This document shows positions 1 to 64,000 of a stretch of DNA of 64,000 nucleotides, piece by piece. The position numbers were made by a program, and so were the translations under genes. How positions within the stretch are numbered: position 1 is the stretch's first letter; every line of letters starts with the position of its first letter. The notes beneath the pieces were generated by a model. It worked only from the letters and a program-made list of their open reading frames with translations, was not told where the DNA came from and did no database searches. The DNA is taken from positions 992,001-1,056,000 of the forward strand of contig NZ_CP125652.1 in the NCBI RefSeq assembly GCF_030053135.1, in the 5' to 3' direction. This stretch comes from Rhizobium sp. BT04. Its GTDB lineage: Bacteria > Pseudomonadota > Alphaproteobacteria > Rhizobiales > Rhizobiaceae.

Positions 1-307
1 CGAAGCGCTGCATTTCGGCAAGCGCGCCGGTCTCGATATCGAAAAGGTCGTCGAGGTGATCTCCAAGGGGGCGGCCGGCTCCTGGCAGATGGAAAACCGT
101 CACAAGACCATGAACGCCGGCAAATATGATTTCGGCTTCGCGGTCGATTGGATGCGCAAGGATCTCGGCATCGTGCTCACCGAAGCTCGCCGCAACGGCG
201 CCAAGCTGCCGGTCACCGCCGTCGTCGACCAGTTCTACGGCGACGTCCAGGCGATGGGCGGCAATCGCTGGGATACATCCTCCTTGCTCGCCCGCCTCGA
301 AAAATGA
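1..307 (+). CDS. NAD(P)-dependent dehydrogenase, 3-hydroxyisobutyrate dehydrogenase family (C-terminal part)
   Basis: The reading frame is open from the window edge to a TGA at 305-307, so only about the last 101 residues are present. They match the all-helical C-terminal domain of the beta-hydroxyacid dehydrogenase family: a GAAGSW segment, then an NRHK segment where the family has its helical substrate-contact region, then a lysine-rich helix (WMRKDLG) and the usual ending AMGGNRWDTSSL. The family oxidises 3-hydroxyisobutyrate, tartronate semialdehyde or similar acids with NAD(P). The Rossmann domain lies outside the window, so the substrate cannot be assigned. Its stop overlaps the next start as ATGA, which implies translational coupling with the AlkD-like gene. 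Confidence 0.8.
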   Translation, partial: EALHFGKRAGLDIEKVVEVISKGAAGSWQMENRHKTMNAGKYDFGFAVDWMRKDLGIVLTEARRNGAKLPVTAVVDQFYGDVQAMGGNRWDTSSLLARLEK

Positions 308-987
308 TCACGCCCGCCTCCGACGCAGCCGAACTGATCGCGCATCTCGAAACGCTGCGTTCGGAGGAAAATATCGCCGGCATGGCGCGCTTCGGCATCG
401 TCACCGATCGCGCCTTCGGTATCTCCAATCCCGATATCAAGGCGGTCGCCAGACTGGCGAAGAAGGATCACGTCAGGGCAATGCAACTCTGGCGAAGTGA
501 TATCCGCGAAGCCCGCCTGCTTGCCCTCTACACGGCCGAGACGAAGCGGTTGACGACGGAAGAAGCCCGAAATTGGGCCGATGATTTCAGCTCCTGGGAG
601 ATCGTCGATTGCGCCGCCGATCTCTTCGTTGAAGCCCGGCTGGATGAACTCATCTCAGACTTCGCCGCCGACGAGCGTGAATTTATCAGGCGCACCGCCT
701 TCGCCATGATGGCCGGTGCCGCGGTTCACTTGAAGAAGGAACCTGATGCGACCATCCTCGCTTGGTTGCCGCTGATCGAGGCCCATGCCGGCGACCCGCG
801 AAACTTCGTGCGCAAGGCGGTCAACTGGGCGCTGCGCAGCATCGGCAAGCGCAATCTCGCCTGCCATGCGCCGGCACTGGCGCTCGCAAAGGCCCTGGCG
901 GAAAGCCCCGACAAAACCGCCCGCTGGATCGGCAAAGATGCCGCCAGGGAACTGACCAGCGAAAAGCTATTGGCACGGTTGAGATAA
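304..987 (+). CDS. DNA alkylation repair protein, AlkD-like HEAT-repeat family
   Basis: A 227-residue protein starting MITPASDAAE at the ATG that overlaps the preceding stop (ATGA). It has the features of the AlkD-like family: a short helical start, then repeated amphipathic helices including a WADDFSSWEIVD segment and the WALRSIGKRN segment typical of these proteins. AlkD-type proteins are helical-repeat glycosylases that excise bulky or cationic N3- and N7-alkylpurines from DNA without base flipping. Length fits the family (about 220-240 residues). The overlap with the dehydrogenase gene suggests cotranscription, with no obvious functional link. Family assignment is fairly secure; enzymatic activity is inferred. 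Confidence 0.82.
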   Translation: MITPASDAAELIAHLETLRSEENIAGMARFGIVTDRAFGISNPDIKAVARLAKKDHVRAMQLWRSDIREARLLALYTAETKRLTTEEARNWADDFSSWEIVDCAADLFVEARLDELISDFAADEREFIRRTAFAMMAGAAVHLKKEPDATILAWLPLIEAHAGDPRNFVRKAVNWALRSIGKRNLACHAPALALAKALAESPDKTARWIGKDAARELTSEKLLARLR

Positions 988-1027
988 GGAGAATACCGGC
1001 TCGAATAGAGATGCCTGGTGCTGCGTG

Positions 1028-1924
1028 TCAATGATGTCTGGATTTTTCGACCAGGAAATCGATCAGCACCCGAACCGCCGGCGGCATGCCCTTGGCGGTC
1101 GTGAAGACGATATAGAACTGGCTCTCCTCTGATTGCCACTCCGGCAGCACCCGCACCAGATTCCCGGCCTGGAGGTCCGCCTCGCAGGCACTTTCGAGCA
1201 GAAGCCCAAAGCCGAGACCGGCACGGGCCGCGTCGAGGATGGCGGTCATGCTGCGGCAGGTGAGCCGCGGCTGATGCCGAATCACCTGTTTGGCATCATT
1301 CGGGCCGATCAATTCCCAGGTGTGGAACGACACCCATGACGTCATTGCCAGCGTCGGCAGGTCGGCGAGCTCGTCCACGCAATTCAGGTCGCCGGTACGC
1401 TCGACGAGCGAGGGACTGGCGACCAGGATACGCCTGATACGGTCGAGCTTGCGCATCGTCAGGCTCGTCTGCGTCTCCGGCTCGTTGGTCGCCCTCACCT
1501 CAAGATCGATGCGTTCGTTGATCAGATCGGCACGCCGGTCGGAGCCGATGATCTGCAGCTTGATCTTCGGATAACGCTCCAGGAATTCAGGCAGGATTCC
1601 GCCGACCGAAATGTCGACGAGACCGAGCGGACAAGCCATCCGAACCACGCCTTGCGGGTCGGACTGAGCTTCGCTGACGATTGACTTGGCGCGATCGGCC
1701 TCCTGCAGGATGGTCTGGCATCTTTCGTAGAAAGCTTGACCGATCTCCGTCACCCGGAAGTGACGAGTCGAGCGTTCTATCAGCCTTGCGCCAAGCCCGT
1801 CTTCCAGCCGGCTGACACGCCTGCTCAGCTTCGAACGCGGTATCTTGAGATCGCGACTTGCAGAAGCAAAACCGCCGCTGGAGACGACAGCGGCGAAATA
1901 ATAGTAATCGTTGAGATCGTCCAT
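1028..1924 (-). CDS. LysR-family transcriptional regulator
   Basis: A 298-residue protein of standard LysR length. The N-terminal winged helix-turn-helix is clear (YYFAAVVSSGGFASASRDL followed by SKLSRRVSRLEDGLGARLI), then the linker helix and a periplasmic-binding-protein-like effector domain of about 200 residues. It converges on the AlkD-like gene with a 40-base gap and is followed upstream by a 444-base gene-free stretch, so no divergent target gene is visible. It resembles the large AaeR/DsdC-like clade with the YYYFA start. Effector and targets are unknown. Confidence 0.88.
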   Translation of the reverse strand: MDDLNDYYYFAAVVSSGGFASASRDLKIPRSKLSRRVSRLEDGLGARLIERSTRHFRVTEIGQAFYERCQTILQEADRAKSIVSEAQSDPQGVVRMACPLGLVDISVGGILPEFLERYPKIKLQIIGSDRRADLINERIDLEVRATNEPETQTSLTMRKLDRIRRILVASPSLVERTGDLNCVDELADLPTLAMTSWVSFHTWELIGPNDAKQVIRHQPRLTCRSMTAILDAARAGLGFGLLLESACEADLQAGNLVRVLPEWQSEESQFYIVFTTAKGMPPAVRVLIDFLVEKSRHH

Positions 1925-2368
1925 AAGAACAAGCTATCCGAGCAAAGGAATGAATGCCAGCCCCCCCGCAAGGGTTGTATCCCCTCTCCCCAAAAGCTGT
2001 AATCACATTGTCGGCATTGGATTTTCTTTTCCCGACCTGTTGCGGCAAACGGCGAACAGGAGAATCGGCCAACAGCTGCCGTCCGCACGATGATGCTGTC
2101 GATCGATCCAGCGCGCTTGAAAATTAAAAAAGGAAGTTCAGCGAGAAACGGTGTTGCCAAAAAGCCGACGTGCACGCAAACGTGCCGCTTCTACCCACCT
2201 GAAAAGGCTATCCTGAAAGATGCCTTGAAGACTGCGTGCTAAAAACGCTGCAAGGACGGCCCGGCAGGGAAGACCGGACCCGTCCCCGTAGCTGATCGGA
2301 GGTCACTCGGATCAGAAACTGATTTGAAGTGCCCCCGGCCCGAAAACCGGGGGCATCCACTAAGTGGA
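1925..2368. other. Gene-free stretch between LysR and porin genes
   Basis: No supported gene in 444 bases. A 30-base imperfect hairpin at 2255-2284 (arms GACGG/CCGTC) lies inside it, together with the porin terminator. A small CACG-rich hairpin lies near 2170-2190. The upstream part should hold the LysR promoter; no clear operator was recognised. Confidence 0.5.
2331..2354 (-). terminator. Stem-loop terminator behind the porin gene
   Basis: A perfect 8-base inverted repeat, GCCCCCGG with CCGGGGGC, closes an 8-base loop, 15 bases past the porin stop. There is no long T run, so it is a very stable hairpin and only a moderate intrinsic terminator. It may also stabilise the abundant porin mRNA. 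Confidence 0.7.
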
Positions 2369-3391
2369 TTAGAACGAACGCTGCAGGCGGAAGTAGCCCG
2401 AAGTGGAGTCGTCGCCTTCATCCGGATCGAGGTACTGAACCGAAGCCTTGGCGTAGAAGTTGTCGACGATCTGGTAATCAACCGTCAGACCGACCTTCCA
2501 GGCATCGTTGTCGCTGAAGTCGTCGCCAGCAGTATAGACGTCACCGTAGTACTGAACACCAGGGGTGATCTTGAGCTTGTCGGTTGCCTTGATTGCGTAT
2601 TCGGCAGCGACAGCCCATTCGGCTGCGGAGTAGTAGGAGTTCGGGCCGGAAGAGTATACGGCAGCGAGGCCAAGCGTACCCGGACCGATGTCAACCGTAC
2701 CCATTGCACGGACGGCGCCTTCTTCGTTGTCGAAGTCATAGCCACCGGTGATCTGGTAGCTGAACGCGCCGGCAGTGCCGCCGAGGCCGAACGCGACGCC
2801 GACGTTGTTCGGGCCTTCATCCGACTTGAAGAAGCCGTCTTCCAGCTCGTCGACGCTGATACCAGCGTAGAAAGTGCCGCTTTCGTACTGATAGCGGAGG
2901 GAGTTATGCAGCGTTACGATGGAGCCGATGTCGTCGGTTTCACCCGAGAGACCATCGTCCCACCAGCTGTAGAACAGACCAGCGCGGAAGCCCGCGACGT
3001 CGAGATAAGCGGAGTCGAGGATGGCATCCTGGTCGGTGGCATTGTCAGCATTGAACTGCATGACGATGACGCCGGTCAGCGGACCGTACTCGGTGTCGCT
3101 CTTGGCCGTGAACTGAACCTGACCGCGGGTCTTGGCATCCCAATCCGAATCGTTGCTGGCCGAGCCATTGAGGGGCTGATCACCAACGTCGACCTGGAAA
3201 CGGATGTAGCCTTCGATCTTGAGGCAGGTTTCGGTGCCCGGGATGTAGAAATAGCCGGTGCCGTAAGCGTCGCAGACGCGAACATATTCAACCGGTTCCG
3301 GCTCAGCAGCAACGATAGCGTCAGCTGCAAGAACCGGCGTCGATGCAGCAAATGCTGCTGCTGATGCAAGCAAAACCATTCTGATGTTCAT
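2369..3391 (-). CDS. Outer-membrane porin, Porin_2 family (RopA-like)
   Basis: A 340-residue protein with a cleavable signal peptide (MNIRMVLLASAAAFA, cut probably after VLAA near residue 23), then the rhizobial porin start EPEPVEYVRVCDAYG and the two-cysteine segment ending ETCLKIEGYIRFQ. Alternating beta-strands run to a terminal aromatic residue (RLQRSF), the signal recognised by the BAM machinery. This is the alphaproteobacterial Porin_2 family, which includes Rhizobium RopA and Brucella Omp2, forming trimeric general diffusion pores. The ATG is preceded by an AAAGGAATGG ribosome site. Codon use is strongly biased (GCT, AAC, GAC, CTG), as expected for a highly expressed gene. A long AT-rich leader lies upstream. 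Confidence 0.93.
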   Translation of the reverse strand: MNIRMVLLASAAAFAASTPVLAADAIVAAEPEPVEYVRVCDAYGTGYFYIPGTETCLKIEGYIRFQVDVGDQPLNGSASNDSDWDAKTRGQVQFTAKSDTEYGPLTGVIVMQFNADNATDQDAILDSAYLDVAGFRAGLFYSWWDDGLSGETDDIGSIVTLHNSLRYQYESGTFYAGISVDELEDGFFKSDEGPNNVGVAFGLGGTAGAFSYQITGGYDFDNEEGAVRAMGTVDIGPGTLGLAAVYSSGPNSYYSAAEWAVAAEYAIKATDKLKITPGVQYYGDVYTAGDDFSDNDAWKVGLTVDYQIVDNFYAKASVQYLDPDEGDDSTSGYFRLQRSF

Positions 3392-4084
3392 TTACCAATC
3401 CATTCCTTTGTCGATCGGGGCTGGCTTCCAATCGGGTAGTCGATTTGAAGCCGGCCCAGTTTGAACAGCCATCTCGGCGTGCGGATCGATCGAACCGCCA
3501 AACCGTCATCCCATACACCGCCTTATCAAGCAATTCTCGATACACGTGAGATGGGGCTACCGACGCTACTTTCCCCGTAGGCGTGATTTTTATACAACAA
3601 TTTCAATTATTTATACGAAAAAACACAACAAACGGCTCCGCGACGGAAATCTTCCCTCGCAAGCCGCAAAACCCTATGCCCCATTTGTCAAATTCTCCAC
3701 CGCTCGACCCCCGTCGAACATAATGGTGAAGTACATAAAAACTCTACCGCCGGCTAATCAACACATACAAGGCAGCAGTTTAGAACATGGTGTCCTGAAT
3801 TCGATACCAATGAGACGAAATGATGACAGACCACTCACCGGTTCTGCTCAACATAGCCTCGTATTTGTTACCAGGCTATTTATTTTTGAGAATTTGGCGC
3901 GATTCAAGCGTTTTTTCGCTATTTCTAGGGCTTTTCTGCAGTCGCAACACATTCTGCCTGCCGCTACACTCGCTAGATCGGCGCTCAAATGTGGTCGGAT
4001 TGCATCTGCCGGCACAATCCTCGCGCGATTGCGCCATGCGGCCTCGCGCGATTGCACCATGCGGCCGCAGGCCGCATGGTGGTC
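3392..4084. other. Gene-free, partly AT-rich stretch upstream of the porin gene
   Basis: About 690 bases without a supported gene. The part from roughly 3585 to 3960 is clearly AT-richer than the rest of the window, with a tract of T-rich and A-rich runs at 3590-3630. It probably carries the porin promoter and a long 5' leader, and may hold a small RNA, but no terminator or conserved ORF identifies one. The right edge carries the repeats downstream of the Lrp-type gene. Confidence 0.5.
4021..4080. repeat. Two tandem 23-base repeats ending in a perfect inverted repeat
   Basis: Units at 4021-4043 and 4044-4066 differ at one base (TCGCGCGATTGC, then G or A, then CCATGCGGCC). The second unit runs into a perfect 11-base inverted repeat, 4056-4066 with 4070-4080, with a 3-base GCA loop. 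It lies 4 bases after the stop of the Lrp-type gene and so may act as its terminator, although no T run follows on that strand. Confidence 0.75.
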
Positions 4085-4579
4085 TCAGTCCTCGTTGGAT
4101 TTGGCATTCTCCAGAATCATGTAGTCGAGCGGCAGCTGCGTCGAATACTTGATCTGCTCCATTGCAAAGGCTGAGGAGACGTCGCGAATCTCGATCTTGG
4201 CGATCATCCGCTTATAAAAAGCGTCATAGGCGGCAATATCGGGGACGACGACTCGCAGGAGGTAGTCGACATCCCCGCTCATCCGGTAGAATTCGACCAC
4301 CTCGGGGAATTCAGCAACGACCTCGGAAAAGCGTCGCAGCCATTCGATCGAATGTGTGGCCGTGCGAATCGACACGAAGACGGTGACTTTGGTGTTGACC
4401 TTCTCCGGATCAAGGATGGCGACTCGCCGCTTGATGACGCCGTCTTCCTCCATCTTCTGGATGCGCCGCCAGCAGGGCGTCGTCGAAAGCCCGACTTTCT
4501 TTGCGAGATCGGCGACTGCAAGGGTCGAATCTTCTTGCAGCAGACGCAGTATTTTGCGGTCGAGGCGGTCCATGCGCAC
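4085..4579 (-). CDS. Lrp/AsnC-family transcriptional regulator
   Basis: A 164-residue protein with the canonical Lrp layout: an N-terminal winged helix-turn-helix (LDRKILRLLQEDSTLAVADL, then STTPCWRRIQKMEEDGVI) and a C-terminal RAM/ligand-binding alpha-beta sandwich ending in LPLDYMI. The GTG start at 4579 has AAAGGA about 5 bases upstream; the in-frame ATG at 4573 is a possible alternative. This subgroup (the CWRRIQ motif) usually senses amino acids and often regulates a divergent amino-acid catabolic or export gene. Here the divergent side has none, so the target is unknown. Confidence 0.9.
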   Translation of the reverse strand: MRMDRLDRKILRLLQEDSTLAVADLAKKVGLSTTPCWRRIQKMEEDGVIKRRVAILDPEKVNTKVTVFVSIRTATHSIEWLRRFSEVVAEFPEVVEFYRMSGDVDYLLRVVVPDIAAYDAFYKRMIAKIEIRDVSSAFAMEQIKYSTQLPLDYMILENAKSNED

Positions 4580-4643
4580 AACAGTCCTTTCGAATTATTT
4601 TTCTTTGTATAACGCGATTCCGCGCAACGAAAAGAATTTTGTT

Positions 4644-5276
4644 TCAGGAAAGCAGTATTTTCGTCCGCACTCGCAAGACCGGGAGCAGTTCGTTCTCAAA
4701 CCAGGGATTACGCTTCAGCCAGCCGCTGTTGCGCCAGCTCGGATGCGGCAGCGGCAGCACCGCCGGTGACCGGCCGGACAGAAGGGCGTCGCGCCATGCG
4801 CGGACCGTCTCGGTCATATTGTCCTGCCTTTGGTCAGCCATATGCCAAGCCTGCGCATACTGGCCGATGACCAGCACCAATTCGATCTGCGGCATCGCCG
4901 AAATCACCCTTTGCCGCCAGAACGGCGCGCATTCGCGGCGCGGCGGTAAATCCGCGCCGTTCTCGTCGTAGCCGGGAAAGCAGAAGCCCATCGGCACGAT
5001 GGCGAATCGGTCGCGGTCGTAGAAGCTTGCCCTGTCAACGCCGAGCCAGGACCGCAGCCGGTCACCCGAGGCATCATCAAACGGCAGGCCGCTCTCATGC
5101 ACACGGAGCCCCGGTGCTTGCCCGGCGATCAGGATGCGTGCCCTTGAGGAGATCACGACCACCGGCCGCGGCTCGTGCGGCAGCCGATATTCAGGACCTT
5201 TCGCTGGCCTGTCACGACAGATGCGGCAGGAGGCGATCTGGCCCCGTAGCGTCTCCAGCGTGGCTTCGTCGGTCAT
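4644..5276 (-). CDS. Uracil-DNA glycosylase family protein (Fe-S type)
   Basis: A 210-residue protein starting MTDEATLETLRG at ATG 5276. It has an N-terminal CRIC pair, two further cysteines (GFCFPG and RRECAPFW) that would complete a 4Fe-4S site, the family 4/5 motif 1 GQAPGLRVHESGLPFDD, and motif 2 HPSWRN near the C terminus. Such enzymes remove uracil or related lesions from DNA. A much longer in-frame upstream extension exists but overlaps the thermonuclease gene in another frame, so the internal ATG is chosen. The two genes are 4 bases apart and probably cotranscribed. Confidence 0.85.
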   Translation of the reverse strand: MTDEATLETLRGQIASCRICRDRPAKGPEYRLPHEPRPVVVISSRARILIAGQAPGLRVHESGLPFDDASGDRLRSWLGVDRASFYDRDRFAIVPMGFCFPGYDENGADLPPRRECAPFWRQRVISAMPQIELVLVIGQYAQAWHMADQRQDNMTETVRAWRDALLSGRSPAVLPLPHPSWRNSGWLKRNPWFENELLPVLRVRTKILLS

Positions 5277-5280
5277 GCAC

Positions 5281-5835
5281 TTACTCCCACCCGGCGATCT
5301 GCCGGATGAACCTGAGGACGCCGTCGAAAGCGGAATTCCGGCGCGCGTGATCGCGCACATCACGCGGTCGCTCGAAAGCTCCGGCCCAGAGGCCCGCCTT
5401 CGCGGCCCTCGCCTCGGCCTCCTCCTTGCCATACCCGCCATAGGAGATGGCCATGCCCCGGCGCACCATGGCGGCGTTGATGTCGACGCCCGCCTCGCTC
5501 CGGCAGATGACAAGCAGCCTGTCATAGCGGTCGCGCCGGCTGCCCTGGCAAAGCGTTCCCGATGCCAGGAAGCCCTGCAACGCCTCGCGCGCCGCCCGCC
5601 CGCAGGCCCAGGCCTTCCCCGCCCGTTCGCAGCTCTGGTTGAGCTCCGGTGCATCGATGCCTTCGAGCCGCAACCGTTCGCCTCCCAATGTCAGACTGTC
5701 GCCGTCGGCAGCATGAAAAGCACCCGCACGTTCAATTCTTGCTGCATCGTTGAGCTTGGCGGCAATCAGCGCCAAGAGCGCCAGCAGAGCAAAAGCGGTG
5801 ACGCCGTCGCGAATCAGGCGCAGGCTCCGTGTCAC
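5281..5835 (-). CDS. Thermonuclease (SNase-like) family protein, membrane-anchored
   Basis: A 184-residue protein. Residues about 13-28 form a hydrophobic segment (VTAFALLALLALIAAK) that should act as a signal anchor or uncleaved signal, followed by a staphylococcal-nuclease-like OB fold: DGDSLTLGGERLRLEGIDAPE, a conserved arginine in DRYDR and a C-terminal KAGLWAG. Two cysteine pairs suggest a periplasmic disulfide protein. The family cleaves DNA or RNA with calcium, although many proteobacterial members are uncharacterised. It lies head to tail with the uracil-DNA glycosylase gene and divergent from the histidine kinase gene. Confidence 0.85.
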   Translation of the reverse strand: MTRSLRLIRDGVTAFALLALLALIAAKLNDAARIERAGAFHAADGDSLTLGGERLRLEGIDAPELNQSCERAGKAWACGRAAREALQGFLASGTLCQGSRRDRYDRLLVICRSEAGVDINAAMVRRGMAISYGGYGKEEAEARAAKAGLWAGAFERPRDVRDHARRNSAFDGVLRFIRQIAGWE

Positions 5836-5935
5836 GCTTTCGCCTCCTTAAAAAACAAATCCTTGGCAAAGATGGCAAACATCTTCTTAAGAATTGCCGG
5901 TTAAGCTCTTATCCACCCTGGGATGAAGTTTCAAC

Positions 5936-7477
5936 GTGCACATGAGTACCGGCGTCAGCACATCGACCGACAAGATTATCGTCGACAGGTCGCGCAGCCA
6001 CCGCAACAAGGCCGTTTCCAAGGCCGTGCGGCAGACGCGCGAACGTCTTCAGTCCGGACATGCGTCCAATTCCTCCTTCGACCGTGACGTGCTCAACATG
6101 TATGTGGCGTCGATGCTGCAGGGCGCGACGATCATGCCGCTCTTCGTCGTCATCATCACCGCGCTCGGCGTCTATTTCACTCAAAACACGCAATTGCTCT
6201 TCTGGGCGCTGCTGACGCTCACCTGTCACACCGGCAATATCCTGCTTGCGCGGCGCGCGCGCCGGCAGGAAATCACCCCCGAGAGCGCCCGCAAGTGGCG
6301 CCGCCTGCTGCTCGCCGGCCAATTCCTGCTCGGCTGCTGCTGGGCCATCTTCGCGCTGCAGGGCTGCGACACCTGTGAGCCGTCGAGCTTCATTCTTTAT
6401 AAGGGTGCGACGCTGCTGATCGCGCTCTCCGTCACGGCGATGTCGAACTTCATGCTGACGCCCGCCGTGCTCGCCGCCTTCTCGCCGGCGGTCCTGGCGC
6501 TCGCCGCCAAGAGCGGCGTGTCGCGCGACCTGCTCGAAATTAGCCTGACGGGACTTTTCACCACCACCCTCGTCTTCTTCAACTATATCAGCGACCGGCT
6601 CTTCAAGTCGAACCTCAGGATCCTCTCCTACCAGTCGGAGAAGGACGACCTGATCGCCGAGCTCGAAGTGGCGAAATCGATGTCGGATGAGGCGCGCCGC
6701 CGCGCCGAAGAGGCAAACCTCGCCAAGTCCCGTTTCCTTGCCTCCATGTCGCACGAGCTCAGGACCCCGCTCAACGCCATCCTCGGCTTCTCCGAGGTGA
6801 TGACGGCAGAAGTCATGGGACCGCTCGCCAATCCGACCTACAAGGAATATGCTGGCGATATCCACCGTTCCGGCCAGCATCTGCTCGATCTCATCAACGA
6901 GATCCTCGATCTCTCCCGCATCGAGGCCGGCAAATACGAGCTGAGCGAGGAGGCGATCTCTCTTCTCGATATCACCGAAGATTGCATCGGCATGGTCCAG
7001 CTGCGCGCCCGCGCCAAGAACATCGCCATTTCGGATCAATTCGAGCGGCAACTGCCGGCCATCTGGGCAGACGAGAAGTCGATGCGCCAGGTGGTGCTGA
7101 ACCTTCTCTCCAATGCCGTCAAGTTTACGCCGCAGGGCGGCGAGATCCACGTCAAGGTCGGCTGGACGGCCGGCGGCGGACAGTACATCTCGATCAAGGA
7201 CAACGGCCCCGGCATTCCGGAAGAAGAGATACCCGTCGTGCTGTCGGCCTTCGGCCAGGGCTCGATCGCCATCAAGAGCGCCGAACAGGGCACCGGCCTC
7301 GGCCTGCCGATCGTCCAGGCGATTCTTGCCAAGCATGACGGGCAGTTCCTGCTGAAATCGAAGCTGCGCGAAGGCACCGAGGTCATCGCCATCCTGCCCG
7401 CCAAACGCGTGCTGCAGAGCCTGCCGGCCGTCGAAGAAGCTCAGGCCGTCGCGCGCAAGCGCAAGAGTTTTGCCTAA
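5936..7477 (+). CDS. Membrane sensor histidine kinase
   Basis: About 513 residues. The N-terminal half carries five or six hydrophobic segments (about residues 60-220) and no recognisable periplasmic domain. A coiled coil (about 235-265) leads to a HisKA domain with SMSHELRTPLNAILGFSE, where His273 is the phosphoacceptor. The ATPase domain has N box NLLSNAVKF, G1 DNGPGIPEEE and G2 GTGLGLPIV. The coiled coil into ANLAKSRFLASMSHE resembles the PleC/PdhS group of alphaproteobacterial kinases. No response regulator is adjacent, so it is an orphan. The start is GTG 5936 or ATG 5942, both behind a GGGATGAAG stretch; the difference is two residues. Confidence 0.9.
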   Translation: MHMSTGVSTSTDKIIVDRSRSHRNKAVSKAVRQTRERLQSGHASNSSFDRDVLNMYVASMLQGATIMPLFVVIITALGVYFTQNTQLLFWALLTLTCHTGNILLARRARRQEITPESARKWRRLLLAGQFLLGCCWAIFALQGCDTCEPSSFILYKGATLLIALSVTAMSNFMLTPAVLAAFSPAVLALAAKSGVSRDLLEISLTGLFTTTLVFFNYISDRLFKSNLRILSYQSEKDDLIAELEVAKSMSDEARRRAEEANLAKSRFLASMSHELRTPLNAILGFSEVMTAEVMGPLANPTYKEYAGDIHRSGQHLLDLINEILDLSRIEAGKYELSEEAISLLDITEDCIGMVQLRARAKNIAISDQFERQLPAIWADEKSMRQVVLNLLSNAVKFTPQGGEIHVKVGWTAGGGQYISIKDNGPGIPEEEIPVVLSAFGQGSIAIKSAEQGTGLGLPIVQAILAKHDGQFLLKSKLREGTEVIAILPAKRVLQSLPAVEEAQAVARKRKSFA

Positions 7478-7478
7478 A

Positions 7479-7862
7479 TCAGTCGAAAAACAGGTGCTTG
7501 CCGAGCACGAAGCCGAGATAGAGGCAGCAGGCGGCGATCATGCAGGTCACCGCGAAGGAGCCGAGATCTTTGGCATGTTTGCCGACGATCGAAATCTCCG
7601 GCGAAATCCGGTCGATCACCTCTTCGACGGCGGTATTCATCGCCTCCATCGAAAACAGCCCGAGAAACAGAAGCACCGCGACGACGATCTCGCCGACACT
7701 TGCGCCAACGAGCGCCAGCGCGGCGATGGAAACGACGAAGAAACCGAGTTCCTGACGGAAGGCCGCCTCTTTCAGCACCCGCAGGAAGCCCGCCCAGGAA
7801 TAGCTGGCCGCGGCGAGGAAATGCCGAAATCCGGTCTCTTTCGTCACCGCAGGCTTGGTCAA
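7479..7862 (-). CDS. dgkA: Diacylglycerol kinase, DagK family
   Basis: A 127-residue integral membrane protein with three transmembrane helices and the family signature EAMNTAVEEVIDR. It phosphorylates diacylglycerol to phosphatidate, recycling the lipid released by osmoregulated periplasmic glucan modification. The start is taken as the TTG at 7862, which has an AGGAGAGG ribosome site 5 bases upstream and gives the usual family length (E. coli DgkA is 122 residues). A longer in-frame start at 7964 would add a 34-residue arginine-rich tail with no family support. It converges on the histidine kinase gene with a 1-base gap. Confidence 0.88.
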   Translation of the reverse strand: MTKPAVTKETGFRHFLAAASYSWAGFLRVLKEAAFRQELGFFVVSIAALALVGASVGEIVVAVLLFLGLFSMEAMNTAVEEVIDRISPEISIVGKHAKDLGSFAVTCMIAACCLYLGFVLGKHLFFD

Positions 7863-8021
7863 GACGCCCTCTCCTCTTGCCGTTGCGTCACAGACCCGGG
7901 AAGGCTTGCCGTCTCCCCTTCGATGAGCGAATACGCAAATAGCGAATCCCCCTGGGTGGCGCAAGCGAACGCAGGCGGATCAACGGTGCCGACCGCGGGA
8001 TAGGCGGCGCCGACCGCGGCC

Positions 8022-9038
8022 TCAATGTTTGTTGGTCACACCCGCCTGGGCGAAGGTCGCCATGCCGGAATGGCAGGCCGCCGCCGCCTTGACGATGCCG
8101 GCGGCCAGCGCCGCACCGGTGCCTTCGCCGAGCCGCATGCCGAGTGCCAGAAGCGGCGTCTTGCCGAGCATTTCGATGGCGCGCAAATGTCCGGGCTCGC
8201 CGGAGACATGGCCGATCAGGCAATGATCGAGCGCGGACGGATTGGCGGCTTTCAGGATCGCCGCCGCAGCGGTTGCGACATAACCGTCGATCAGCACCGG
8301 AATGCGCTCCATGCGGGCGGCAAGAATGGCGCCCGCCATCGCCGCGATCTCGCGGCCGCCGAGCCGGCGCATGATCTCCAGCGGATCGTCGAGATGATCG
8401 CTGTGCAGCGCCACCGCCTTTTCCACCGCCGCGATCTTGCGCTCCAGCATCTCGCCTTCCGAACCGGTGCCGGGCCCCACCCAGTCGCGTGCCGAACCGC
8501 CGTAGAGCGCATAGTTGATCGCCGCGGCGATCGTCGTGTTGCCGATGCCCATTTCGCCGATGCAGAGCAGATCGGTGCCGCCGGCGATCGCCTCCATGCC
8601 GAAGGCCATGGTGGCGGCGCAATCGCGCTCGGAAAGTGCGGCCTCTTCGGTGATGTCGCCGGTGGGATAATCGAGCGCCAGATCGAAGACCTTTAGCCCG
8701 AGATCATAAGCGACGCAGATCTGGTTGATCGCAGCGCCCCCGGCGGCGAAGTTCTCGACCATCTGCTGTGTCACCGCCGGCGGAAAGGGCGTGATGCCCT
8801 GCCTGGTGACACCGTGATTGCCGGCAAAGATTGCCACCAGCGGCCGGTTGACGGCAGGTGTGCGGCCGGTCCAGGCGGCAAGCCAGAAGGCGATTTCCTC
8901 GAGCCGCCCGAGCGCGCCTGGCGGCTTGGTCAGCTGCGCGTCGCGTTCGCGCGCGGCCACCAGCGCCCGGGCATCCGGCCCCGGCAGGTCACGAAGCAGA
9001 GTACGGAAATCGTCGAACGGCAGGCCTGAAACGCTCAT
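8022..9038 (-). CDS. cobT: Nicotinate-nucleotide-dimethylbenzimidazole phosphoribosyltransferase CobT
   Basis: A 338-residue protein of family-typical length with the CobT signatures [15 protein letters not shown] near residue 72, a glycine-rich [17 protein letters not shown] segment and the C-terminal [14 protein letters not shown] that contains the catalytic glutamate. It makes alpha-ribazole phosphate from dimethylbenzimidazole and nicotinate mononucleotide, the lower-ligand step of cobalamin assembly. It is divergent from cobS, whose product uses the same ligand, so the 168-base gap between them should carry both promoters. No cobalamin riboswitch was recognised there. Confidence 0.95.
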
Positions 9039-9206
9039 CTGTGCGGTTTTCCTATGAATCCGGTATTCTTGTCTTTTCCACGCAAATCAGCTTCCTTGCG
9101 GGTGGCAACTCTCTTAAAGCGGGCGGACGAGGCGAACAACTCCAAAAGCGCCGCCGCGACCATAAGCCGAGACCACAAGCCGAAACCTCCGGCAGAACGA
9201 AGCAGA

Positions 9207-9989
9207 ATGAAGATCAAGGACTATGCGGTCGACACCGCCCGCGCCGTCGCCTTTCTCAGCCGCATTCCGATGCCGCAATCGCTGTTCAAAGGCTATGACG
9301 GCAGGCTCGGCCGGCTGGTGCGCGCATTTCCCTTTGCCGGCATCGTCATCGGCGTCGTTCCCGCGCTCGCCCTCCTGCTGCTTTTGGGGCTCGGCGCCGA
9401 TCCGCTGATGGCCGCCCTGATCGCGCTTTCCGTCCAGGTCCTTATCACCGGCGCACTGCACGAGGACGGCCTGGCAGACACGGCCGATGGCATCGGTGGC
9501 GGCAAGAGCCGCGAGCAGAGCCTCGTCATCATGAAGGACAGCCGGATCGGCACCTATGGCGCGATAGCGCTGATCCTCTCCTTCGCGATCCGCGCAGCCG
9601 CCCTTGCCGCTATCGCCCGCCATTCCTCGCCGTTTGCCGCCGCCCTTGCCATTCCCGCCATCGCGGCTCTCAGCCGCGGCGCCATCGCCTGGCACTGGCA
9701 GCGGCTGCCGCCGGCCAAGGCCGATGGCGTAGCTGCCTCGACAGGCCAGCCGGACGAGGCGGCAATGCAGCTTGCGCTCGCCGCAGCCGGCCTCGTCGCG
9801 GCCGTTCTGATCTGGCCTGCCTTCGGCCTGCAGCCGCTCGTCGCCAGCCTGCTCGCCACCGGCATCGCCGGGTTTGCCTTCACCACCTTCATCCGCCGCA
9901 AGCTTGCCGGCCACACCGGCGACACGCTGGGCGCGACGCAGCAGATTTGTGAAATCGCCACCCTTTGCGCCCTTGCCACGGCTCTTTGA
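9207..9989 (+). CDS. cobS: Adenosylcobinamide-GDP ribazoletransferase CobS
   Basis: A 260-residue polytopic membrane protein that joins adenosylcobinamide-GDP to alpha-ribazole, the last committed cobalamin step. Signatures are FLSRIPMP near the start, the acidic [17 protein letters not shown] motif and KDSRIGTYG, all typical of CobS. The ATG at 9207 ([13 protein letters not shown]) fits the family start; a further upstream in-frame ATG at 9054 would add 51 poorly conserved residues. It is divergent from cobT. Confidence 0.94.
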
Positions 9990-10007
9990 AACTCCGATAT
10001 ATCGCTC

Positions 10008-10223
10008 ATGCAAACACCCTGCATTCACGTCTGCTCCCTGGTTTCAGCCACCGGATTTTGCGCCGGATGCGGCCGGACTCTTCAGGAAATCGGCAGCTGG
10101 ATGAGTTACTCCGACACCGAGCGAAGGCGGATCATGGCGCTGCTGCCGGCAAGGCTTGCAGGCGTTGCCGCCGCGTCAAACCACATGAAAACAACTCTCG
10201 CCGGGCCGGAGCGGTCTTTATGA
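10008..10223 (+). CDS. DUF1289 domain-containing small protein
   Basis: A 71-residue protein with the four-cysteine DUF1289 core CIHVCSLVSATGFCAGCGRT and the following EIGSWMSYSDTERRRIM segment. The cysteines probably bind zinc or iron; the role is unknown. It starts 18 bases after cobS and its TGA overlaps the next ATG (ATGA), so cobS, this gene and the protease may form one transcript. Confidence 0.85.
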   Translation: MQTPCIHVCSLVSATGFCAGCGRTLQEIGSWMSYSDTERRRIMALLPARLAGVAAASNHMKTTLAGPERSL

Positions 10224-10921
10224 TCCGTCTCATCGTCTTCCTCGTCGTCATCGGCATCGGCCTTGCCGTGCTGATCGTCAACAATGACAGCGGCCGTATC
10301 CTCGGCCTGCAGAGCGATGATTTCGGCCGTGTCGTCTATCTCCTGCCGATCGCGCTGATGCTGTCGGCCGGCATCTGGGCGAGCCGGCGCAGCGTTGGCG
10401 AAACAATGCGCCAGATGATGATCTGGCTGGTCCTCATCCTGGCGCTCGCCACTGTCTATCTCTATCGCCAGGAAGCGCTCGGCGTCGGCAACCGGCTGCT
10501 GGCCGGCCTCGTTCCCGGCCACGCCGTCGTCGTCACGACAAGCGAGGGCGGCCAGGAGATCATCCTGCACAAGCTGCTGAACGGCCATTTCGAAGCCGAT
10601 GTCGCGGTCAATGGCCAGACGATCGAGATGCTCGTCGATACCGGAGCCAGCATGGTGGCGCTGTCGCACGAAGATGCCGAGCGGATCGGCATCGACCTCT
10701 CCCGCCTCACCTATTCCATGACCGTCATGACCGCCAACGGCCGCGGCCGCGCGGCACCCGTCACACTCGACCAGGTGGCGATCGGCCCGATCGTCCGCAA
10801 CAATGTCGCAGCCAGCGTCGCCGAGGACGGCCGGCTCGACCAGAGCCTGCTCGGCATGAGCTTCCTGGAAACCCTGGGCTCGCTGCAGATGCAGACTGAC
10901 GAACTCCGCATGCGCGACTAA
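10220..10921 (+). CDS. Membrane-anchored retropepsin-like aspartic protease (TIGR02281 type)
   Basis: A 233-residue protein. Three hydrophobic segments occupy residues about 1-90, followed by a single retroviral-type protease domain with VDTGASMVALS near residue 140 (catalytic Asp of the DTGA motif) and a C-terminal LDQSLLGMSFLETLG segment that replaces the second lobe. Such proteins act as homodimers in the inner membrane facing the periplasm. Known relatives include the Rickettsia APRc proteases. The ATG at 10220 is coupled to the DUF1289 stop; a longer in-frame start has no family support. Confidence 0.85.
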   Translation: MIRLIVFLVVIGIGLAVLIVNNDSGRILGLQSDDFGRVVYLLPIALMLSAGIWASRRSVGETMRQMMIWLVLILALATVYLYRQEALGVGNRLLAGLVPGHAVVVTTSEGGQEIILHKLLNGHFEADVAVNGQTIEMLVDTGASMVALSHEDAERIGIDLSRLTYSMTVMTANGRGRAAPVTLDQVAIGPIVRNNVAASVAEDGRLDQSLLGMSFLETLGSLQMQTDELRMRD

Positions 10922-11086
10922 TTGCGGCCCGCCGCTTTACGGCGGAGACCGGATCTGCCAGCTTGAGCGCAAGAACAACAAGACCACAAAGAGCAAAAAG
11001 AAACTCCTAGTCTGGTGGCACCGCATGTTCGACCGGCCTTTGCCCGCGGCGAGGTCTTGACCCATGGGTGCGACAGGAGTTTCGCG

Positions 11087-11524
11087 ATGAGTTCACTCTG
11101 GCCGATCGTCATCGGCGGCATTCTGCCCGCCCTGTTCTGGGGCATCACCGCCATCTTTCAGAAGCAGAGCGCTGTAGCCGCCACCGGTTCTGCCGTCTAT
11201 CTGATCGCCTTCGGCGCCGCCTGCGCGCTCGCCGGCCTGATCGCCGCACTCATCTGTCGCCCTGCCCCCTGGACCGCCGAAGGTCTCGGTTTTGCCGCCA
11301 CATCAGGCGCCTGCTTTGCCGTCGGCACCGGCCTCATCAGCTTTGCGCTTTTCATTTATGGTGTCCCGGTCTCAAAACTCGCCCCGATCTGGAGCTGCAA
11401 CGTCCTGGTGACGCTGGCAATCGGCGCCGTCTTTCTCGGCGAAGCCTCCGAGCTCGACACAATGAAGCTCGTCGCCGGCACCCTCCTCATCATCTCGGGC
11501 GCCCTGCTCGTCAGCAGCGCCTGA
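11087..11524 (+). CDS. Half-size DMT/EamA-type transporter
   Basis: A 145-residue membrane protein with five hydrophobic segments, the size of a single EamA unit. The segment ALFWGITAIFQKQSA near the start and the ending [13 protein letters not shown] are typical. ATG 11087 has ACAGGAG about 8 bases upstream; an in-frame extension to 11015 is less likely. Such half-size members work as homo- or heterodimers exporting metabolites or drugs. Its last 105 bases have a diverged copy at 13631-13736, described separately. Confidence 0.8.
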   Translation: MSSLWPIVIGGILPALFWGITAIFQKQSAVAATGSAVYLIAFGAACALAGLIAALICRPAPWTAEGLGFAATSGACFAVGTGLISFALFIYGVPVSKLAPIWSCNVLVTLAIGAVFLGEASELDTMKLVAGTLLIISGALLVSSA

Positions 11525-11654
11525 CGGGAAACTGGCGCAATACGCAGCAGCGCAAGATGAGCAGTTCGCCGCCAAATGCTCCTGCATTGCAGCGCGTTCT
11601 GCTTTGTTGATATCCTGCGTCACAGCGCCTCTGCGCGCCGTACCGGAGCCCGAC

Positions 11655-12578
11655 ATGAACCCACGACAATTGCAGACATTCCTTGCGGTGATCCGGCACG
11701 AAAATCTCACGCGCGCCGCTGCCGAGGTCAATCTCGCTCAGTCGAGCCTCAGCGACCAGATACAGGCGCTGGAAGAGGAACTGGGCGCAGAACTCTTCCT
11801 CCGCTCCCGACAGGGCGTCGTCCCGACAGCCGCAGGCGCGGTCCTCAAGGCCTAAGCCGAAGAGATACTGGCGCTAAACGACGAGGCGAAGGCAGCCATC
11901 AGTGCTGCAGCCGGCAATGCCGAACATTCCGTCACCTTGGGTACGCTCGAGACCATCGCCGCCGAGCGGCTGGCGCCCTGGTTGTCACTCTTTCGTAAGA
12001 AGAACCCAGACGTCGGCCTCAAGATCAAGATCGGTAACAGCAACGAATTGCTGGCGCAACTGCAGCACGGCTCGATCGATGTCGCCTTCACCTTCGATCG
12101 CGGACAGCAGGATGAACGCTTCTTGACGCGCCGAATCTGCAGCGAACCGCTGGTGCTGATTGCCGGCGGCGATTCGCAAGCCCGGCCACCCGCAAGCCTC
12201 GCGGCACTGAGCACCGTAACCTTCGTCGCCACCGAAACCGGCTGCGTCTACCGTCACCTGTTCGACACTGCCTTTGCCGAAGCGCAGATTGCAGCACCAT
12301 CAATCGTCACGGAAGCCGACAGCATCGCGACGATCATCCGACTCGTTGCATCCGGCACCGGTTATGGCCTCGTCCCGCGCCTTGCGGTCGGCCCGGCCGC
12401 AGCGCGGGGCGACGTCGTCGAACTGCCATGGCCGGGCAAACCACCCGCAGCCTCGCTGGTGATGATGTGGCGGCGCAGACGTGTGCAGCCGCCGGCGCTT
12501 ACCCTCCTGCTGCAATCGGCAAGCCAAGAACTCTCGCCGCTCAGACCAGCCGATGCCCGCCTTCGACATGCAGGATAG
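11655..12578 (+). pseudogene. LysR-family regulator interrupted by one in-frame stop codon
   Basis: From ATG 11655 the frame encodes a normal LysR winged helix-turn-helix (MNPRQLQTFLAVIRHENLT, then SSLSDQIQALEEELGAELF) and stops at TAA 11853-11855. Without any frame change it continues AEEILALNDEAKAA into a complete effector-binding domain ending at 12578, giving the standard length of about 307 residues. A single base change of a tyrosine codon (TAC/TAT to TAA) in the linker helix explains this. The frame after the stop shows no decay, so the mutation is recent, or a sequencing error. A truncated DNA-binding domain of 66 residues might still be made. The 3' end overlaps the convergent SDR gene by 38 bases. 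Confidence 0.88.
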
Positions 12579-13278
12579 TGCCGGTGGTAAATCCGTTGCC
12601 GATCAGGAAGCGGATCGCATCGGCAATATCATCGGGCCGTCCAACGCGTCCGGCCGGCAGGCGCTGCGCCATCGCATCAAGCGTCGCCTGCTTGGCGTCG
12701 CCGGCGACGAAGCTCCAGATCGGCGTATCCACCCATCCGGGCGACACCGCGTTGATCCGGATCGGCGCAAGCTCGATTGCCAGCGCTCTGACCAGGCCTT
12801 CCAGCGCCGCATTGACGGCTGCGACCACCGATCCACGCGCCGCCGGCCGGTAGGCCGCGACACCTGACGTATAGGTAATCGATCCTGAGGGCGGCAGACG
12901 GACGGCACCATATTTCGCCAGCAGCAGCGGCCCGTAGAACTTGCTTTCGACCACCCGTTGTGCCGCCGTTAGCTCGACCGAAGGCAGCAACTGATAGGAG
13001 CCTTCGATATCGGCCGCCGTGCTGACGATGTGATCGACCGGCCCGCTATTGCGGAAGAGCGCCGCGACCTCTTCCTCGCGCGATATATCGACGGCAACCG
13101 TCGCCAATCCAGGATGCTCGCCGAGATCGCGGCGAGCCGCCGTAAGCTTATCGTCGCTGCGTCCTGCGATCGTCACCGCCGCCCCTTCCCCGAGCAAACG
13201 CCTCGCCAGCGCCAGTCCCATTCCGGAACTGCCGCCAACAATAATGATCTTCGCGCCTTCGATCCTGATATCCGTCAT
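12541..13278 (-). CDS. SDR-family oxidoreductase
   Basis: A 245-residue classical short-chain dehydrogenase. It has the cofactor motif GGSSGMGLALARRL (TGxxxGxG type), AGRSDDK suggesting NADP preference, STAADIE in place of the NNAG motif, and the C-terminal NAVSPGWVDTP. The usual catalytic YxxxK is not clean: the region reads YRPAARGSVVAAVNAALEG, with Y followed by RPAAR, so the lysine position is not conserved. It may be a divergent or weakened enzyme. The substrate is unknown. It overlaps the 3' end of the broken LysR gene. Confidence 0.82.
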   Translation of the reverse strand: MTDIRIEGAKIIIVGGSSGMGLALARRLLGEGAAVTIAGRSDDKLTAARRDLGEHPGLATVAVDISREEEVAALFRNSGPVDHIVSTAADIEGSYQLLPSVELTAAQRVVESKFYGPLLLAKYGAVRLPPSGSITYTSGVAAYRPAARGSVVAAVNAALEGLVRALAIELAPIRINAVSPGWVDTPIWSFVAGDAKQATLDAMAQRLPAGRVGRPDDIADAIRFLIGNGFTTGTILHVEGGHRLV

Positions 13279-13389
13279 CTGCCATCTCCTTCTCGGCTGA
13301 TACAGCAGATGCTTCCGATCAGAGCGGAAGAAAAACGGAAGAAACCGATGGTGTCATCGGGTTTTCCGATGGCGCGTGTTCGGGCGATT

Positions 13390-13630
13390 GATCAGTTCCG
13401 CAGCCGGTAACCGGTCTTGAAGATTCCAGCCGAGCGTTCCCAGGCAGATCACCAGGAACACCGTGATCATCGCCAGGCTGATCGCCGGGTTGACGTCGGC
13501 GATCCCGTAAAAACTCCAGCGGAAGCCGCTGACGAGATAGAGCACCGGGTTGAGGTGGCTGACCGCCTGCCAGAAGGGCGGCAGCATACTGACCGAATAG
13601 AAGCTGCCACCAAGGAAGGTCAGCGGCGGC
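13390..13630 (-). pseudogene. Duplicated 3' end of the ABC-2 permease gene, frameshifted
   Basis: These 241 bases match 14241-14480, the last 240 bases of the neighbouring permease gene, with about eight differences. One is an extra T in the GATTCC stretch at about 13423-13425, which shifts the frame and destroys the native ending, so the copy would read [13 protein letters not shown] instead of the permease ending. There is no start or promoter of its own. At its right edge the copy joins directly to a scrap of the DMT transporter gene. Confidence 0.88.
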
Positions 13631-13736
13631 GGCGAAGCCTCCGAGCTTGACATAATGAAGCTCGCAGCCGGCATCCTCCTGATCATCTCCGGCGCTCTTC
13701 TCGTCAGCAGCGCCTGACGGGAAACGGGGCAATGCG
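13631..13736 (+). pseudogene. Duplicated 3' end of the half-size DMT transporter gene
   Basis: About 106 bases match 11438-11543 at roughly 88 percent, covering the last 28 codons of the DMT gene, its TGA and about 20 bases beyond. The frame is intact ([15 protein letters not shown], then the same ending LLVSSA), but the rest of the gene is missing. It abuts the permease copy at a GGCGGCGGC stretch, a likely microhomology junction. Its larger divergence than the permease copy suggests an older event or a different DMT paralogue as donor. Confidence 0.85.
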
Positions 13737-13737
13737 C

Positions 13738-14211
13738 TCAGTACGAGATGAGGACTTCACCGATCCTCGGGCGTCGCCTTACAACCAGCAGAGTCGTGAC
13801 ACCAGAGTCAGCCTCACCGGACAAAATATCGACAGTAGCACGCCGACCGAAGAACTCGATCCGTGATCGCAAATTCTGGAAGGAACAAGGATTGGGCGAG
13901 CAATAGATGCTCAATTCACCATGCGTCTCTGAGCCCGGAAACACTGTAATTGCAAGATCAATGCCGAGATCGTCATGCTTGGCGAGACTGCATGCGTCGT
14001 CCGGAAGGCATGACACCTCGGCAGAGAAAGGCTCCTTCCCCTCCATCACCACGGCATAGGTAACCTTGATGGGATGGGCGGTCTCCTGCGACAGGCTTTG
14101 CTGCGGGATTAGACAATAGATCGAAGCGATTGCGACACATCCAAGCACATTGCTGCTGACCATCATCAGATTGCCCCATGACCGATGACGTCTTGCTGAG
14201 CAATCCTTCAT
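13738..14211 (-). CDS. Secreted hypothetical protein
   Basis: A 157-residue protein I do not recognise. It has an N-terminal hydrophobic segment (SNVLGCVAIASIYCLI, about residues 19-34) after a basic start, a likely signal-peptide cleavage near LSQETA, and two CX4-6C pairs (SCLPDDACS and YCSPNPCSF) suggesting periplasmic disulfides. The rest is predicted beta-rich. GC content looks lower than the neighbours. The gene sits exactly between the chimeric scrap and the permease gene, that is, between two copies of the same 240-base sequence, so it looks like an inserted cargo gene. An in-frame later ATG (MMVSSNVLG) is a possible start. Confidence 0.6.
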   Translation of the reverse strand: MKDCSARRHRSWGNLMMVSSNVLGCVAIASIYCLIPQQSLSQETAHPIKVTYAVVMEGKEPFSAEVSCLPDDACSLAKHDDLGIDLAITVFPGSETHGELSIYCSPNPCSFQNLRSRIEFFGRRATVDILSGEADSGVTTLLVVRRRPRIGEVLISY

Positions 14212-14240
14212 GTTGAAATTGCGGCACTTCTTGAGGGCCG

Positions 14241-14480
14241 GATCAGTTGCGCAGCCGGTAACCGGTCTTGAAGATCCAGCCGAGCGTCCCCAGGCAGATC
14301 ACCAGGAACACCGTGATCATCGCCAGGCTGATCGCCGGGTTGACGTCGGCAATCCCGTAAAAACTCCAGCGGAAGCCGCTGACGAGATAGAGCACGGGGT
14401 TGAGGTGGCTGACCGCCTGCCAGAAGGGCGGCAGCATGCTGACCGAATAGAAGCTGCCGCCAAGAAAGGTCAGCGGCGGC
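14241..14480. repeat. Direct repeat, parent copy within the permease gene 3' end
   Basis: This 240-base stretch covers the last 79 codons and stop of the permease gene and is repeated, in the same orientation, at 13390-13630. The two copies flank the orphan gene at 13738-14211. Confidence 0.88.
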
Positions 14481-15004
14481 ACGACCAGCATGGGAATGAG
14501 GTTCAACTGTTCGAAATTGCCGGCCCAGATGCCGATCATGAAGCCGAACAGGCTGAAGGTAATCGCCGTCAGCAGGAAGAAGAGGATCATCATGAAGGGA
14601 TGCTCGATCCTGACGTCGACGAAGAGATTGGCTGTGAGGAGAATGATGAAGCCGATGAGCATCCCCTTGGTCGCCGCCGCCCCGACATAACCGAGCAGGA
14701 TTTCGGTCATCGCCACCGGCGCCGAAAGCACCTCGTAGATCGTGCCGGTGAATTTGGGGAAATAGATGCCGAACGAGCCGTTGCTGATGCACTGGCCGAG
14801 CAGCGTCAGCATGATCAGGCCGGGCGTGATGAAAGCGCCGTAGGACACGCCCTCCACCTCCTGAATGCGTGAGCCGACTGCGGCGCCGAAGACGATGAAA
14901 TAGAGCGAGGTCGAGATGACGGGCGAGATGACGCTCTGCAGCAGCGTGCGGCGCGTGCGCGCCATCTCGAAGAAATAGATCGATTTGACCGCTTCGACGT
15001 TCAT
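14243..15004 (-). CDS. ABC-2 type transporter permease (YadH/NodJ-like)
   Basis: A 253-residue membrane protein with six hydrophobic segments and the ABC-2 signature near [16 protein letters not shown]. Length and motifs match the YadH/NodJ class of exporters. The ATG at 15004 overlaps the stop of the ATPase gene (ATGA-type, 4 bases), so the two are translationally coupled. The substrate is unknown. Nod-factor export (NodJ) is a related function, but no nod genes are near and the E. coli YadGH pair is the closer model. Its 3' end has been duplicated just downstream. Confidence 0.9.
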
Positions 15005-15927
15005 TTGCCCGCTCCCACCAGCGCCACGAAGATATCTTCGAGCGAACTCTGCCGGGTCGACAGATCCTTGAAATGGATATTGTTCTCGCCGAGCCGCGTC
15101 AGCAGTGCCGCGATGCTCTCCTGCTCGTTGCCGGCGTCGAAATCATAGGTCAGCCGATTGCCGTCTGCTTCGAGCGTCAATCCGTTGCCGGCAAAACAAT
15201 CCGGCAAGCGGCTCAGCGGTTCGGTAAGATCGAGAATGAGCTGCTTGCGGCCGAGCTTGGCCATCAGCGCCGCCTTGTCCTCGACAAGCAGCAATTGCCC
15301 GCCATTGATGACGCCGACGCGGTCGGCGATTTCCTCGGCCTCTTCGATATAATGGGTGGTCAGGATGATGGTGACGCCGGAGGCGCGAAGCTCTTCGACG
15401 ACATGCCACATGTCTTTGCGCAGCGTCACGTCGACGCCGGCTGTGGGTTCGTCGAGGAAAAGGATATCCGGCTCATGCGACAGCGCCTTGGCGATCAGCA
15501 CCCGCCGCTTCATCCCGCCGGAGAGCTGGCGCAGCATATTGTCCTTCTTGTCCCAGAGCGAGAGCGCGCGCAGCACCTTTTCGATATGGGCAGGATTGGC
15601 TTTCTTGCCGTGCAGGCCGCGCGAAAAACTCACGGTATTGAACACCGTCTCGAACTGGTCGGTGGTCAGTTCCTGCGGCACCAGCCCGATCATCCCGCGC
15701 GTAGCGCGGAAATCCTTCACGACGTCGTGGCCCGCGACCAACACCCGGCCGCCGCTCGGATTGGCGATGCCGCAGATGATCGAGATCAGCGTCGTCTTGC
15801 CCGCACCGTTCGGCCCAAGCAGCGCCAGGATCTCACCTTTTTCGACGTCGAGATTGATGCCCTTCAGCGCCTCGAACCCGTTGGCGTAGGTCTTGGTGAG
15901 GTTCTGAACGGAAATAATGGGGGCCAT
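15001..15927 (-). CDS. ABC-2 type transporter ATP-binding protein (YadG/NodI-like)
   Basis: About 308 residues from ATG 15927. It has Walker [15 protein letters not shown], signature [15 protein letters not shown], Walker [13 protein letters not shown] and a C-terminal extension of about 80 residues typical of the CcmA/YadG/NodI type. It partners with the overlapping permease in export. An in-frame GTG at 15960 would add 11 residues, but neither start has a strong ribosome site. The upstream 585 bases hold no gene. Confidence 0.9.
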
Positions 15928-16289
15928 GCGGTACTCTTGAGAATTATCCAAGTATTTCACTCGCTATATAGTGCCTTGATGACGCTTTAACATCCTTAGG
16001 AACGTGAACAGTGCATTCGCGCCTTGCTAACACCGTTGACGGCGAGGGCGGCGCGCTGACGCGGAAGGGCCCGCTAACGCGGGCGGGTTAGCCGGCATTC
16101 GATCTTTGCGAAAAGCCGCCCCCCGCTGAAAAGAAAGACCGCCGCCGGTTTCGGATGTCATCATCCGGTGATCTTAATGCCCGATAAGAAAGCCGAGGCC
16201 AGCACCGGCATCCGCCCCGCCGCCCACCCCTTTGCGGAGCCGTCACCGGGTGTTCTCGTTGCGCCCCTTTTTTGCTGCCTCGGCATGTA

Positions 16290-16387
16290 GTGAAAGTTAT
16301 TGTTCAGTCACGAAGTGCTTGGAACCGGCTAGTATCCCCTGTCCAGCCGCGTTCGTCTTTAGCCGGCCTTGCGCCGGCTTTCTTTTT
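16290..16387 (+). ncRNA. Candidate small RNA ending at an orphan terminator
   Basis: A plus-strand RNA would have to end at the terminator 16361-16387, since no plus-strand gene lies within 3.9 kb upstream. The preceding 70 bases contain no good ORF and are less GC-rich at 16290-16340. The 5' end given here is a guess. I could not match it to a named rhizobial sRNA family. Confidence 0.3.
16361..16387 (+). terminator. Intrinsic terminator, plus strand
   Basis: Perfect 7-base arms AGCCGGC and GCCGGCT around a 5-base loop, followed directly by TTCTTTTT. This is the best-formed rho-independent terminator in the window on the plus strand and has no protein gene in front of it. Confidence 0.78.
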
Positions 16388-16433
16388 GTGTCCTGGGGTT
16401 GAGGCACGGATTGGACACCTGCAATGGAGTGGC

Positions 16434-16485
16434 CGCCCTCGCCCTTCGAGGCCCCTGCGGGGCACCTCAGGATGAGGCTGGAGAG
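16434..16485. repeat. Palindromic intergenic repeat (CCTCATCCTGAGG type)
   Basis: On the minus strand it reads CTCATCCTGAGGTGCC, a short loop, then CAGGGGCCTCGAAGGGC. The same family, differently diverged, recurs at 30105-30151. Such palindromes are scattered between genes in Rhizobiaceae. Confidence 0.7.
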
Positions 16486-16511
16486 AGGGCATCGGATGGT
16501 CAAGCGCCCCC

Positions 16512-18125
16512 TCACAATTCGTCATAAACAAACCAGTCGAAATCAGCTGTCTTCGCCCGACCCGATGTATCGAAAGCAAACACGCCCGCAAAAGCGCCGG
16601 TGAAGGAGCCGTGTTCACCGCGTCCGCCTTCGTCGGAAATCACGCCGGCGTCGAGGATCGGGCCGATCGGCTGCCAGGCGCCCTTGCCTTCGGTCTGCCA
16701 GAAGAATTGTAGGTCGTTCTCGCGGATTTCCATGGCGAGCTGGACACGGCCCTCGCTGGCAATCGGAACCCCGCCTTCGGCGGGAAAGCTGAGGCGTCCG
16801 TTGGGATAGTCGCCATTGCAGGAGAGGATGGTGACGCAGCGGCCGAGTGTTTCGTGCAGCGTCACGGCAACAGCGTGGAATTTGTGGCGGTTGTAATAAT
16901 GTGTCAACCCGGCAACCTGCTGATAGGTGTCGGGCGCGAATTCGACCACGGTCTCGGCGCGGAAACTGTGATGCTCCTGTCGGCGGGCAACCAGCGACTG
17001 CTCGAACCAGGAGCCGATGCTCTCACGCGCAATCAGACGCAAATGGCCGGGACGATCCGTCAGGTTGAAGATGCGCGCAGGCTCCGGCGTGCGCAGCCAC
17101 TGGAAATCCGCCGGCAGTGTGCCGCCGTCGAAGTTGTATTCGCTGCGCATCGGCTTTTCCACCGGCACCGCGCCAAAAAGGCCCGGCACGTCGACATCAG
17201 GTACGCTGGTGCCATTTTCGAGATAAAGCCAGCCGTCGCCGCGCCAGACGCATTTCTGCAAGGAGGTCTCGCGTCCCAGCGTGCAGCGCCGTTTCGGCGG
17301 CAGCGGCCGGCCACAAAGATGGGTGTGATAGGCCTGGCCATCTGGTGTCTCGACATATTGGCCGTGCCCTGCCCTCTGCAGTATCGCGCCCGGATGATCC
17401 TTGGAGGTGATGAGGTGCATGTTCGGATGCATCTCATAGGGGCCTTCGATGCTGCGAGAGCGCGCCATGGTGACGGCGTGGTCGTAGCCGGTGCCGCCCT
17501 CGGCCGTGGTCAGATAATACCAGCCGTCGCGCTTGAAGAGATGCGGCCCTTCGACCAGGCCGAGCGGACTGCCGGCGAAGATGTTCTTGATCGGGCCTTT
17601 CAGCGCCTTCGTTGCGGGGTCCCATTCCTGCAGCAGGATGCCGTCGAAGGCCGGCGATTTCGGCGAGCCGCCGAAGCTCTCGGTGCGGTGGTTCCACTGC
17701 ATGTTGACGAACCACTTGCGGCCGTCGTCGTCGTGGAACAGCGAAGGATCGAAGCCCGAGGAATTGACATAGACGGGCTCGGACCATTCGCCCTCGATCG
17801 AAGGTGAAGTCACGATGTAATTATGCGCATCCTTGAAATTGCCGTCGAAGCGCTTGACGTCGGTATAGACCAGCCAGAATTGCCCGTCGGCATAGGACAG
17901 GCACGGCGCCCAGATGCCGCAGCTATCGGGATTGCCGCGCATATCGAGCTGCGATCTCCGCTCCAGCGGCCGGCGCACCAGCGTCCAGTCCACCAGGTCG
18001 CGCGAATGATGGATCTGCACGCCGGGATACCATTCGAAGGTCGACGTGGCGATGTAATAATCCGCGCCGACGCGGCATATCGACGGATCGGGATTGAACC
18101 CCGGCAGGATGGGATTGCGGATCAT
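16512..18125 (-). CDS. Glycoside hydrolase family 43 protein (beta-xylosidase/arabinosidase type)
   Basis: A 537-residue protein with an N-terminal five-bladed propeller (about 1-310) and a C-terminal beta-sandwich (about 330-535), the layout of XynB-type GH43 beta-xylosidases. Expected catalytic residues are visible: Asp13 in PGFNPDPS (base), Asp126 in SGFDPSLF (pKa modulator) and Glu192 in LVEGPHLF (acid). No signal peptide, so it acts in the cytoplasm on imported oligosaccharides. ATG 18125 has GGAGGAGG upstream. It is last in the leftward sugar locus and is separated from the aldo/keto reductase gene by a terminator, so it may have its own promoter or be expressed at a lower level. Confidence 0.9.
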   Translation of the reverse strand: MIRNPILPGFNPDPSICRVGADYYIATSTFEWYPGVQIHHSRDLVDWTLVRRPLERRSQLDMRGNPDSCGIWAPCLSYADGQFWLVYTDVKRFDGNFKDAHNYIVTSPSIEGEWSEPVYVNSSGFDPSLFHDDDGRKWFVNMQWNHRTESFGGSPKSPAFDGILLQEWDPATKALKGPIKNIFAGSPLGLVEGPHLFKRDGWYYLTTAEGGTGYDHAVTMARSRSIEGPYEMHPNMHLITSKDHPGAILQRAGHGQYVETPDGQAYHTHLCGRPLPPKRRCTLGRETSLQKCVWRGDGWLYLENGTSVPDVDVPGLFGAVPVEKPMRSEYNFDGGTLPADFQWLRTPEPARIFNLTDRPGHLRLIARESIGSWFEQSLVARRQEHHSFRAETVVEFAPDTYQQVAGLTHYYNRHKFHAVAVTLHETLGRCVTILSCNGDYPNGRLSFPAEGGVPIASEGRVQLAMEIRENDLQFFWQTEGKGAWQPIGPILDAGVISDEGGRGEHGSFTGAFAGVFAFDTSGRAKTADFDWFVYDEL

Positions 18126-18183
18126 GGAAGCGGCCTCCTCCGAGTGGTGGTGCGATTTGCTGTACGTACATCAGATCATAGCA

Positions 18184-18213
18184 GAAAAGAGCCCGGAAGG
18201 CTTTCCTCCGGGC
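18184..18213 (-). terminator. Intrinsic terminator after the aldo/keto reductase gene
   Basis: Minus strand reads GCCCGGA, loop, TTCCGGGC, then TCTTTT, starting about 10 bases past the aldo/keto reductase stop. It lies inside the sugar locus, between the eighth and ninth genes, and would partly or fully uncouple the GH43 gene. Confidence 0.75.
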
Positions 18214-18223
18214 CTGGATGTGA

Positions 18224-19255
<1,032 letters not shown>

Positions 19256-19284
19256 CTGAATAACTCCTTCAAAGTATCTCTATG

Positions 19285-19490
19285 ATCGTCATGCTCGGCC
19301 TTGTGCCGAGCATCTGCCACGCTGCTTGCGGATCCTCGGACCAAGCCCAGGCATGACAGAGCTATTGGAACAAGCGCGCTGAAACGGCAAGCGAACGCGC
19401 GAGTTCTTTCAAGAGTGCCTGCGATCAATCGATACCGAGCATTCGCCGCCTGGTTTGCAGATCCTCGGCACAAGGCCGAGGATGACGTTC
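19285..19490. repeat. Two palindromic intergenic repeats between aldo/keto reductase and oxidoreductase genes
   Basis: One element at 19285-19360 contains GCTCGGCCTTGTGCCGAGC. The second at 19441-19490 contains CCTCGGCACAAGGCCGAGG in the opposite sense, each next to a GATGACG or CGTCAT edge. These are RIME-like rhizobial palindromes. The 277-base gap holds no gene. Confidence 0.7.
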
Positions 19491-19532
19491 GGAGGGCGTA
19501 CCTGGCGATCCGCAGACCCCAGGCGTACCCTA

Positions 19533-20666
19533 TCACTTCAACAGCGCCTGCGCCTCTTCGATACCCAGCGCCGCCGGCTGCGTGCAGGTCGTCGTCAGCT
19601 CGATGAAACGGCCCTCCTCGCCCGACTTCAGGATCGAGGTCATGACGTCGACGCCGTGCAGCGTGCGGTCGAGCGAGCAGCGCGCGTCGCGGCCTTCGAT
19701 CAGCGCCATCGCCATGTCGGCAAGGCCGGCGGTGCGGTAGTTGGCGCGCGATCCGTTCGGGCTTTCCTGGTTAATCTTGCCGAACGGATGGTCCCAGGCC
19801 TCGAGCGGCTTGATGTCCTTGTCGCGGCCGCTTGCCTCGACGGTGCCGCCGAAGAAGTTCGGATCCGGCACATAGAGCGAGCCGTCGGTGCCGTAGAGCT
19901 CCATATTGGCATGGCGATGCGACCACACGTCCCAGCTCGCCGCCAGCGTCACCGTGGCGCCGTTGACGAATTCAAGCAGCGCCTGGATCGTCGTCGGTGT
20001 CTTGACCGGGATGACTTCGCCGTGACGCGGTTGGCTGGTGATGGTGCGGGTCGGCGATGCCATCGAGGTGATGGCGCCGACGCGCTTCACCGGGCCGATC
20101 AGATTGATCAGGTTGGCGACGTAATAGGGGCCGAGATCGAGGATCGGGCCGCCGCCCGGCAGGAAGAAGAAATCCGGGTTCGGATGCCACATCTCCATGC
20201 CGGGGCTCATGACGTAGCAGGCGCCCGAAGTCACCCGGCCAATGCCGCCGTCGTCGATGAACTTGCGGGCGAGCTGATGGGCTCCGCCGAGGAAAGTGTC
20301 GGGCGCGCAGCCGACGGCAAGGCTCTTCGCCTTGGCGATGCGGCGAAGCTCCTCGCCCTGCTCCAGCGAAAGCACCAGCGGTTTTTCCGAATAGACATGT
20401 TTGCCGGCCTCGAGGATCGCCTTCGACACCGGAAAATGCGCGTCCGGGATCGTCAGGTTGACGACGACGTCGATCTCGTCATTGGCGAGAAGCGCCTCGA
20501 TCGTCTGTGCCTTGACGCCATATTCCTTGGCGCGGGCCTCGGCCGCCTGCACGTTGATATCCGCGCAGGCCAGCACCTTCAGCCCCTTGAAGAGCGGTGC
20601 GAGCGAGAAGTAGGTGGTGGAGATGTTGCCGCATCCGATGATGCCGACGCCAAGTTCCCTGGTCAT
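19533..20666 (-). CDS. Gfo/Idh/MocA-family oxidoreductase
   Basis: A 377-residue protein starting MTRELGVGIIGCGN (ATG 20666, GAGG 8 bases upstream). It has an N-terminal Rossmann fold with GxGxxG-like GIIGCGNIS, the SEKPLVLS segment with the family EKP lysine, and a C-terminal beta-sheet substrate domain (GGGPILDLGPYYV). The family oxidises or reduces sugars, inositols or amino sugars, often at C3, with NAD(P). It lies 8 bases after the TIM-barrel isomerase gene, a pairing seen in inositol and keto-sugar pathways. The substrate is inferred to be a sugar released by the locus glycosidases. Confidence 0.9.
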   Translation of the reverse strand: MTRELGVGIIGCGNISTTYFSLAPLFKGLKVLACADINVQAAEARAKEYGVKAQTIEALLANDEIDVVVNLTIPDAHFPVSKAILEAGKHVYSEKPLVLSLEQGEELRRIAKAKSLAVGCAPDTFLGGAHQLARKFIDDGGIGRVTSGACYVMSPGMEMWHPNPDFFFLPGGGPILDLGPYYVANLINLIGPVKRVGAITSMASPTRTITSQPRHGEVIPVKTPTTIQALLEFVNGATVTLAASWDVWSHRHANMELYGTDGSLYVPDPNFFGGTVEASGRDKDIKPLEAWDHPFGKINQESPNGSRANYRTAGLADMAMALIEGRDARCSLDRTLHGVDVMTSILKSGEEGRFIELTTTCTQPAALGIEEAQALLK

Positions 20667-20674
20667 GATGTGCC

Positions 20675-21436
20675 TCAATAAGTCTGGAAGGATGCAATCG
20701 AGCGGCTGATGTTGCGGTCGATATCTTTGGGATTGTCGTGTTCGACGACGAAGTGCTTCGCCTTGGTGGCGCGCAGCGCCGCAATCAGCTTGGCCCACTC
20801 GACCTTGCCGTGGCCGACATCGGCCCAGCCGTCCTCATCCGTCGCTTCGCCGGCCGGGGCGATGTCCTTGACGTGCACGGCGGTGATGCGCGGTCCGAGC
20901 TTCTCGACCCAGGCGAAGGGATCGGCGCCGCCACGGATGACCCAGGCGATGTCGGCTTCCCAGGAAATGTCGGGGGCGCCTTCGAAGATGCGCTCGATCG
21001 GCAGCGAGCCGTCAGCCAGCTTGACGAATTCGAAATCGTGATTGTGCCAGCCGAATTCGTAGCCGGCATCCTTGTAGGGCTTGGCGATCTTCTGCAGACG
21101 CTTGCCGAAGGCGAGCCAACCGGCGGCATCGGAGGGGCGCTGATCAGCTGCCAGATGCGGCGCATAGATCGAATCCATGCCGAGAATCTCCGCGATGTTG
21201 AGCGACTTCTGCACTTCCTTCTCCAGGAAATCGGGGCTGAAATGGCCACTCGCCATGACCAGGCCATTCTTGTCGAGCTCGGCGCGAAGGCTGTTCAGGC
21301 CGGCATCGTCGAGATCGGCATAGATGCCGCCGAAGCCCTCGACTTCGGCATAACCAGCTTTTCCGAGCTTTTCGAAAATCACAGAATAGGGCTGGAAGTT
21401 GCGGGCGCTGTAGAGCTGGTAGCTGAGTTTCGTCAT
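20675..21436 (-). CDS. Sugar phosphate isomerase/epimerase family (xylose isomerase-like TIM barrel)
   Basis: A 253-residue TIM barrel of the AP_endonuc_2/IolE-like family. Metal ligands are visible as WHNHDFEF near residue 130, SWEADIAWV, VHVKDIAP and the C-terminal VVEHDNPKD. Of two adjacent ATGs after AAGGAGACC, the second (21436) has the better spacing. The family isomerises, epimerises or dehydrates keto-sugars and inositols using a divalent metal. It sits between the GH2 and oxidoreductase genes in the same transcript. Confidence 0.88.
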   Translation of the reverse strand: MTKLSYQLYSARNFQPYSVIFEKLGKAGYAEVEGFGGIYADLDDAGLNSLRAELDKNGLVMASGHFSPDFLEKEVQKSLNIAEILGMDSIYAPHLAADQRPSDAAGWLAFGKRLQKIAKPYKDAGYEFGWHNHDFEFVKLADGSLPIERIFEGAPDISWEADIAWVIRGGADPFAWVEKLGPRITAVHVKDIAPAGEATDEDGWADVGHGKVEWAKLIAALRATKAKHFVVEHDNPKDIDRNISRSIASFQTY

Positions 21437-21474
21437 CATGGTCTCCTTGGGCCTCGTGCCCATTCTTGGAAGGA

Positions 21475-23934
21475 TCAATCCGCCGATTGGCAGGAATGCA
21501 GGTCGTAGAAGCGGAATTCCGGCAATCTGCCTCGTTCGAGCTGTTGTGCCGGGGTGAAGGTGATGCGGCGGCTCTCGCCTGATGCAAGGTCGAAGGCGTT
21601 GTCGGAATATTTGCCGTCCGTCTCGCTCTCGATCATCACGAAGAGCGCAAGTCCCCCGGCGGTGACGTTGATGTCGACGGCGCCGCTCGCCTCGACATAT
21701 TCGTGGGTAACGGTCAGACCCGAGGGCTCCAGCTCCAGCGCCTTATAGGTGCCGCTGACATAGTGCCCCTCGCCGCCCATGCCGTTCGACGCGGTGAACT
21801 GCCAGGCCAGCAGCGTACCCTCGGCAATTTCGGAGACATCGATCGTCGCAGCCGTGACCGCCGCATCCGGCGAACATACGGCCTGCACGTCTTTCAAGTG
21901 CTTCCGCTCGCCCTTCATCGTCAGGATCGAGATCGAAAGATCGGCGCTGACATCGGCCAACGTGTCGTTGACAAACGAGAAGCGGATCGTCTTGCCGTCG
22001 TCGGAAGGAATGGCGGCGACCGCCACCGGCTGGAAGAAGCGCTTGACGAGGTAGTGCATCGCCTTCCAGCGGCCGCCGTAGTCGAGGCTCGACCAGGAGG
22101 CGACCGGCCAGGTGTCATTGAGCTGCCAGTAGATCGTGCCCATGCAATGGGGTTTGAGCGACCGCCAGTATTCCACAGCGGTCTTGATCGCCAGCCCCTG
22201 CTGGATCTGGGAGAGATAGACGAAGTTCGGGAAATCCTTGGGGAAGCGGAAATAGCGGAACATCGTGCCGGCGATGCGCTCATTGCCGCCGGCATTCTTC
22301 TGGTGCAGCTCCATGACCGGGGAAGCGACGTTCATGTCCTTTTCCTCGGCATAGGTCCTGATGACGGGAAGCGAGGTATAGGACTGGAAGCCGAACTCCG
22401 AGCAGAAGCGCGGGCGCACCGAACGGTAATTGTCGAACGACTTGTTCTCGTGCCAGACCGACCAGTAATGCATGTCGCCGGAGCCGTCGGCATGCCAGGC
22501 GTCGCCGAAATCGAGATAGCCGGACGCCGGGCTAGACGGCCACCAGAGCGCGCCGGGCAGCGCCTTTTTCACCGCCTGCTCGATGGTGCGGTTGAGGCGA
22601 TCATAGGAAACGAGATAGCGGTCGCGGTCCTTCCGCGATTCCTCGAACCAGGTCAGCGCCCCCACCAACTCGTTGTCGCCGCACCAGAGCGCGATCGAGG
22701 GATGCGAGGAAAGCCGGCGCACCTGGTAATCGACCTCGATCGTCACATTCTCGAGGAAGTCCTCGGTCGAGGGATAGAGGTTGCAGGCGAACATGAAGTC
22801 CTGCCAGACCATCAGGCCCAGCCGGTCGCAGAGATCATAGAAATGATCCTGCTCATAGAAGCCGCCGCCCCAGACGCGGATCATGTTCATGTTGGCGGCC
22901 TTGGCCGATTGCAGCAGATCCTCGGTCTTCTCGGGCGAAGACAGCGAATAGAGCGCGTCGGCCGGGATCCAGTTGGCGCCACGGCAGAAGATCTCGCGGC
23001 CGTTAACCTTGAAGGCAAAACGGCTGCCAGCCGCGTCCGGCGTGGTGACCAGCTCGATGGTGCGCAGGCCGATCTGCTTGATCACGTCATCCGTCGGCGT
23101 TTCGACGGAAAGCCTGTAGAACGCCTGCTCGCCGCTGCCGGAGGGCCACCAGAGACGCGGATTGTCGATATGGAAGAGATGGTGGACATCCGTCTCGCCC
23201 TTGACGCCGACATCGAGACGCACGCGCTCGCCGTCGAGATCGAAATAGACCTGGGCGATGCCGGCATGCTTGGCAAACAGGCTCGCCGTCACCATGAGGT
23301 CGACCGAGCCGTCGTTATTGTGGGTCTGGCGGGTGACGACGTGTTCGATGCGCGCCGTCTCCAGCTTACGCAGCGCGATCGTGCCGTAGAGACCGAGCGG
23401 CGCAATGGCGATGTTCCAGTCCCAGCCGAAATGGCATTGCGGCTTGCGCAGCATGTTGCCGTCGGGGATCGGCGAATTGCCGGTGCTGTAGGGAATGTAG
23501 AAGGGCTGCTGCTTCTGCCGCGCGGCGCCGACGGCGACATTGGAGGCAAAGACGATGCGGATCGAGTTGTCGCCTGGTTTCAGCATGCTCGACACGTCGG
23601 GCCGGTAGCGGCGGAAACTGTTGTCGGCTTCGAGCGCCAGGAAGCCGTTGACGTAGACGCTGGCGACCGTGTCGAGATAGTCGATATCGAGATACCAGTC
23701 GCCCTCGACCTCCTGCAGCGTGAAGCTGCGCTCCACCGCCCATTCGCGCTGGGCGACCCACTGCACCTTCTCCTCGTTGCGGCCGAAATAGGGATCTGGG
23801 ATCAGCTTTGCGCGGTGGAGCGCGGTGTGCACGTCACCCGGCAGCGCGATGACGCTCTTGATCTCGCCATCAACGGAGGTGAGCTGCCACGAACCGCAAA
23901 GGTCGATGTCGGAGGGGGTCGATTGTTGCGTCAC
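21475..23934 (-). CDS. Glycoside hydrolase family 2, beta-mannosidase type
   Basis: An 819-residue protein with the GH2 layout: N-terminal sugar-binding domain, immunoglobulin-like domain (about 190-290), TIM barrel (about 300-650) and C-terminal sandwich domains. The acid/base Glu422 lies in CGDNEL and the nucleophile Glu513 in FCSEFGFQS. CNLYPSTEDF and IRVWGGGFYEQDHFYDLCD are typical of beta-mannosidases (MndA/ManBA-like). No signal peptide, hence cytoplasmic. Start is GTG 23934. It should release mannose, or a related sugar, from imported beta-mannosides. Confidence 0.92.
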   Translation of the reverse strand: MTQQSTPSDIDLCGSWQLTSVDGEIKSVIALPGDVHTALHRAKLIPDPYFGRNEEKVQWVAQREWAVERSFTLQEVEGDWYLDIDYLDTVASVYVNGFLALEADNSFRRYRPDVSSMLKPGDNSIRIVFASNVAVGAARQKQQPFYIPYSTGNSPIPDGNMLRKPQCHFGWDWNIAIAPLGLYGTIALRKLETARIEHVVTRQTHNNDGSVDLMVTASLFAKHAGIAQVYFDLDGERVRLDVGVKGETDVHHLFHIDNPRLWWPSGSGEQAFYRLSVETPTDDVIKQIGLRTIELVTTPDAAGSRFAFKVNGREIFCRGANWIPADALYSLSSPEKTEDLLQSAKAANMNMIRVWGGGFYEQDHFYDLCDRLGLMVWQDFMFACNLYPSTEDFLENVTIEVDYQVRRLSSHPSIALWCGDNELVGALTWFEESRKDRDRYLVSYDRLNRTIEQAVKKALPGALWWPSSPASGYLDFGDAWHADGSGDMHYWSVWHENKSFDNYRSVRPRFCSEFGFQSYTSLPVIRTYAEEKDMNVASPVMELHQKNAGGNERIAGTMFRYFRFPKDFPNFVYLSQIQQGLAIKTAVEYWRSLKPHCMGTIYWQLNDTWPVASWSSLDYGGRWKAMHYLVKRFFQPVAVAAIPSDDGKTIRFSFVNDTLADVSADLSISILTMKGERKHLKDVQAVCSPDAAVTAATIDVSEIAEGTLLAWQFTASNGMGGEGHYVSGTYKALELEPSGLTVTHEYVEASGAVDINVTAGGLALFVMIESETDGKYSDNAFDLASGESRRITFTPAQQLERGRLPEFRFYDLHSCQSAD

Positions 23935-24040
23935 GTTGTCATTTCCGAATTATGATTCTGAAAAGGACGGCGTTTGGTTGCCGTCCGAATGTCCAACCCC
24001 AAGCGCCTGCTCCGTGAACGGGCTCCTTCCGCCCGCCCCA

Positions 24041-24131
24041 CTCTCCGTCATCCTCGGGCTTGACCCGAGGATCCAAACCGCTTCCACCAGCAGCGAGCAT
24101 AGATCCACGGGTCAAGTCCGCGGATGACGGA
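24041..24131. repeat. Double-hairpin intergenic repeat (RIME-like)
   Basis: Two hairpins, TCCTCGGGCTTGACCCGAGGA at left and TCCACGGGTCAAGTCCGCGGA at right, are bounded by CCGTCAT and ATGACGG, so the whole element is an inverted repeat of about 90 bases. It lies in the 227-base gap between the transporter ATPase and GH2 genes. Confidence 0.75.
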
Positions 24132-24161
24132 GGGTGGGTTAGCGCTCTCGCCAAACTCGCT

Positions 24162-25268
24162 CTAAAGACGCAACTCGCTCTCGGCATCGAACACCGAGGC
24201 GACCGTCATGTCGAAGCTGAGCTTCACCTTGGCGCCGACATTGAAGCGGCGCGCGCCGTTGACACGTACCGACATCGTATGACCGGCATGTTTCAGCCAC
24301 AGAAGATTGTCCGCGCCCATCGGCTCCTCGATATCGACGGTGGCGTCATGTTCTTCGCCGCCTGTGTTTTCGTTGACCTTGATGTGCTCGGGGCGAACGC
24401 CGAGCACCACCTTGCGGCCGGGCTGCAGCGTCTCGGAGGCGTCGTAGCCGGCGAGCGAGAAATTGACGCCGTTGGCTGTAAACGCGATGCCGTCGCCCAC
24501 TTTCGTCAATTCGCCGTGCAGGAAATTCATCGACGGCGAGCCGATGAAGCCGGCGACGAAGAGATTGCGCGGCCGGTTGTAGATCGTCGTCGGGTCGTCG
24601 AGCTGCTGGATGATGCCGCTCTTCATGATGGCGATGCGGTCGGCGAGCGTCAGTGCCTCGATCTGGTCGTGGGTGACGTAGATCATCGTATTCTCAAGCG
24701 ACTGGTGCAGGCGCTTGATCTCGACGCGCAGCTCCGAGCGAAGCTTGGCGTCGAGGTTGGACAACGGCTCGTCGAACAAGAAGACATCAACATCGCGCAC
24801 CAGTGCCCGGCCGATCGCCACACGCTGGCGCTGGCCGCCGGAAAGCTCGGCCGGCTTGCGCTTCAGAAGCGGCTGGATCTGCAGGATCTCGGCCGCACGC
24901 GCCACGCGCTTGTCGATCTCGGCCTGCGGCACCTTGGCGACGCGAAGGCCGAAGGAGAGGTTCTTTTCAACAGTCATCTGCGGATAGAGCGCATAGGACT
25001 GGAACACCATGCCGATGCCGCGGTCCTTCGGCTCTTCCCAGGTAACGTTCTTGCCCTTGATGAAGATCTGCCCTTCCGAGGCGTCGAGCAGGCCGGCGAT
25101 GCAATTCAGCAAGGTCGACTTGCCGCAGCCGGACGAGCCGAGCAGCACGAGGAATTCGCCGTCGTTGATGTCGAGGTTCAGATCCTTCAGCACGCTGACC
25201 GCGCCGAAGTTCAGCGACAGATCCTTGATGGAGACGCTCGCATTGGAGACACTGGAATTCATGTTCAT
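24162..25268 (-). CDS. Sugar ABC transporter ATP-binding protein (MalK/UgpC type)
   Basis: A 368-residue ATPase: Walker A LLGSSGCGKSTLLN, Q loop MVFQSYALYPQM, signature LSGGQRQRVAIGRAL, Walker B VFLFDEPLSNLD, and a C-terminal MOBE/TOBE-type regulatory domain (VLGVRPEHIKV). It energises the two permeases encoded just upstream. ATG 25268 lies 5 bases from the preceding stop. A repeat-filled 227-base gap separates it from the GH2 gene, so readthrough is likely but not certain. Confidence 0.93.
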   Translation of the reverse strand: MNMNSSVSNASVSIKDLSLNFGAVSVLKDLNLDINDGEFLVLLGSSGCGKSTLLNCIAGLLDASEGQIFIKGKNVTWEEPKDRGIGMVFQSYALYPQMTVEKNLSFGLRVAKVPQAEIDKRVARAAEILQIQPLLKRKPAELSGGQRQRVAIGRALVRDVDVFLFDEPLSNLDAKLRSELRVEIKRLHQSLENTMIYVTHDQIEALTLADRIAIMKSGIIQQLDDPTTIYNRPRNLFVAGFIGSPSMNFLHGELTKVGDGIAFTANGVNFSLAGYDASETLQPGRKVVLGVRPEHIKVNENTGGEEHDATVDIEEPMGADNLLWLKHAGHTMSVRVNGARRFNVGAKVKLSFDMTVASVFDAESELRL

Positions 25269-25272
25269 GTGA

Positions 25273-26217
25273 TCACCCCTTCACTGCGCCGGCGGCGATG
25301 CCGCGGACGAAAAGCCGCCCGGAGACGAAATAAACGATCAACGGCACCAGGCCGGTCAGGATCGTTGCTGCCATGTTGACGTTGTATTCCTTCACGCCCT
25401 GAACGGAATTGACGATGTTGTTGAGCTGCACGGTCATCGGATAGGTATCCGGCCGGGTGAAGACCACGCCGAACAGGAAGTCGTTCCAGATGCCGGTCAC
25501 CTGCAGGATCATCGCCACAACGAAGATCGGCAGCGACATCGGCAGCATGATCCTCAGGAAGATCTGCCAGAAGCCCGCCCCGTCGACGCGCGCCGCCTTG
25601 AACAGTTCCTCCGGCAGCGACACGAAGTAGTTGCGGAAGAGCAGCGTCAGGATCGGCATGCCGAAGATCGAATGGACGATGACGAGGCCGGTCAGCGTAC
25701 CGTAGATGCCGATTTCGCGCAGGATGATGACGATCGGATAGATCATCACCTGATAGGGAATGAACGCCCCGATGATCAGGATCGAGAAGAAAAGCTCGGA
25801 TCCCTTGAAGCGCCAGTTTGCCAGCGCATAACCGTTCACCGAAGCAATCGCGATCGAGATGATGACCGACGGCACGGTGATGCGCACCGAATTCCAGAAA
25901 CCGCGCGACAGGCCATCGCAATTGAGCCCGGTGCAGGCCTGCGCCCAGGCTTTCACCCACGGTTCGAAGGTGATCTCCATCGGCGGCGAAAAGATGTTGC
26001 CGAGACGGATTTCCGGCATGCCCTTCAGCGAAGTCACCACCATCACATAGAGCGGCAACAGATAGTAGAGCGCTGCGATGATAAGCGTGCCGTAGAGCAT
26101 GATGTTGCGCGCCGACACCGCCGGGCGCGGCCTGGGGCCGCTGGGGCCTTCGGCGAGTTTAGGCGCGACGGCGTCGATGCCGGCGGCAGTGGTGTTGAGA
26201 GTTCCTACATCAGCCAC
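25273..26217 (-). CDS. Sugar ABC transporter permease (MalG type)
   Basis: About 314 residues with six transmembrane helices after a soluble lead of about 35 residues, and the EAA loop ELFKAARVDGAGFWQIFLR that contacts the ATPase. The GTG at 26217 is chosen because a GGAGGG ribosome site lies 8 bases upstream and it overlaps the preceding permease stop by 8 bases; an upstream in-frame start at 26262 would lie deeper in that gene. It pairs with the MalF-type permease. Confidence 0.9.
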   Translation of the reverse strand: MADVGTLNTTAAGIDAVAPKLAEGPSGPRPRPAVSARNIMLYGTLIIAALYYLLPLYVMVVTSLKGMPEIRLGNIFSPPMEITFEPWVKAWAQACTGLNCDGLSRGFWNSVRITVPSVIISIAIASVNGYALANWRFKGSELFFSILIIGAFIPYQVMIYPIVIILREIGIYGTLTGLVIVHSIFGMPILTLLFRNYFVSLPEELFKAARVDGAGFWQIFLRIMLPMSLPIFVVAMILQVTGIWNDFLFGVVFTRPDTYPMTVQLNNIVNSVQGVKEYNVNMAATILTGLVPLIVYFVSGRLFVRGIAAGAVKG

Positions 26218-27115
26218 GCTTGCGCCCTCCACCGAATTCCAGATAGGCCCACGGAACGACAATGATCGCGACTGTGACGAGCATCATGGTCGAGGCGGCA
26301 AAGCCCTGCCCCAGGTTCTGCGCCTGGAACATGTAGTCGTAGACATATTTCGCCGGCACTTCCGAGGAGATGCCCGGTCCGCCCGATGTCTGCGCGACCA
26401 CGAGGTCGTAGACCTTGACGATGCCGGAGGCGATGATGACGATCGTCGTGATGAAGACCGGCCGCATCATCGGGATGACGATGAAGAGATAGGTCCTCCA
26501 CATCGGAATGCCGTCCACGCGTGCCGCTTTCCAGATGTCCTCGTCGATCCCACGCAGGCCGGCAAGCATCAGGCACATGACGAGACCCGTTCCCTGCCAC
26601 AGCGCCGCGATCAGAATGCCGTAGATGACGATTTCAGGCGTATAGAGCGGATTGAAGGTGAAACTCGTCCACCCGATCGAGCGCACCACTGCCTGAATGC
26701 CGAAATCGGGATTCAGAACCCATTGCCAGACGAGGCCTGTCACGATGAAGGACAGCGCGAAGGGATAGAGAAAGATGGTGCGGAAGGTGTTTTCGAAACG
26801 GATCTTCTGGTCCATCAGCGCGGCGAGCATGAAACCGATGACCAGGCTGAAGATCAGCGAGAGGATGCCATAGACAGCCAGATTCTCGATCGCCGTCACC
26901 CAGCGGGGTGCCGCCCAGAGGCGCTGGTATTGATCGAAACCGACAAAGCTCAACCGCGGAAGGAGCTTGGAATTGGTGAAAGAATAAAAGATCGTCCAAA
27001 ACGTGCCGCCGACAAAGATCACCAGCGCCGTCAGGATCATCGGGATGGACGCAATCTTGGCATTCAGATTGCGCAGCAACTTGTTTGGCCGGCCTGCTCG
27101 CGCTTGACCCGTCAT
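26210..27115 (-). CDS. Sugar ABC transporter permease (MalF type)
   Basis: A 301-residue membrane protein with six predicted helices and the EAA loop DIWKAARVDGIPMWRTYLF. ATG 27115 follows GAGGAGGAG. It is a carbohydrate-uptake transporter (CUT1) permease and forms the channel with the MalG-type partner, whose start overlaps its end. Confidence 0.92.
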   Translation of the reverse strand: MTGQARAGRPNKLLRNLNAKIASIPMILTALVIFVGGTFWTIFYSFTNSKLLPRLSFVGFDQYQRLWAAPRWVTAIENLAVYGILSLIFSLVIGFMLAALMDQKIRFENTFRTIFLYPFALSFIVTGLVWQWVLNPDFGIQAVVRSIGWTSFTFNPLYTPEIVIYGILIAALWQGTGLVMCLMLAGLRGIDEDIWKAARVDGIPMWRTYLFIVIPMMRPVFITTIVIIASGIVKVYDLVVAQTSGGPGISSEVPAKYVYDYMFQAQNLGQGFAASTMMLVTVAIIVVPWAYLEFGGGRKRG

Positions 27116-27215
27116 GAATACTCCTCCTCAAATCGCAACTGCGACCTGTGACGAAACGGCAGGCGCCGCCTGTCGTCCCCACGTCCGAAATCTGCTGAAG
27201 ATACCGGAGAGACCT

Positions 27216-27255
27216 CGCTGCCGCCCGGACGACCAAAATCGTCCGGCCGGCAGCG
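27216..27255. promoter_or_regulatory. Strong hairpin between binding-protein and permease genes
   Basis: A 17-base inverted repeat (27216-27232 with 27239-27255, core CGCTGCCG paired with CGGCAGCG) with a loop of about 6 bases starts about 10 bases after the binding-protein stop. No T run follows. In binding-protein-first sugar operons such hairpins protect the upstream mRNA and let the binding protein outnumber the permeases. Confidence 0.72.
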
Positions 27256-27265
27256 AATCTACCGA

Positions 27266-28501
27266 TCAGTCAGCCGAAGCGATGATCCCGGCGAAACGCT
27301 TCTGAGCGTCTTCCGGCGTCATCGACGGATTGGCGAAGAATTCGGAGAAGAGATCTTCCTTCTGCTTCTGGCTGTCGGCCGAAAGCAGCTGGTCGGTGCC
27401 TTGGATCACGTTGCCCTTGGCCAGGATGTCGAGACCCTTCTTCATGCAGTCATTGGCGGCGGCGAGATCGACGTCGCCGCGAACCGGCAGTGAGCCCTTC
27501 TTCAGGTTGAAAGCAACCTGGGTCTTGGGATCGAGCAGGGTCTTGGCAAGCACAGCCTGCGCCTTGGACTTCTCTTCGTCCTTCAGCAACGGGAAGTAGA
27601 AGGCGTCGCCGCCAGTCGAGATGATCTCGTTCACGCCGAGGCCCGGCAGGCAGGTATAGTCGGTACCAGCCTTCTGACCGGCGAGCGCGAACTCACCCTG
27701 CGCCCAATCACCCATGATCTGGCCGCCGGCCTTGCCCGTGATGACAAGGTTGGTCGCTTGGTTCCAATCCTGGACGTTGCTGCCCTTGGACATTTTACGA
27801 GCATCGTCGGCCGCCTTGAACACCTTGGCGATCTCGGGACCGGCGGCAACTTCCGCATCCTTGTCCTTGAAGACCTTGTTGAAGGTATCCTTTCCGGCGA
27901 CCGCGACCATCAGCACGTCGAAGGCGCCTGTCGCCTGCCACGGCTGACCGCCGACGGCGAGCGGAATGATGCCGGCCTTTTCGAGAGCCGGAGCGGCAGC
28001 GACGAACTCGTCCCAGTTCTTCGGAACCTCGACGCCGGCCTTCTTGAAGGCGGCGTTCGAAAGCCACAGCCACTGCCAAGAGTGGATGTTGACGGGAGCG
28101 CAGTAGATCTTGCCGTCGATCGTGCAGGAATCGAGCAGGCTCGACGGACGAACGATGTCCTTCCAGTGCTCGGCGGTCGCCACGTCGGTCAGGTCGCGCA
28201 TCAGGCCGGCCTGGACGAGTTCCTCGGCCTGGCGGCCATGGTTGAACTGGGTGGCGCCCATCGGGTCGCCGCCGGTAATGCGGCTGATCATGATCGGACG
28301 GGCCGTACCGCCGGAACCGGCGATAGCGCCGTCGACCCAGTGGTTGCCGGTGGCGTCGAATGCCTTTGCCAGCTCGGCGACAGCTGCGGATTCGCCACCC
28401 GATGTCCACCAGTGCGTGACTTCGAGATCGGTGGCATTGGCGGCGCTGAACGGAAGCGCGACCGAAGCGGCAAGCATGGCCGCCATTATACGGATTTTCA
28501 T
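27266..28501 (-). CDS. Extracellular sugar-binding protein of ABC transporter
   Basis: A 411-residue periplasmic protein: signal peptide MKIRIMAAMLAASVALPF with cleavage near ANA-TD, then the CUT1 binding fold. The start of the mature chain, EVTHWWTSGGESAAV, with GGDPMGATQFNHG and HSWQWLWLSN, is like the GtsA-type glucose/mannose and aldose-binding group. Two to four cysteines (SCTIDGKIYCAP, YTCLPG) suggest disulfides. ATG 28501 follows GGAGGAG. It is the first gene of the leftward locus, behind a LacI-type operator at 28518-28531. Confidence 0.92.
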   Translation of the reverse strand: MKIRIMAAMLAASVALPFSAANATDLEVTHWWTSGGESAAVAELAKAFDATGNHWVDGAIAGSGGTARPIMISRITGGDPMGATQFNHGRQAEELVQAGLMRDLTDVATAEHWKDIVRPSSLLDSCTIDGKIYCAPVNIHSWQWLWLSNAAFKKAGVEVPKNWDEFVAAAPALEKAGIIPLAVGGQPWQATGAFDVLMVAVAGKDTFNKVFKDKDAEVAAGPEIAKVFKAADDARKMSKGSNVQDWNQATNLVITGKAGGQIMGDWAQGEFALAGQKAGTDYTCLPGLGVNEIISTGGDAFYFPLLKDEEKSKAQAVLAKTLLDPKTQVAFNLKKGSLPVRGDVDLAAANDCMKKGLDILAKGNVIQGTDQLLSADSQKQKEDLFSEFFANPSMTPEDAQKRFAGIIASAD

Positions 28502-28517
28502 GAGTTCTCCTCCCTCA

Positions 28518-28531
28518 CTGAAACGTTACCG
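28518..28531. promoter_or_regulatory. Candidate LacI-type operator near the binding-protein gene
   Basis: CTGAAACGTTACCG is an imperfect 14-base palindrome around a central CG (10 of 14 positions symmetric), the usual layout of LacI-family sites. It lies 17 bases upstream of the binding-protein start, where a bound repressor would block transcription. Confidence 0.5.
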
Positions 28532-28838
28532 GAAAAACTTAGATCAATCGATTTCCCCACGCAACTGCCCGCCGGAAAATTTTTCCGGATCAACTGGAAT
28601 TACAGCTTCTGCCTGTTTTCAATCGAAGCGCCACACCCTCTTCACCGATAGTCGATCAGCTCTTTTCGCACGTGCGTTTCCGACATATACAATTGAATAA
28701 GTTCGATAATTTTTATTCATTAGCGTCACCGTCCATATTACCCCTTTCGCAGGTGCAGAAAAACGGGGGACGAATCGCCGACTCAACCTAAGCGCACAAT
28801 GCCGCAATGCACACAAGAAAAAGCACTCGACATTTCTA

Positions 28839-28852
28839 CTGTATCGTTACAG
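28839..28852. promoter_or_regulatory. Candidate LacI-type operator near the regulator gene
   Basis: CTGTATCGTTACAG has matching arms CTGTA/TACAG around a central CG and is symmetric at 12 of 14 positions. It lies 105 bases upstream of the LacI gene. Its half site resembles that of the operator at 28518-28531 (GTTAC). Confidence 0.58.
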
Positions 28853-28956
28853 ATTTGCCTTTCTTAGGGAGGCGCGATTTTGGCAGGCGGCGGGCTTACG
28901 GCGCTTGAAAAAGCCTCTATAAGCGACACCAATTCGCGCGAGGCAGGCCTACAGGG

Positions 28957-30000
28957 ATGGAAAACAAGGGAAATTTCGAGCAAACGGCATCGGCGCCGGC
29001 GACGCGCGAGCGTCCGACATTGAAGACCATCGCCTTCATGACCGGCCTTGGTGTCACGACGGTGTCGCGCGCGCTGAAAGATGCGCCCGACATCGGGGCG
29101 GAAACCAAGGAGCGGGTGCGCATGGTGGCCCGCCAGCTCGGCTACCAGCCGAACAGAGCGGGCGTGCGCCTGCGCACCGGCAAGACCAATGTCATCGCCC
29201 TCGTCCTCAGCATTGACGAGGAGATCATGGGCTTCTCGAGCCAGATGGTCTTCGGCATCTCCGAGGTCCTGTCCGGCACGCCCTATCATATCGTCATCAC
29301 GCCGCATTCCCACAGCAAGGACCCGATGCTGCCGGTGCGCTATATCCTCGATACCGGCTCGGCCGACGGCGTCATCATCTCGCGCATCGAGCCGGACGAT
29401 CCGCGCGTGCGGCTCTTGAGCGAGCGCGGCATGCCCTTTGCCACACATGGGCGCACCGATGCGGGTCTGACGCACCCTTTCCACGATTTCGACAATGAGG
29501 CCTTCGCCCATCAGGCGGTGGAAAAGCTCGTCAAGCGCGGCCGCCGCCGCATCGCCCTGCTGCAGCCGCCGAGCAAGCTCACCTACTACGCCCATATCCG
29601 CATCGGCTTCCAGACCGGACTGCACGATTACGGCGCCGAGGAAGTGCCACTGCGCGTCAACACCGACGCCCCGCTCGCCGACATCCGCGACGTCGTCGAG
29701 GTGATGATGCGCTCGGCCAATGCGCCCGACGGCATCGTCTGTTCCGCCGGCAGCGCGGCCATCGCCGTCAATGCCGGCATCGAAGCCGCCGGCAAGGCGC
29801 TCGGCCGCGACCTCGACATGGTCTCCAAACAATCGGTGCCGATCCTCAACTGGATCCGCCCCGAGATTATCACCGCCCAGGAAGACGTGCGCCAGGCCGG
29901 CCGCGAAATGGCCAAAGCCGTCATCGCCCGCATCGACGGCATCGAACCGGAACTGCTGCAGAGCATCAGTCAGCCGACCTGGCCGGAAAGTGGGAGGTAG
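28957..30000 (+). CDS. LacI-family transcriptional regulator of the sugar locus
   Basis: A 347-residue regulator with an N-terminal helix-turn-helix ([20 protein letters not shown], residues about 21-40), hinge segment [16 protein letters not shown] and a periplasmic-binding-like ligand domain. The VTTVSRALK recognition helix is standard for LacI, which predicts CG-centred operators. It is transcribed away from the nine-gene locus and most likely represses it until a sugar or intermediate binds. A 19-residue unstructured tail precedes the DNA-binding domain. Confidence 0.9.
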
Positions 30001-30312
30001 GCGATGGTGAGAAAGGACATAAGCGGGATGGCAATTGGCGAAGCGACGCCACCATTGAAAACACGTAGGATTAGCGCCCTACCCTTGAGCGCGGCCCCTC
30101 AACATCCCTCATCCTGAGGCCCGCAGCCGCAGGGCGGAGCCTCGAAGGACACGCCGCGACGCTGCTTCTTGCATCAACGTTGCCGCCACGCCGAGCACCC
30201 GCTCGCGCAATGGCTGGAACATACCCTGCCTTGGGATTCGCAAGAACACATCGGCTCGAAAAAGCCAAGATTGCCGGCCATTCCATGAGATGAGTCACGG
30301 GGGATATCGATA
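30001..30312. other. Gene-free stretch with one palindromic repeat
   Basis: 312 bases between the LacI gene and the C39-like gene. Apart from the repeat at 30105-30151, no terminator or operator stands out. The promoter of the C39-like gene should lie in its right half. Confidence 0.5.
30105..30151. repeat. Palindromic intergenic repeat (CCTCATCCTGAGG type)
   Basis: CCCTCATCCTGAGG, a GC-rich loop, then GGAGCCTCGAAGGAC. This is the same family as 16434-16485, in the opposite orientation. Confidence 0.68.
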
Positions 30313-30927
30313 ATGCAGCAGAGCGGCGTGCCCTATTTCAGCCAATGGGAAACACCCGGGATGACGCTGCCGGTGCTGGCCGAAGGATCACAGGCCTTGT
30401 TCGGCGACCCGCTCTGGCATCAATCGGGCGCCGCGACGATCGAGGAATATGCGCGCTGGGCAGTCAATGTCTGCGGCATGGCCTGCCTGAAGATGATCCT
30501 TGCCGCCCGCGGCGAGATCCATCCGACTTTCGAGCTTGCCCGCGCCTGCACGCGTTATGGCGGTTATGTCGTCAACGAGATCGACGCTTCGATCAAGGGG
30601 CTGATCTATGCACCCTTCGTCCGCTTCGTCGCCGACCATTTCGGGCTCGGCGCGGAGACGATGACCAATGTCGAGACATCGACCATTCCGGAGCTTTTGT
30701 CGAAGCGCCGCTTCTTCATCGCCTCGGTGCATTCGGCCATCCGCTGGCCGGAGCGCGAACCGCCGTCAAAGGGCGGGCATCTGGTGCTGGTGACGGCCGC
30801 CAGCGAGGAGGCGATCCGCTTCCACAATCCCTCCGGCCACGACGCGGCGAGCCAGGCTGATGTCACCCTGCCGCTTGCCGTCTTCGACCGCTTCTTTGCG
30901 GGTCGCGGCATTTCGGTAAGTGCCTGA
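30313..30927 (+). CDS. C39-like peptidase family protein
   Basis: A 204-residue papain-fold protein. The expected Cys lies in NVCGMACLKMIL (about residue 58), the His in KGGHLVLVTAA (about 155) and the third residue in HNPSGHD (about 175), so the catalytic triad looks complete. No signal peptide or ABC domain is present, unlike bacteriocin-processing C39 transporters. It starts at ATG 30313 and ends 33 bases before a D-Ala-D-Ala ligase gene in the same direction. The pairing suggests action on peptidoglycan peptides or a D-amino-acid peptide; this is inference. Confidence 0.75.
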   Translation: MQQSGVPYFSQWETPGMTLPVLAEGSQALFGDPLWHQSGAATIEEYARWAVNVCGMACLKMILAARGEIHPTFELARACTRYGGYVVNEIDASIKGLIYAPFVRFVADHFGLGAETMTNVETSTIPELLSKRRFFIASVHSAIRWPEREPPSKGGHLVLVTAASEEAIRFHNPSGHDAASQADVTLPLAVFDRFFAGRGISVSA

Positions 30928-30960
30928 CCTTTTCAACACCAGATCGTTTCGGAGGCTTTC

Positions 30961-32037
30961 ATGACCCCTTCCCCAAACAGGCTGCGCATTGCCGTGCTCT
31001 TCGGCGGCCGCTCGGCCGAGCACGACGTCTCCGTGCTCTCGGCAACCAATGTCATGGGAGCGCTCAAGCCCGAGAAATACGACGCCGTCCCCATCTTCAT
31101 CACCAAAGAGGGACAATGGCTGCTGAGCAGTTTTGAGGACGGCGCGCTGGCGACACCTTCGTCAGGAACGGAAATCTGCCTCGTGCCGGGGGGACAGGGC
31201 CGGATGCTGGCGATGCCTGCCCATGGCGCACCGCATGAGCTGGCAAGGATCGACATCCTGTTTCCCGTGCTGCACGGCCCGCATGGCGAAGACGGCTCAG
31301 TGCAAGGCGTGGCGGAGGTGGCCCGCGTTCCGTTCGCCGGCTGCGGCATCCTCGGCTCGGCCGCAGCACTCGACAAGGACATCGCCAAACGCCTGCTGAG
31401 GGCCGCGGGCCTGCCGGTGGCGCGTGCGGTGACCGTCCACAAGGGTGCCGCCCCTTCGCTGGCAGCCCTCGAAGCCGAGCTCGGCCTGCCGCTGTTCATC
31501 AAGCCGGCGCGGCAAGGATCGTCGGTCGGCGTCGCCAAGGTCCATGCCAGCCAGGAATTCGCGCCCGCCCTTACTGAGGCCTTCCGCCATGATCGAATCC
31601 TGCTTGCCGAGGAATTCGTGCGCGGCCGCGAGATCGAATTCAGCGTGCTGGAAGATGCGGCGGGAGAACTCTTCGTCTCCCGGCCGGGCGAGATCGTGCC
31701 TGCGGAAAGTCACGGCTTCTACAGCTACGATGCCAAATATATCGACGAGAAGGGCGCGGCTCTGAAAGTCCCGGCCGAACTGCCGCAGGAGGTCGAGGCG
31801 GCCATGCGCGACGTAGCCGCCAGAGCCTTCCGGGCTGTCGGCTGCGACGGCATGGCCCGCGTCGACTTCTTCCTGACCGATGACATGCAGTTCCTCGTCA
31901 ATGAAATCAACACCATCCCCGGCTTCACCGATATCAGCATGTATTCCAAGGCGATGGCGGCAAGCGGCGTTCCTTACAGCGACATCATCGACGGCCTCGT
32001 CGATCACGGCCTGGCGCGCGCCGGCCGAGCCGGCTGA
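30961..32037 (+). CDS. ddl: D-alanine--D-alanine ligase
   Basis: A 358-residue ATP-grasp enzyme. It has the Ddl start VLFGGRSAEHDVSVLSATN, FPVLHGPHGEDGSVQG, KPARQGSSVGV and the C-terminal NEINTIPGFTDISMYSK with the metal-binding residues. ATG 30961 follows GGAGG 6 bases upstream. It joins two D-alanines for peptidoglycan precursors. Rhizobia usually carry another ddl in the division/cell-wall cluster, so this is probably a second copy with a specialised role alongside the C39-like protein. Confidence 0.93.
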   Translation: MTPSPNRLRIAVLFGGRSAEHDVSVLSATNVMGALKPEKYDAVPIFITKEGQWLLSSFEDGALATPSSGTEICLVPGGQGRMLAMPAHGAPHELARIDILFPVLHGPHGEDGSVQGVAEVARVPFAGCGILGSAAALDKDIAKRLLRAAGLPVARAVTVHKGAAPSLAALEAELGLPLFIKPARQGSSVGVAKVHASQEFAPALTEAFRHDRILLAEEFVRGREIEFSVLEDAAGELFVSRPGEIVPAESHGFYSYDAKYIDEKGAALKVPAELPQEVEAAMRDVAARAFRAVGCDGMARVDFFLTDDMQFLVNEINTIPGFTDISMYSKAMAASGVPYSDIIDGLVDHGLARAGRAG

Positions 32038-32050
32038 GGGGGCGGCGCGT

Positions 32051-32668
32051 TTAGCGCCTCCTAAAAACGCACCACTGGAAGGATTGCCGGCCACCAGCGG
32101 GTGTTGCGTGGTCCTCGCGCCAGTCGCGCTGAAGCGTGAAGGCGGGCGAGAATTCTGCCGCAAGGGCGGCCGCGTCGTAACGCTGGACCGGCAAGCCACT
32201 GCACCGTTCCGGCCCATCCGGGGCGAAGGTCGCGATGATCACGAAACTGCCCGGCGCCGTGCCGATTTCGCGCGCACGACGATAAGCCAGCCGCTGCTCG
32301 GGCTCGGTGAGGAAGTGAAAGACGGCACGGTCATGCCACACATCGTAATGGCGATCGGGCTGCCATGCCGTGACGTCGGCAACCACCCAAGCAACCCGGC
32401 CGGCATCATTCTGCAGCCGCGCCTTGGCGACCTCGAGCGCCGGCGCGGCGATGTCGAGAACGGTGAGATCAGACCACCCGCGCTCGACAAGCCGGTCGAC
32501 AAGGTTCGATGCGCCGCCGCCCACGTCGATCAGCGAGGTCGTGGCCGGCAGGTGCAGCTCGTCAAGCGCTCGCAAGGAAGGCCCTGGCGTCGGCTGATAC
32601 CAACTGACGCTATCGGCAGCTTTCGTACGGTAGACATCGTCCCAGTGTTCCCGCGTCGCGCCCGTCAT
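32051..32668 (-). CDS. Class I SAM-dependent methyltransferase
   Basis: A 205-residue protein with motif I LIDVGGGASNLVDRL, the downstream acidic LDIAAPALE, and DVWHDRAVFHFLTEP as motif IV. The start REHWDDVYRTKAADSVSWYQ is typical of a group often labelled thiopurine- or tellurite-type methyltransferases, acting on small molecules. It converges on the ddl gene with a 13-base gap. The substrate is unknown. Confidence 0.87.
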   Translation of the reverse strand: MTGATREHWDDVYRTKAADSVSWYQPTPGPSLRALDELHLPATTSLIDVGGGASNLVDRLVERGWSDLTVLDIAAPALEVAKARLQNDAGRVAWVVADVTAWQPDRHYDVWHDRAVFHFLTEPEQRLAYRRAREIGTAPGSFVIIATFAPDGPERCSGLPVQRYDAAALAAEFSPAFTLQRDWREDHATPAGGRQSFQWCVFRRR

Positions 32669-32771
32669 CCGATATCACCATCTCTTGCGAAGCCCGTTGT
32701 CTGGCCGATTGACATGTAGGAACTGAGACGCCTGCAACCAATCGCACGGCGCCACCGACCATGTTCTCTTT

Positions 32772-33281
32772 TCAGAAAGGCAGGTGACGGTAGACGAGAT
32801 CCTTGGGATCACTTCGGGCCGCGGTGAGATCAAGGCGCGCACCCAGCCGTTCCGCAACGGCAACGGAAGCCGCATTGCCGGGAGCGATATAGCTGACGAG
32901 TGATGGTAGCTTCAGCGTCGCAAAGGCCCAGTCGCGCAACGCCGAGGCTGCTTCGGTGGCATAACCCTTGCCCTCATATTCCTCATAGACGAACCAACCG
33001 AGCTCCTTCTCAGGAAAGAGTGGTCCATGATTGATCCCCACCTGACCGACGCATTCGCCGGTTTCGCCGAGTTCGATCGTCAGTGCCCCGTGCCCGAAAA
33101 GCTGCCAGAGAGCGACTTCATGACAGAACATCCCCCACGCCGCGCGCAGATCAAACGGCCCGCCCATTCCGACCGATCGCGGCGACGCCATCAGCTGCGC
33201 ATAGGCGGCGAAATCGTCGATCTCGGGCATGCGAAGCCTGAGACGCTGGGTTCGAATGGTCATCGCGCCCGTTTCGGACAT
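32772..33281 (-). CDS. GNAT-family N-acetyltransferase (RimJ/RimL type)
   Basis: A 169-residue protein with the Acetyltransf_3 pattern: QRLRLRMPEIDDFAAYAQL at the start, ELGWFVYEEYEGKGYATEA as the acetyl-CoA motif A (Q/RxxGxG/A variant) and GNAASVAVAERLGARLD near the end. It probably acetylates a protein N terminus, antibiotic or small amine. Starts are possible at M1 (33281) or M7 (33263). No operon partner is evident. Confidence 0.87.
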   Translation of the reverse strand: MSETGAMTIRTQRLRLRMPEIDDFAAYAQLMASPRSVGMGGPFDLRAAWGMFCHEVALWQLFGHGALTIELGETGECVGQVGINHGPLFPEKELGWFVYEEYEGKGYATEAASALRDWAFATLKLPSLVSYIAPGNAASVAVAERLGARLDLTAARSDPKDLVYRHLPF

Positions 33282-33337
33282 ACCGTCGCCTTCTCTGTCA
33301 GCTTGGGTTTGGAGTTTCGACCCTTGAAGGGAATATC

Positions 33338-33832
33338 CTAGCTTTCAAATGCCGGGGCGAATTGCAACGTCCCGCTTGGCGGGGATCCGCGAAAAACAAT
33401 CCGCTGCACGAGCCGCGTATCGAGGTCGAGGTACTTCAGTTGCCCGTCACTGCTGAAACCGGCACGGCTATAGATGTCGGGATTGCCGATCAGGGCACAT
33501 CCGCTGGCATCCTTTTCGTTCAGCAGTTCGAGACCCCTGGCAATCAGCGCCTTGCCGATCCCCTGCCGCTGTCTCTCCGGCTTCACCGATATCGGCCCCA
33601 GCCCGAACCAGCCATCATGCGCGCCGTCGATCGTAAAAGGTGAAAACGCGACATGCCCCAGCATCTCGCCGTCCTGCGCAGCGACCAGCGATATCGTTAG
33701 ATCGCCGTTTTGGCGAAGTCTTCGGACAATCTCCGCTTCCGTCCCGTCGCTGTAAGGCATCGGCTTGAAGGCGGTCCAGGTCAGATCATGGATCGCGTCG
33801 ATATCCTCCGGCGTTTCGTCTCGGATAAGCAT
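33338..33832 (-). CDS. GNAT-family N-acetyltransferase
   Basis: A 164-residue protein from ATG 33832 (MLIRDETPEDIDAIHDL). Its acetyl-CoA motif is VKPERQRQGIGKALI, followed by GNPDIYSRAGF, typical of the YhbS-like group. The frame is open further upstream through the gnd region on the same strand, but that extension is a shadow of the 6-phosphogluconate dehydrogenase gene. The substrate is unknown. Confidence 0.87.
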   Translation of the reverse strand: MLIRDETPEDIDAIHDLTWTAFKPMPYSDGTEAEIVRRLRQNGDLTISLVAAQDGEMLGHVAFSPFTIDGAHDGWFGLGPISVKPERQRQGIGKALIARGLELLNEKDASGCALIGNPDIYSRAGFSSDGQLKYLDLDTRLVQRIVFRGSPPSGTLQFAPAFES

Positions 33833-33945
33833 CTCGGTCAATTCCTCGGCCACGTTGTCGCTTGCAAACAATGTCTTATTCCATTGAAGCGAAGTACCGC
33901 AGATCCCAAGCGAAGATTGCTGGTGATAGCATGAGGCAGCAACCA

Positions 33946-33972
33946 CGAAAAAGCCCGGTACGACGGCCGGGC
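33946..33972 (-). terminator. Intrinsic terminator behind gnd
   Basis: Minus strand AGCCCGG, loop, CCGGGCT, then TTTTCG, 28 bases after the gnd stop. It also separates gnd from the downstream acetyltransferase gene. Confidence 0.8.
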
Positions 33973-33999
33973 TCTTCCTTGATCTCTTGTCGGCTAACC

Positions 34000-35430
34000 T
34001 CAGAAGGTTGCCGCACCGCTGCCCCAGGGGCCGTGGTGGAAATCCTTGCCATCCAGGCGGTCGAAGCCGTGGGCGCCGAAGAAGTCGCGCTGTGCCTGGA
34101 TGAGGTTGGCCGTTCCCCTGCCCTGGCGATAGGCATCGAAATAGGTGAGCGCCGAGGTCAGCGCCGGCACCGGCAGGCCGGCCGAAATCGCAGCAGCGAC
34201 GACGCGGCGAAGCGCCGGGATCGATTCCTTGACCATTTCCGAGAAGGCCGGCGTGACGATCAGGTTCGCGGCATCGGGGGCCTTGGTGAAGGCCGAGGTG
34301 ATCTCGTCGAGGAACTGCGAGCGGATGATGCAGCCGGCGCGCCAGATACGGGCGATCGTCGGCATCGGCAGCGACCAGTTGAACTCGCGCGAGGCTTCCG
34401 CCATCACCGCGAAGCCCTGCGCATAGGCGCCGATCTTGGCGGCGAACAGCGCCAGCTCCAGATCCTTGTTGAGCTCGGGACCGTAGGCGATCGGGAAGGA
34501 CACAGCCTGGGTGCCGAAGATCTTTTCGGCGGCTTCGCGCTGCGACTTCATCGAGGAAAGGCTGCGGGCAGCGACCGCGGCTTCGATCGCCGTTGCCGGA
34601 ATGCCCATGTTCTGCGCCTCGATCGCCGACCATTTGCCGGTGCCCTTCTGGCCCGCTTTGTCGAGAATCATATCGACCATCGGACCGCCGGAGACGGGGT
34701 CGTTGGCGGCAAGCACCTTCTCGGAGATCTCGATCAGGTAGGAGTTCAGCCGGCCCTTGTTCCACTCGCCGAAGATGCCGGAGATGTCGGAGGCACTCTT
34801 GCCGAGGCCGTCACGCAGGATGCCGTAGATTTCGGCGATCATCTGCATATCGGCATATTCGATGCCGTTATGAATGGTCTTGACGAAATGGCCGGCACCG
34901 TCATTGCCGAGCCAGGCGACGCAGGGCTCGTCATTGTAGCGGGCGGCAATCGAGGTCAGCACCTTCTCGACCCGCTTCCAGGATTCCTCGGTGCCGCCGA
35001 CCATGATCGACGGGCCGTGACGTGCACCTTCCTCGCCGCCGGAAACACCCATGCCGATGAAGGTCAGATCGGTATTCTTCAGGCGGTCGAAGCGGGCGAC
35101 GGTGTCGCGGAAATTGGCGTTGCCGGCATCGATCATGATGTCGCCCTTGGAAAGATGCGGACGCAGCGCCTCCATCTGCTGGTCGACGGCATCGCCCGCC
35201 TTGATCATGATGATGATCGGGCGCGGCGGCCGGATCGCATCGACAAATTCTTCGATGGTCTTGCAAGGAATGATCTGCTTCTTCAGATCGCCGGCGCTCT
35301 CGTAGAATTCGTCGGTTTTCTCCGGCGTGCGGTTGAACACCGCGATTTTATTGCCTTTCTCCGCGATGTTGAGCGCCAGGTTGGAGCCCATGACCGCAAG
35401 GCCGATCAGTCCGATTTCTGCCTTTTCCAC
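34000..35430 (-). CDS. gnd: 6-phosphogluconate dehydrogenase, decarboxylating
   Basis: A 476-residue enzyme, the exact usual length for the long homodimeric form. Signatures are IGLIGLAVMGSNLALN (GxAxxG cofactor site), GVSGGEEGARHGPSIMVGG, the catalytic FVKTIHNGIEY (Lys and Asn), and the C-terminal RDFFGAHGFDRL. GTG 35430 has GGAGG 6 bases upstream; a longer in-frame lead is unsupported. It converts 6-phosphogluconate to ribulose 5-phosphate with NADP. It stands alone with its own terminator. Confidence 0.95.
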   Translation of the reverse strand: MEKAEIGLIGLAVMGSNLALNIAEKGNKIAVFNRTPEKTDEFYESAGDLKKQIIPCKTIEEFVDAIRPPRPIIIMIKAGDAVDQQMEALRPHLSKGDIMIDAGNANFRDTVARFDRLKNTDLTFIGMGVSGGEEGARHGPSIMVGGTEESWKRVEKVLTSIAARYNDEPCVAWLGNDGAGHFVKTIHNGIEYADMQMIAEIYGILRDGLGKSASDISGIFGEWNKGRLNSYLIEISEKVLAANDPVSGGPMVDMILDKAGQKGTGKWSAIEAQNMGIPATAIEAAVAARSLSSMKSQREAAEKIFGTQAVSFPIAYGPELNKDLELALFAAKIGAYAQGFAVMAEASREFNWSLPMPTIARIWRAGCIIRSQFLDEITSAFTKAPDAANLIVTPAFSEMVKESIPALRRVVAAAISAGLPVPALTSALTYFDAYRQGRGTANLIQAQRDFFGAHGFDRLDGKDFHHGPWGSGAATF

Positions 35431-35659
35431 GACAAACCTCCGATGTGTCATTTGGACCGGTGTTGTGGCACTGTCTCGGTCAAACGGCAAGTCTGCCAAG
35501 GGTCTAATCGGTTCGCAAAAGTCAATGAAATGAGGCTTGCAACGCCGACTTGTCCGACAACTGGCCGGCGGCAAGCTGATCGGCGGACAGCAGGTTTTTG
35601 CGCGACCTGCCCTCAACGCCCTATCTGATGGTATCATCGGCGTTTCGGGAGATATCGCA

Positions 35660-36451
35660 TTGGCATCGGAAAGACGGAAAGATACGGCACTGCTGGCGGC
35701 CCGCGCCGGCCGCTACCGCGAGTATGCGCCACCGCCGCCGCTCAGACGCCATTTCAGCCGGCTCTGGTCGCATGCGCTGCATGACGGACCGCCGGCAATG
35801 GTGGCGATCGTGCCGGACGGCTATTGCGACCTCCTCTTGATCGGCGGCCGGCTGGTCGTCGCCGGTCCCGACAGGACGGCGGCCTTTCCCGTTCTCCGAC
35901 CCGGCACGATCGTCATCGGCGCACGTTTTGCGCCTGGGGCCGCGGCACCCTGGCTGAAGACACCGCTCTCGGCGCTGGTCGGCTGTTCGGTACCGCTCGG
36001 CGACATCGGCCGGAAGGACACGGCGGAATTCGAGGCGCGGCTTGGTGATTGTCCCGATCCTTCGACAGCCATGGCGCTGTTTGGCCGCCTGCTCGAGGCC
36101 GCCGGCGATGAGGAAGAACCCGCCCGCGACGCCGCCATGATCTTCGCCGCCGCCGATAGCGGTCACCAGGCGTCCGGTCTGCTCGATCGGCTTGGCATGA
36201 GCGAAAGGCAACTGCGCCGCCGCTGCCACCACCATTTCGGCTATGGCGCCAAGACGTTGGAACGCATCCGCCGGTTTCAGCGTTTCCTCGACCTCTGCCG
36301 CAGGTCGGACGTGATGCCGCTTGCCCGGCTTGCACTCGAAGCGGGCTTTGCCGACCAGCCCCACATGACGCGCGAGGTCGGCGAACTGTCGACACTGACG
36401 CCCGCCGTCATTCTCGGCCAGCTCGGCCAACTCGACCAGTTCAGCAAGTGA
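35660..36451 (+). CDS. AraC-family transcriptional regulator
   Basis: About 263 residues from TTG 35660 (GGGAG 8 bases upstream). The N-terminal domain opens YREYAPPPPLRRHFSRLW, the DUF6597-type start of a regulator subgroup, and the C-terminal half has the AraC double helix-turn-helix: GLLDRLGMSERQLRRRCHHH and MPLARLALEAGFADQPHMTR. The frame is open back to 35537, but the extra residues do not look like family sequence. The target may be the small genes that follow, or itself; no operator was seen. Confidence 0.8.
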   Translation: MASERRKDTALLAARAGRYREYAPPPPLRRHFSRLWSHALHDGPPAMVAIVPDGYCDLLLIGGRLVVAGPDRTAAFPVLRPGTIVIGARFAPGAAAPWLKTPLSALVGCSVPLGDIGRKDTAEFEARLGDCPDPSTAMALFGRLLEAAGDEEEPARDAAMIFAAADSGHQASGLLDRLGMSERQLRRRCHHHFGYGAKTLERIRRFQRFLDLCRRSDVMPLARLALEAGFADQPHMTREVGELSTLTPAVILGQLGQLDQFSK

Positions 36452-36535
36452 GAAAGGCCGGGCTGACCGTTTTGTTCAAGACGCTGCCGGCCGGTCTGTT
36501 ATTCTGACGAAACCAAATGCAAGGACCTGCAAGCC

Positions 36536-36934
36536 ATGCCGACAATGTCCGCGAAAATCATCCACCTGTCGATCGAGCGCGACTGGCGCGACGTCTATGA
36601 TTTCGCCGGCAAGCCGGAGAATATGCCGCTCTGGGCCTCCGGCCTCGCAACCGGCCTCGAGCCTCACGGTGCCGATTGGATCGCCCACGGCGCTCTTGGC
36701 AGCGTCAAGGTGAGCTTCGTGCCGACCAATGAATTCGGCGTGATCGACCATACGGTGACGATCGAATCCGGTCTCAGGGTCTATAATGCGCTGCGCATCG
36801 TGCCGAACGGCGATGGCTGCGAGGTCATGTTCACGCTGTTGCGCCTGCCCGGCATGACCGATGCGCAGTTTGCCGCCGATGCCGCCCATGTCGAGAAGGA
36901 TCTCGCCATGCTGAAAGCCCTGATGGAGAGATAG
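36536..36934 (+). CDS. SRPBCC-family protein
   Basis: A 132-residue protein with the start-domain/Bet v1 pattern: IIHLSIERDWRDVYDFAG at the N terminus, a beta-sheet middle and a C-terminal long helix AAHVEKDLAMLKALMER. The family binds hydrophobic ligands in a cavity. The start may be M1 (36536) or M4. Its stop abuts the next ATG, so it is coupled to the VOC gene. Confidence 0.78.
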   Translation: MPTMSAKIIHLSIERDWRDVYDFAGKPENMPLWASGLATGLEPHGADWIAHGALGSVKVSFVPTNEFGVIDHTVTIESGLRVYNALRIVPNGDGCEVMFTLLRLPGMTDAQFAADAAHVEKDLAMLKALMER

Positions 36935-37294
36935 ATGGCCGATAAATCAGAAAACCACGATCGCCGCATCGATTATGTCGAATTCAACGTCGCCGACATC
37001 GCCGCCGCCAAAGCCTTTTACGGCTCGGCCTTCGGCTGGCGTTTCACCGATTACGGCCCGAACTATTGCGAATTCGACGATGGCCGGCTGAAGGGCGGTT
37101 TCACCGATTTCGGCCCCGTGCGGCCGGGCGGCCCGCTTGTCGTCGTCTATGCCAAGGATCTGGAAGAGGTGCTGACCTCGGTCGAAAGGGCCGGCGGCAC
37201 GATCTGCCGGCCGATTACCGATTTTCCCGGCGGTCGCCGCTTCCACTTCCTCGACCGCGACGGTTACGAACTGGCCGTCTGGGCGACCGCCTGA
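36935..37294 (+). CDS. VOC-family (glyoxalase-like) protein
   Basis: A 119-residue protein with the VOC pattern: RIDYVEFNVADIAAAKAFYG, FGWRFTDYGPNY and the terminal FHFLDRDGYELAVWA with the second metal-site Glu. Such proteins are metal-dependent lyases, dioxygenases or resistance proteins. It starts right at the previous stop (TAGATG). Function is unknown; cotranscription with the SRPBCC gene is likely. Confidence 0.82.
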   Translation: MADKSENHDRRIDYVEFNVADIAAAKAFYGSAFGWRFTDYGPNYCEFDDGRLKGGFTDFGPVRPGGPLVVVYAKDLEEVLTSVERAGGTICRPITDFPGGRRFHFLDRDGYELAVWATA

Positions 37295-37335
37295 GGGCAA
37301 AGTCGATGATCAGGCAGCCGCAGGCAGGCATCGGA

Positions 37336-38070
37336 TCAGCCAGCCTGCGGCTGCCGATCGATATCTCCCATGACGATCAGCGCGCCGATCACCGTGCCGC
37401 CGGCGTCGCGCAGCGGTGACATGCGACAGCGCACCTGCCGCGATCCGGCGTTGCCGGCCGAGCGCTCATAGGTGTAGTCGATCTGGCCGCCGGCAAAACA
37501 GGTGTCGAGCTTGTGCTTGGCGCATTCGGCAAACCGCTCCTCGCCGATGAATTCGGAAAGATGACGGCCGATCAGTTCCATCGGCTTTCTGTCGAGATGG
37601 GCGCTGTTGGCGGGATTGGAATAGAGGTAGCGATAATCCCTTGTCAGCACCGCCACCCGATCCGGCATGCTGTCAAGGATCACCGCGTTGAGGAACTGGC
37701 CGTTATCGGTATCCGGGACATAGGCCGCCGGCGGCTCGATGCGCGCATCCTGCGGCGAAGGCACGCGCCAGTCCGGCCCATGTGTCCCGAAATAACGGTC
37801 GAGCAGGAAGGAAAGCACCGTCGTGTGGTCGGTGACGCTGGCGCTGTCGTCGGCGTCCTGGCCGATCAGATGCGTCACAAACTGCAGTTGCATGTAGACT
37901 TCGAGCAGATTGACCGCCCGGTGGGCGAGGATGGCCTCGACCAGTGGCTCGACATGGCGGTCGAGCGCCGTGACGCGCTGATCGTCGCCGAGGCGTATGG
38001 CGTCCTCGATTTGCGTACAACGCAAGGAAAAAGCTCGAAAAAGCTCCAACAAGACGCCTCCAACTCCCAT
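37336..38070 (-). CDS. PAS-domain protein without an output domain
   Basis: A 244-residue protein. Residues about 1-110 are helical with no recognised domain (LRCTQIEDAIRLGDDQRV and following). Residues about 125-240 form a PAS fold (NAVILDSMPDRVAVLT, then LYSNPANSAHLDRKP and the PAC-type RQVRCRMSPLRDAGG). No kinase, cyclase, GGDEF or DNA-binding domain follows, so it is a stand-alone sensor or adaptor. Fixed partners are not visible. Confidence 0.75.
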   Translation of the reverse strand: MGVGGVLLELFRAFSLRCTQIEDAIRLGDDQRVTALDRHVEPLVEAILAHRAVNLLEVYMQLQFVTHLIGQDADDSASVTDHTTVLSFLLDRYFGTHGPDWRVPSPQDARIEPPAAYVPDTDNGQFLNAVILDSMPDRVAVLTRDYRYLYSNPANSAHLDRKPMELIGRHLSEFIGEERFAECAKHKLDTCFAGGQIDYTYERSAGNAGSRQVRCRMSPLRDAGGTVIGALIVMGDIDRQPQAG

Positions 38071-38282
38071 TGTCCCAAGAGACGAGTCCGAAACCTGACC
38101 TGGCTACACCTCTAAAATGCGCCCTGCAGTAGACATTATTCGCGCCTTAGTGGTGACGGGTAACATGAAGTGTTCCCGGTTTCAATCCGACAGGACCTGC
38201 CGCTTTTCACCGCTGATAAATGAGGGTGGACCTTTTTCATTTGGAACAGGTTCCAGATTCCAGCCCCGACGCGACTCCCTTT

Positions 38283-39218
38283 CTAAGGCGCGAGCGTCTG
38301 CTTGATTTGCCAGCGATCGTGATACCAGAGCCACTGTTCCGGATATTCCCGCACCCAGCTTTCCACCTTGTCGTTGAGTAGCTGGGCGGCCGCCGGCAGG
38401 TCGAGATTGCCCTTGGCGTCGCGCGGCATATCCAGCCGCGGCTCGATTTCCAGCCGGTAGCGATTTCCGGGCAGCCGGATGCAGCGCGCCGGATAGACCT
38501 CGCAATCGAACTGGCGCACCAGCTTCGGCAGCAGCGGATTGGTCTTGACCTCGCGTCCGAAGAAGGTGCCCTTCAGCCCCTTGCGGAATTTCTGGTCGAC
38601 GAGCACGCCCACGCCCTGGCCTGCTTCCAGCTGCCGGGCGAGCGCGAAGGAGGAGCCGGCATGCGAGGGCACCAGCTTGCCCATGCGCACGCTCCTGAAG
38701 TCGAACACCTTCTTGGCGACATAAGGATTGTTCGGCGGCCGGAAGAGCACGGTCACATGAAGCCCGAAGGCAGCGCCGGCCACCGGCAACAGTTCGAAGT
38801 TGGCGGTATGGCCGGTGAAAACGATGAAGGGCCGCGGATTGTCACGCAGGTCGAGAAAGACAGGGATGCCCGACACCTCCACCCTGCCCGGCTCCAACTT
38901 TTCGGGATCGAAATCGAACAACTGGTCGAGGAAGACATATTCGGCGGCCAGCCGACCCATATTGCCCCAGCTGCCGAGTGCGATCTCCTCGATCTCAGCC
39001 TCGCTCTTCTCGGGGAAGGCGTTGCGCAGATTGGTCAGCATCAGCCTGTGGCGGCGGGTCCGCCGGCCGAGGCGGCGCATCAGCCTGTCGGCGAAGCGGA
39101 TCGCGCCATCGGCCGGAAATAGCTTCAGCACATTCAGGAAACCGAACATTACCTGGGCCACCAGCCATTGCTGGAAATTCCTCAGCGCCAGAACGATTCG
39201 GGTGATGAAGAGCTTCAC
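38283..39218 (-). CDS. lpxXL: Lipid A acyltransferase LpxXL (very-long-chain acyl transfer)
   Basis: A 311-residue LpxL/HtrB-family protein with an N-terminal membrane segment and the acyltransferase motif HTANFE (HX4E, about residue 134 in TGHTANFELLPV), and RxxxxFRPPNNP following. As last gene of the acpXL cluster it transfers 27-hydroxyoctacosanoate from AcpXL to the 2' secondary position of rhizobial lipid A. GTG 39218 lies 4 bases from the adhXL stop. The role is established for R. leguminosarum and S. meliloti orthologues; here it is assigned by position and family. Confidence 0.9.
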   Translation of the reverse strand: MKLFITRIVLALRNFQQWLVAQVMFGFLNVLKLFPADGAIRFADRLMRRLGRRTRRHRLMLTNLRNAFPEKSEAEIEEIALGSWGNMGRLAAEYVFLDQLFDFDPEKLEPGRVEVSGIPVFLDLRDNPRPFIVFTGHTANFELLPVAGAAFGLHVTVLFRPPNNPYVAKKVFDFRSVRMGKLVPSHAGSSFALARQLEAGQGVGVLVDQKFRKGLKGTFFGREVKTNPLLPKLVRQFDCEVYPARCIRLPGNRYRLEIEPRLDMPRDAKGNLDLPAAAQLLNDKVESWVREYPEQWLWYHDRWQIKQTLAP

Positions 39219-39222
39219 GCGG

Positions 39223-40251
39223 TCAATCCATCTTCAGGATGATCTTGCCGAAGATCTGGCGCGATTCCATCCGTTCCAATGCCCGGTCGATATCGCTGAA
39301 GCTGACCTCGGTGTCGATGACGGGATGGACGAGTCCACGGCCCATTTTCTGCATCGCATCCGCCATGTTCTCCATGCGGCAGCCGAAGGAGCCGAAGAGC
39401 TTCAATTGCTGCTGAAACAGCATCATCAGGTTCATCTCGGTGGAAACACCCGAGGTCGACCCGCAGGTGACGAGCCGCCCGCCGCGCTTCATGCAGAGCA
39501 TCGAGCCGGCCCAGGTATCCTTGCCGACATGTTCGAAGACGACGTCGACACCCTTCTTCTTGGTGAGCTTGCGCACCACGCCCTCGAAGCGTTCGGTGCG
39601 GTAGTTGATGACGTGATCGGCGCCGAGCGCCTTGGCCTTTTCGATCTTGTCGTCGGATCCGACCGTAGTGATGACGGTGCAGCCGATCTTCTTGGCAAGC
39701 TGGATCGCCGCCGTTCCGATGCCGGAGCCGCCGGCATGGACGAGGATCGTCTCGCCGGGCTCGAGCTTGGCATTGTCGAACAGCATGTGCTCGACGGTGC
39801 CGAAGGTAACGGGCGCAAGCGCCGCGCCGATCGCGTCGACGCCGGGAGGGGCCGGTACTAACAGACGCGAGGGAAGGTTGACCTTCTCCTGCGCAAAGCC
39901 ATCGAGATGGAAGCCGTGCACGCCGGAAACATGTTCGCAGAGATTGTCGCGGCCTTCGCGGCAGGGACGGCAGAGGCCGCAGGTGCGCGCGCCGTAAATG
40001 GAGACGAGCTGGCCCGGCAGCACGTTGGCGACGCCCGGCCCGATCGCCTCGACGACGCCAGAAGCTTCCGCACCGATGACCAGCGGCATCTTGCGCTTGG
40101 CAAAAGCCATGCCGCGCCAGCCCCAGACGTCGATATGATTGAGCGCCACCGCCTTGACACGCAACGTCACCTCGCCGGCGGCAGGCGCGTCCGGTTCCGG
40201 CAGGTCGGTGATCTCAAGTTTGCGGTCATCGATCAGTTGCAAAGCGCGCAT
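39223..40251 (-). CDS. adhXL: Zinc-binding alcohol dehydrogenase-family protein (adhXL)
   Basis: A 342-residue MDR-family oxidoreductase from ATG 40251 (MRALQLIDDRK). It has structural-zinc cysteines in RTCGLCRPCREGRDNLC and the nucleotide motif GGSGIGTAAIQLAKK. In this cluster it is thought to serve as the reductase (enoyl- or ketoacyl-) of C28 chain elongation; its exact reaction is not proven. The frame extends to TTG 40272, but the ATG has GAGG 9 bases upstream. Confidence 0.88.
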   Translation of the reverse strand: MRALQLIDDRKLEITDLPEPDAPAAGEVTLRVKAVALNHIDVWGWRGMAFAKRKMPLVIGAEASGVVEAIGPGVANVLPGQLVSIYGARTCGLCRPCREGRDNLCEHVSGVHGFHLDGFAQEKVNLPSRLLVPAPPGVDAIGAALAPVTFGTVEHMLFDNAKLEPGETILVHAGGSGIGTAAIQLAKKIGCTVITTVGSDDKIEKAKALGADHVINYRTERFEGVVRKLTKKKGVDVVFEHVGKDTWAGSMLCMKRGGRLVTCGSTSGVSTEMNLMMLFQQQLKLFGSFGCRMENMADAMQKMGRGLVHPVIDTEVSFSDIDRALERMESRQIFGKIILKMD

Positions 40252-40307
40252 GGCAAAATCCCTCGCCTTCAAGACGGTCTTCTTGTTTTGAAATTGTCGC
40301 GAACCGC

Positions 40308-41594
40308 TTAAGCCGGTTCGAGCGCCATGACAAGGCTGGCATTCTGCCCGCCGAAGCCGAAGGAGTTGGAAAGCACGGCTGAAACCTGAGCTTCCCGCTT
40401 CTTGTTCGGCACGACATCCAGAACGATCGACGGATCGGGGTTGTTATAGTTGATGGTCGGCGGCAGCGTCCCGGTCAGCATCGTCTGCAGCGAGAAAACC
40501 GCCTCGACGGCGCCGGCCGCCGTCAGCGTGTGGCCGATCATCGACTTGTTCGACGAGACCGGAATGCCGACCAGCTTCTCACCGAAGACGGCTGACATCG
40601 AACCATATTCCATCTTGTCGTTCTCAGGCGTCGAGGTGCCGTGGGCATTGATATAGCCGATATCGCCCTCGCTCATGCCGGCATCGGCGAGCGCTGCGCG
40701 GATCGTCGCAATCGCCGGGCCGCCGTCAGGCGACGACCGGGTGCGGTGGAAGCTATCGGCCTTGTCGCCGGCGCCCTTCATGATGCCGAGCACCTTGGCG
40801 CCGCGGGCAACCGCTGATTCCAGCGATTCCAGCACCAGCGTCGCCGCGCCTTCGGCGATGACGAAGCCGTCGCGATCCTTGCTGAACGGCTTGGAGGCCT
40901 TGGTCGGCGGATCGTTCTGGGTCGAAAGCGCAGACAGCAGCGAGAAGCGGATCAGCGCTTCGGCGCTCAGCGAGCCGTCGGTCGCAACCGTCAGCGCCCG
41001 GGTCGTACGGCCCTGGCGGATTGCCTCGATGCCGAGCTGGATCGCCGTGACGCCCGAAGCGCAGGCGGTCGACAGCGTCACGGGAAGGCCGCGGGTGCCG
41101 AACCGGTCGGCAAGGCGCTCGGAAATAGCGCCGAACAGTGCTGCCTCATGGAACGCCGGGTCCGGCCGCTGGCGCAGCGCCGTCAGGAAGCGCTCATAGG
41201 CATCCCCCGGATGATCGGATGCCGGCGAACGGTCGGCAAGCTCGAAACGCGCGCTCCATTCCGGCTCGATCGGCGGGGCGGCGAGGAACAGCGGGCCGTT
41301 GAAATCGCCGGAAAGGCCGGCATCGGCCAGCGCCTCGATCGTCGTTTCGCGGGCGAAGGCATAGGAACGCTCGACGGCGTTCGGCGCCGGAATGCCGATG
41401 AAATCGACCGTGCCGGCAATGCGCGTCGACAGTCCCTCGGTCGGGAAGCGGTTGATCTCGTGGATGCCCGACGTTCCGGAGGTCAGGGCCGACCAGTTGT
41501 CGCTGAGGCCCTGGCCGAGCGAGGTGATGATGCCCATGCCTGTGACGGCAACGATCGGACGGCCGAGATGATCCCTGTAAGCGGAAGCTGTCAT
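40308..41594 (-). CDS. fabF1XL: 3-oxoacyl-ACP synthase II FabF1XL
   Basis: A 428-residue condensing enzyme with a complete catalytic triad: Cys178 in STACASGVTA, His in NAHGTSTPEND and His in IGHTLTAAGAVE. It belongs to the FabF/KAS II family and elongates acyl chains on AcpXL towards C28. ATG 41594 follows GAGGAGTAAGG. It lies 11 bases downstream of fabF2XL, whose product lacks the cysteine; the two probably form a heterodimer (see findings). Confidence 0.93.
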   Translation of the reverse strand: MTASAYRDHLGRPIVAVTGMGIITSLGQGLSDNWSALTSGTSGIHEINRFPTEGLSTRIAGTVDFIGIPAPNAVERSYAFARETTIEALADAGLSGDFNGPLFLAAPPIEPEWSARFELADRSPASDHPGDAYERFLTALRQRPDPAFHEAALFGAISERLADRFGTRGLPVTLSTACASGVTAIQLGIEAIRQGRTTRALTVATDGSLSAEALIRFSLLSALSTQNDPPTKASKPFSKDRDGFVIAEGAATLVLESLESAVARGAKVLGIMKGAGDKADSFHRTRSSPDGGPAIATIRAALADAGMSEGDIGYINAHGTSTPENDKMEYGSMSAVFGEKLVGIPVSSNKSMIGHTLTAAGAVEAVFSLQTMLTGTLPPTINYNNPDPSIVLDVVPNKKREAQVSAVLSNSFGFGGQNASLVMALEPA

Positions 41595-41605
41595 GTCCTT
41601 ACTCC

Positions 41606-42811
41606 TCACGCATCTGCGGAAAGAACGGCAACGCCCTCGCCGCGCTGGTGGCCGACCGTGGTCACGATGGCGGCAGTGGCGCCTGCCCGCATCGGCGCCT
41701 CATGGGCGGCATCGAAGGGCGGAACCTTGGCCTTGCCGTCGACGGCAAGGGCTGCGAGCGCCAGACCCAGCGTGAACTGCGTCTCGATCGTATGGCCGGT
41801 GACGCCGCCGAAGCCGCGGATTGCAACGTCGGGCAATTGATGTTCGAGCACCGCCCGCTCGCGGGCGGCAAGATCGTGCATGCCGGTCGAACCGGAAAAG
41901 ATCGCCGTGCTCTCGGCGGCAAGGCCGGCGGCCGGCGCCAGGAGGCGCTCCAGCCGGACTTCGAAATTACCGGCATTGCGATTGCCGCGGTCGCCCTCGA
42001 CGGCGTCGATGACGGCATAGATATGGGCGCCGCGGGCTCTAGCATGCTGGCGCGATTCGAGCACCAGGAAGGCGCCTGCCGAACCGGTGATCATGCCGCC
42101 GCCGTCGCTGGGTCTGCGCGACCAGAGCGGCACCCAGTCGCCGCGCGCATGGGCGCCGATCGCCTCTGTGAGCAGGATCATGTCGGGCCGCTCGGCCGCA
42201 AAGGCGCCGCCAACCAGCGCATGCGAGGATTCGCCGGATTTGATGCGGTAGAAGGCGGTCTCGACGGCCGAAATGCCAGCCGCTTCTTCACCCATGAAGG
42301 TGCGTGACGAGCCGGTGACCTTGTGCACGATCGAAATATTGCCGGCGAGCAGGTTGGAAAGCTGGGCGAGAAACAGCGTCGGCCTGAGTTCGGTCGTCAG
42401 CTTCTCGTTCAAAAGCAGCTCGCGGTCATTGCGCTTCAGCGCCTCGTCGACGATCAGCGTATCGACATTGATGTCGCGCTCGCCGCCGCCGGCCGCCACA
42501 ATCATGTCCATCGTGCCGCAGGCTTCGATATCGTCCTTGAAACCGGCATCGTCGAGTGCCAAGCCGGCGGCGAAGACGCCGATGCGCTGCCAGTTCTCCA
42601 TCTGGCGCTGGTCGCCGCGCTTGGCGATCTGCTGCGACCAGTCGATCTCCGGCAGCGGATGCACCGGATAGGGCTTGAACTTCTCGGTCTCGACGATCGC
42701 CTTGGGCGCGCTTGCGGCCGAAAGCAGCGCGATATGCGCATCCTTGCCGACGCCCTGACAGGTGACGATGCCGATGCCCGAGATGACGACGTCGTTTGCA
42801 GCCTTGCTCAT
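41606..42811 (-). CDS. fabF2XL: Condensing-enzyme homologue FabF2XL lacking the catalytic cysteine
   Basis: A 401-residue thiolase-fold protein of the KAS II family. The active-site segment reads MGEEAAGISAVE where FabF1XL has TACASGVTAIQ, so Glu176 replaces the catalytic Cys. The first histidine motif (HGTST) is replaced by SGSTGM, while the second (VTGHTIET) is kept. It should be unable to form an acyl-enzyme. The EEAAG segment resembles that of polyketide chain-length factors, which carry Gln at this position. Start MSKAANDVVISGIG overlaps the fabZXL stop (ATGA type). Confidence 0.9.
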   Translation of the reverse strand: MSKAANDVVISGIGIVTCQGVGKDAHIALLSAASAPKAIVETEKFKPYPVHPLPEIDWSQQIAKRGDQRQMENWQRIGVFAAGLALDDAGFKDDIEACGTMDMIVAAGGGERDINVDTLIVDEALKRNDRELLLNEKLTTELRPTLFLAQLSNLLAGNISIVHKVTGSSRTFMGEEAAGISAVETAFYRIKSGESSHALVGGAFAAERPDMILLTEAIGAHARGDWVPLWSRRPSDGGGMITGSAGAFLVLESRQHARARGAHIYAVIDAVEGDRGNRNAGNFEVRLERLLAPAAGLAAESTAIFSGSTGMHDLAARERAVLEHQLPDVAIRGFGGVTGHTIETQFTLGLALAALAVDGKAKVPPFDAAHEAPMRAGATAAIVTTVGHQRGEGVAVLSADA

Positions 42812-43290
42812 CCAATCACTCCCTGAGCCGCGATCGCTTCCAAAAGCCCGATCTCGCCGGCACGTTTCTTCACGATATCGCCGAGCGGCACCTCGGAAAA
42901 CGGCATAGTGCGAAGCTTCAGCTGCGCATCGCAGACCTTCTTGCCGCCGCTGGTGATTTTAGCCTTGGTGACCGCAAAACCCGAACCATCGTGCTCGAGC
43001 ACCGCCTCGATGTCGAGCACGGCTTCCGGTTCGACGAAGGTGCGCATCTTGGCGCCGTCGACCGTCATCAGGAAGGGCATGGCGGCGAAATTGGTGACGG
43101 CGAGCACCAGCATGCCGGAGGCCTGCGCCATGGTCTCGATCAGGAGCACGCCGGGAACCAGCGGCATGCCGGGAAAATGGCCCTCGAAGACGGGGCTCTT
43201 GGCCGGCACGACGGATCGCGCCTTGAGCGTGCCCTTCTTCAGGTCCACCGCTTCGACGCGGTCAATCATCTGGAAATATTCCAGCAGCAT
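42808..43290 (-). CDS. fabZXL: 3-hydroxyacyl-ACP dehydratase FabZXL
   Basis: A 160-residue hotdog-fold protein from ATG 43290 (MLLEYFQMIDRVE), with GGAGG 6 bases upstream. The FabZ signature GHFPGMPLVPGVLLIE near residue 55 carries the catalytic His. A longer frame upstream runs through a repeat and is not coding. It dehydrates hydroxyacyl-AcpXL intermediates during C28 acid synthesis. Its stop overlaps the fabF2XL start by 4 bases. Confidence 0.9.
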   Translation of the reverse strand: MLLEYFQMIDRVEAVDLKKGTLKARSVVPAKSPVFEGHFPGMPLVPGVLLIETMAQASGMLVLAVTNFAAMPFLMTVDGAKMRTFVEPEAVLDIEAVLEHDGSGFAVTKAKITSGGKKVCDAQLKLRTMPFSEVPLGDIVKKRAGEIGLLEAIAAQGVIG

Positions 43291-43332
43291 TCGGATCCTC
43301 CGGCCCGACAGGCCAGATCCGCCCGCCGGTGA

Positions 43333-43425
43333 CGCCTGAAGCGCGTCGCACTTCAGGTCTTTGTTCTTGTACATGCCGTTGTCCCAAAACCGCTGCACAC
43401 ATTTGGGCGGCGTGCACTAGTTAGG
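43333..43425. repeat. Rhizobial intergenic repeat between acpXL and fabZXL
   Basis: Contains a stretch reading, on the minus strand, AACCGCTGCACAC-like in reverse, CATGTACAAGAACAAAGACC and GCGACGCGC. The same kind of element is common upstream of genes in Rhizobiaceae. It is GC-rich and forms the bulk of the 199-base gap. The family identification is from memory. Confidence 0.4.
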
Positions 43426-43439
43426 AACGAAACCGCCCG

Positions 43440-43459
43440 GCCGCCATATCAAGGGCGGC
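43440..43459 (-). terminator. Hairpin behind acpXL
   Basis: GCCGCC and GGCGGC close an 8-base loop 30 bases past the acpXL stop. Only a short T run follows, so termination may be partial and allow readthrough into fabZXL. Confidence 0.55.
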
Positions 43460-43489
43460 AGGGCGTTCAAATAGAGACTATTATATCGC

Positions 43490-43768
43490 TCAGGCCTTGG
43501 CTGCTTTGAGCTCGTCGATCTTGGCGCAGAGGTTCTTCAGCACGAAATATTCTTCGGTGGAAACCTTGCCCTCGTTGACTTCCTGCGTCCACTTTTCGAG
43601 CGGAATCTTGATGCCGAATTCCTTGTCGATCGCAAAGACGATATCGAGGAAATCGAGACTGTCGATACCGAGGTCGTCGATCGTATGGCTCTCCGGCGTG
43701 ATCGTCGCGCGGTCGATCTCGCTGGTTTCTGCAATAATGTCGGCAACTTTATCGAATGTAGCGGTCAC
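43490..43768 (-). CDS. acpXL: Specialised acyl carrier protein AcpXL
   Basis: A 92-residue acyl carrier protein starting [14 protein letters not shown] (GTG 43768, GAGG 8 bases upstream). Ser37 in [10 protein letters not shown] receives the 4'-phosphopantetheine. Length and sequence match rhizobial AcpXL, which carries the growing 27-hydroxyoctacosanoate. The frame is open to TTG 43831, but that adds residues absent from known AcpXL. The gene is first in the cluster and is divergent from fnrN. Confidence 0.95.
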
Positions 43769-44040
43769 GCGCTGTACCTCATGAAATGACGATTTAAACC
43801 TCCTCATAGGCAAATCCATTTCAAAAGCCAATGCTTTCGTCCGGGCGTTGCGGCAATTTGCCGGCCGGGTGTTGCCTAAACAGCAATGGAATGCAGGCCT
43901 TTGCCATCATCGGGGCTACAGGCGATGCCGGTGCCGGAAGCCCGCTGCGCCAGCGGAGCGACCAAACCGTCCGAATCAAAACCGCGTGCGGCCTTCCCCT
44001 CTCGCAAACGCCTCCCCGCAGGAACCGCAGGCACCGACAG

Positions 44041-44054
44041 TTGATCTGGATCAA
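44041..44054. promoter_or_regulatory. Anaerobox (FNR-type site), distal
   Basis: TTGATCTGGATCAA is a perfect TTGAT-N4-ATCAA palindrome, 157 bases before the fnrN ATG. It lies about 280 bases upstream of acpXL. Confidence 0.9.
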
Positions 44055-44072
44055 ATCGCGATCCCGGCAAAA

Positions 44073-44086
44073 TTGATAATGATCAA
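44073..44086. promoter_or_regulatory. Anaerobox (FNR-type site), proximal
   Basis: TTGATAATGATCAA is a second perfect TTGAT-N4-ATCAA site, centred 32 bases downstream of the first, 125 bases before the fnrN ATG. In R. leguminosarum fnrN, two such sites mediate activation and self-repression. Confidence 0.9.
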
Positions 44087-44210
44087 ACGGCGCGGGAAGA
44101 AATCGGGATAGCCGAACCCGCGATCGCGGCGTAATCGTCGGGGAGATGCCCGGCATGCTGGTCATGCCCGGCATGGCCGGGGGGCATCAGGATTTCGAAG
44201 GGATCACGGT

Positions 44211-44933
44211 ATGGACGTCGCACATGGTGAGGTTCTCGAGCTTGGCATCCCCGTCGCCTGCCGGTCCTGCCAGGCGCGGCAGGGCGTCGTCTGCGGCGCC
44301 TTGTCGAGCAGCCAGCTGCGTGAACTCGGCCGCCACTCGCTGCGCCGCAAGGTCGATGCCGGCTGCGAGATCGTCGCCCAAGGGTCGGAAAGCTCTTTCT
44401 ATTCGAACATCATGCGCGGCGTGGTGAAGCTCTGCAAGGTGATGCCAGACGGGCGCCAGCAGATCGTCGGCCTGCAATTCGCCCCCGATTTCATCGGCAG
44501 GCCTTTCGTGCGCGAAAGCACGCTGTCGGCCGAGGCTGCGACCGATGCCGAAATCTGCGTCTTCCCCCGCAACCTGCTCGACCGCATGATATCGGAGACG
44601 CCGGAGCTGCAGCGCAGTCTGCACGATCAGGCGCTGAAGGAGCTGGATGCCGCGCGCGAATGGATGCTGACGCTCGGCCGGCGCACTGCCGAGGAAAAGG
44701 TCGCAAGCCTGCTCCACCTCATCGCCACCCATGCCGAGCCGCAAAGGGCAACAAGCGCCGCCTTCGACCTGCCGCTGTCACGCGCCGAGATCGCCGACTT
44801 TCTCGGGCTGACGATCGAAACCGTCAGCCGCCAGATGACCAGGCTGCGCAAGAGCGGCGTCATCCGCATCGAGAATTTCCGACATATCATCGTCCCCGAC
44901 ATGCATGAGCTGGAAAAGAAGATCAGCACGTAA
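44211..44933 (+). CDS. fnrN: FnrN, Crp/Fnr-family oxygen-sensing regulator
   Basis: A 240-residue protein. The N-terminal cysteines C17, C20 and C28 (ACRSCQARQGVVC) and a fourth in EICVFP match the FNR cluster-ligand pattern, so it should bind an oxygen-labile 4Fe-4S cluster. The C-terminal recognition helix TIETVSRQMTRL has the E-SR motif that reads TTGAT sites. Two perfect anaeroboxes lie upstream. In rhizobia FnrN activates fixNOQP/fixGHIS and hemN-type genes under microaerobic conditions. It lies divergent from acpXL. Confidence 0.94.
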   Translation: MDVAHGEVLELGIPVACRSCQARQGVVCGALSSSQLRELGRHSLRRKVDAGCEIVAQGSESSFYSNIMRGVVKLCKVMPDGRQQIVGLQFAPDFIGRPFVRESTLSAEAATDAEICVFPRNLLDRMISETPELQRSLHDQALKELDAAREWMLTLGRRTAEEKVASLLHLIATHAEPQRATSAAFDLPLSRAEIADFLGLTIETVSRQMTRLRKSGVIRIENFRHIIVPDMHELEKKIST

Positions 44934-44962
44934 ACGGGAGCGCCTATCCGGAGTTGGCGCGG

Positions 44963-45018
44963 CACTAACCTTGCGATTAGCACGGCGCATAACCTTGCGG
45001 TTAGCGCGGGTTAGCGCG
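44963..45018. repeat. Short TAACCTTGCG repeats behind fnrN
   Basis: CTAACCTTGCGATTAGC, then ATAACCTTGCGGTTAGC, then GGTTAGC. The first two are small hairpins and also direct repeats 25 bases apart. They fall between fnrN and the convergent L,D-transpeptidase gene and overlap the end of the latter. Confidence 0.6.
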
Positions 45019-45439
45019 TAATGACCACGCGGGTATTGGCAAGACCGGCTTGGCGCGCCAGCGAGAAGAACTGGGCTGCATTGTCGGGATGCAAGCGGAC
45101 GCAGCCGTGCGAAGCAGGCCGGCCCAGGCGCTTCAGGTCGTAGGTGGCGTGAACGGCATAACCGCCGTTGAAGAACACCGCATAGGGCATTGGTGCATTG
45201 TCGTATTTCCGCGAACGATGATCGCGCGACAGCCACTTGGCGCTCCATGAACCCGTCGGCGTGACATAGCCGTCGCGCGCAGTCGAAACCTTCCAGCGAT
45301 ACTTCACCCAACCGTTCTCGGTGACGGTCATTGTCTGCTTGCCGATGCTGATATTGGCAACCAGGGTTGCGGCTTGAGCGGCAACCGGAGAAAACTGCAG
45401 CAATAAACTTGCGGCCGCAGCCGCCAAAATCGTCTTCAT
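45011..45439 (-). CDS. L,D-transpeptidase family protein
   Basis: A 142-residue secreted protein: signal peptide MKTILAAAAASLLLQF with cleavage after AQA, then a YkuD domain with AVHATYDLKRLGRPASHGCV: the invariant His and the SHGCVRL nucleophile Cys. Such enzymes form 3-3 peptidoglycan cross-links or attach outer-membrane proteins to peptidoglycan, an important activity in Rhizobiales. ATG 45439 has GAGGGG upstream and fits better than the upstream in-frame codon at 45457. The short length makes it a minimal catalytic-domain enzyme. Confidence 0.9.
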   Translation of the reverse strand: MKTILAAAAASLLLQFSPVAAQAATLVANISIGKQTMTVTENGWVKYRWKVSTARDGYVTPTGSWSAKWLSRDHRSRKYDNAPMPYAVFFNGGYAVHATYDLKRLGRPASHGCVRLHPDNAAQFFSLARQAGLANTRVVITR

Positions 45440-45587
45440 GATAACCCCTCTTCGCACCCGCGCAGTTTTAACTGCGCCCTCACGACAGAGAGACTAGGGA
45501 AATACTTTCTATTTAGCTTTAACCCGAATGGTAATCACAATTTTAACAGGTTTAAGCCGAAAACGGCACCGCAAGACAGCGGCCGCC

Positions 45588-45788
45588 TCACTGCAGCTTG
45601 CGTGCCGCCGAAGGCTGCTTGAGCTGCTGGTAGGCCTTGTTCATCTTCTGGCGGATCGAGGCCATGGTGCCGAGATTATGACCGCAGGCGGCACAGGTGA
45701 TGATGTCGGTCTCGCGGATCTCGGCACGCTCGAACTTCATCTTGGTGCTTTTGCACTTCGGGCACGGTAGTTCAACCTGGACTGTCAT
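45588..45788 (-). CDS. Zinc-ribbon hypothetical protein
   Basis: A 66-residue protein with two CXXC pairs, PCPKCKS near residue 9 and TCAACGHN near residue 32, so a single zinc ribbon, followed by a lysine-rich helix. It resembles small zinc-ribbon proteins of transcription-factor-like type. No function is known. It stands alone between the L,D-transpeptidase and cobalamin genes. Confidence 0.7.
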   Translation of the reverse strand: MTVQVELPCPKCKSTKMKFERAEIRETDIITCAACGHNLGTMASIRQKMNKAYQQLKQPSAARKLQ

Positions 45789-45924
45789 TGCTCTGCTTCC
45801 GGACTGATGGAGGTATGAGGCGGTCGGAATAAACGTTTGAGTGAGGGCTGTCTACCGGGGAGCGTGGGTGCGCCGTGGGATACCCTTTCTGCCCCGCCGG
45901 GCAGAGAGGGCATTCTCACGGGCG

Positions 45925-46905
45925 CTACAGAAAACACAAGAACAACCCGAACGTAACACCGGCGAGCACCATGCAGCTCGCATTAAACACCGACACGCCG
46001 TCGTCGATATCGCCTGCGGTTGCCACGTCCCGGCCGGCATCGTTGATCATCGGCTCGGTTACGATGACACCGCCGTAGATGCGGGGGCCGGCGAGCTGGA
46101 CGTTAAGAGCACCGGCCATCGCCGCCTCCGGCCGGCCGGAATTCGGCGAACGGTGCAGGCCACCATCGCGCATCCCCACCCGGATCGCCTCGCGGCAGGG
46201 GCTGATGCCCCGCCGGATCCAGGCGCCGGCGGCAATCAGCAGGATGGAGAGCCGGGCGGCCGGCCAGTTGGCGATATCGTCGAGCCGGGCGGCCGCCCAT
46301 CCGAAATCGATGTATTTTTCCGACCTGTGGCCGATCATCGAATCCGCCGTGTTCAACATTTTGTAGGCAATCAGTCCCGGCAGGCCGAAGACGGCATACC
46401 AGAGCGCCGGGGCCACCACGCCGTCGGAGAAGTTTTCGGCAAGGCTTTCGATCGCCGCGCGGCAGACGGCCGGCTCGTCCAGCGTCTCCGGATCGCGCCC
46501 GACGATGCGCGAAACAGCGGCTCGCCCGCCGGCAAGCCCGTGGTCGCGCAGAGCGGTAGCGACGGCCGCGACATGATCGGCAAGGCTCTTCTGCGCCAGG
46601 AAGATCGCCACAAGACCGGCCTCCAGCACGATGCCGGCAAGGCCGAAGAGCGCGAAGAACCGGTCGAACACGAAGCCTGCGGCGATCGACAGAAGCAGCA
46701 GCGTCAGGATCGCGGCAACGCCGTTCATCCGGCGTTGGGAGCCCGTCAGGCTTGAGGGATTGAGCTGTTGGTCGGCATAGGAGATCGCCGCGCCGAAGAT
46801 GACGACGGGATGCGGCACCCGCGACCACAGCCATTGCGGATCGCCGGCGATCCGGTCGAGCAGCAGCGCCAGAAGCAGCACGAGAAGGTTTTCGTCGATC
46901 GTCAT
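45925..46905 (-). CDS. cbiB: Adenosylcobinamide-phosphate synthase CbiB (CobD of Pseudomonas)
   Basis: A 326-residue membrane protein with about five helices. It has the CbiB start LLALLLDRIAGDPQWLWSRVPHP (cut here as LLDRIAGDPQ and RVPHPV), SLAENFSDGVVAPALWY and KMLNTADSMIGH. It attaches (R)-1-amino-2-propanol O-phosphate to adenosylcobyric acid. Its start overlaps the cobC stop by 4 bases, so it is the last gene of the coupled cbiB-cobC-cobB-cobA transcript. Confidence 0.92.
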   Translation of the reverse strand: MTIDENLLVLLLALLLDRIAGDPQWLWSRVPHPVVIFGAAISYADQQLNPSSLTGSQRRMNGVAAILTLLLLSIAAGFVFDRFFALFGLAGIVLEAGLVAIFLAQKSLADHVAAVATALRDHGLAGGRAAVSRIVGRDPETLDEPAVCRAAIESLAENFSDGVVAPALWYAVFGLPGLIAYKMLNTADSMIGHRSEKYIDFGWAAARLDDIANWPAARLSILLIAAGAWIRRGISPCREAIRVGMRDGGLHRSPNSGRPEAAMAGALNVQLAGPRIYGGVIVTEPMINDAGRDVATAGDIDDGVSVFNASCMVLAGVTFGLFLCFL

Positions 46906-47945
46906 CGCTCAAATCCCTGAAGGGCTTCGCCAAGCCGCCTGTCCGCCGCCGGATCGGGCGTCAGCCCGAAACGCAGCCACTCCGGCGCATAATCGAAATT
47001 GCGGACGAGAATATGATGGCGGCACAGATGCGTGTAAATGTCGTTCGCCCTTGTATCGGCGACAAGGGTGAAGAGCGCCGTCCCTCCTGCTATTCGCAAC
47101 CCGGCACCCTCCAGCGCCGCATGCAGGCCGGCGCAACGTTCATCGATGCGGCTGCCTATAGTCGAAGCGTCCGAACGCAGCAGCGAGGCGGCAATCGACA
47201 GCGCCGGGCCGGATACCGCCCAAGGGCCTAGCCAATCCTCGAAACGTGCGAGGATATCCTCCCGTGCAAGAGCAAAGCCGAGCCGCAGGCCGGCAAGCCC
47301 GAAAAACTTGCCGAAGGACCGGAAGATGATCAGGTTGGAAAGCTGCTGCGCACGGCTCGCGAGGCTGAGCCACTGATCAGTATCGCCGAAGGCCTCGTCG
47401 ACGACGAGAAGCCCGCCTGCTGCCTTCATCCTGTCATGCAAGGCAACCAGCGTTTCAACCGGCCAGGCGCGTCCATCGGGATTGTTCGGATTGACGACGA
47501 CCGCAAGCCGATGCCCAGCTCCAATCGAGGCGACATCATTGACCGCATCAACGGCAAAACCCGCCGCAGTGAAGGCGCGCGCATATTCGCCATAGGTCGG
47601 CGACACCACGGCGACCTTGTCGTCCGCCACGGCGACCCGTTCGTCCGTCACGGCAACTTGCCTGCCCTGTCGAAGCAGGCGCGGCAGCAACTGGATCACC
47701 GATTGCGTGCCGGGCACCGGCAACGGCAGGATCTCGCCGGTGCCATAATGATCACGCGCAGCTACCCTTGCCTCATCGACGAGATCGCGGTCCGGCAAGC
47801 GGTGCCAGGCCCTTGCCGGAATGTCAGGCAGGGCGACGGGGCACGGATTGATGCCTGTGGAAAGATCGAGCCAGTCTTCCGGCCTGCCGCCGAAGGCCGC
47901 GGCAGCGGCGGTGATGCCGCCGCCATGGGCGATCGGTGCGCTCAT
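46902..47945 (-). CDS. cobC: Threonine-phosphate decarboxylase-like aminotransferase CobC
   Basis: A 347-residue PLP enzyme of aminotransferase fold type I with WLDLSTGINPCPVALP at the start, VVNPNNPDGRAWP and the PLP lysine in FRSFGKFFGLAGLRLG. It makes (R)-1-amino-2-propanol phosphate from threonine phosphate, the linker used by CbiB. Named cobC in Pseudomonas denitrificans and cobD in Salmonella. Overlaps by 4 bases with both neighbours. Confidence 0.9.
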   Translation of the reverse strand: MSAPIAHGGGITAAAAAFGGRPEDWLDLSTGINPCPVALPDIPARAWHRLPDRDLVDEARVAARDHYGTGEILPLPVPGTQSVIQLLPRLLRQGRQVAVTDERVAVADDKVAVVSPTYGEYARAFTAAGFAVDAVNDVASIGAGHRLAVVVNPNNPDGRAWPVETLVALHDRMKAAGGLLVVDEAFGDTDQWLSLASRAQQLSNLIIFRSFGKFFGLAGLRLGFALAREDILARFEDWLGPWAVSGPALSIAASLLRSDASTIGSRIDERCAGLHAALEGAGLRIAGGTALFTLVADTRANDIYTHLCRHHILVRNFDYAPEWLRFGLTPDPAADRRLGEALQGFER

Positions 47946-49249
47946 GTGGCCGCTCCGGCCAGATCGATCAGATGCATGTAGGAGCCCGCCACCTGGTCGC
48001 GCCTCAGCCCGACAGCACCGAGATCGGTTCCGAGTGCATCCTGCGCCGCAAACAGCCGCTTTCCCTCACCCTCGGAAACGACAGTGGAATAGTGGAATTC
48101 ATGCGCCGTCATCGTCCGTGCGAAGAAAGCGCCGTCGAGGGGCGTCACACGGCGATAGCCGAGATGGCGCCGGCGCTCGGCATAGCTGGTGACGACGGGC
48201 AGTAGGCCGAGCATTTCGTAGCGCTTCCCCCCAGCATCGATCACCCCATCGCCGAGCACCATGTAGCCGCCGCACTCGCCATAGATCCTGACGTCGCGTG
48301 CTGCCGCATCGAGCATGCCGGCGCGGAAATTCTGCGCCTCGGCTAACCGTCCGGCATGCAGCTCGGGATAGCCGCCGGGCAGATAGATCGCATCGGCGTC
48401 ACCTGCCGGCGCCTCGTCCGCAAGCGGCGAGAAAAAGGAGATCGCAGCACCCCGACGCCGCCAGCCGAGCAGCATGTGCTCATAGGAAAAGGCAAAGGCG
48501 ACATCGCGTGCCACCGCGATACGGGCGCCCAGCGGCATCAGCCGGTCGATATTGGCGGACGATGGCCGATTGAGCCCCTGCCTGGCAATGCGCAGCAGGA
48601 ATTCGAAATTACACTCCTCGGAGACGGCATCCGCCGCGTGATCGATAAAGCTTTCAAGGGTCGCATGTTCACCGGCCTGGACAAGACCGAGATGACGCTC
48701 CGGCAGGGAAAGCGCCTTGTCGCTGCCGATCACGGCGACAACAGGCATGCGGATAGATTCAAGGGCCTGACGCAGCATCGCCTCGTGCCGTTCGCTACCG
48801 ACCTTGTTGAGGATGACGCCGGCAACGCGGACATCGGCGCGGAAACCGGCAAAGCCGGCAACCAGCGGCGCCACCGACTGCGACATGCGCGAGGCATCGA
48901 CGACGAGCACCACGGACAGGCCGAGCTGGGCGGCAAGATCGGCCGCCGTTCCTCTTCCGTCTGCCGCTCCGTCGAAAAGCCCCATCATCGCCTCGATGAC
49001 GAGGATGCGGTCGCCGGAGCGGTGAAGAGCTGAGTTGGCCGAGATCAGTTCGGGGCGCATCGCCCAAGGGTCGAAATTCAGGCACGGCGCGCCGCTTGCG
49101 GCCGCATGAAAGGCCGGGTCGATGTAGTCAGGACCTGCCTTGCCGGGCGCGACCGCGATGCCGCGCCGGCGAAGCGCCCTGAGCAATCCGAGCGTCACCG
49201 TCGTCTTGCCGGCGCCGGAGGACGGCGCTGCGATCAGGAGGCCACTCAT
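47942..49249 (-). CDS. cobB: Cobyrinate or hydrogenobyrinate a,c-diamide synthase CobB
   Basis: A 435-residue protein from ATG 49249 (MSGLLIAAPSSGAG). The N-terminal dethiobiotin-synthetase-like domain has P loop SSGAGKTTVTLGLLRAL; the C-terminal class I glutamine amidotransferase domain has the nucleophile in IYGECGGYMVLG and the His in AHEFHYS. It amidates the a and c carboxylates of the corrin ring using glutamine and ATP. Its start overlaps the cobA stop (ATGA). Confidence 0.93.
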   Translation of the reverse strand: MSGLLIAAPSSGAGKTTVTLGLLRALRRRGIAVAPGKAGPDYIDPAFHAAASGAPCLNFDPWAMRPELISANSALHRSGDRILVIEAMMGLFDGAADGRGTAADLAAQLGLSVVLVVDASRMSQSVAPLVAGFAGFRADVRVAGVILNKVGSERHEAMLRQALESIRMPVVAVIGSDKALSLPERHLGLVQAGEHATLESFIDHAADAVSEECNFEFLLRIARQGLNRPSSANIDRLMPLGARIAVARDVAFAFSYEHMLLGWRRRGAAISFFSPLADEAPAGDADAIYLPGGYPELHAGRLAEAQNFRAGMLDAAARDVRIYGECGGYMVLGDGVIDAGGKRYEMLGLLPVVTSYAERRRHLGYRRVTPLDGAFFARTMTAHEFHYSTVVSEGEGKRLFAAQDALGTDLGAVGLRRDQVAGSYMHLIDLAGAAT

Positions 49250-50085
49250 ATCAGCACCTTGCCGGACCGGCAGAATGGATCGGGCAGCAAGCGCCGTCCG
49301 CCGAGCGCGCCGAGCCAATCGAGCGAGGCCCGGAGCTTCACCACCTCGCCGACAACGACCACCGCCGGCGGTTCCAGCCCGGAGGCGGCGACCGCCTCGG
49401 TCGCCTCCCCGAGCGTCGTCTCCAGCACCTGCTGCCGGCCGGTGGCGGCATTGCAGACGAAGGCGACGGGTTCGGATGGCGACCGGCCGGCGGCGATCAG
49501 ATTGGCGCTGATCTCGGCGATATGTTTCATCGCCATATACATGACGATAACAGGCGAGCCGCGGCCGATCGCATCCCAGTTGATCCTGTCGGGCACGATG
49601 CCGGAGGAATCATGACCTGTGAGGAAGGTGACGGCGTGGTTGATGTCACGATGCGTCACCGGGATGCCGGCATAGGCAAGTCCGCCGATGCCGGCGGTGA
49701 TGCCCGGCACGATGCGGAAGGGGATGTTGTGCTCGGCCAGCGTCAGCGCCTCTTCGCCGCCACGGCCGAAGACGAAGGGATCGCCGCCTTTCAGCCGCAG
49801 CACCCGCTTGCCGGCCCGCGCCAACTCCACCAGCCGCAGCGAAATATCCCGCTGCTTGGCCGAGGGCTTGCCGCCGCGTTTCCCGGCATATTCCAACTCG
49901 GCACCGCGATGCGCGAGCTTCAGGCATTCCTCATTGACCAGCGCATCGTGGACGATCACATCCGCCTCGGCGAGCCCCTTGGCGGCAAGCAGCGTCATCA
50001 GCCCGGGATCACCCGGACCGGCTCCGACGAGCCAGACGCTGCCCGGCTCCAGTGCCGGAAGATGGGAGAATGCGGCATCGATCAT
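49246..50085 (-). CDS. cobA: Uroporphyrinogen-III C-methyltransferase CobA
   Basis: A 279-residue SAM-dependent methyltransferase with motif 1 VWLVGAGPGDPGLMTLLAA, LRLKGGDPFVFGRGGEE and PGITAGIGGLAYAGIPVTH. It methylates uroporphyrinogen III to precorrin-2, the entry to the corrin branch. It lacks the siroheme dehydrogenase/ferrochelatase domain of CysG. It is the first gene of the four-gene coupled unit and no riboswitch was seen in the 190 bases upstream. Confidence 0.94.
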   Translation of the reverse strand: MIDAAFSHLPALEPGSVWLVGAGPGDPGLMTLLAAKGLAEADVIVHDALVNEECLKLAHRGAELEYAGKRGGKPSAKQRDISLRLVELARAGKRVLRLKGGDPFVFGRGGEEALTLAEHNIPFRIVPGITAGIGGLAYAGIPVTHRDINHAVTFLTGHDSSGIVPDRINWDAIGRGSPVIVMYMAMKHIAEISANLIAAGRSPSEPVAFVCNAATGRQQVLETTLGEATEAVAASGLEPPAVVVVGEVVKLRASLDWLGALGGRRLLPDPFCRSGKVLI

Positions 50086-50237
50086 CCTGCTGATCTAGGC
50101 CCAGCAAGGGGCAAGGTCAACGCCGCGCCCGTCACCTCACTGGAAGTTGCTAAGATTGCTATGACTCACTTCACGAAGAGGCGGATTCGATTTGGCAATA
50201 AACCCGCCCAACAATATGAATACATTATAATATCATC

Positions 50238-50267
50238 ACAAAGGCCAGCCGCGGCGCAGCCGGCCTT
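50238..50267 (-). terminator. Terminator behind the nucleoside hydrolase gene
   Basis: Minus strand AAGGCC, loop with secondary pairing, GGCCTTTGTG, starting about 9 bases past the stop of the nucleoside hydrolase gene. Confidence 0.65.
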
Positions 50268-50275
50268 CCAGGCCG

Positions 50276-51226
50276 TCAAGCGGCAAGCAGCGTGTTGCGA
50301 ATGAGGTCGAGGACCTTCTCCGATTCGATGCCGGTGCAGACGATCTGGCTCGGCAGACCATCCCAGTCACCGGGCGGGAAACGGCGGCTATCCGGCTTGA
50401 CGACCGTCTGCCCATCGGCGATGCCACCGCAGACGACGCGCACTGCGCCCGTGATCGTGGTAAACAGCTCGGGCGCCACGACATAGACCGAGGCGCAGCT
50501 GTCATGCACCATCATGCCGTCCTCGACCGCATGCTTGTAGAAATCGATGTAGGACTGCGACAGTGCGTCGAGCAGCTTCACCGCCCCGTCTCCGCTGGCC
50601 GCCATCTCGCCGAGATAGCGGCGGCTCATCGTCGTGATCGAGGTGACGTCGAGACCGATCACCGCCACCTTCCAGGGTGCGGTCATAACGATGTCGGCAG
50701 CTTCGGGATCGCCGTGAATATTGGCTTCGGCGACCGGCGAGACGTTGCCCGGCACATAGAAATTGCCGCCCATGATGACGACGTCCTTGACCAGGCTCGC
50801 AATCTCCGGGTCTTCCTTCAGCGCCCGCGCCAGATTGGTCATCCGCCCGACAGCGACCAGCCGCACTTCGCCCGGGTTGGCGCGCACGGTGTCGATGATA
50901 AAGCGATGCGCCGGGCGCGGATCGAGCGGCAGGTCGATCGTCCCGGGCACCTCGATATCGCCGAGGCCGTTGTCGCCATGCACCATGGCCGGCCATTCCC
51001 GCTCGGCGCGCGAGGGATCGATGGTGACGCTCGCGCCCTTGGCAACCGGTGCCGGGATATTCCATTCGCGCTTGAGGAAGAGCGCATTGCGCGTCGTCGT
51101 CTCGACCGAGGCATTGCCGAAAACGGTGGTGATGCCGATTAGATCGATTACGGGATGGCGGTGCAAGAAAAGAAGCGCCATGGCGTCATCGACGCCCGGA
51201 TCCGTGTCATAAATGACCTTGTGCAT
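50276..51226 (-). CDS. Nucleoside hydrolase (inosine-uridine preferring family)
   Basis: A 316-residue protein with the calcium-site signature IYDTDPGVDDAMALLF at the start, TTVFGNASVE and the C-terminal DSCASVYVVAPE. The family hydrolyses nucleosides to a base and ribose. It lies between cobA and cobE. A link with cobalamin is not established, although base and ribose turnover supply nucleotide-loop precursors. Confidence 0.9.
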   Translation of the reverse strand: MHKVIYDTDPGVDDAMALLFLHRHPVIDLIGITTVFGNASVETTTRNALFLKREWNIPAPVAKGASVTIDPSRAEREWPAMVHGDNGLGDIEVPGTIDLPLDPRPAHRFIIDTVRANPGEVRLVAVGRMTNLARALKEDPEIASLVKDVVIMGGNFYVPGNVSPVAEANIHGDPEAADIVMTAPWKVAVIGLDVTSITTMSRRYLGEMAASGDGAVKLLDALSQSYIDFYKHAVEDGMMVHDSCASVYVVAPELFTTITGAVRVVCGGIADGQTVVKPDSRRFPPGDWDGLPSQIVCTGIESEKVLDLIRNTLLAA

Positions 51227-51294
51227 TGAATACCTCTAGATATGAATCGCTGGCTGCCGAACGGCGCCGCAACATACGGCCACCATAACGCCCG

Positions 51295-51714
51295 TCAGGC
51301 TTTCTGCAACCCGATGCGGGCAATCGCCGCCGTCGCATGCACGGATTTGATTTTGCCGAGCAGCAGCTCCGCATCCGCGCCGACAGCCGCAAGTGCTGCC
51401 GATTCCGCGACGCCGTGGCAGCCGACGCGGGCAAAGACGATCTCGGAGGGATTTTTGAGCCGCCGCGTTTCCTGTTCCAGCCGCGGCGCATCGAAGAACA
51501 CCGCCGGCACGGCAAAATGGCTGGCAACCGCAAGGATCGCCGCCTCGTGCCTGCGGCTGTCGATCGAAGCAATGGCCACGAGATCCGCTCCATCGATGCC
51601 GGCTGCCCTCAACGCCTCGACGGCAAGCGCCAGCACCTCTGCAGGCGGCGTCCCGCGCTCGCAGCCGAGCCCGAGAACATGCCGCTCTGCCGTCTCGAAG
51701 GAAATATCGCTCAT
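51295..51714 (-). CDS. cobE: Cobalamin biosynthesis protein CobE
   Basis: A 139-residue protein from ATG 51714 (MSDISFETAERHVLG), the size and sequence type of CobE/CbiG C-terminal domain: LGLGCERGTPPAEVLALA, IASIDSRRHEAAIL and the ending VGCHGVAESAAL. CobE is needed for cobalamin synthesis in aerobic producers, with an undefined role. A longer in-frame lead to 51822 lacks family sequence. Here it lies apart from cobA, behind the nucleoside hydrolase gene. Confidence 0.85.
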   Translation of the reverse strand: MSDISFETAERHVLGLGCERGTPPAEVLALAVEALRAAGIDGADLVAIASIDSRRHEAAILAVASHFAVPAVFFDAPRLEQETRRLKNPSEIVFARVGCHGVAESAALAAVGADAELLLGKIKSVHATAAIARIGLQKA

Positions 51715-51772
51715 GGAAGCCGTCGAATGCGCCCCGCTGTGTCCCCGCAGCCATTGCAGCTTGGGACGGCAA

Positions 51773-52597
51773 ATGCAACAACGCCGCCAGAAAGCCTCCT
51801 GGAATACCGTCTTGCCCGACATTGCCCTTCATCTTCTGCTGCTGCTCTGTGTGGCCGCCTTCTTTGCCGGTTTCGTCGATGCCATTGCCGGCGGCGGCGG
51901 CCTGATCACCGTTCCCGCCATGCTGATCGCAGGCATTCCGCCGCTGCAGACGCTCGGTACCAACAAGGTGCAGTCGATCTTCGGCGCCGCCTCGGCAACG
52001 ATCGCCTATGCCCGCAAGGGCCACGTGCAGCTCAACAAACAATTGCCGATGGTACTGATGGCCGTCATGGGCGGGGCGCTCGGCGCCGCGCTCGCCACGA
52101 TCGTGCCCGGACAGGTGCTGCAGGCGATCATGCCGGTGCTGCTGTTGGCGATCGCCATCTTCTTTGCCGTCAAGCCTAATCTCAACGACCTCGACACCCA
52201 CCGTCTCATGACGCCCTTCGCCTTCGGCCTGACGCTGGTGCCGGTCATCGGCTTCTATGACGGCGTCTTCGGCCCCGGCACCGGCTCCTTCTTCATGCTC
52301 GCCTTCGTCACACTCGCCGGCTTCGGCGTGCTGAAGGCCACCGCCCACACCAAACTTCTCAATTTCGGCTCGAACCTCGGGGCGCTGATCGTCTTTGCAA
52401 GCTTCGGCGCCATTCTCTGGAAGATCGGCCTGTTGATGGGTGTCTGCCAGTTCCTCGGCGCACAGCTTGGTTCGCGGCTCGCCATGCGCATCGGCGCAAA
52501 GCTCATCAAGCCGCTGCTCGTGATCGTCTGCGTCGCCCTTGCGGTCAAGCTGCTCTCCGATCCGGCAAATCCGCTGCGTGTCTGGCTCGGCATCTGA
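51773..52597 (+). CDS. TSUP-family (TauE/SafE) membrane transporter
   Basis: A 274-residue membrane protein with seven to eight hydrophobic segments and the TSUP motifs FVDAIAGGGGLITVPAML near the start and FYDGVFGPGTGSFFMLAF in the second half, a clear internal duplication. TSUP proteins carry sulfite, sulfonates or other organic anions. The start at ATG 51773 is a choice; the frame is open further back through the cobE region. It is divergent from cobE and not obviously linked to it. Confidence 0.82.
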   Translation: MQQRRQKASWNTVLPDIALHLLLLLCVAAFFAGFVDAIAGGGGLITVPAMLIAGIPPLQTLGTNKVQSIFGAASATIAYARKGHVQLNKQLPMVLMAVMGGALGAALATIVPGQVLQAIMPVLLLAIAIFFAVKPNLNDLDTHRLMTPFAFGLTLVPVIGFYDGVFGPGTGSFFMLAFVTLAGFGVLKATAHTKLLNFGSNLGALIVFASFGAILWKIGLLMGVCQFLGAQLGSRLAMRIGAKLIKPLLVIVCVALAVKLLSDPANPLRVWLGI

Positions 52598-52701
52598 AGC
52601 AGACCAGCTTCCATTACCTCTGAAGTAATTGATAGGGTGCACCGCCTTCCCGCATGATCGCGCTGCCTGGAACTGACAGGCGATCAAAAGGAGATGACCC
52701 G

Positions 52702-53067
52702 ATGAACGACGCAAAGACCAATGCAGAGCGCTACCTCGCCATCTGGAACGAGACGGACGCCGCCCGCCGCCGTGCTCTCATCGCCGAGAGCTGGAGCGAA
52801 GCCGCAACCTACATTGATCCGCTGATGCGCGGCGAAGGCCATGAGCAGATCAATTCGCTGGTCGAAGCCGTGCAGAGCCGATTCCCCGGTTTCCGCTTTG
52901 AGCTGATCGGCGCGGCCGACGGCTATGGCGAGGTCATGCGCTTTTCCTGGGGGCTCGGCCCTGAAAATGGCGAAGCGCTGATCAAGGGCACGGATTTCGC
53001 CGAACTCGAAGGCGGCAAGCTGAAATCCGTCCGCGGCTTCATCGACCAATTGCCGGAAGCCGCCTGA
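52702..53067 (+). CDS. SnoaL/NTF2-like protein
   Basis: A 121-residue cone-fold protein from ATG 52702 (MNDAKTNAERYLAIW), with AAGGAGATG upstream. It has the NTF2-like pattern: helices, then EAATYIDPLMRGEGHEQINS, and beta-strands ending KLKSVRGFIDQLPEAA. A ligand-binding or isomerase-type role is possible. Its stop overlaps the next start (TGATG). Confidence 0.75.
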   Translation: MNDAKTNAERYLAIWNETDAARRRALIAESWSEAATYIDPLMRGEGHEQINSLVEAVQSRFPGFRFELIGAADGYGEVMRFSWGLGPENGEALIKGTDFAELEGGKLKSVRGFIDQLPEAA

Positions 53068-53861
53068 TGCCGCCGACCGCCCGTTCCGTTGGAGATCATC
53101 TGCGCGAATGGCGCCAGCGACGCCGCATGAGCCAGCTCGACCTTGCGCTGGAGGCCGATATCTCACAACGGCATCTGAGCTTCATCGAGAGCGGGCGCTC
53201 GACACCGAGCCGCGACATGCTGCTGCATCTTGCCGAACGCCTCGGCGTGCCGTTGCGCGACCGGAACCCGCTGCTGCTGGCGGCGGGTTTCGCCCCCGTC
53301 TTTGCCGAACGCAGGCTGGATGATCCCGCCCTTGAGCCCGCGCGCCGCGCCATCGATAGGGTGCTGAAAGGCCACGAGCCCTTCCCGGCTATCGCCATCG
53401 ACCGCCACTGGACGCTTGTCGCCGTCAATGCCGCCATCGCACCGCTGCTCGAACCCGTTGCCGATCCATCCCTGCTGGAACCGCCGGTCAATGTGCTGCG
53501 CCTCAGCCTGCATCCACAGGGGCTGGCACCGCACATCATCAATCTCTCGGAATGGCGCGCCCATCTCCTTGATCGGTTGCGTCAGCAGATTTCGGTCTCG
53601 GGCGATCCGGTACTGGATAAGCTGTTGAAGGAACTGCTGTCCTATCCCGCGCCTGAAGCTACGACCGAGCAACATATCGACCTTGCCGGCATCGCCGTTC
53701 CCTTGCAGCTTTCAACGAGGGCCGGCCTTCTCTCCTTCATCTCGACAACAACAGTCTTCGGCACGCCTGTCGATATCACTCTGTCGGAACTCGCAATCGA
53801 GACGCTCTTCCCGGCCGATGAGGAAACGGCCGCGATCCTGCGCGGCCATCTCGCCAATTGA
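53067..53861 (+). CDS. XRE-family regulator with MmyB-like ligand domain
   Basis: A 264-residue regulator. An N-terminal HTH_XRE domain (LREWRQRRRMSQLDLALEAD, then QRHLSFIESGRSTPSRDML) is followed by the MmyB-like ligand-binding domain (LEPARRAIDRVLKGHEPFPA, NVLRLSLHPQGLAPHI). Such regulators often control the small gene with which they are coupled, here the SnoaL-like gene upstream. The effector is unknown. Confidence 0.85.
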   Translation: MPPTARSVGDHLREWRQRRRMSQLDLALEADISQRHLSFIESGRSTPSRDMLLHLAERLGVPLRDRNPLLLAAGFAPVFAERRLDDPALEPARRAIDRVLKGHEPFPAIAIDRHWTLVAVNAAIAPLLEPVADPSLLEPPVNVLRLSLHPQGLAPHIINLSEWRAHLLDRLRQQISVSGDPVLDKLLKELLSYPAPEATTEQHIDLAGIAVPLQLSTRAGLLSFISTTTVFGTPVDITLSELAIETLFPADEETAAILRGHLAN

Positions 53862-53870
53862 AGCTTTCCC

Positions 53871-53912
53871 TCTCGGTCACCAGATCGGCGATCTCGATCA
53901 GTTCCTCCTTGG
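53871..53912. repeat. Duplicated scrap of the cobO 3' end
   Basis: 42 bases match 54764-54805 inside the 3' part of cobO at 39 of 42 positions, in the same orientation. On the minus strand both encode KEELIEIADLVTE. The copy ends just before the stop codon of the isochorismatase-like gene, so the two copies flank that gene. Confidence 0.8.
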
Positions 53913-53915
53913 TGT

Positions 53916-54572
53916 TTATTTATCGAATTTGATCTCGTCGATCGCTGTCAGCGTCGTCTTGGCCGAAACGCCGGGCGCATTGGCGAAATGCCAGGCGACA
54001 TACTGCTCGGCATAGGGATTGGTGGAGGACATGCCGTCGACCGGCAGGATGACGTTCATGCCCTTGAGCGCCGCATAGGCGGCTGTGTTCAGCACCGCCC
54101 CTTCCGAGGCCGTGCCCGTGACGATGACCGTCTTGATGCCCTTATCCTTCAGGATATTTTCGAGATCGGTATTGATGAACTTGTTGGCGCCGGATTGCAC
54201 GACCGGATCGCCCTCCTTTGGCCCCAGCACGTTGGCGATGTCACCTGCCGTCGCGCCACCGGTGATGCTGTAGACGACGGGAACGCCGCTTGCGCGCGCC
54301 TCTTTCATCAGCTTTTCGACCTTCGGCAACGAAGCGATGCAGCGCTGCTTGGTCTTGGTGTTGCAGGGCCCCTTCTCCGGGTTCTGCGCACCGTTGAAAT
54401 CGAGGAGCAGAAGCGCCGTCTCCGAGGCCTTCACATCGACCGGTTTCAAAGCAGGGGCAGCCGGCGCCTTCACTGTGCTCCAGTCGTCGATGATCGTCGC
54501 CTTGGCGGCGGATGCGCCGAGAGTGGCAATCAAAAGAAAGCCGGCGAATGCGGCTGCGGCCTTGGTTTTCAT
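53916..54572 (-). CDS. Secreted isochorismatase-fold protein lacking the catalytic cysteine
   Basis: A 218-residue protein from ATG 54572 with a signal peptide (MKTKAAAAFAGFLLIATLGA). The fold is that of isochorismatase-like cysteine hydrolases: Asp in LLLLDFNGAQ and the loop VTGTASEGAVLNTAAYA, where the usual Cys before Val is Ala. The lysine motif is also unclear (VVQSG where K is expected). It may act on other substrates or be non-catalytic. Proximity to the cobO copy and lack of partners suggest insertion. The start has GGAGAATACC upstream. Confidence 0.78.
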   Translation of the reverse strand: MKTKAAAAFAGFLLIATLGASAAKATIIDDWSTVKAPAAPALKPVDVKASETALLLLDFNGAQNPEKGPCNTKTKQRCIASLPKVEKLMKEARASGVPVVYSITGGATAGDIANVLGPKEGDPVVQSGANKFINTDLENILKDKGIKTVIVTGTASEGAVLNTAAYAALKGMNVILPVDGMSSTNPYAEQYVAWHFANAPGVSAKTTLTAIDEIKFDK

Positions 54573-54701
54573 GATGGTATTCTCCGGGGGCAAAGGGTCG
54601 CGGCAAATCTCCGGATAGGCCATCCGCCTGTCAAATCACCAAGCCGCGACCGGTATGTGATCGGCGTTCGATTACCGCTTGGGATGGATGTCGCCTGCCT
54701 C

Positions 54702-55340
54702 TCAGAACTCGACGCCCGGCTGACCCTTGATACCGGAGCGGAAGGGGTGTTTGACCAGTTCCATCTCGGTGACCAGATCGGCGATCTCGATCAGCTCTTC
54801 CTTGGCATTGCGACCGGTCAGCACGACATGCGTCATGGCGGGCTTCTCGCTCTTCAGGAAGGTGACGACATCGTTGATGTCGAGATAGTCGTAGCGCAGC
54901 GCGATATTGATCTCGTCGAGCAGCACCATGGAATTGCGCTCGTCGCGGATCAGCTCCTTGGCCTTTTCCCAGGCGGCCGAGGCTGCGGCGACATCGCGGG
55001 CGCGGTCTTGCGTTTCCCAGGTGAAACCCTCGCCCATCGTGTGGAACTGGCAGAGATCGGAGAAATGCTTCTCGATCAGATCGCGCTCGCCGGTCCACAT
55101 CGCGCCCTTGATGAACTGCACGACGGCGGACGGCTTGCCATGGGCGATGTGGCGGAAGATCATCCCAAAGGCAGACGACGACTTGCCCTTACCTTTGCCG
55201 GTATGGACGATGATCAGGCCCTTGCCATCGGTCTTGGTCGCCATGATCTTGTCGCGCGCGACCTTCTTCTTCGCCATTTTCTCGGCGTGCCGCGCATCGT
55301 CCTTGCCGCCCGCGTTGTTGTCCGGGGTCTCGTCGCTCAT
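54702..55340 (-). CDS. cobO: Corrinoid adenosyltransferase CobO (CobA/BtuR family)
   Basis: A 212-residue protein with the P loop IVHTGKGKGKSSSAFG, GERDLIEKHF, LDEINIALRYDY and a short C-terminal tail. It transfers the adenosyl group from ATP to cob(I)yrinic acid a,c-diamide. The start overlaps the cobN stop (ATGA). It is the last gene of the riboswitch-led operon. Its 3' end supplied the scrap at 53871-53912. Confidence 0.94.
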   Translation of the reverse strand: MSDETPDNNAGGKDDARHAEKMAKKKVARDKIMATKTDGKGLIIVHTGKGKGKSSSAFGMIFRHIAHGKPSAVVQFIKGAMWTGERDLIEKHFSDLCQFHTMGEGFTWETQDRARDVAAASAAWEKAKELIRDERNSMVLLDEINIALRYDYLDINDVVTFLKSEKPAMTHVVLTGRNAKEELIEIADLVTEMELVKHPFRSGIKGQPGVEF

Positions 55341-58300
55341 CAGTTTACCTCATTGCGTTGTATGGCGGCCAGGTCGAACCGGGCCGAATTGCTGCGCGGC
55401 GTCCAGAGGCTGCGGTCGATCGCTTCGCTGAGCCGCTCCCGCATCTCGTCGAATGCCGCCGGGTTCTTCTCCATCATGAAGCTGCGCACAGTGGGATCGG
55501 CGACGAAGGCTTGGTAGACGGCCTCGAAATGATGTTCGCCGACCGCCCCCGTCGTCGCCGAAAAAGCGAAGAGATAATCGACGGTGGCGGCGATCTCGGC
55601 CGCGCCCTTGTAACCGTGGCGCATGACGCCCGCTATCCATTTCGGATTGACGACGCGGCCGCGCACGACGCGGCCGATCTCCTCTTCCAACGACCGGATC
55701 ACCGGCTTTTCCGGCCTCGAATGGTCGTTATGATAGATCGAAGGGCGCGCGCCGGCGAGCTGTTCGGCCGCCGCTGCCATGCCGCCCTCGAACTGGTAAT
55801 AATCGTCGCTGTCGAGCAGATCGTGCTCGCGATTGTCCTGGTTCTGAATGACCGCCTGCACCGAGCGCAGCCGTTCCTCGAACAAGCCGCGTTCGGCCTT
55901 GCCCTCCTCGCCGGCCCCATAAGCATAGCTGCCCCAGACGAGATAGGCCTCGGCAAGATCGGCGCGCCGCTCCCAGCCCTTTTGGTCGATCAGCGCCTGC
56001 AATCCGGCGCCGTAAGCGCCGGGCTTCGAGCCGAAAACCCGGTAGCCCGCCCGGCGTTTCGCCGAGGCCGCGTCGAGACCGGCGGCGGCAAGCCTTGCCA
56101 TCTCACCGCGCATGCGCGCTGCAATCGGGTTGTCCGTCTCGTCCTCTTCGAGCGCGCCGACGGCGCGGACCGCCTTGTCGAACAGGGCGATCTGCTCGGG
56201 AAAGGCATCGCGGAAGAAGCCGGAGATCCGGAGCGTCACGTCGACGCGCGGCCGCCCGAGCATCGCCGGCGCGATGATCTCATAGCCGGTGACCCGGCGC
56301 GAACTCATGTCCCAGAGCGGCTTGACGCCGATCAGTGCCAAAGCCTGGGCGATATCGTCGCCGCCGGTGCGCATGTTCGAGGTGCCCCAGGCCGTCAAGC
56401 CGAAGGAAACCGGCCATTCGCCGTGATCCTGCACGTAACGGCGCACCAAAAGCTCGGCGGATTTCTTGCCGAGCTCGTAAGCCGCCGGCGTCGGCACGGC
56501 GCGGCTGTCGACCGAATAAAAGTTGCGGCCGGTGGGCAGCACATCAGGCCGGCCGCGGGTCGGGGCGCCGGAGGGACCGGGTACGACGAACCGGCCATCG
56601 AGGCCTCTGAGCAGCCCTTCGATTTCCGCGGCGCCGCAAGCGAGGATGGAAGGCTTGAGACGGGTTTCGATCTCCGCGAGCACCGATCTGGTTTGGGACC
56701 AGAGGAGCGGGCACGCCATCTCGCCGGAAACGAACTTTGCGGCGAGCAGTTCGATGCGCTCGACGGTGTCGCCGTGGGTGCGCCAAAGGGTGTCGAGAAT
56801 TTCTGCGAGGATATCCGGCCGTGGGCCGCTCCAAACGGCTGCCATATCCGTGTCGAGAGGGTCGAAGGAAGACCCCTCCCTAACCCCTCCCCACAGGTGG
56901 GAGGGGCTTATCGCTGCACTCGCGGCAACCTCTGCGACCAAAGCTGATGCAGTGACGGCGCGCCCAGCAAGCCCCTCCCCCTTGTGGGGAGGGGTTGGGG
57001 CGGGGTCTTTTGGCTGAAAGGGGTTTCCGAACGCATCCCCAGCGATCGCCCGCTGCAAGCTCGCATCCCCGCCCTCACCCAGTCCGCGCGGCACCCGCGC
57101 CAGCGCCACGGTCAGATCGGTCAGCAACCGTCCCTCGGGCGACACGCCGAACACATGCAAGCCATCGCGGATCTGCATTTCCTTGAGATCGCAGAGATAG
57201 GCGTCAAGCTTCTTCAGCGCCTCGCCTTCGCTCTCGCCCTCGGCAATGCCCGCATCCCGGTCGAGTCCGATATCGGTCACAAGATCGAGAATTTGCCGGC
57301 TGAGCAGGCGGATGCGGCGGGGATCGCCGCCGGAGGCCTCGTAATATTCGTCGACCAGCGCTTCCAGGTCCTTGAGCGGTCCGTAGCTCTCGGCCCGCGT
57401 CAAAGGCGGCGTCAGATGATCGATGATGACAGCTGCAGTCCGGCGCTTGGCCTGTGTGCCCTCGCCCGGATCGTTGACGATGAAGGGATAGAGATGCGGC
57501 AGCGGCCCAAGGATCGCCTCGGGATAGCAGTTCTCCGACAGCGACAGCGCCTTGCCCGGCAGCCATTCGAGATTGCCGTGTTTGCCCATGTGAATGACCG
57601 CATGGGCCGCGAATTCACGGCGCAGAAAGGCATAGAAAGCGAGATAACCGTGCGGCGGTACGAGATCCGGCGAATGATAGCTCTCCTTCGGATCGATATT
57701 GTAGCCCCGCGCCGGCTGGATGCCGACGAGCACCCCGCCGAAGCGGGCGAAAGGCAGGGCGAAGACGCCCTCGCGAAAATACGGATCGTCCTCGGGATTA
57801 CCCCAGCGGGCTCGCACCTCATCCTGAATCTGATTGGGAAGAGATTCCAGGAAGCCGTTGTAGCGACTCAGGGAAAGTGTCTCGCGGATGACCCTGCCGT
57901 CGCGTCCCGAGTTGGTCGGCCCCTCCATCAGATGCCGGATCAGCGCGTCACCGTTGGCCGGAATATCGGCGGCCGGATAACCCGCTGCCTCCATCGCGCG
58001 AAGCACCTCGATGGTTCCGGCCGGCGTATCGAGGCCGACACCGTTGCCGAGCCGGCCATCACGGTTCGGATAGTTCGCCATCACGAGCGCGATGCGCCGG
58101 CCCTGCGCCGGTGTCCCGCGCAGCCGCGCCCAGTTGGCGGCAAGCTCCGCCGTATAACGCACCCGGCCGGCATCCGGTTCGCTGGCGACGATATTCGTTT
58201 CGACCGCCGCGTCGTAGCGCGCCGCCGTCTTGAAGGAGACAGCCCGCGCCAGCACTCGGCCGTCAACCTCGGGCAGCGCAACGTTCATGCCGAGATCACG

Positions 58301-59272
58301 CGCCGAAAGGCCCTGAGAGGTAGCGGCCCAGGCATCCCTCGACGAGGCCGAGAGGATCGCCTGCAGCACGATCGCCCCATTCGCCTCCAGCACCGTCGGC
58401 TGCCGGTCCGCACCCGGCGCGGAGACCGCAAAGCCGGTGGTATTGATGACCACATCGGGCTTCAGCGCCGAAAACACGCTTTCGAGAATGCCTTTGGAAA
58501 TCGGATCCTTGAGGCTATAGGCAAAGACCGGCAGTGGCCGAAGGCCGAGTGCGGCCAGCGCCTCGACCAGTGCCTCGATCGGCCCGGTCTCGCCGCTTTG
58601 AACGAGGGCGCGGTAGAAGCTGATGGCGACTGTCGGGGGTTCAAATCCCTCCTCTGCGACCATCGCCACACCCGAAGACACCTCCGCAGCAACAACCGGC
58701 AGCCATTCCTCAACCCCGATCAGCCCTCGCCCCGGCCACCAGATCCCCGCCTTCATCAAAGGCACCGCCGGTGCCGGCTTCTCGGCACCCGACAACATCG
58801 CCCCGGCATAATCGAGAAAAGCCCGCGCATTGGCATCGCCGCCCTCGATCAGATAGGCCCAGAGCGCATTGAGATCGTCGAGATCAACATTGGAAAAAGA
58901 AACCAGTCCCGCATCCGGCTTGGCATCGCCCGGCAGCACTGCAATCAGCGCCCCGCTGCGAGCCGCGACCGCATGCAACGCCTCCAGCGCATAGTGGAAA
59001 TAGCTCGCTCCGCCCAGCGCCCGCACGATGATCAGCTTCGCATGCCGCGCCGTCCGCTCGACATAGGTATCGACCGACATCGGATGCTTCAGGCTCATCA
59101 GGCTGGCAAGCCTCAGCGCATATCCGCTCGCCCCGCCGGCATGAGCCGCGGCGATTGCCGCAAGCTCGGTGTCGGCGGCCGAGAGGAACAGGACATCGCC
59201 CGGCGACTGGCCGAGGTCGATGGCCTCGTCGCCGTCACTGATCGTCCCCTGCTGGGCCAGAAGCAGATGCAT
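55340..59272 (-). CDS. cobN: Cobaltochelatase large subunit CobN
   Basis: A 1310-residue protein of the CobN/Mg-chelatase ChlH family, slightly longer than the usual 1250-1275. It inserts cobalt into hydrogenobyrinic acid a,c-diamide with CobS and CobT chelatase subunits encoded elsewhere. Conserved stretches include IHMGKHGNLEWLPGKALSLS and FGLTAWGTSNMRTGGDDIAQ. Two oddities account for part of the extra length: an in-frame palindromic repeat covering residues about 755-801, and a segment VAEEGFEPPTV near residue 207 whose complementary strand resembles a tRNA 3' end. It starts 9 bases after cobW. Confidence 0.93.
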   Translation of the reverse strand: MHLLLAQQGTISDGDEAIDLGQSPGDVLFLSAADTELAAIAAAHAGGASGYALRLASLMSLKHPMSVDTYVERTARHAKLIIVRALGGASYFHYALEALHAVAARSGALIAVLPGDAKPDAGLVSFSNVDLDDLNALWAYLIEGGDANARAFLDYAGAMLSGAEKPAPAVPLMKAGIWWPGRGLIGVEEWLPVVAAEVSSGVAMVAEEGFEPPTVAISFYRALVQSGETGPIEALVEALAALGLRPLPVFAYSLKDPISKGILESVFSALKPDVVINTTGFAVSAPGADRQPTVLEANGAIVLQAILSASSRDAWAATSQGLSARDLGMNVALPEVDGRVLARAVSFKTAARYDAAVETNIVASEPDAGRVRYTAELAANWARLRGTPAQGRRIALVMANYPNRDGRLGNGVGLDTPAGTIEVLRAMEAAGYPAADIPANGDALIRHLMEGPTNSGRDGRVIRETLSLSRYNGFLESLPNQIQDEVRARWGNPEDDPYFREGVFALPFARFGGVLVGIQPARGYNIDPKESYHSPDLVPPHGYLAFYAFLRREFAAHAVIHMGKHGNLEWLPGKALSLSENCYPEAILGPLPHLYPFIVNDPGEGTQAKRRTAAVIIDHLTPPLTRAESYGPLKDLEALVDEYYEASGGDPRRIRLLSRQILDLVTDIGLDRDAGIAEGESEGEALKKLDAYLCDLKEMQIRDGLHVFGVSPEGRLLTDLTVALARVPRGLGEGGDASLQRAIAGDAFGNPFQPKDPAPTPPHKGEGLAGRAVTASALVAEVAASAAISPSHLWGGVREGSSFDPLDTDMAAVWSGPRPDILAEILDTLWRTHGDTVERIELLAAKFVSGEMACPLLWSQTRSVLAEIETRLKPSILACGAAEIEGLLRGLDGRFVVPGPSGAPTRGRPDVLPTGRNFYSVDSRAVPTPAAYELGKKSAELLVRRYVQDHGEWPVSFGLTAWGTSNMRTGGDDIAQALALIGVKPLWDMSSRRVTGYEIIAPAMLGRPRVDVTLRISGFFRDAFPEQIALFDKAVRAVGALEEDETDNPIAARMRGEMARLAAAGLDAASAKRRAGYRVFGSKPGAYGAGLQALIDQKGWERRADLAEAYLVWGSYAYGAGEEGKAERGLFEERLRSVQAVIQNQDNREHDLLDSDDYYQFEGGMAAAAEQLAGARPSIYHNDHSRPEKPVIRSLEEEIGRVVRGRVVNPKWIAGVMRHGYKGAAEIAATVDYLFAFSATTGAVGEHHFEAVYQAFVADPTVRSFMMEKNPAAFDEMRERLSEAIDRSLWTPRSNSARFDLAAIQRNEVN
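56871..57007. repeat. Palindromic repeat inserted in frame within cobN
   Basis: Outer arms are GACCCCTCCCTAACCCCTCC (from 56871) and the complementary GGGGAGGGGTTGGGGCGGGG region to 57007, with further inner inverted repeats. It is about 137 bases long. It is translated in the cobN frame as a Pro/Gly-rich insert (KDPAPTPPHKGEGL on one side, HLWGGVREGSS on the other). Sequences of this PTPPHKGEGL type occur at many unrelated sites in Rhizobiales. Confidence 0.85.
58632..58662 (+). other. tRNA 3'-end-like sequence antisense within cobN
   Basis: The plus strand carries GGGGGTTCAAATCCCTC, a T-arm with the canonical TTCAAAT loop, followed by TCTGCGA and CCA in the right spacing for an acceptor strand. 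No 5' half, anticodon arm or matching TCGCAGA is present within 60 bases upstream. On the other strand it encodes EEGFEPPTVA of CobN. It looks like a tRNA fragment, but chance or a repeated attachment core are alternatives. Confidence 0.45.
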
Positions 59273-59281
59273 TCTCTATCC

Positions 59282-60331
59282 TCAGACCAGCGCTTCGATC
59301 GCCTTGCGCACCGCGTCCTGATCCATCTCGTGGAGGCCGATGACGACGAGACGCGTGTTGCGCGCTTCACCCGGTGCCCAGGCGCGGTCGAAATATTGGT
59401 CGATGCGCGCACCCACGGCCTGCAGCTGCAGGCGCATGGGCTTGCCGGAAACCTCGATGAAGCCCTTGAGGCGCAGCACATCATGCTCAGCGATGATGCC
59501 CTTCAGCTTCTCGACGAAACTTGATGTATCCGCAATCGCACCAAGCTCGACGACGAAACTGTCGAATTCGTCGTGATCGTGCGGCTCGCCGTCCTCATGC
59601 TCCAGCTCGTGATGGGACTTGCGGTTGGCGATATCGTCTTCCGCGCCGATGCCGAGGCCGAGCAGCACGCTTGCCGGCACCTCGCCATTCCTGGCTTCGA
59701 TCATCACGGGCTTGCGGGCAATGCGCGAGGCGACCTCACTCTTCACGCGGCCAAGGCCGGCGACGTCGATCAGGTCGGTCTTGTTGAGAACGATGAGATC
59801 GGCGCAGGTGAGCTGATCCTCGAACAGCTCCTCGATCGGGCTTTCGTGATCGAGCGATTCATCCTCGGCGCGGCGCGCATCGACGGCATCATGGTCGTCG
59901 GCAAAACGCCCGGCGGCCACGGCCGCACTGTCAACCACCGTGATGACGCCATCGACGGTCACCTGGGTGCGAATATCGGGCCAGTTGAAGGCAGCGACCA
60001 GCGGCTGCGGCAAGGCGAGGCCCGAGGTTTCGATGACGATATGGTCGGGCCGCTGTTCGCGCTCGAGCAGCTTCGTCATCGTCGGAATAAAATCGTCGGC
60101 GACGGTGCAGCAGATGCAGCCGTTGGTGAGCTCGATGATATCGTCCTCGCTACAATTCTCCGCACCGCAGCCTTTCAGCACGTCGCCGTCGACACCGAGA
60201 TCGCCGAATTCGTTGATGATGAGCGCGATCTTTTTGCCGCCGGCATTGGTGAGCAGGTTGCGGATCATTGTCGTCTTGCCGGCGCCGAGGAAGCCGGTGA
60301 TGACGGTTGCGGGAATCTTCTGCTGGTTCAT
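59282..60331 (-). CDS. cobW: CobW, G3E-family GTPase/metallochaperone
   Basis: A 349-residue protein with Walker A GFLGAGKTTMIRNLL, the metal-binding NGCICCTVADD (CXCC motif), NKTDLIDV and a His/Asp/Glu-rich loop (HELEHEDGEPHDHDEF) before the C-terminal domain. CobW is proposed to deliver cobalt to CobN, which fits its place directly upstream of cobN. Starts at 60331, 4 bases after the cobP stop. Confidence 0.93.
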   Translation of the reverse strand: MNQQKIPATVITGFLGAGKTTMIRNLLTNAGGKKIALIINEFGDLGVDGDVLKGCGAENCSEDDIIELTNGCICCTVADDFIPTMTKLLEREQRPDHIVIETSGLALPQPLVAAFNWPDIRTQVTVDGVITVVDSAAVAAGRFADDHDAVDARRAEDESLDHESPIEELFEDQLTCADLIVLNKTDLIDVAGLGRVKSEVASRIARKPVMIEARNGEVPASVLLGLGIGAEDDIANRKSHHELEHEDGEPHDHDEFDSFVVELGAIADTSSFVEKLKGIIAEHDVLRLKGFIEVSGKPMRLQLQAVGARIDQYFDRAWAPGEARNTRLVVIGLHEMDQDAVRKAIEALV

Positions 60332-60335
60332 GGAC

Positions 60336-60860
60336 TTAACCCTTCATTTTCAGCGGCAGGCCTGCCGCGATGAAATAGACTTCAGCGGCCTTCGCCGCGA
60401 TCGATTGGTGCAGCCGGCCGGCATGATCGCGAAAATCCCGCGCCATGCGATTGTCGGGCACGATGCCGAGGCCGACCTCGTTGGAAACGAAAACGAGCCG
60501 CGCTTTGGCGCCGGGCAGGAAATCGGCAAGGGCGGCAAATTCCGCCGCCATGTCACGCTGCTCCATCATCAGATTGGTGACCCAGAGCGTCAGGCAGTCG
60601 ATCAGCACGATACGCCCCTCGCCGTCGATGGCGGCGAGCTTACCGACGAGATCGAGCGGCTCCTCATGCGTCGTCCAGGACGGGCCGCGATCGGCCTTGT
60701 GCTTGATGATGCGCGCCTGCATCTCCTCGTCCCAGGCACGGCCGGTGGCGACGTAGTGGCGGTCGAGGCCGGTTGCGGTGACGAGGGATTCGGCAAAGCG
60801 GGATTTGCCGGAGCGGGCGCCGCCGAGGATGAAGACGGTGTTGGATGGGGCGCTTGTCAT
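60336..60860 (-). CDS. cobP: Bifunctional adenosylcobinamide kinase/guanylyltransferase CobP (CobU)
   Basis: A 174-residue protein from ATG 60860 ([15 protein letters not shown]). P loop [17 protein letters not shown], the GTP-site HKADRGPSW with the guanylated His, and [14 protein letters not shown] are typical of CobP/CobU. It phosphorylates and guanylylates adenosylcobinamide. It is the first gene of the riboswitch-led operon. The frame is open to 60899, but that end is inside a palindromic repeat. Confidence 0.92.
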
Positions 60861-60898
60861 ATGCAGACCGTCGCCAGAGGAAACGCGACGCTCCGCCA

Positions 60899-61053
60899 CC
60901 CTCCCTCATTCCCTTCCTCGGACTTTGCCCGAGGGATGTCACAGGAATCCAGCCACGGCGCGTCCGCGCCGTGAATGACTCGGTTAAAGGGGAGTCCTCC
61001 GCGCCCAACGACTTGGGCGCACTGGATTCCTGTGACGAGCACAGGAATGAGGG
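60899..61053. repeat. Large palindromic intergenic repeat in the cobP leader
   Basis: Outer arms TCCCTCATTCC (60900-60910) and GGAATGAGGGA (61042-61052), and inner arms TGTCACAGGAATCCAG and CTGGATTCCTGTGAC, so the whole 155-base unit is one inverted repeat with smaller hairpins inside. The type is common between genes in Rhizobiaceae. It lies inside the transcribed leader of the cob operon. Confidence 0.78.
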
Positions 61054-61221
61054 AGGAGAGGAATGTGCCCACCAAACACGCCGCAACGGAAGGCGCCGAC
61101 ACCTGTAAGGTCTCGCCAAGCCGCGCCGCACCAGGCCGCGCTGAATTCAATCGTTCAGCCAAGACAACCTCCGTGCTGGCAGCGGGCATAGCGCCCAGGG
61201 TTGGGCTTTTCGCCCGGCACG

Positions 61222-61588
61222 GGATGGCAGGTCTCCTGGCTCGCGGTTGTCGGCCGATCGGGGCAGACCGGAAACCGGTCGCCCTGATCCTGCCGGCGGA
61301 TCTGCCTCGCCTTCCCGGCTGCATCGGTGAAAGAGTGGACGATTCGTAGATATAGAGGCGTCCGACCCCGGTTGATCACCATGCATGTCCAGTGGCTTTT
61401 CCGGCATATCGCCCATCCGTCCCGCCTGCACCATTGCAGGGGCCGGCCGGAAGCGCTCGATGCCGGATGGAAGACCCTGACCGCTCTACAGTCGCGGGGT
61501 CGGCTGTGATAAAGGCGCCCGGCTTGGGTCCGCCCCGTCACATTCCCTTTTCATCCGGAAGGGCGCTACACCGATCCGGAACCATCCG
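61222..61588 (-). promoter_or_regulatory. Cobalamin riboswitch
   Basis: On the minus strand the conserved blocks occur in order: AAAAGGGAA near the 5' end, GCCGACCCCGCGACTGTA, the B12-box core AGCCACTGG, GGGAAGGCGAGG and finally GCGAGCCAGGAGACCTGCC at 61226-61244. Outer P1 pairing GGATGG with CCATCC closes at 61583 and 61222. The arms between are longer than usual, giving about 365 bases. It should repress cobP-cobW-cobN-cobO when adenosylcobalamin is abundant. The expression platform is unclear: no terminator with a T run follows at once. Confidence 0.9.
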
Positions 61589-61853
61589 TTATATCAGGAT
61601 GGTCAGGTGACCATCCGTTGAGGGATGGTTAGGCAAGCCCGGGAGTGAAGTCAACCGGCCTTGACGGCCGCCCGATCGCCGGTAAGGCGGCGCACTCATT
61701 CAAACATGACTTACTCCACCAAAAATATCGTCTTTTATCAGAGACTTACGTCATAAATATTTGACCCGAACGCCGGCTTTTCGCCGCAATTGCACTGCAA
61801 GCGGACTGCGCCACCGCCCTTGACCGAGCCTCTCCCCGCCTAGTTGTCTGGCC

Positions 61854-63644
61854 ATGCTTATGAAATTGGATCGGCGCCGTCTGCGCGCGCTGCGTGTTTT
61901 CTTTGATCCGGGGCGGCTGCGTGCGCTGACCCGCCGCAGCGAGGTCGGCCTGTCGCTTGCGGGCGCTGTCGTCGGCATCGCCTCGGGGCTTGCCGTCACC
62001 GGCATGAGCTTCGTCTCCAATGAATTGCACCGGCTGGTCTTCGGCATCGCCGACGACGAAAGGCTGAGCTCGTCCGACATCGACGACAAGCTGCTGCTGC
62101 TCGCGGCCCCTGTCGTCGGCGGCATCCTGCTCGGGCTGTTGCTTTTCATCTTGGCGAAACGACGCAAGAAGCCGATGGTCGATCCGATCGAGGCCAATGC
62201 TCTGCATGGCGGCCGCCTGTCCTTGACCGACAGCATCATCGTTGCCGTGCAGAACCTGATCTCCAACGGCTTCGGCGCCTCCGTCGGGCTCGAGGCCGGC
62301 TATACCCAGCTTGCCGCCGGCATCGCCTCGAAATTCGGCCTGAAGCTGCAGCTTCGCCGCTCTGATCTGCGCGTGCTCGTCGGTTGCGGGGCGGCCGGCG
62401 CTATCGCCGCCGCCTTCAACGCGCCGCTGACCGGCGCCTTCTATGCCTTCGAGCTGATCATCGGCACCTATACGATCGTCTCGCTGACCCCCGTGGTTGT
62501 CTCGGCCCTTGTCTCCACTCTCATTGCAAGGCTGCTTGCCGACGGCGATTTCGCCATCGATATCGGCAGCTTCGGCACGGTCGTGCCGGCCGATTATATC
62601 CCGGCCCTGCTGCTCGGCGCCTTTTGCGCCGGTGTCGGCATCCTGATCATGCAGGGCGTCGCCTTCGTCGAGGAACTGGCGCGCAAGAGTGCGATCGCTC
62701 CGCCCTTCCGCCCGGCGCTTGGCGGCATCGTCGTCGGACTGCTGGCGATGATCTCTCCGCAGGTGCTTTCGGCCGGCCACGGCGCGCTGCATCTCAACCT
62801 CTCCCGCGATGTGGCGATCCCGACGCTGATCGGCCTCTTCCTGTTGAAATCCTTCGCCTCGGCGATCTCGATCGGCTCCGGCTTCAGGGGCGGCCTGTTC
62901 TTCGCCTCGCTGTTCATGGGTGCCCTGCTCGGCAAGCTCTTTGCCTATTGCGGCCCCTATTTCGCCGATGCGACGCTGACGCCTGTTATCTATGCCGTGG
63001 TCGGCATGAGTTCGCTCGCCGTCGCCGTCATCGGCGGGCCGCTGACGATGACCTTCCTGGCGCTGGAAATCACCGGCGATTTCCCGATTACCGCACTGGT
63101 GCTTGCCGCCGTCATCACCTCGTCGCTCGTGGTGCGCTCGACCTTCGGCTACTCCTTCGCCACGTGGCGCTTCCACTTGCGCGGCGAGAGCATCCGCAGC
63201 GCCCACGACGTGGGCTGGATTCGCAACCTGACCGTCAACAAGCTGATGCGATCAGACGTCAAGACCGCCAAATCAGGCATCTCGCTGGAAGAATTCAAGC
63301 AGGCCTTCCCGATCGGCTCGACCCAACGCGTCATCCTTGTCGAGGAGAGCGACAAATATGTGGGCCTGGTGCTGGTGCCGGAGATCTACGCCAATCCGAC
63401 CGACGCCCAGGACGAGGGCAAGTCGCTTGCCGACTTCATCCGCTACCGCAACGATTTCCTGCAGCCGCAGATGAATGCCAGGCAGGCGGCGGCGATCTTC
63501 GACAAGAGCGAAAGCGAAGCGCTCGCCGTCGTCAACAATCTGATCGAACGCAAGGTGATCGGCCAGCTCAGCGAAAGCTACACGCTGCGCCGCTATAGCG
63601 AAGAACTCGACCGCCGCCGCCGCGAAGTGTCAGGCGAGATCTGA
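61854..63644 (+). CDS. ClC-family chloride channel/antiporter with C-terminal CBS-like region
   Basis: A 596-residue membrane protein with about ten to twelve hydrophobic segments. ClC selectivity stretches are visible in diverged form: SNGFGASVGLEAGYTQ in place of GxxxGREGP, and IGSGFRGGLFFASLFMGA in place of the GxFxP motif. A C-terminal soluble tail of about 150 residues resembles a CBS pair (NKLMRSDVKTAKSGISLEEF). The glutamate gate of antiporters is Glu in VGLEAGY. Substrate may be chloride or another anion; no neighbour helps. Alternative start two codons later at ATG 61860. Confidence 0.88.
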   Translation: MLMKLDRRRLRALRVFFDPGRLRALTRRSEVGLSLAGAVVGIASGLAVTGMSFVSNELHRLVFGIADDERLSSSDIDDKLLLLAAPVVGGILLGLLLFILAKRRKKPMVDPIEANALHGGRLSLTDSIIVAVQNLISNGFGASVGLEAGYTQLAAGIASKFGLKLQLRRSDLRVLVGCGAAGAIAAAFNAPLTGAFYAFELIIGTYTIVSLTPVVVSALVSTLIARLLADGDFAIDIGSFGTVVPADYIPALLLGAFCAGVGILIMQGVAFVEELARKSAIAPPFRPALGGIVVGLLAMISPQVLSAGHGALHLNLSRDVAIPTLIGLFLLKSFASAISIGSGFRGGLFFASLFMGALLGKLFAYCGPYFADATLTPVIYAVVGMSSLAVAVIGGPLTMTFLALEITGDFPITALVLAAVITSSLVVRSTFGYSFATWRFHLRGESIRSAHDVGWIRNLTVNKLMRSDVKTAKSGISLEEFKQAFPIGSTQRVILVEESDKYVGLVLVPEIYANPTDAQDEGKSLADFIRYRNDFLQPQMNARQAAAIFDKSESEALAVVNNLIERKVIGQLSESYTLRRYSEELDRRRREVSGEI

Positions 63645-63708
63645 GCCGCTCCGACCGACAGCGCCCCACGTCTTTTCAGACGCTCAAAGGACGCTGCTGC
63701 ACTTTGAA

Positions 63709-64000
63709 TTATTCAGCGGCGTCGGCGAGCCTGAAGACATCAGCCCGCTTCGAAACCCCGCGCAGCTCGAACGATCCGAGATATTGGCAAGGCGCGGCGC
63801 AGGTCGTCGCGAAGCTCTCCGACATCAAGAGGGGTTGATCCAGCGTGCCGCAGAGCTTTTCGAGCCGTGAGGCCTCGTTGACCGCCCTGCCGATCACCGT
63901 GAAATCGAGCCTGCCATGGGCGCCGACATTTCCGTAGAAAACCTCGCCGAGATGCAGAACGACGTCGACGCCGATATCGGGGCCGCCATTGCCCGTCCGC
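63709..64000 (-). CDS. Class III adenylate/guanylate cyclase, C-terminal part
   Basis: The frame is open to the window edge, so only about 96 C-terminal residues are present. They show the class III catalytic fold: GVDVVLHLGEVFYGNVG, then RLDFTVIGRAVNEASRLE with the transition-state Asn and Arg spacing, and the ending LGSFELRGVSKRADVFRL. It makes cAMP (or cGMP). The N-terminal sensor region is outside the window. The end is 64 bases beyond the ClC gene, convergent. Confidence 0.85.
   Translation of the reverse strand, partial: RTGNGGPDIGVDVVLHLGEVFYGNVGAHGRLDFTVIGRAVNEASRLEKLCGTLDQPLLMSESFATTCAAPCQYLGSFELRGVSKRADVFRLADAAE

Follow-up and report, generated by a model that had tools for sequence, protein, structure and literature searches.

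Gene content of the locus

The window analysed here is a 64,000-nucleotide stretch of the Rhizobium sp. BT04 genome (contig NZ_CP125652.1, positions 992,001 to 1,056,000 of the forward strand). On its minus strand lie, in order, acpXL, fabZXL, fabF2XL, fabF1XL, adh2XL and lpxXL, and the genes from acpXL to lpxXL are the known cluster for the 27-hydroxyoctacosanoate of lipid A. The dedicated acyl carrier protein is encoded by acpXL (43490..43831), which was read from a TTG and whose family model begins at residue 22. The dehydratase gene fabZXL (42808..43398; 3-hydroxyacyl-ACP dehydratase) overlaps the start of fabF2XL by 4 bases. The open reading frame of fabF2XL (41606..42811, 401 aa; NCBIfam PRK06519, 624.8 bits) encodes a presumably inactive ketosynthase homologue without the catalytic Cys, first His and Lys, which we propose to be a partner subunit resembling a chain length factor (CLF). 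Its neighbor fabF1XL (40308..41609; PRK06501, 760 bits) encodes an active-type ketosynthase (KS) with the Cys, His, His and Lys of that class. The remaining two genes are adh2XL (39223..40272), of the zinc-type alcohol dehydrogenase/quinone reductase family, for which no listed model scored above its cut-off, and lpxXL (38283..39218; model PRK06553, 499 bits), the acyltransferase of the very-long-chain fatty acid (VLCFA) to lipid A. A gene for a Crp/Fnr-type regulator, in which a cluster of N-terminal Cys residues was seen by eye, lies upstream of acpXL in divergent orientation (window 44211-44933).

The fabF1XL product has 433 aa when read from a GTG start and 428 aa when read from the ATG at 41594. 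The ATG, which has GAGGAG ahead of it, is the more likely start. It stands 11 bases beyond the fabF2XL stop, and numbering from it makes the catalytic residue Cys178, as in an earlier note on this DNA. Based on BLASTP, FabF2XL and FabF1XL are 24% identical across 103 residues. Of the two Pfam ketoacyl-synthase domains, FabF2XL matches the N-terminal one alone, and FabF1XL matches both. A protein named R. leguminosarum shares 99% identity with FabF2XL. The NCBIfam model NF005084 (PRK06519), which is of the 'equivalog' type, names the Cys-less FabF2XL family a beta-ketoacyl-ACP synthase; such databank names ('synthase') are probably wrong.

Loss of catalytic residues

The alignment places Glu176 of FabF2XL (codon 42286-42284) at the position of the catalytic Cys of FabF1XL, as the earlier note had read it. 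The hexapeptide GEEAAG aligns to TACASG of FabF1XL, which agrees with the note's EEAAG for ACASG, to TACSTG of the FabF from the same genome, and to AEQAGG of the actinorhodin (Act) CLF. Glu160-Gln161 of the Act CLF fall on Glu175-Glu176, so the Gln that the note ascribed to CLFs does occur there in an E-Q-A-G-G-type context. In the Act CLF sequence used, residues 2-407 match 10-415 of 1tqy_B. The first catalytic His motif, AHGTST in FabF1XL, aligns to SGSTGM in FabF2XL, which has no His there; the catalytic Lys is missing as well. GHT is present in both proteins of the window.

We gathered orthologues with the family model from genomes drawn at three taxonomic levels. Whole-genome scores in the class draw were 371-624 bits for 15 of 289 genomes, with the next best match at 94 bits. 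In the order draw, 78 of 297 genomes were above the FabF2XL cut-off and 79 had a match at E 1e-40. The phylum draw, which was weighted towards kin, gave matches in 31 of 349 genomes, all inside the class. The DNA was read for 64 of the 79 order genomes that carry the pair and for 15/15 class genomes; three genomes of the phylum draw (G803, G831 and G853) were left out. A second set came from a scan of named genomes with the patterns SRTFMGEE and LRPT[LHM]FLAQ, from which 80 of 589 confirmed stretches were used. These patterns contain the motifs in question, so this set is not independent evidence for those motifs and the two sets were counted apart. Residue counts are based on 159 of 161 distinct FabF2XL sequences, those longer than 350 aa, and on 158 distinct FabF1XL sequences. 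The two shorter FabF2XL sequences are one cut by a contig end (L018) and a second copy of 252 aa (L151).

Among the 79 distinct family-model sequences (window included), Glu occupies the Cys column in 79, the first His and the Lys occur in none, and the second His occurs in 70. For the 80 pattern-fetched sequences the corresponding numbers are 80, 0, 0 and 78. The orthologue check proposed in the earlier note thus gave no member with a retained Cys (0/79 family-model sequences, 0/159 overall), where a distant Cys-keeping relative below the 371-to-94-bit gap would escape the count because orthologues are defined by family model. Overall, Glu is found in 159/159 and the first His and Lys in 0/159 each. 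FabF1XL, by comparison, has Cys in 157 sequences and one X, the first His and the Lys in all 158, and the second His in 157 with one gap; in the counterparts of the family-model set, Cys is present in 78 with one X and both His and the Lys in 79/79.

The second His (His340 in the numbering of the window protein) is kept in 148/159 FabF2XL proteins and replaced by Q, T, Y, S or N in the other 11 (L104, L114, L135, L156, L161, L164, L165, L167, L169, L170 and L173; Tyr in L135). The note's statement that GHT is kept therefore applies to the window protein and does not extend to the family as a constant.

The codons of Glu175-Glu176, at the Ala-Cys place of the KAS nucleophile elbow, span 42284..42289 on the minus strand, and both residues are invariant (79/79 family-model, 159/159 overall). 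Also invariant in the 79 family-model sequences are Gly110, Arg112, Asp113, Asp117, Arg143-Pro144-Thr145 and Glu392, and Glu111 is found in 78. Because every orthologue counted carries the same replacement, it is a maintained feature of FabF2XL. Judged from its sequence, FabF2XL is without the residues for condensation by the KAS mechanism: the Cys-His-His-Lys set of active KAS II (FabF) is absent. Presumably it also has no condensing activity. As in CLFs, a KAS fold occurs here without the catalytic Cys. The Gln of CLFs, in its E-Q-[AS]-G-G context, is replaced by G-E-E, with the first Glu common to both.

FabF2XL could have traded condensation for another form of catalysis on AcpXL, either malonyl decarboxylation in the manner of KSQ or acyl release, acting through Glu175/Glu176, His340 and Glu392. 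The conservation of Arg112, Asp113, Glu175, Glu176 and Glu392 (79/79) and of Glu111 (78/79) is at the level usual for active sites, and His340 is present in 148/159. KSQ-type decarboxylases need Gln and both His. FabF2XL has Glu, never the first His or the Lys (0/159), and in 11/159 not the second His, and we rejected its identity as a KSQ-type decarboxylase on the Glu and the two His positions. With the second His lost in eleven members, a catalytic role of Glu together with His is unlikely. We regard catalysis of another kind on AcpXL as an unlikely account overall.

Requirement for FabF2XL in vivo

Published genetics bear on the importance of the gene. In A. fabrum, an insertion in fabF2XL removes all VLCFA from lipid A, and fabF2XL alone, supplied in trans on a plasmid, complements the mutant partially (PMC11901934). 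Mutation of fabF1XL and of fabF2XL proved impossible in Bradyrhizobium ORS278 (PMC5613085), and in S. meliloti both genes are, among others of the cluster, ones whose mutation brings a growth disadvantage (PMC5539429). FabF2XL has no nucleophile, yet the pathway needs it beside an intact ketosynthase, as expected of a partner subunit. The absence of VLCFA from the A. fabrum mutant also disfavors synthesis of C28 by a FabF1XL homodimer alone (PMC11901934).

A decaying, unimportant duplicate, or an artefact of annotation or sequencing, would equally have lost its catalytic residues. FabF2XL does evolve faster: at class-level loci (L006-L019) it is 39-48% identical to the window protein, compared with 52-61% for FabF1XL. 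Decay, however, does not lead to one replacement and many invariant columns in 79/79 family-model orthologues, nor to a gene that is intact across independent genomes, nor to a mutant without VLCFA in the published account (PMC11901934). This reading is almost certainly wrong; as a pseudogene interpretation it is refuted by the mutant phenotype and the invariance.

Co-occurrence of FabF2XL and FabF1XL

The earlier note had pointed out that fabF1XL and fabF2XL are adjacent, and this is true of the window and far beyond it. FabF1XL is encoded downstream on the same strand, at most 320 bases away, for 158 of 160 non-duplicate FabF2XL genes (78/80 family-model and 80/80 pattern-fetched). The two exceptions are L018, cut by the contig end, and L159, a second copy. 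Comparison of the sets shows that both families occur in the identical 79 of 297 order genomes. The seven order genomes with two FabF1XL matches also have two FabF2XL matches; in an eighth genome with two FabF2XL rows (G509), one gene is split across two contigs. FabF2XL is present in each of the 14 class-draw genomes that have FabF1XL (>580 bits), and the 15th FabF2XL genome is that of L018, where the gene is at the contig end. FabF1XL matches at ≤323 bits in this draw were taken to be other KAS proteins. Like a CLF, FabF2XL is thus encoded beside, and found with, an active KS (158/160 genes, 79/79 order genomes, 14/15 class genomes), and from these occurrence patterns the pair looks obligate.

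Next to the original cluster, fabF2XL and fabF1XL have been duplicated together in L151/L152 (family f170) and in L157. Both genes of the second pair have diverged in L151/L152, and the second fabF2XL of L151 encodes just 252 aa. At L159 (G333:C461) a second fabF2XL with GEEMAG has no fabF1XL alongside; the genome's second fabF1XL lies on a different contig (G333:C78). Seven loci that share one genus code (L124, L128, L130-L134) yielded no fabZXL in the interval from acpXL to fabF2XL. In Mesorhizobium loti, the housekeeping FabZ stands in for fabZXL, according to PMC7663294.

Could FabF2XL be a homodimeric scaffold that recruits AcpXL, FabZXL or LpxXL and is not paired with FabF1XL? The cluster does have a dedicated carrier protein and a transferase for a scaffold to gather. 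The joint occurrence and duplication of FabF2XL with FabF1XL is left unexplained by such a scaffold, which we consider quite improbable.

Coevolution between the two proteins (normalised MI with APC, 156 pairs, Neff 51.9) placed both columns in the interface segment for 0 of the top 20 column pairs (0.10 expected), 2 of the top 50 (0.26), 2 of the top 100 (0.52) and 3 of the top 200 (1.04), numbers that are too small to weigh and in which relatedness dominates.

Conservation across the dimer interface

In KAS dimers, residues 129-140 (FabF numbering) of one protomer line the acyl pocket of the other, with contacts at 133', 134' and 138'. The equivalent in FabF2XL is LRPTLFLAQLSN (residues 142-153; 42353..42388, minus strand). 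In KasA, a helix-turn-helix arm formed by residues 115-145 shifts along the other protomer when the acyl cavity opens (PMC5025758); by offset from the nucleophile this arm corresponds to FabF 107-137. An ordinary homodimer of FabF1XL would be expected to conserve the segment in FabF1XL itself. A CLF-like FabF2XL predicts conservation on the FabF2XL side, where the segment would look onto the live pocket, and freedom to vary on the FabF1XL side, where it would look onto the dead one.

Conservation was scored by Jensen-Shannon divergence and expressed as z within each protein. The loop of FabF2XL scored +1.24, with 0.5% of alignment windows as high (38 rows below 68% identity, all from the family-model set). 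The loop of FabF1XL scored -1.17, with 93% of alignment windows as high or higher (37 rows). Alphaproteobacterial FabF and close KAS proteins, taken as homodimers, scored +0.53 (17 rows). As a positive control, CLFs scored +1.06, again with 0.5% of alignment windows as high (117 rows of 120 listed), and type II KS proteins scored -0.06 (119 rows of 120 listed), the control CLF and KS proteins not being paired genome by genome. The FabF2XL-minus-FabF1XL difference at the loop ranked 3 of 376 alignment windows and the CLF-minus-KS difference 6 of 384. When the loop was located by a nucleophile-anchored offset, the values were similar (FabF2XL +1.24, FabF1XL -1.11, FabF +0.53, CLF +1.06, KS -0.07). 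By a criterion devised in this analysis, FabF2XL thus resembles CLFs in that the subunit without Cys conserves the loop and the KS has it relaxed.

We also compared the difference profiles over whole proteins. The correlation of FabF2XL-FabF1XL with CLF-KS is modest (rho 0.252, 361 columns), falling to 0.224 without the catalytic motifs and 0.174 without the motifs and the loop. Circular shifts reached values as high in 1/341, 0/286 and 1/274 cases, respectively. In other controls, the FabF2XL-FabF1XL difference gave rho -0.189 against KS-FabF and -0.010 against CLF-FabF. Based on the loop asymmetry and the profile correlation, FabF2XL relates to FabF1XL as a CLF relates to its KS. A scaffold does not explain why the FabF1XL loop is freed (z -1.17 vs +0.53 in FabF), and alternative catalysis on AcpXL leaves the strongest conservation, that of the partner loop, unaccounted for.

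Tunnel end, fold and ancestry

The segment GGGERD (FabF2XL residues 108-113; 42473..42490, minus strand) aligns to the chain-length segment of the Act CLF, a stretch that we take to contain its chain-length residues F109/T112. G110, R112 and D113 are each present in 79 of the 79 family-model sequences and E111 in 78. FabF1XL is without FabF's GSGIGG segment and has a conserved FLA-PP-E-EWP stretch there instead, which implies that the tunnel-end region was rebuilt in both subunits.

The best matches listed in a fold search with FabF2XL are KAS-family proteins (FabF, FabB, mitochondrial KAS, the ishigamide chain 6kxd_A and the Act CLF); their scores are near-equal, so that fold cannot tell CLF from KS. 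A quick tree of 58 rows flagged long branches for Priestia_C, an APE ketosynthase and a Serratia ketosynthase. These three and 15 further FabF1XL/FabF2XL rows were dropped for the careful trees (40 rows, with five CLFs, all actinobacterial). FabF2XL and FabF1XL are each set apart by a branch with support of 100/100. The five CLFs join FabF2XL on one branch with support of 98/95 on all columns and 68/77 without 67 columns around the catalytic motifs, and the data do not reject a clade of FabF1XL and FabF2XL (p-AU 0.212 and 0.475). A claim of CLF descent, based at first on the 98/95 support, was dropped after this fall. FabF2XL may have arisen by doubling of a FabF1XL ancestor or through kinship with CLFs. 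By these alignments and trees, it is a lineage of its own, with Glu where CLFs have Gln.

A different arrangement was seen on a Priestia megaterium plasmid (NZ_CP120620.1; L202:1777-4206), where the two halves of an 809-aa open reading frame are an intact ketosynthase (TACSAG) and, fused to it, a Cys-less counterpart (TGNVAG). It lies near genes for a phosphopantetheine-binding protein and FabZ, and the tblastn match of FabF2XL falls on the Cys-less half (E 1e-6). It is apparently a one-chain KS-CLF-like enzyme.

A proposed role for FabF2XL

We think it likely that FabF2XL is a non-condensing, CLF-like partner of the active FabF1XL, in an asymmetric heterodimer that completes the acyl tunnel. 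This reading is based on the lost catalytic residues, the invariance, the pairing and the conservation asymmetry, with the need for the gene in VLCFA synthesis taken from print. The earlier note had proposed a chain-length-factor partner instead of an active condensing enzyme. Its case is strengthened on two counts, the missing condensing residues and a CLF-like mode of evolution (invariant Glu, one-to-one pairing, loop asymmetry). Physical binding of the two proteins, and control of C28 length by the pair as opposed to the selectivity of LpxXL or to AcpXL, are what we would predict from the sequences. Against the CLF-like reading stand the Glu for the CLF Gln, the second His kept in 148/159, the solitary second copy at L159, the modest profile correlation and the partial complementation.

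In the proposed mechanism, FabF2XL would keep the ketosynthase fold, carry out no condensation and pair with FabF1XL as a CLF does with its KS. The growing acyl chain would be held on the FabF1XL Cys only. FabF2XL would supply the partner loop and the tunnel end (GGGERD), completing the acyl tunnel of FabF1XL across the dimer interface, and its own unused pocket would be filled or rebuilt around Glu175-Glu176. Such a tunnel could take AcpXL-bound chains past ordinary fatty-acid length, with elongation to C26-C30. More speculatively, GGGERD and the Glu pair could together give the tunnel a polar end by which the chain is limited or sensed. By analogy with ApeO-ApeC and the ishigamide pair, whose cavities contain polar residues, we tentatively suggest, as a rather doubtful extension, that the rhizobial lipid A elongase is a KS-CLF-like heterodimer of separate origin from the polyketide CLFs, in which the Glu-Glu/GGGERD end measures length by sensing either the (omega-1)-hydroxyl or the tip of the C28 chain.

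Papers that name fabF2XL call it a synthase or elongation protein in three cases and only list it in a fourth, as far as the passages covered go. Those passages mention neither the lost Cys nor a CLF, in a search that did not extend to the older work of Haag 2011 and Vanderlinde 2009. PMC11901934 contains none of the terms catalytic, heterodimer, 'chain length' and condens-. Our literature search returned nothing joining acpXL with 'chain length factor', or 27-hydroxyoctacosanoic with ketosynthase, and 'very-long-chain fatty acid' was absent among the matches listed for ketosynthase, CLF and heterodimer. Priority for the CLF-like reading of FabF2XL is unproven.

The VLCFA of lipid A supports the robustness of the outer membrane in rhizobia and their relatives, and its pathway has been described with two 'synthases'. 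If one of these is a dead but obligate partner, single-gene phenotypes, the PRK06519 name and attempts to rebuild the pathway need rereading. The C28 ruler would then become a defined target for mutation. Loop-conservation asymmetry could also serve as a cheap sequence test for hidden KS-CLF pairs in other systems.

Comparison with known ketosynthase pairs

FabF (KAS II) is a homodimer. Unlike FabF2XL, it has the Cys, first His and Lys, and its partner loop is conserved in FabF itself.

Several features parallel those of the actinorhodin-type KS-CLF (KSalpha/KSbeta; 1tqy). In both systems a KS adjoins a Cys-less partner that has lost the first His, a Glu precedes the replaced Cys (E160-Q161 in the Act CLF, E175-E176 in FabF2XL), and strong conservation of the partner loop is seen in the subunit without Cys but not in the KS. 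The differences are the Glu of FabF2XL where CLFs have Gln, its mostly kept second His, and the product, a lipid A fatty acid of alphaproteobacteria as opposed to an aromatic polyketide. Gene order also differs: the CLF follows the KS in four plasmid loci that we read, whereas FabF2XL precedes FabF1XL here.

Reducing type II chain building by a KS and a CLF, as we propose for FabF2XL, is described for ApeO-ApeC (aryl polyene) and Iga11-Iga12 (ishigamide) in PMC8358021. The ApeO-ApeC cavity ends at His138 of ApeO and Glu142 of ApeC, and Asp113 lines the cavity of the ishigamide pair (PMC8358021). ApeC differs from the full-length FabF2XL in being half the size (in the E. coli CFT073 locus, the gene with the CLF annotation encodes 240 aa), and the ApeO-ApeC product is an aryl polyene.

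In the AmcF-AmcG system (cispentacin), a KS works with a cyclisation factor in one elongation plus cyclisation, unlike FabF1XL and FabF2XL; AmcG was compared by description only, and FabF1XL scores 221.7 bits against the AmcF model, under its cut-off of 325. AmcG is without functional motifs, and what it does was difficult to foresee before it was found to form a heterodimer with the active KS AmcF (PMC10698177). The example shows that hidden KS partners, of the kind proposed for FabF2XL, do occur (PMC10698177).
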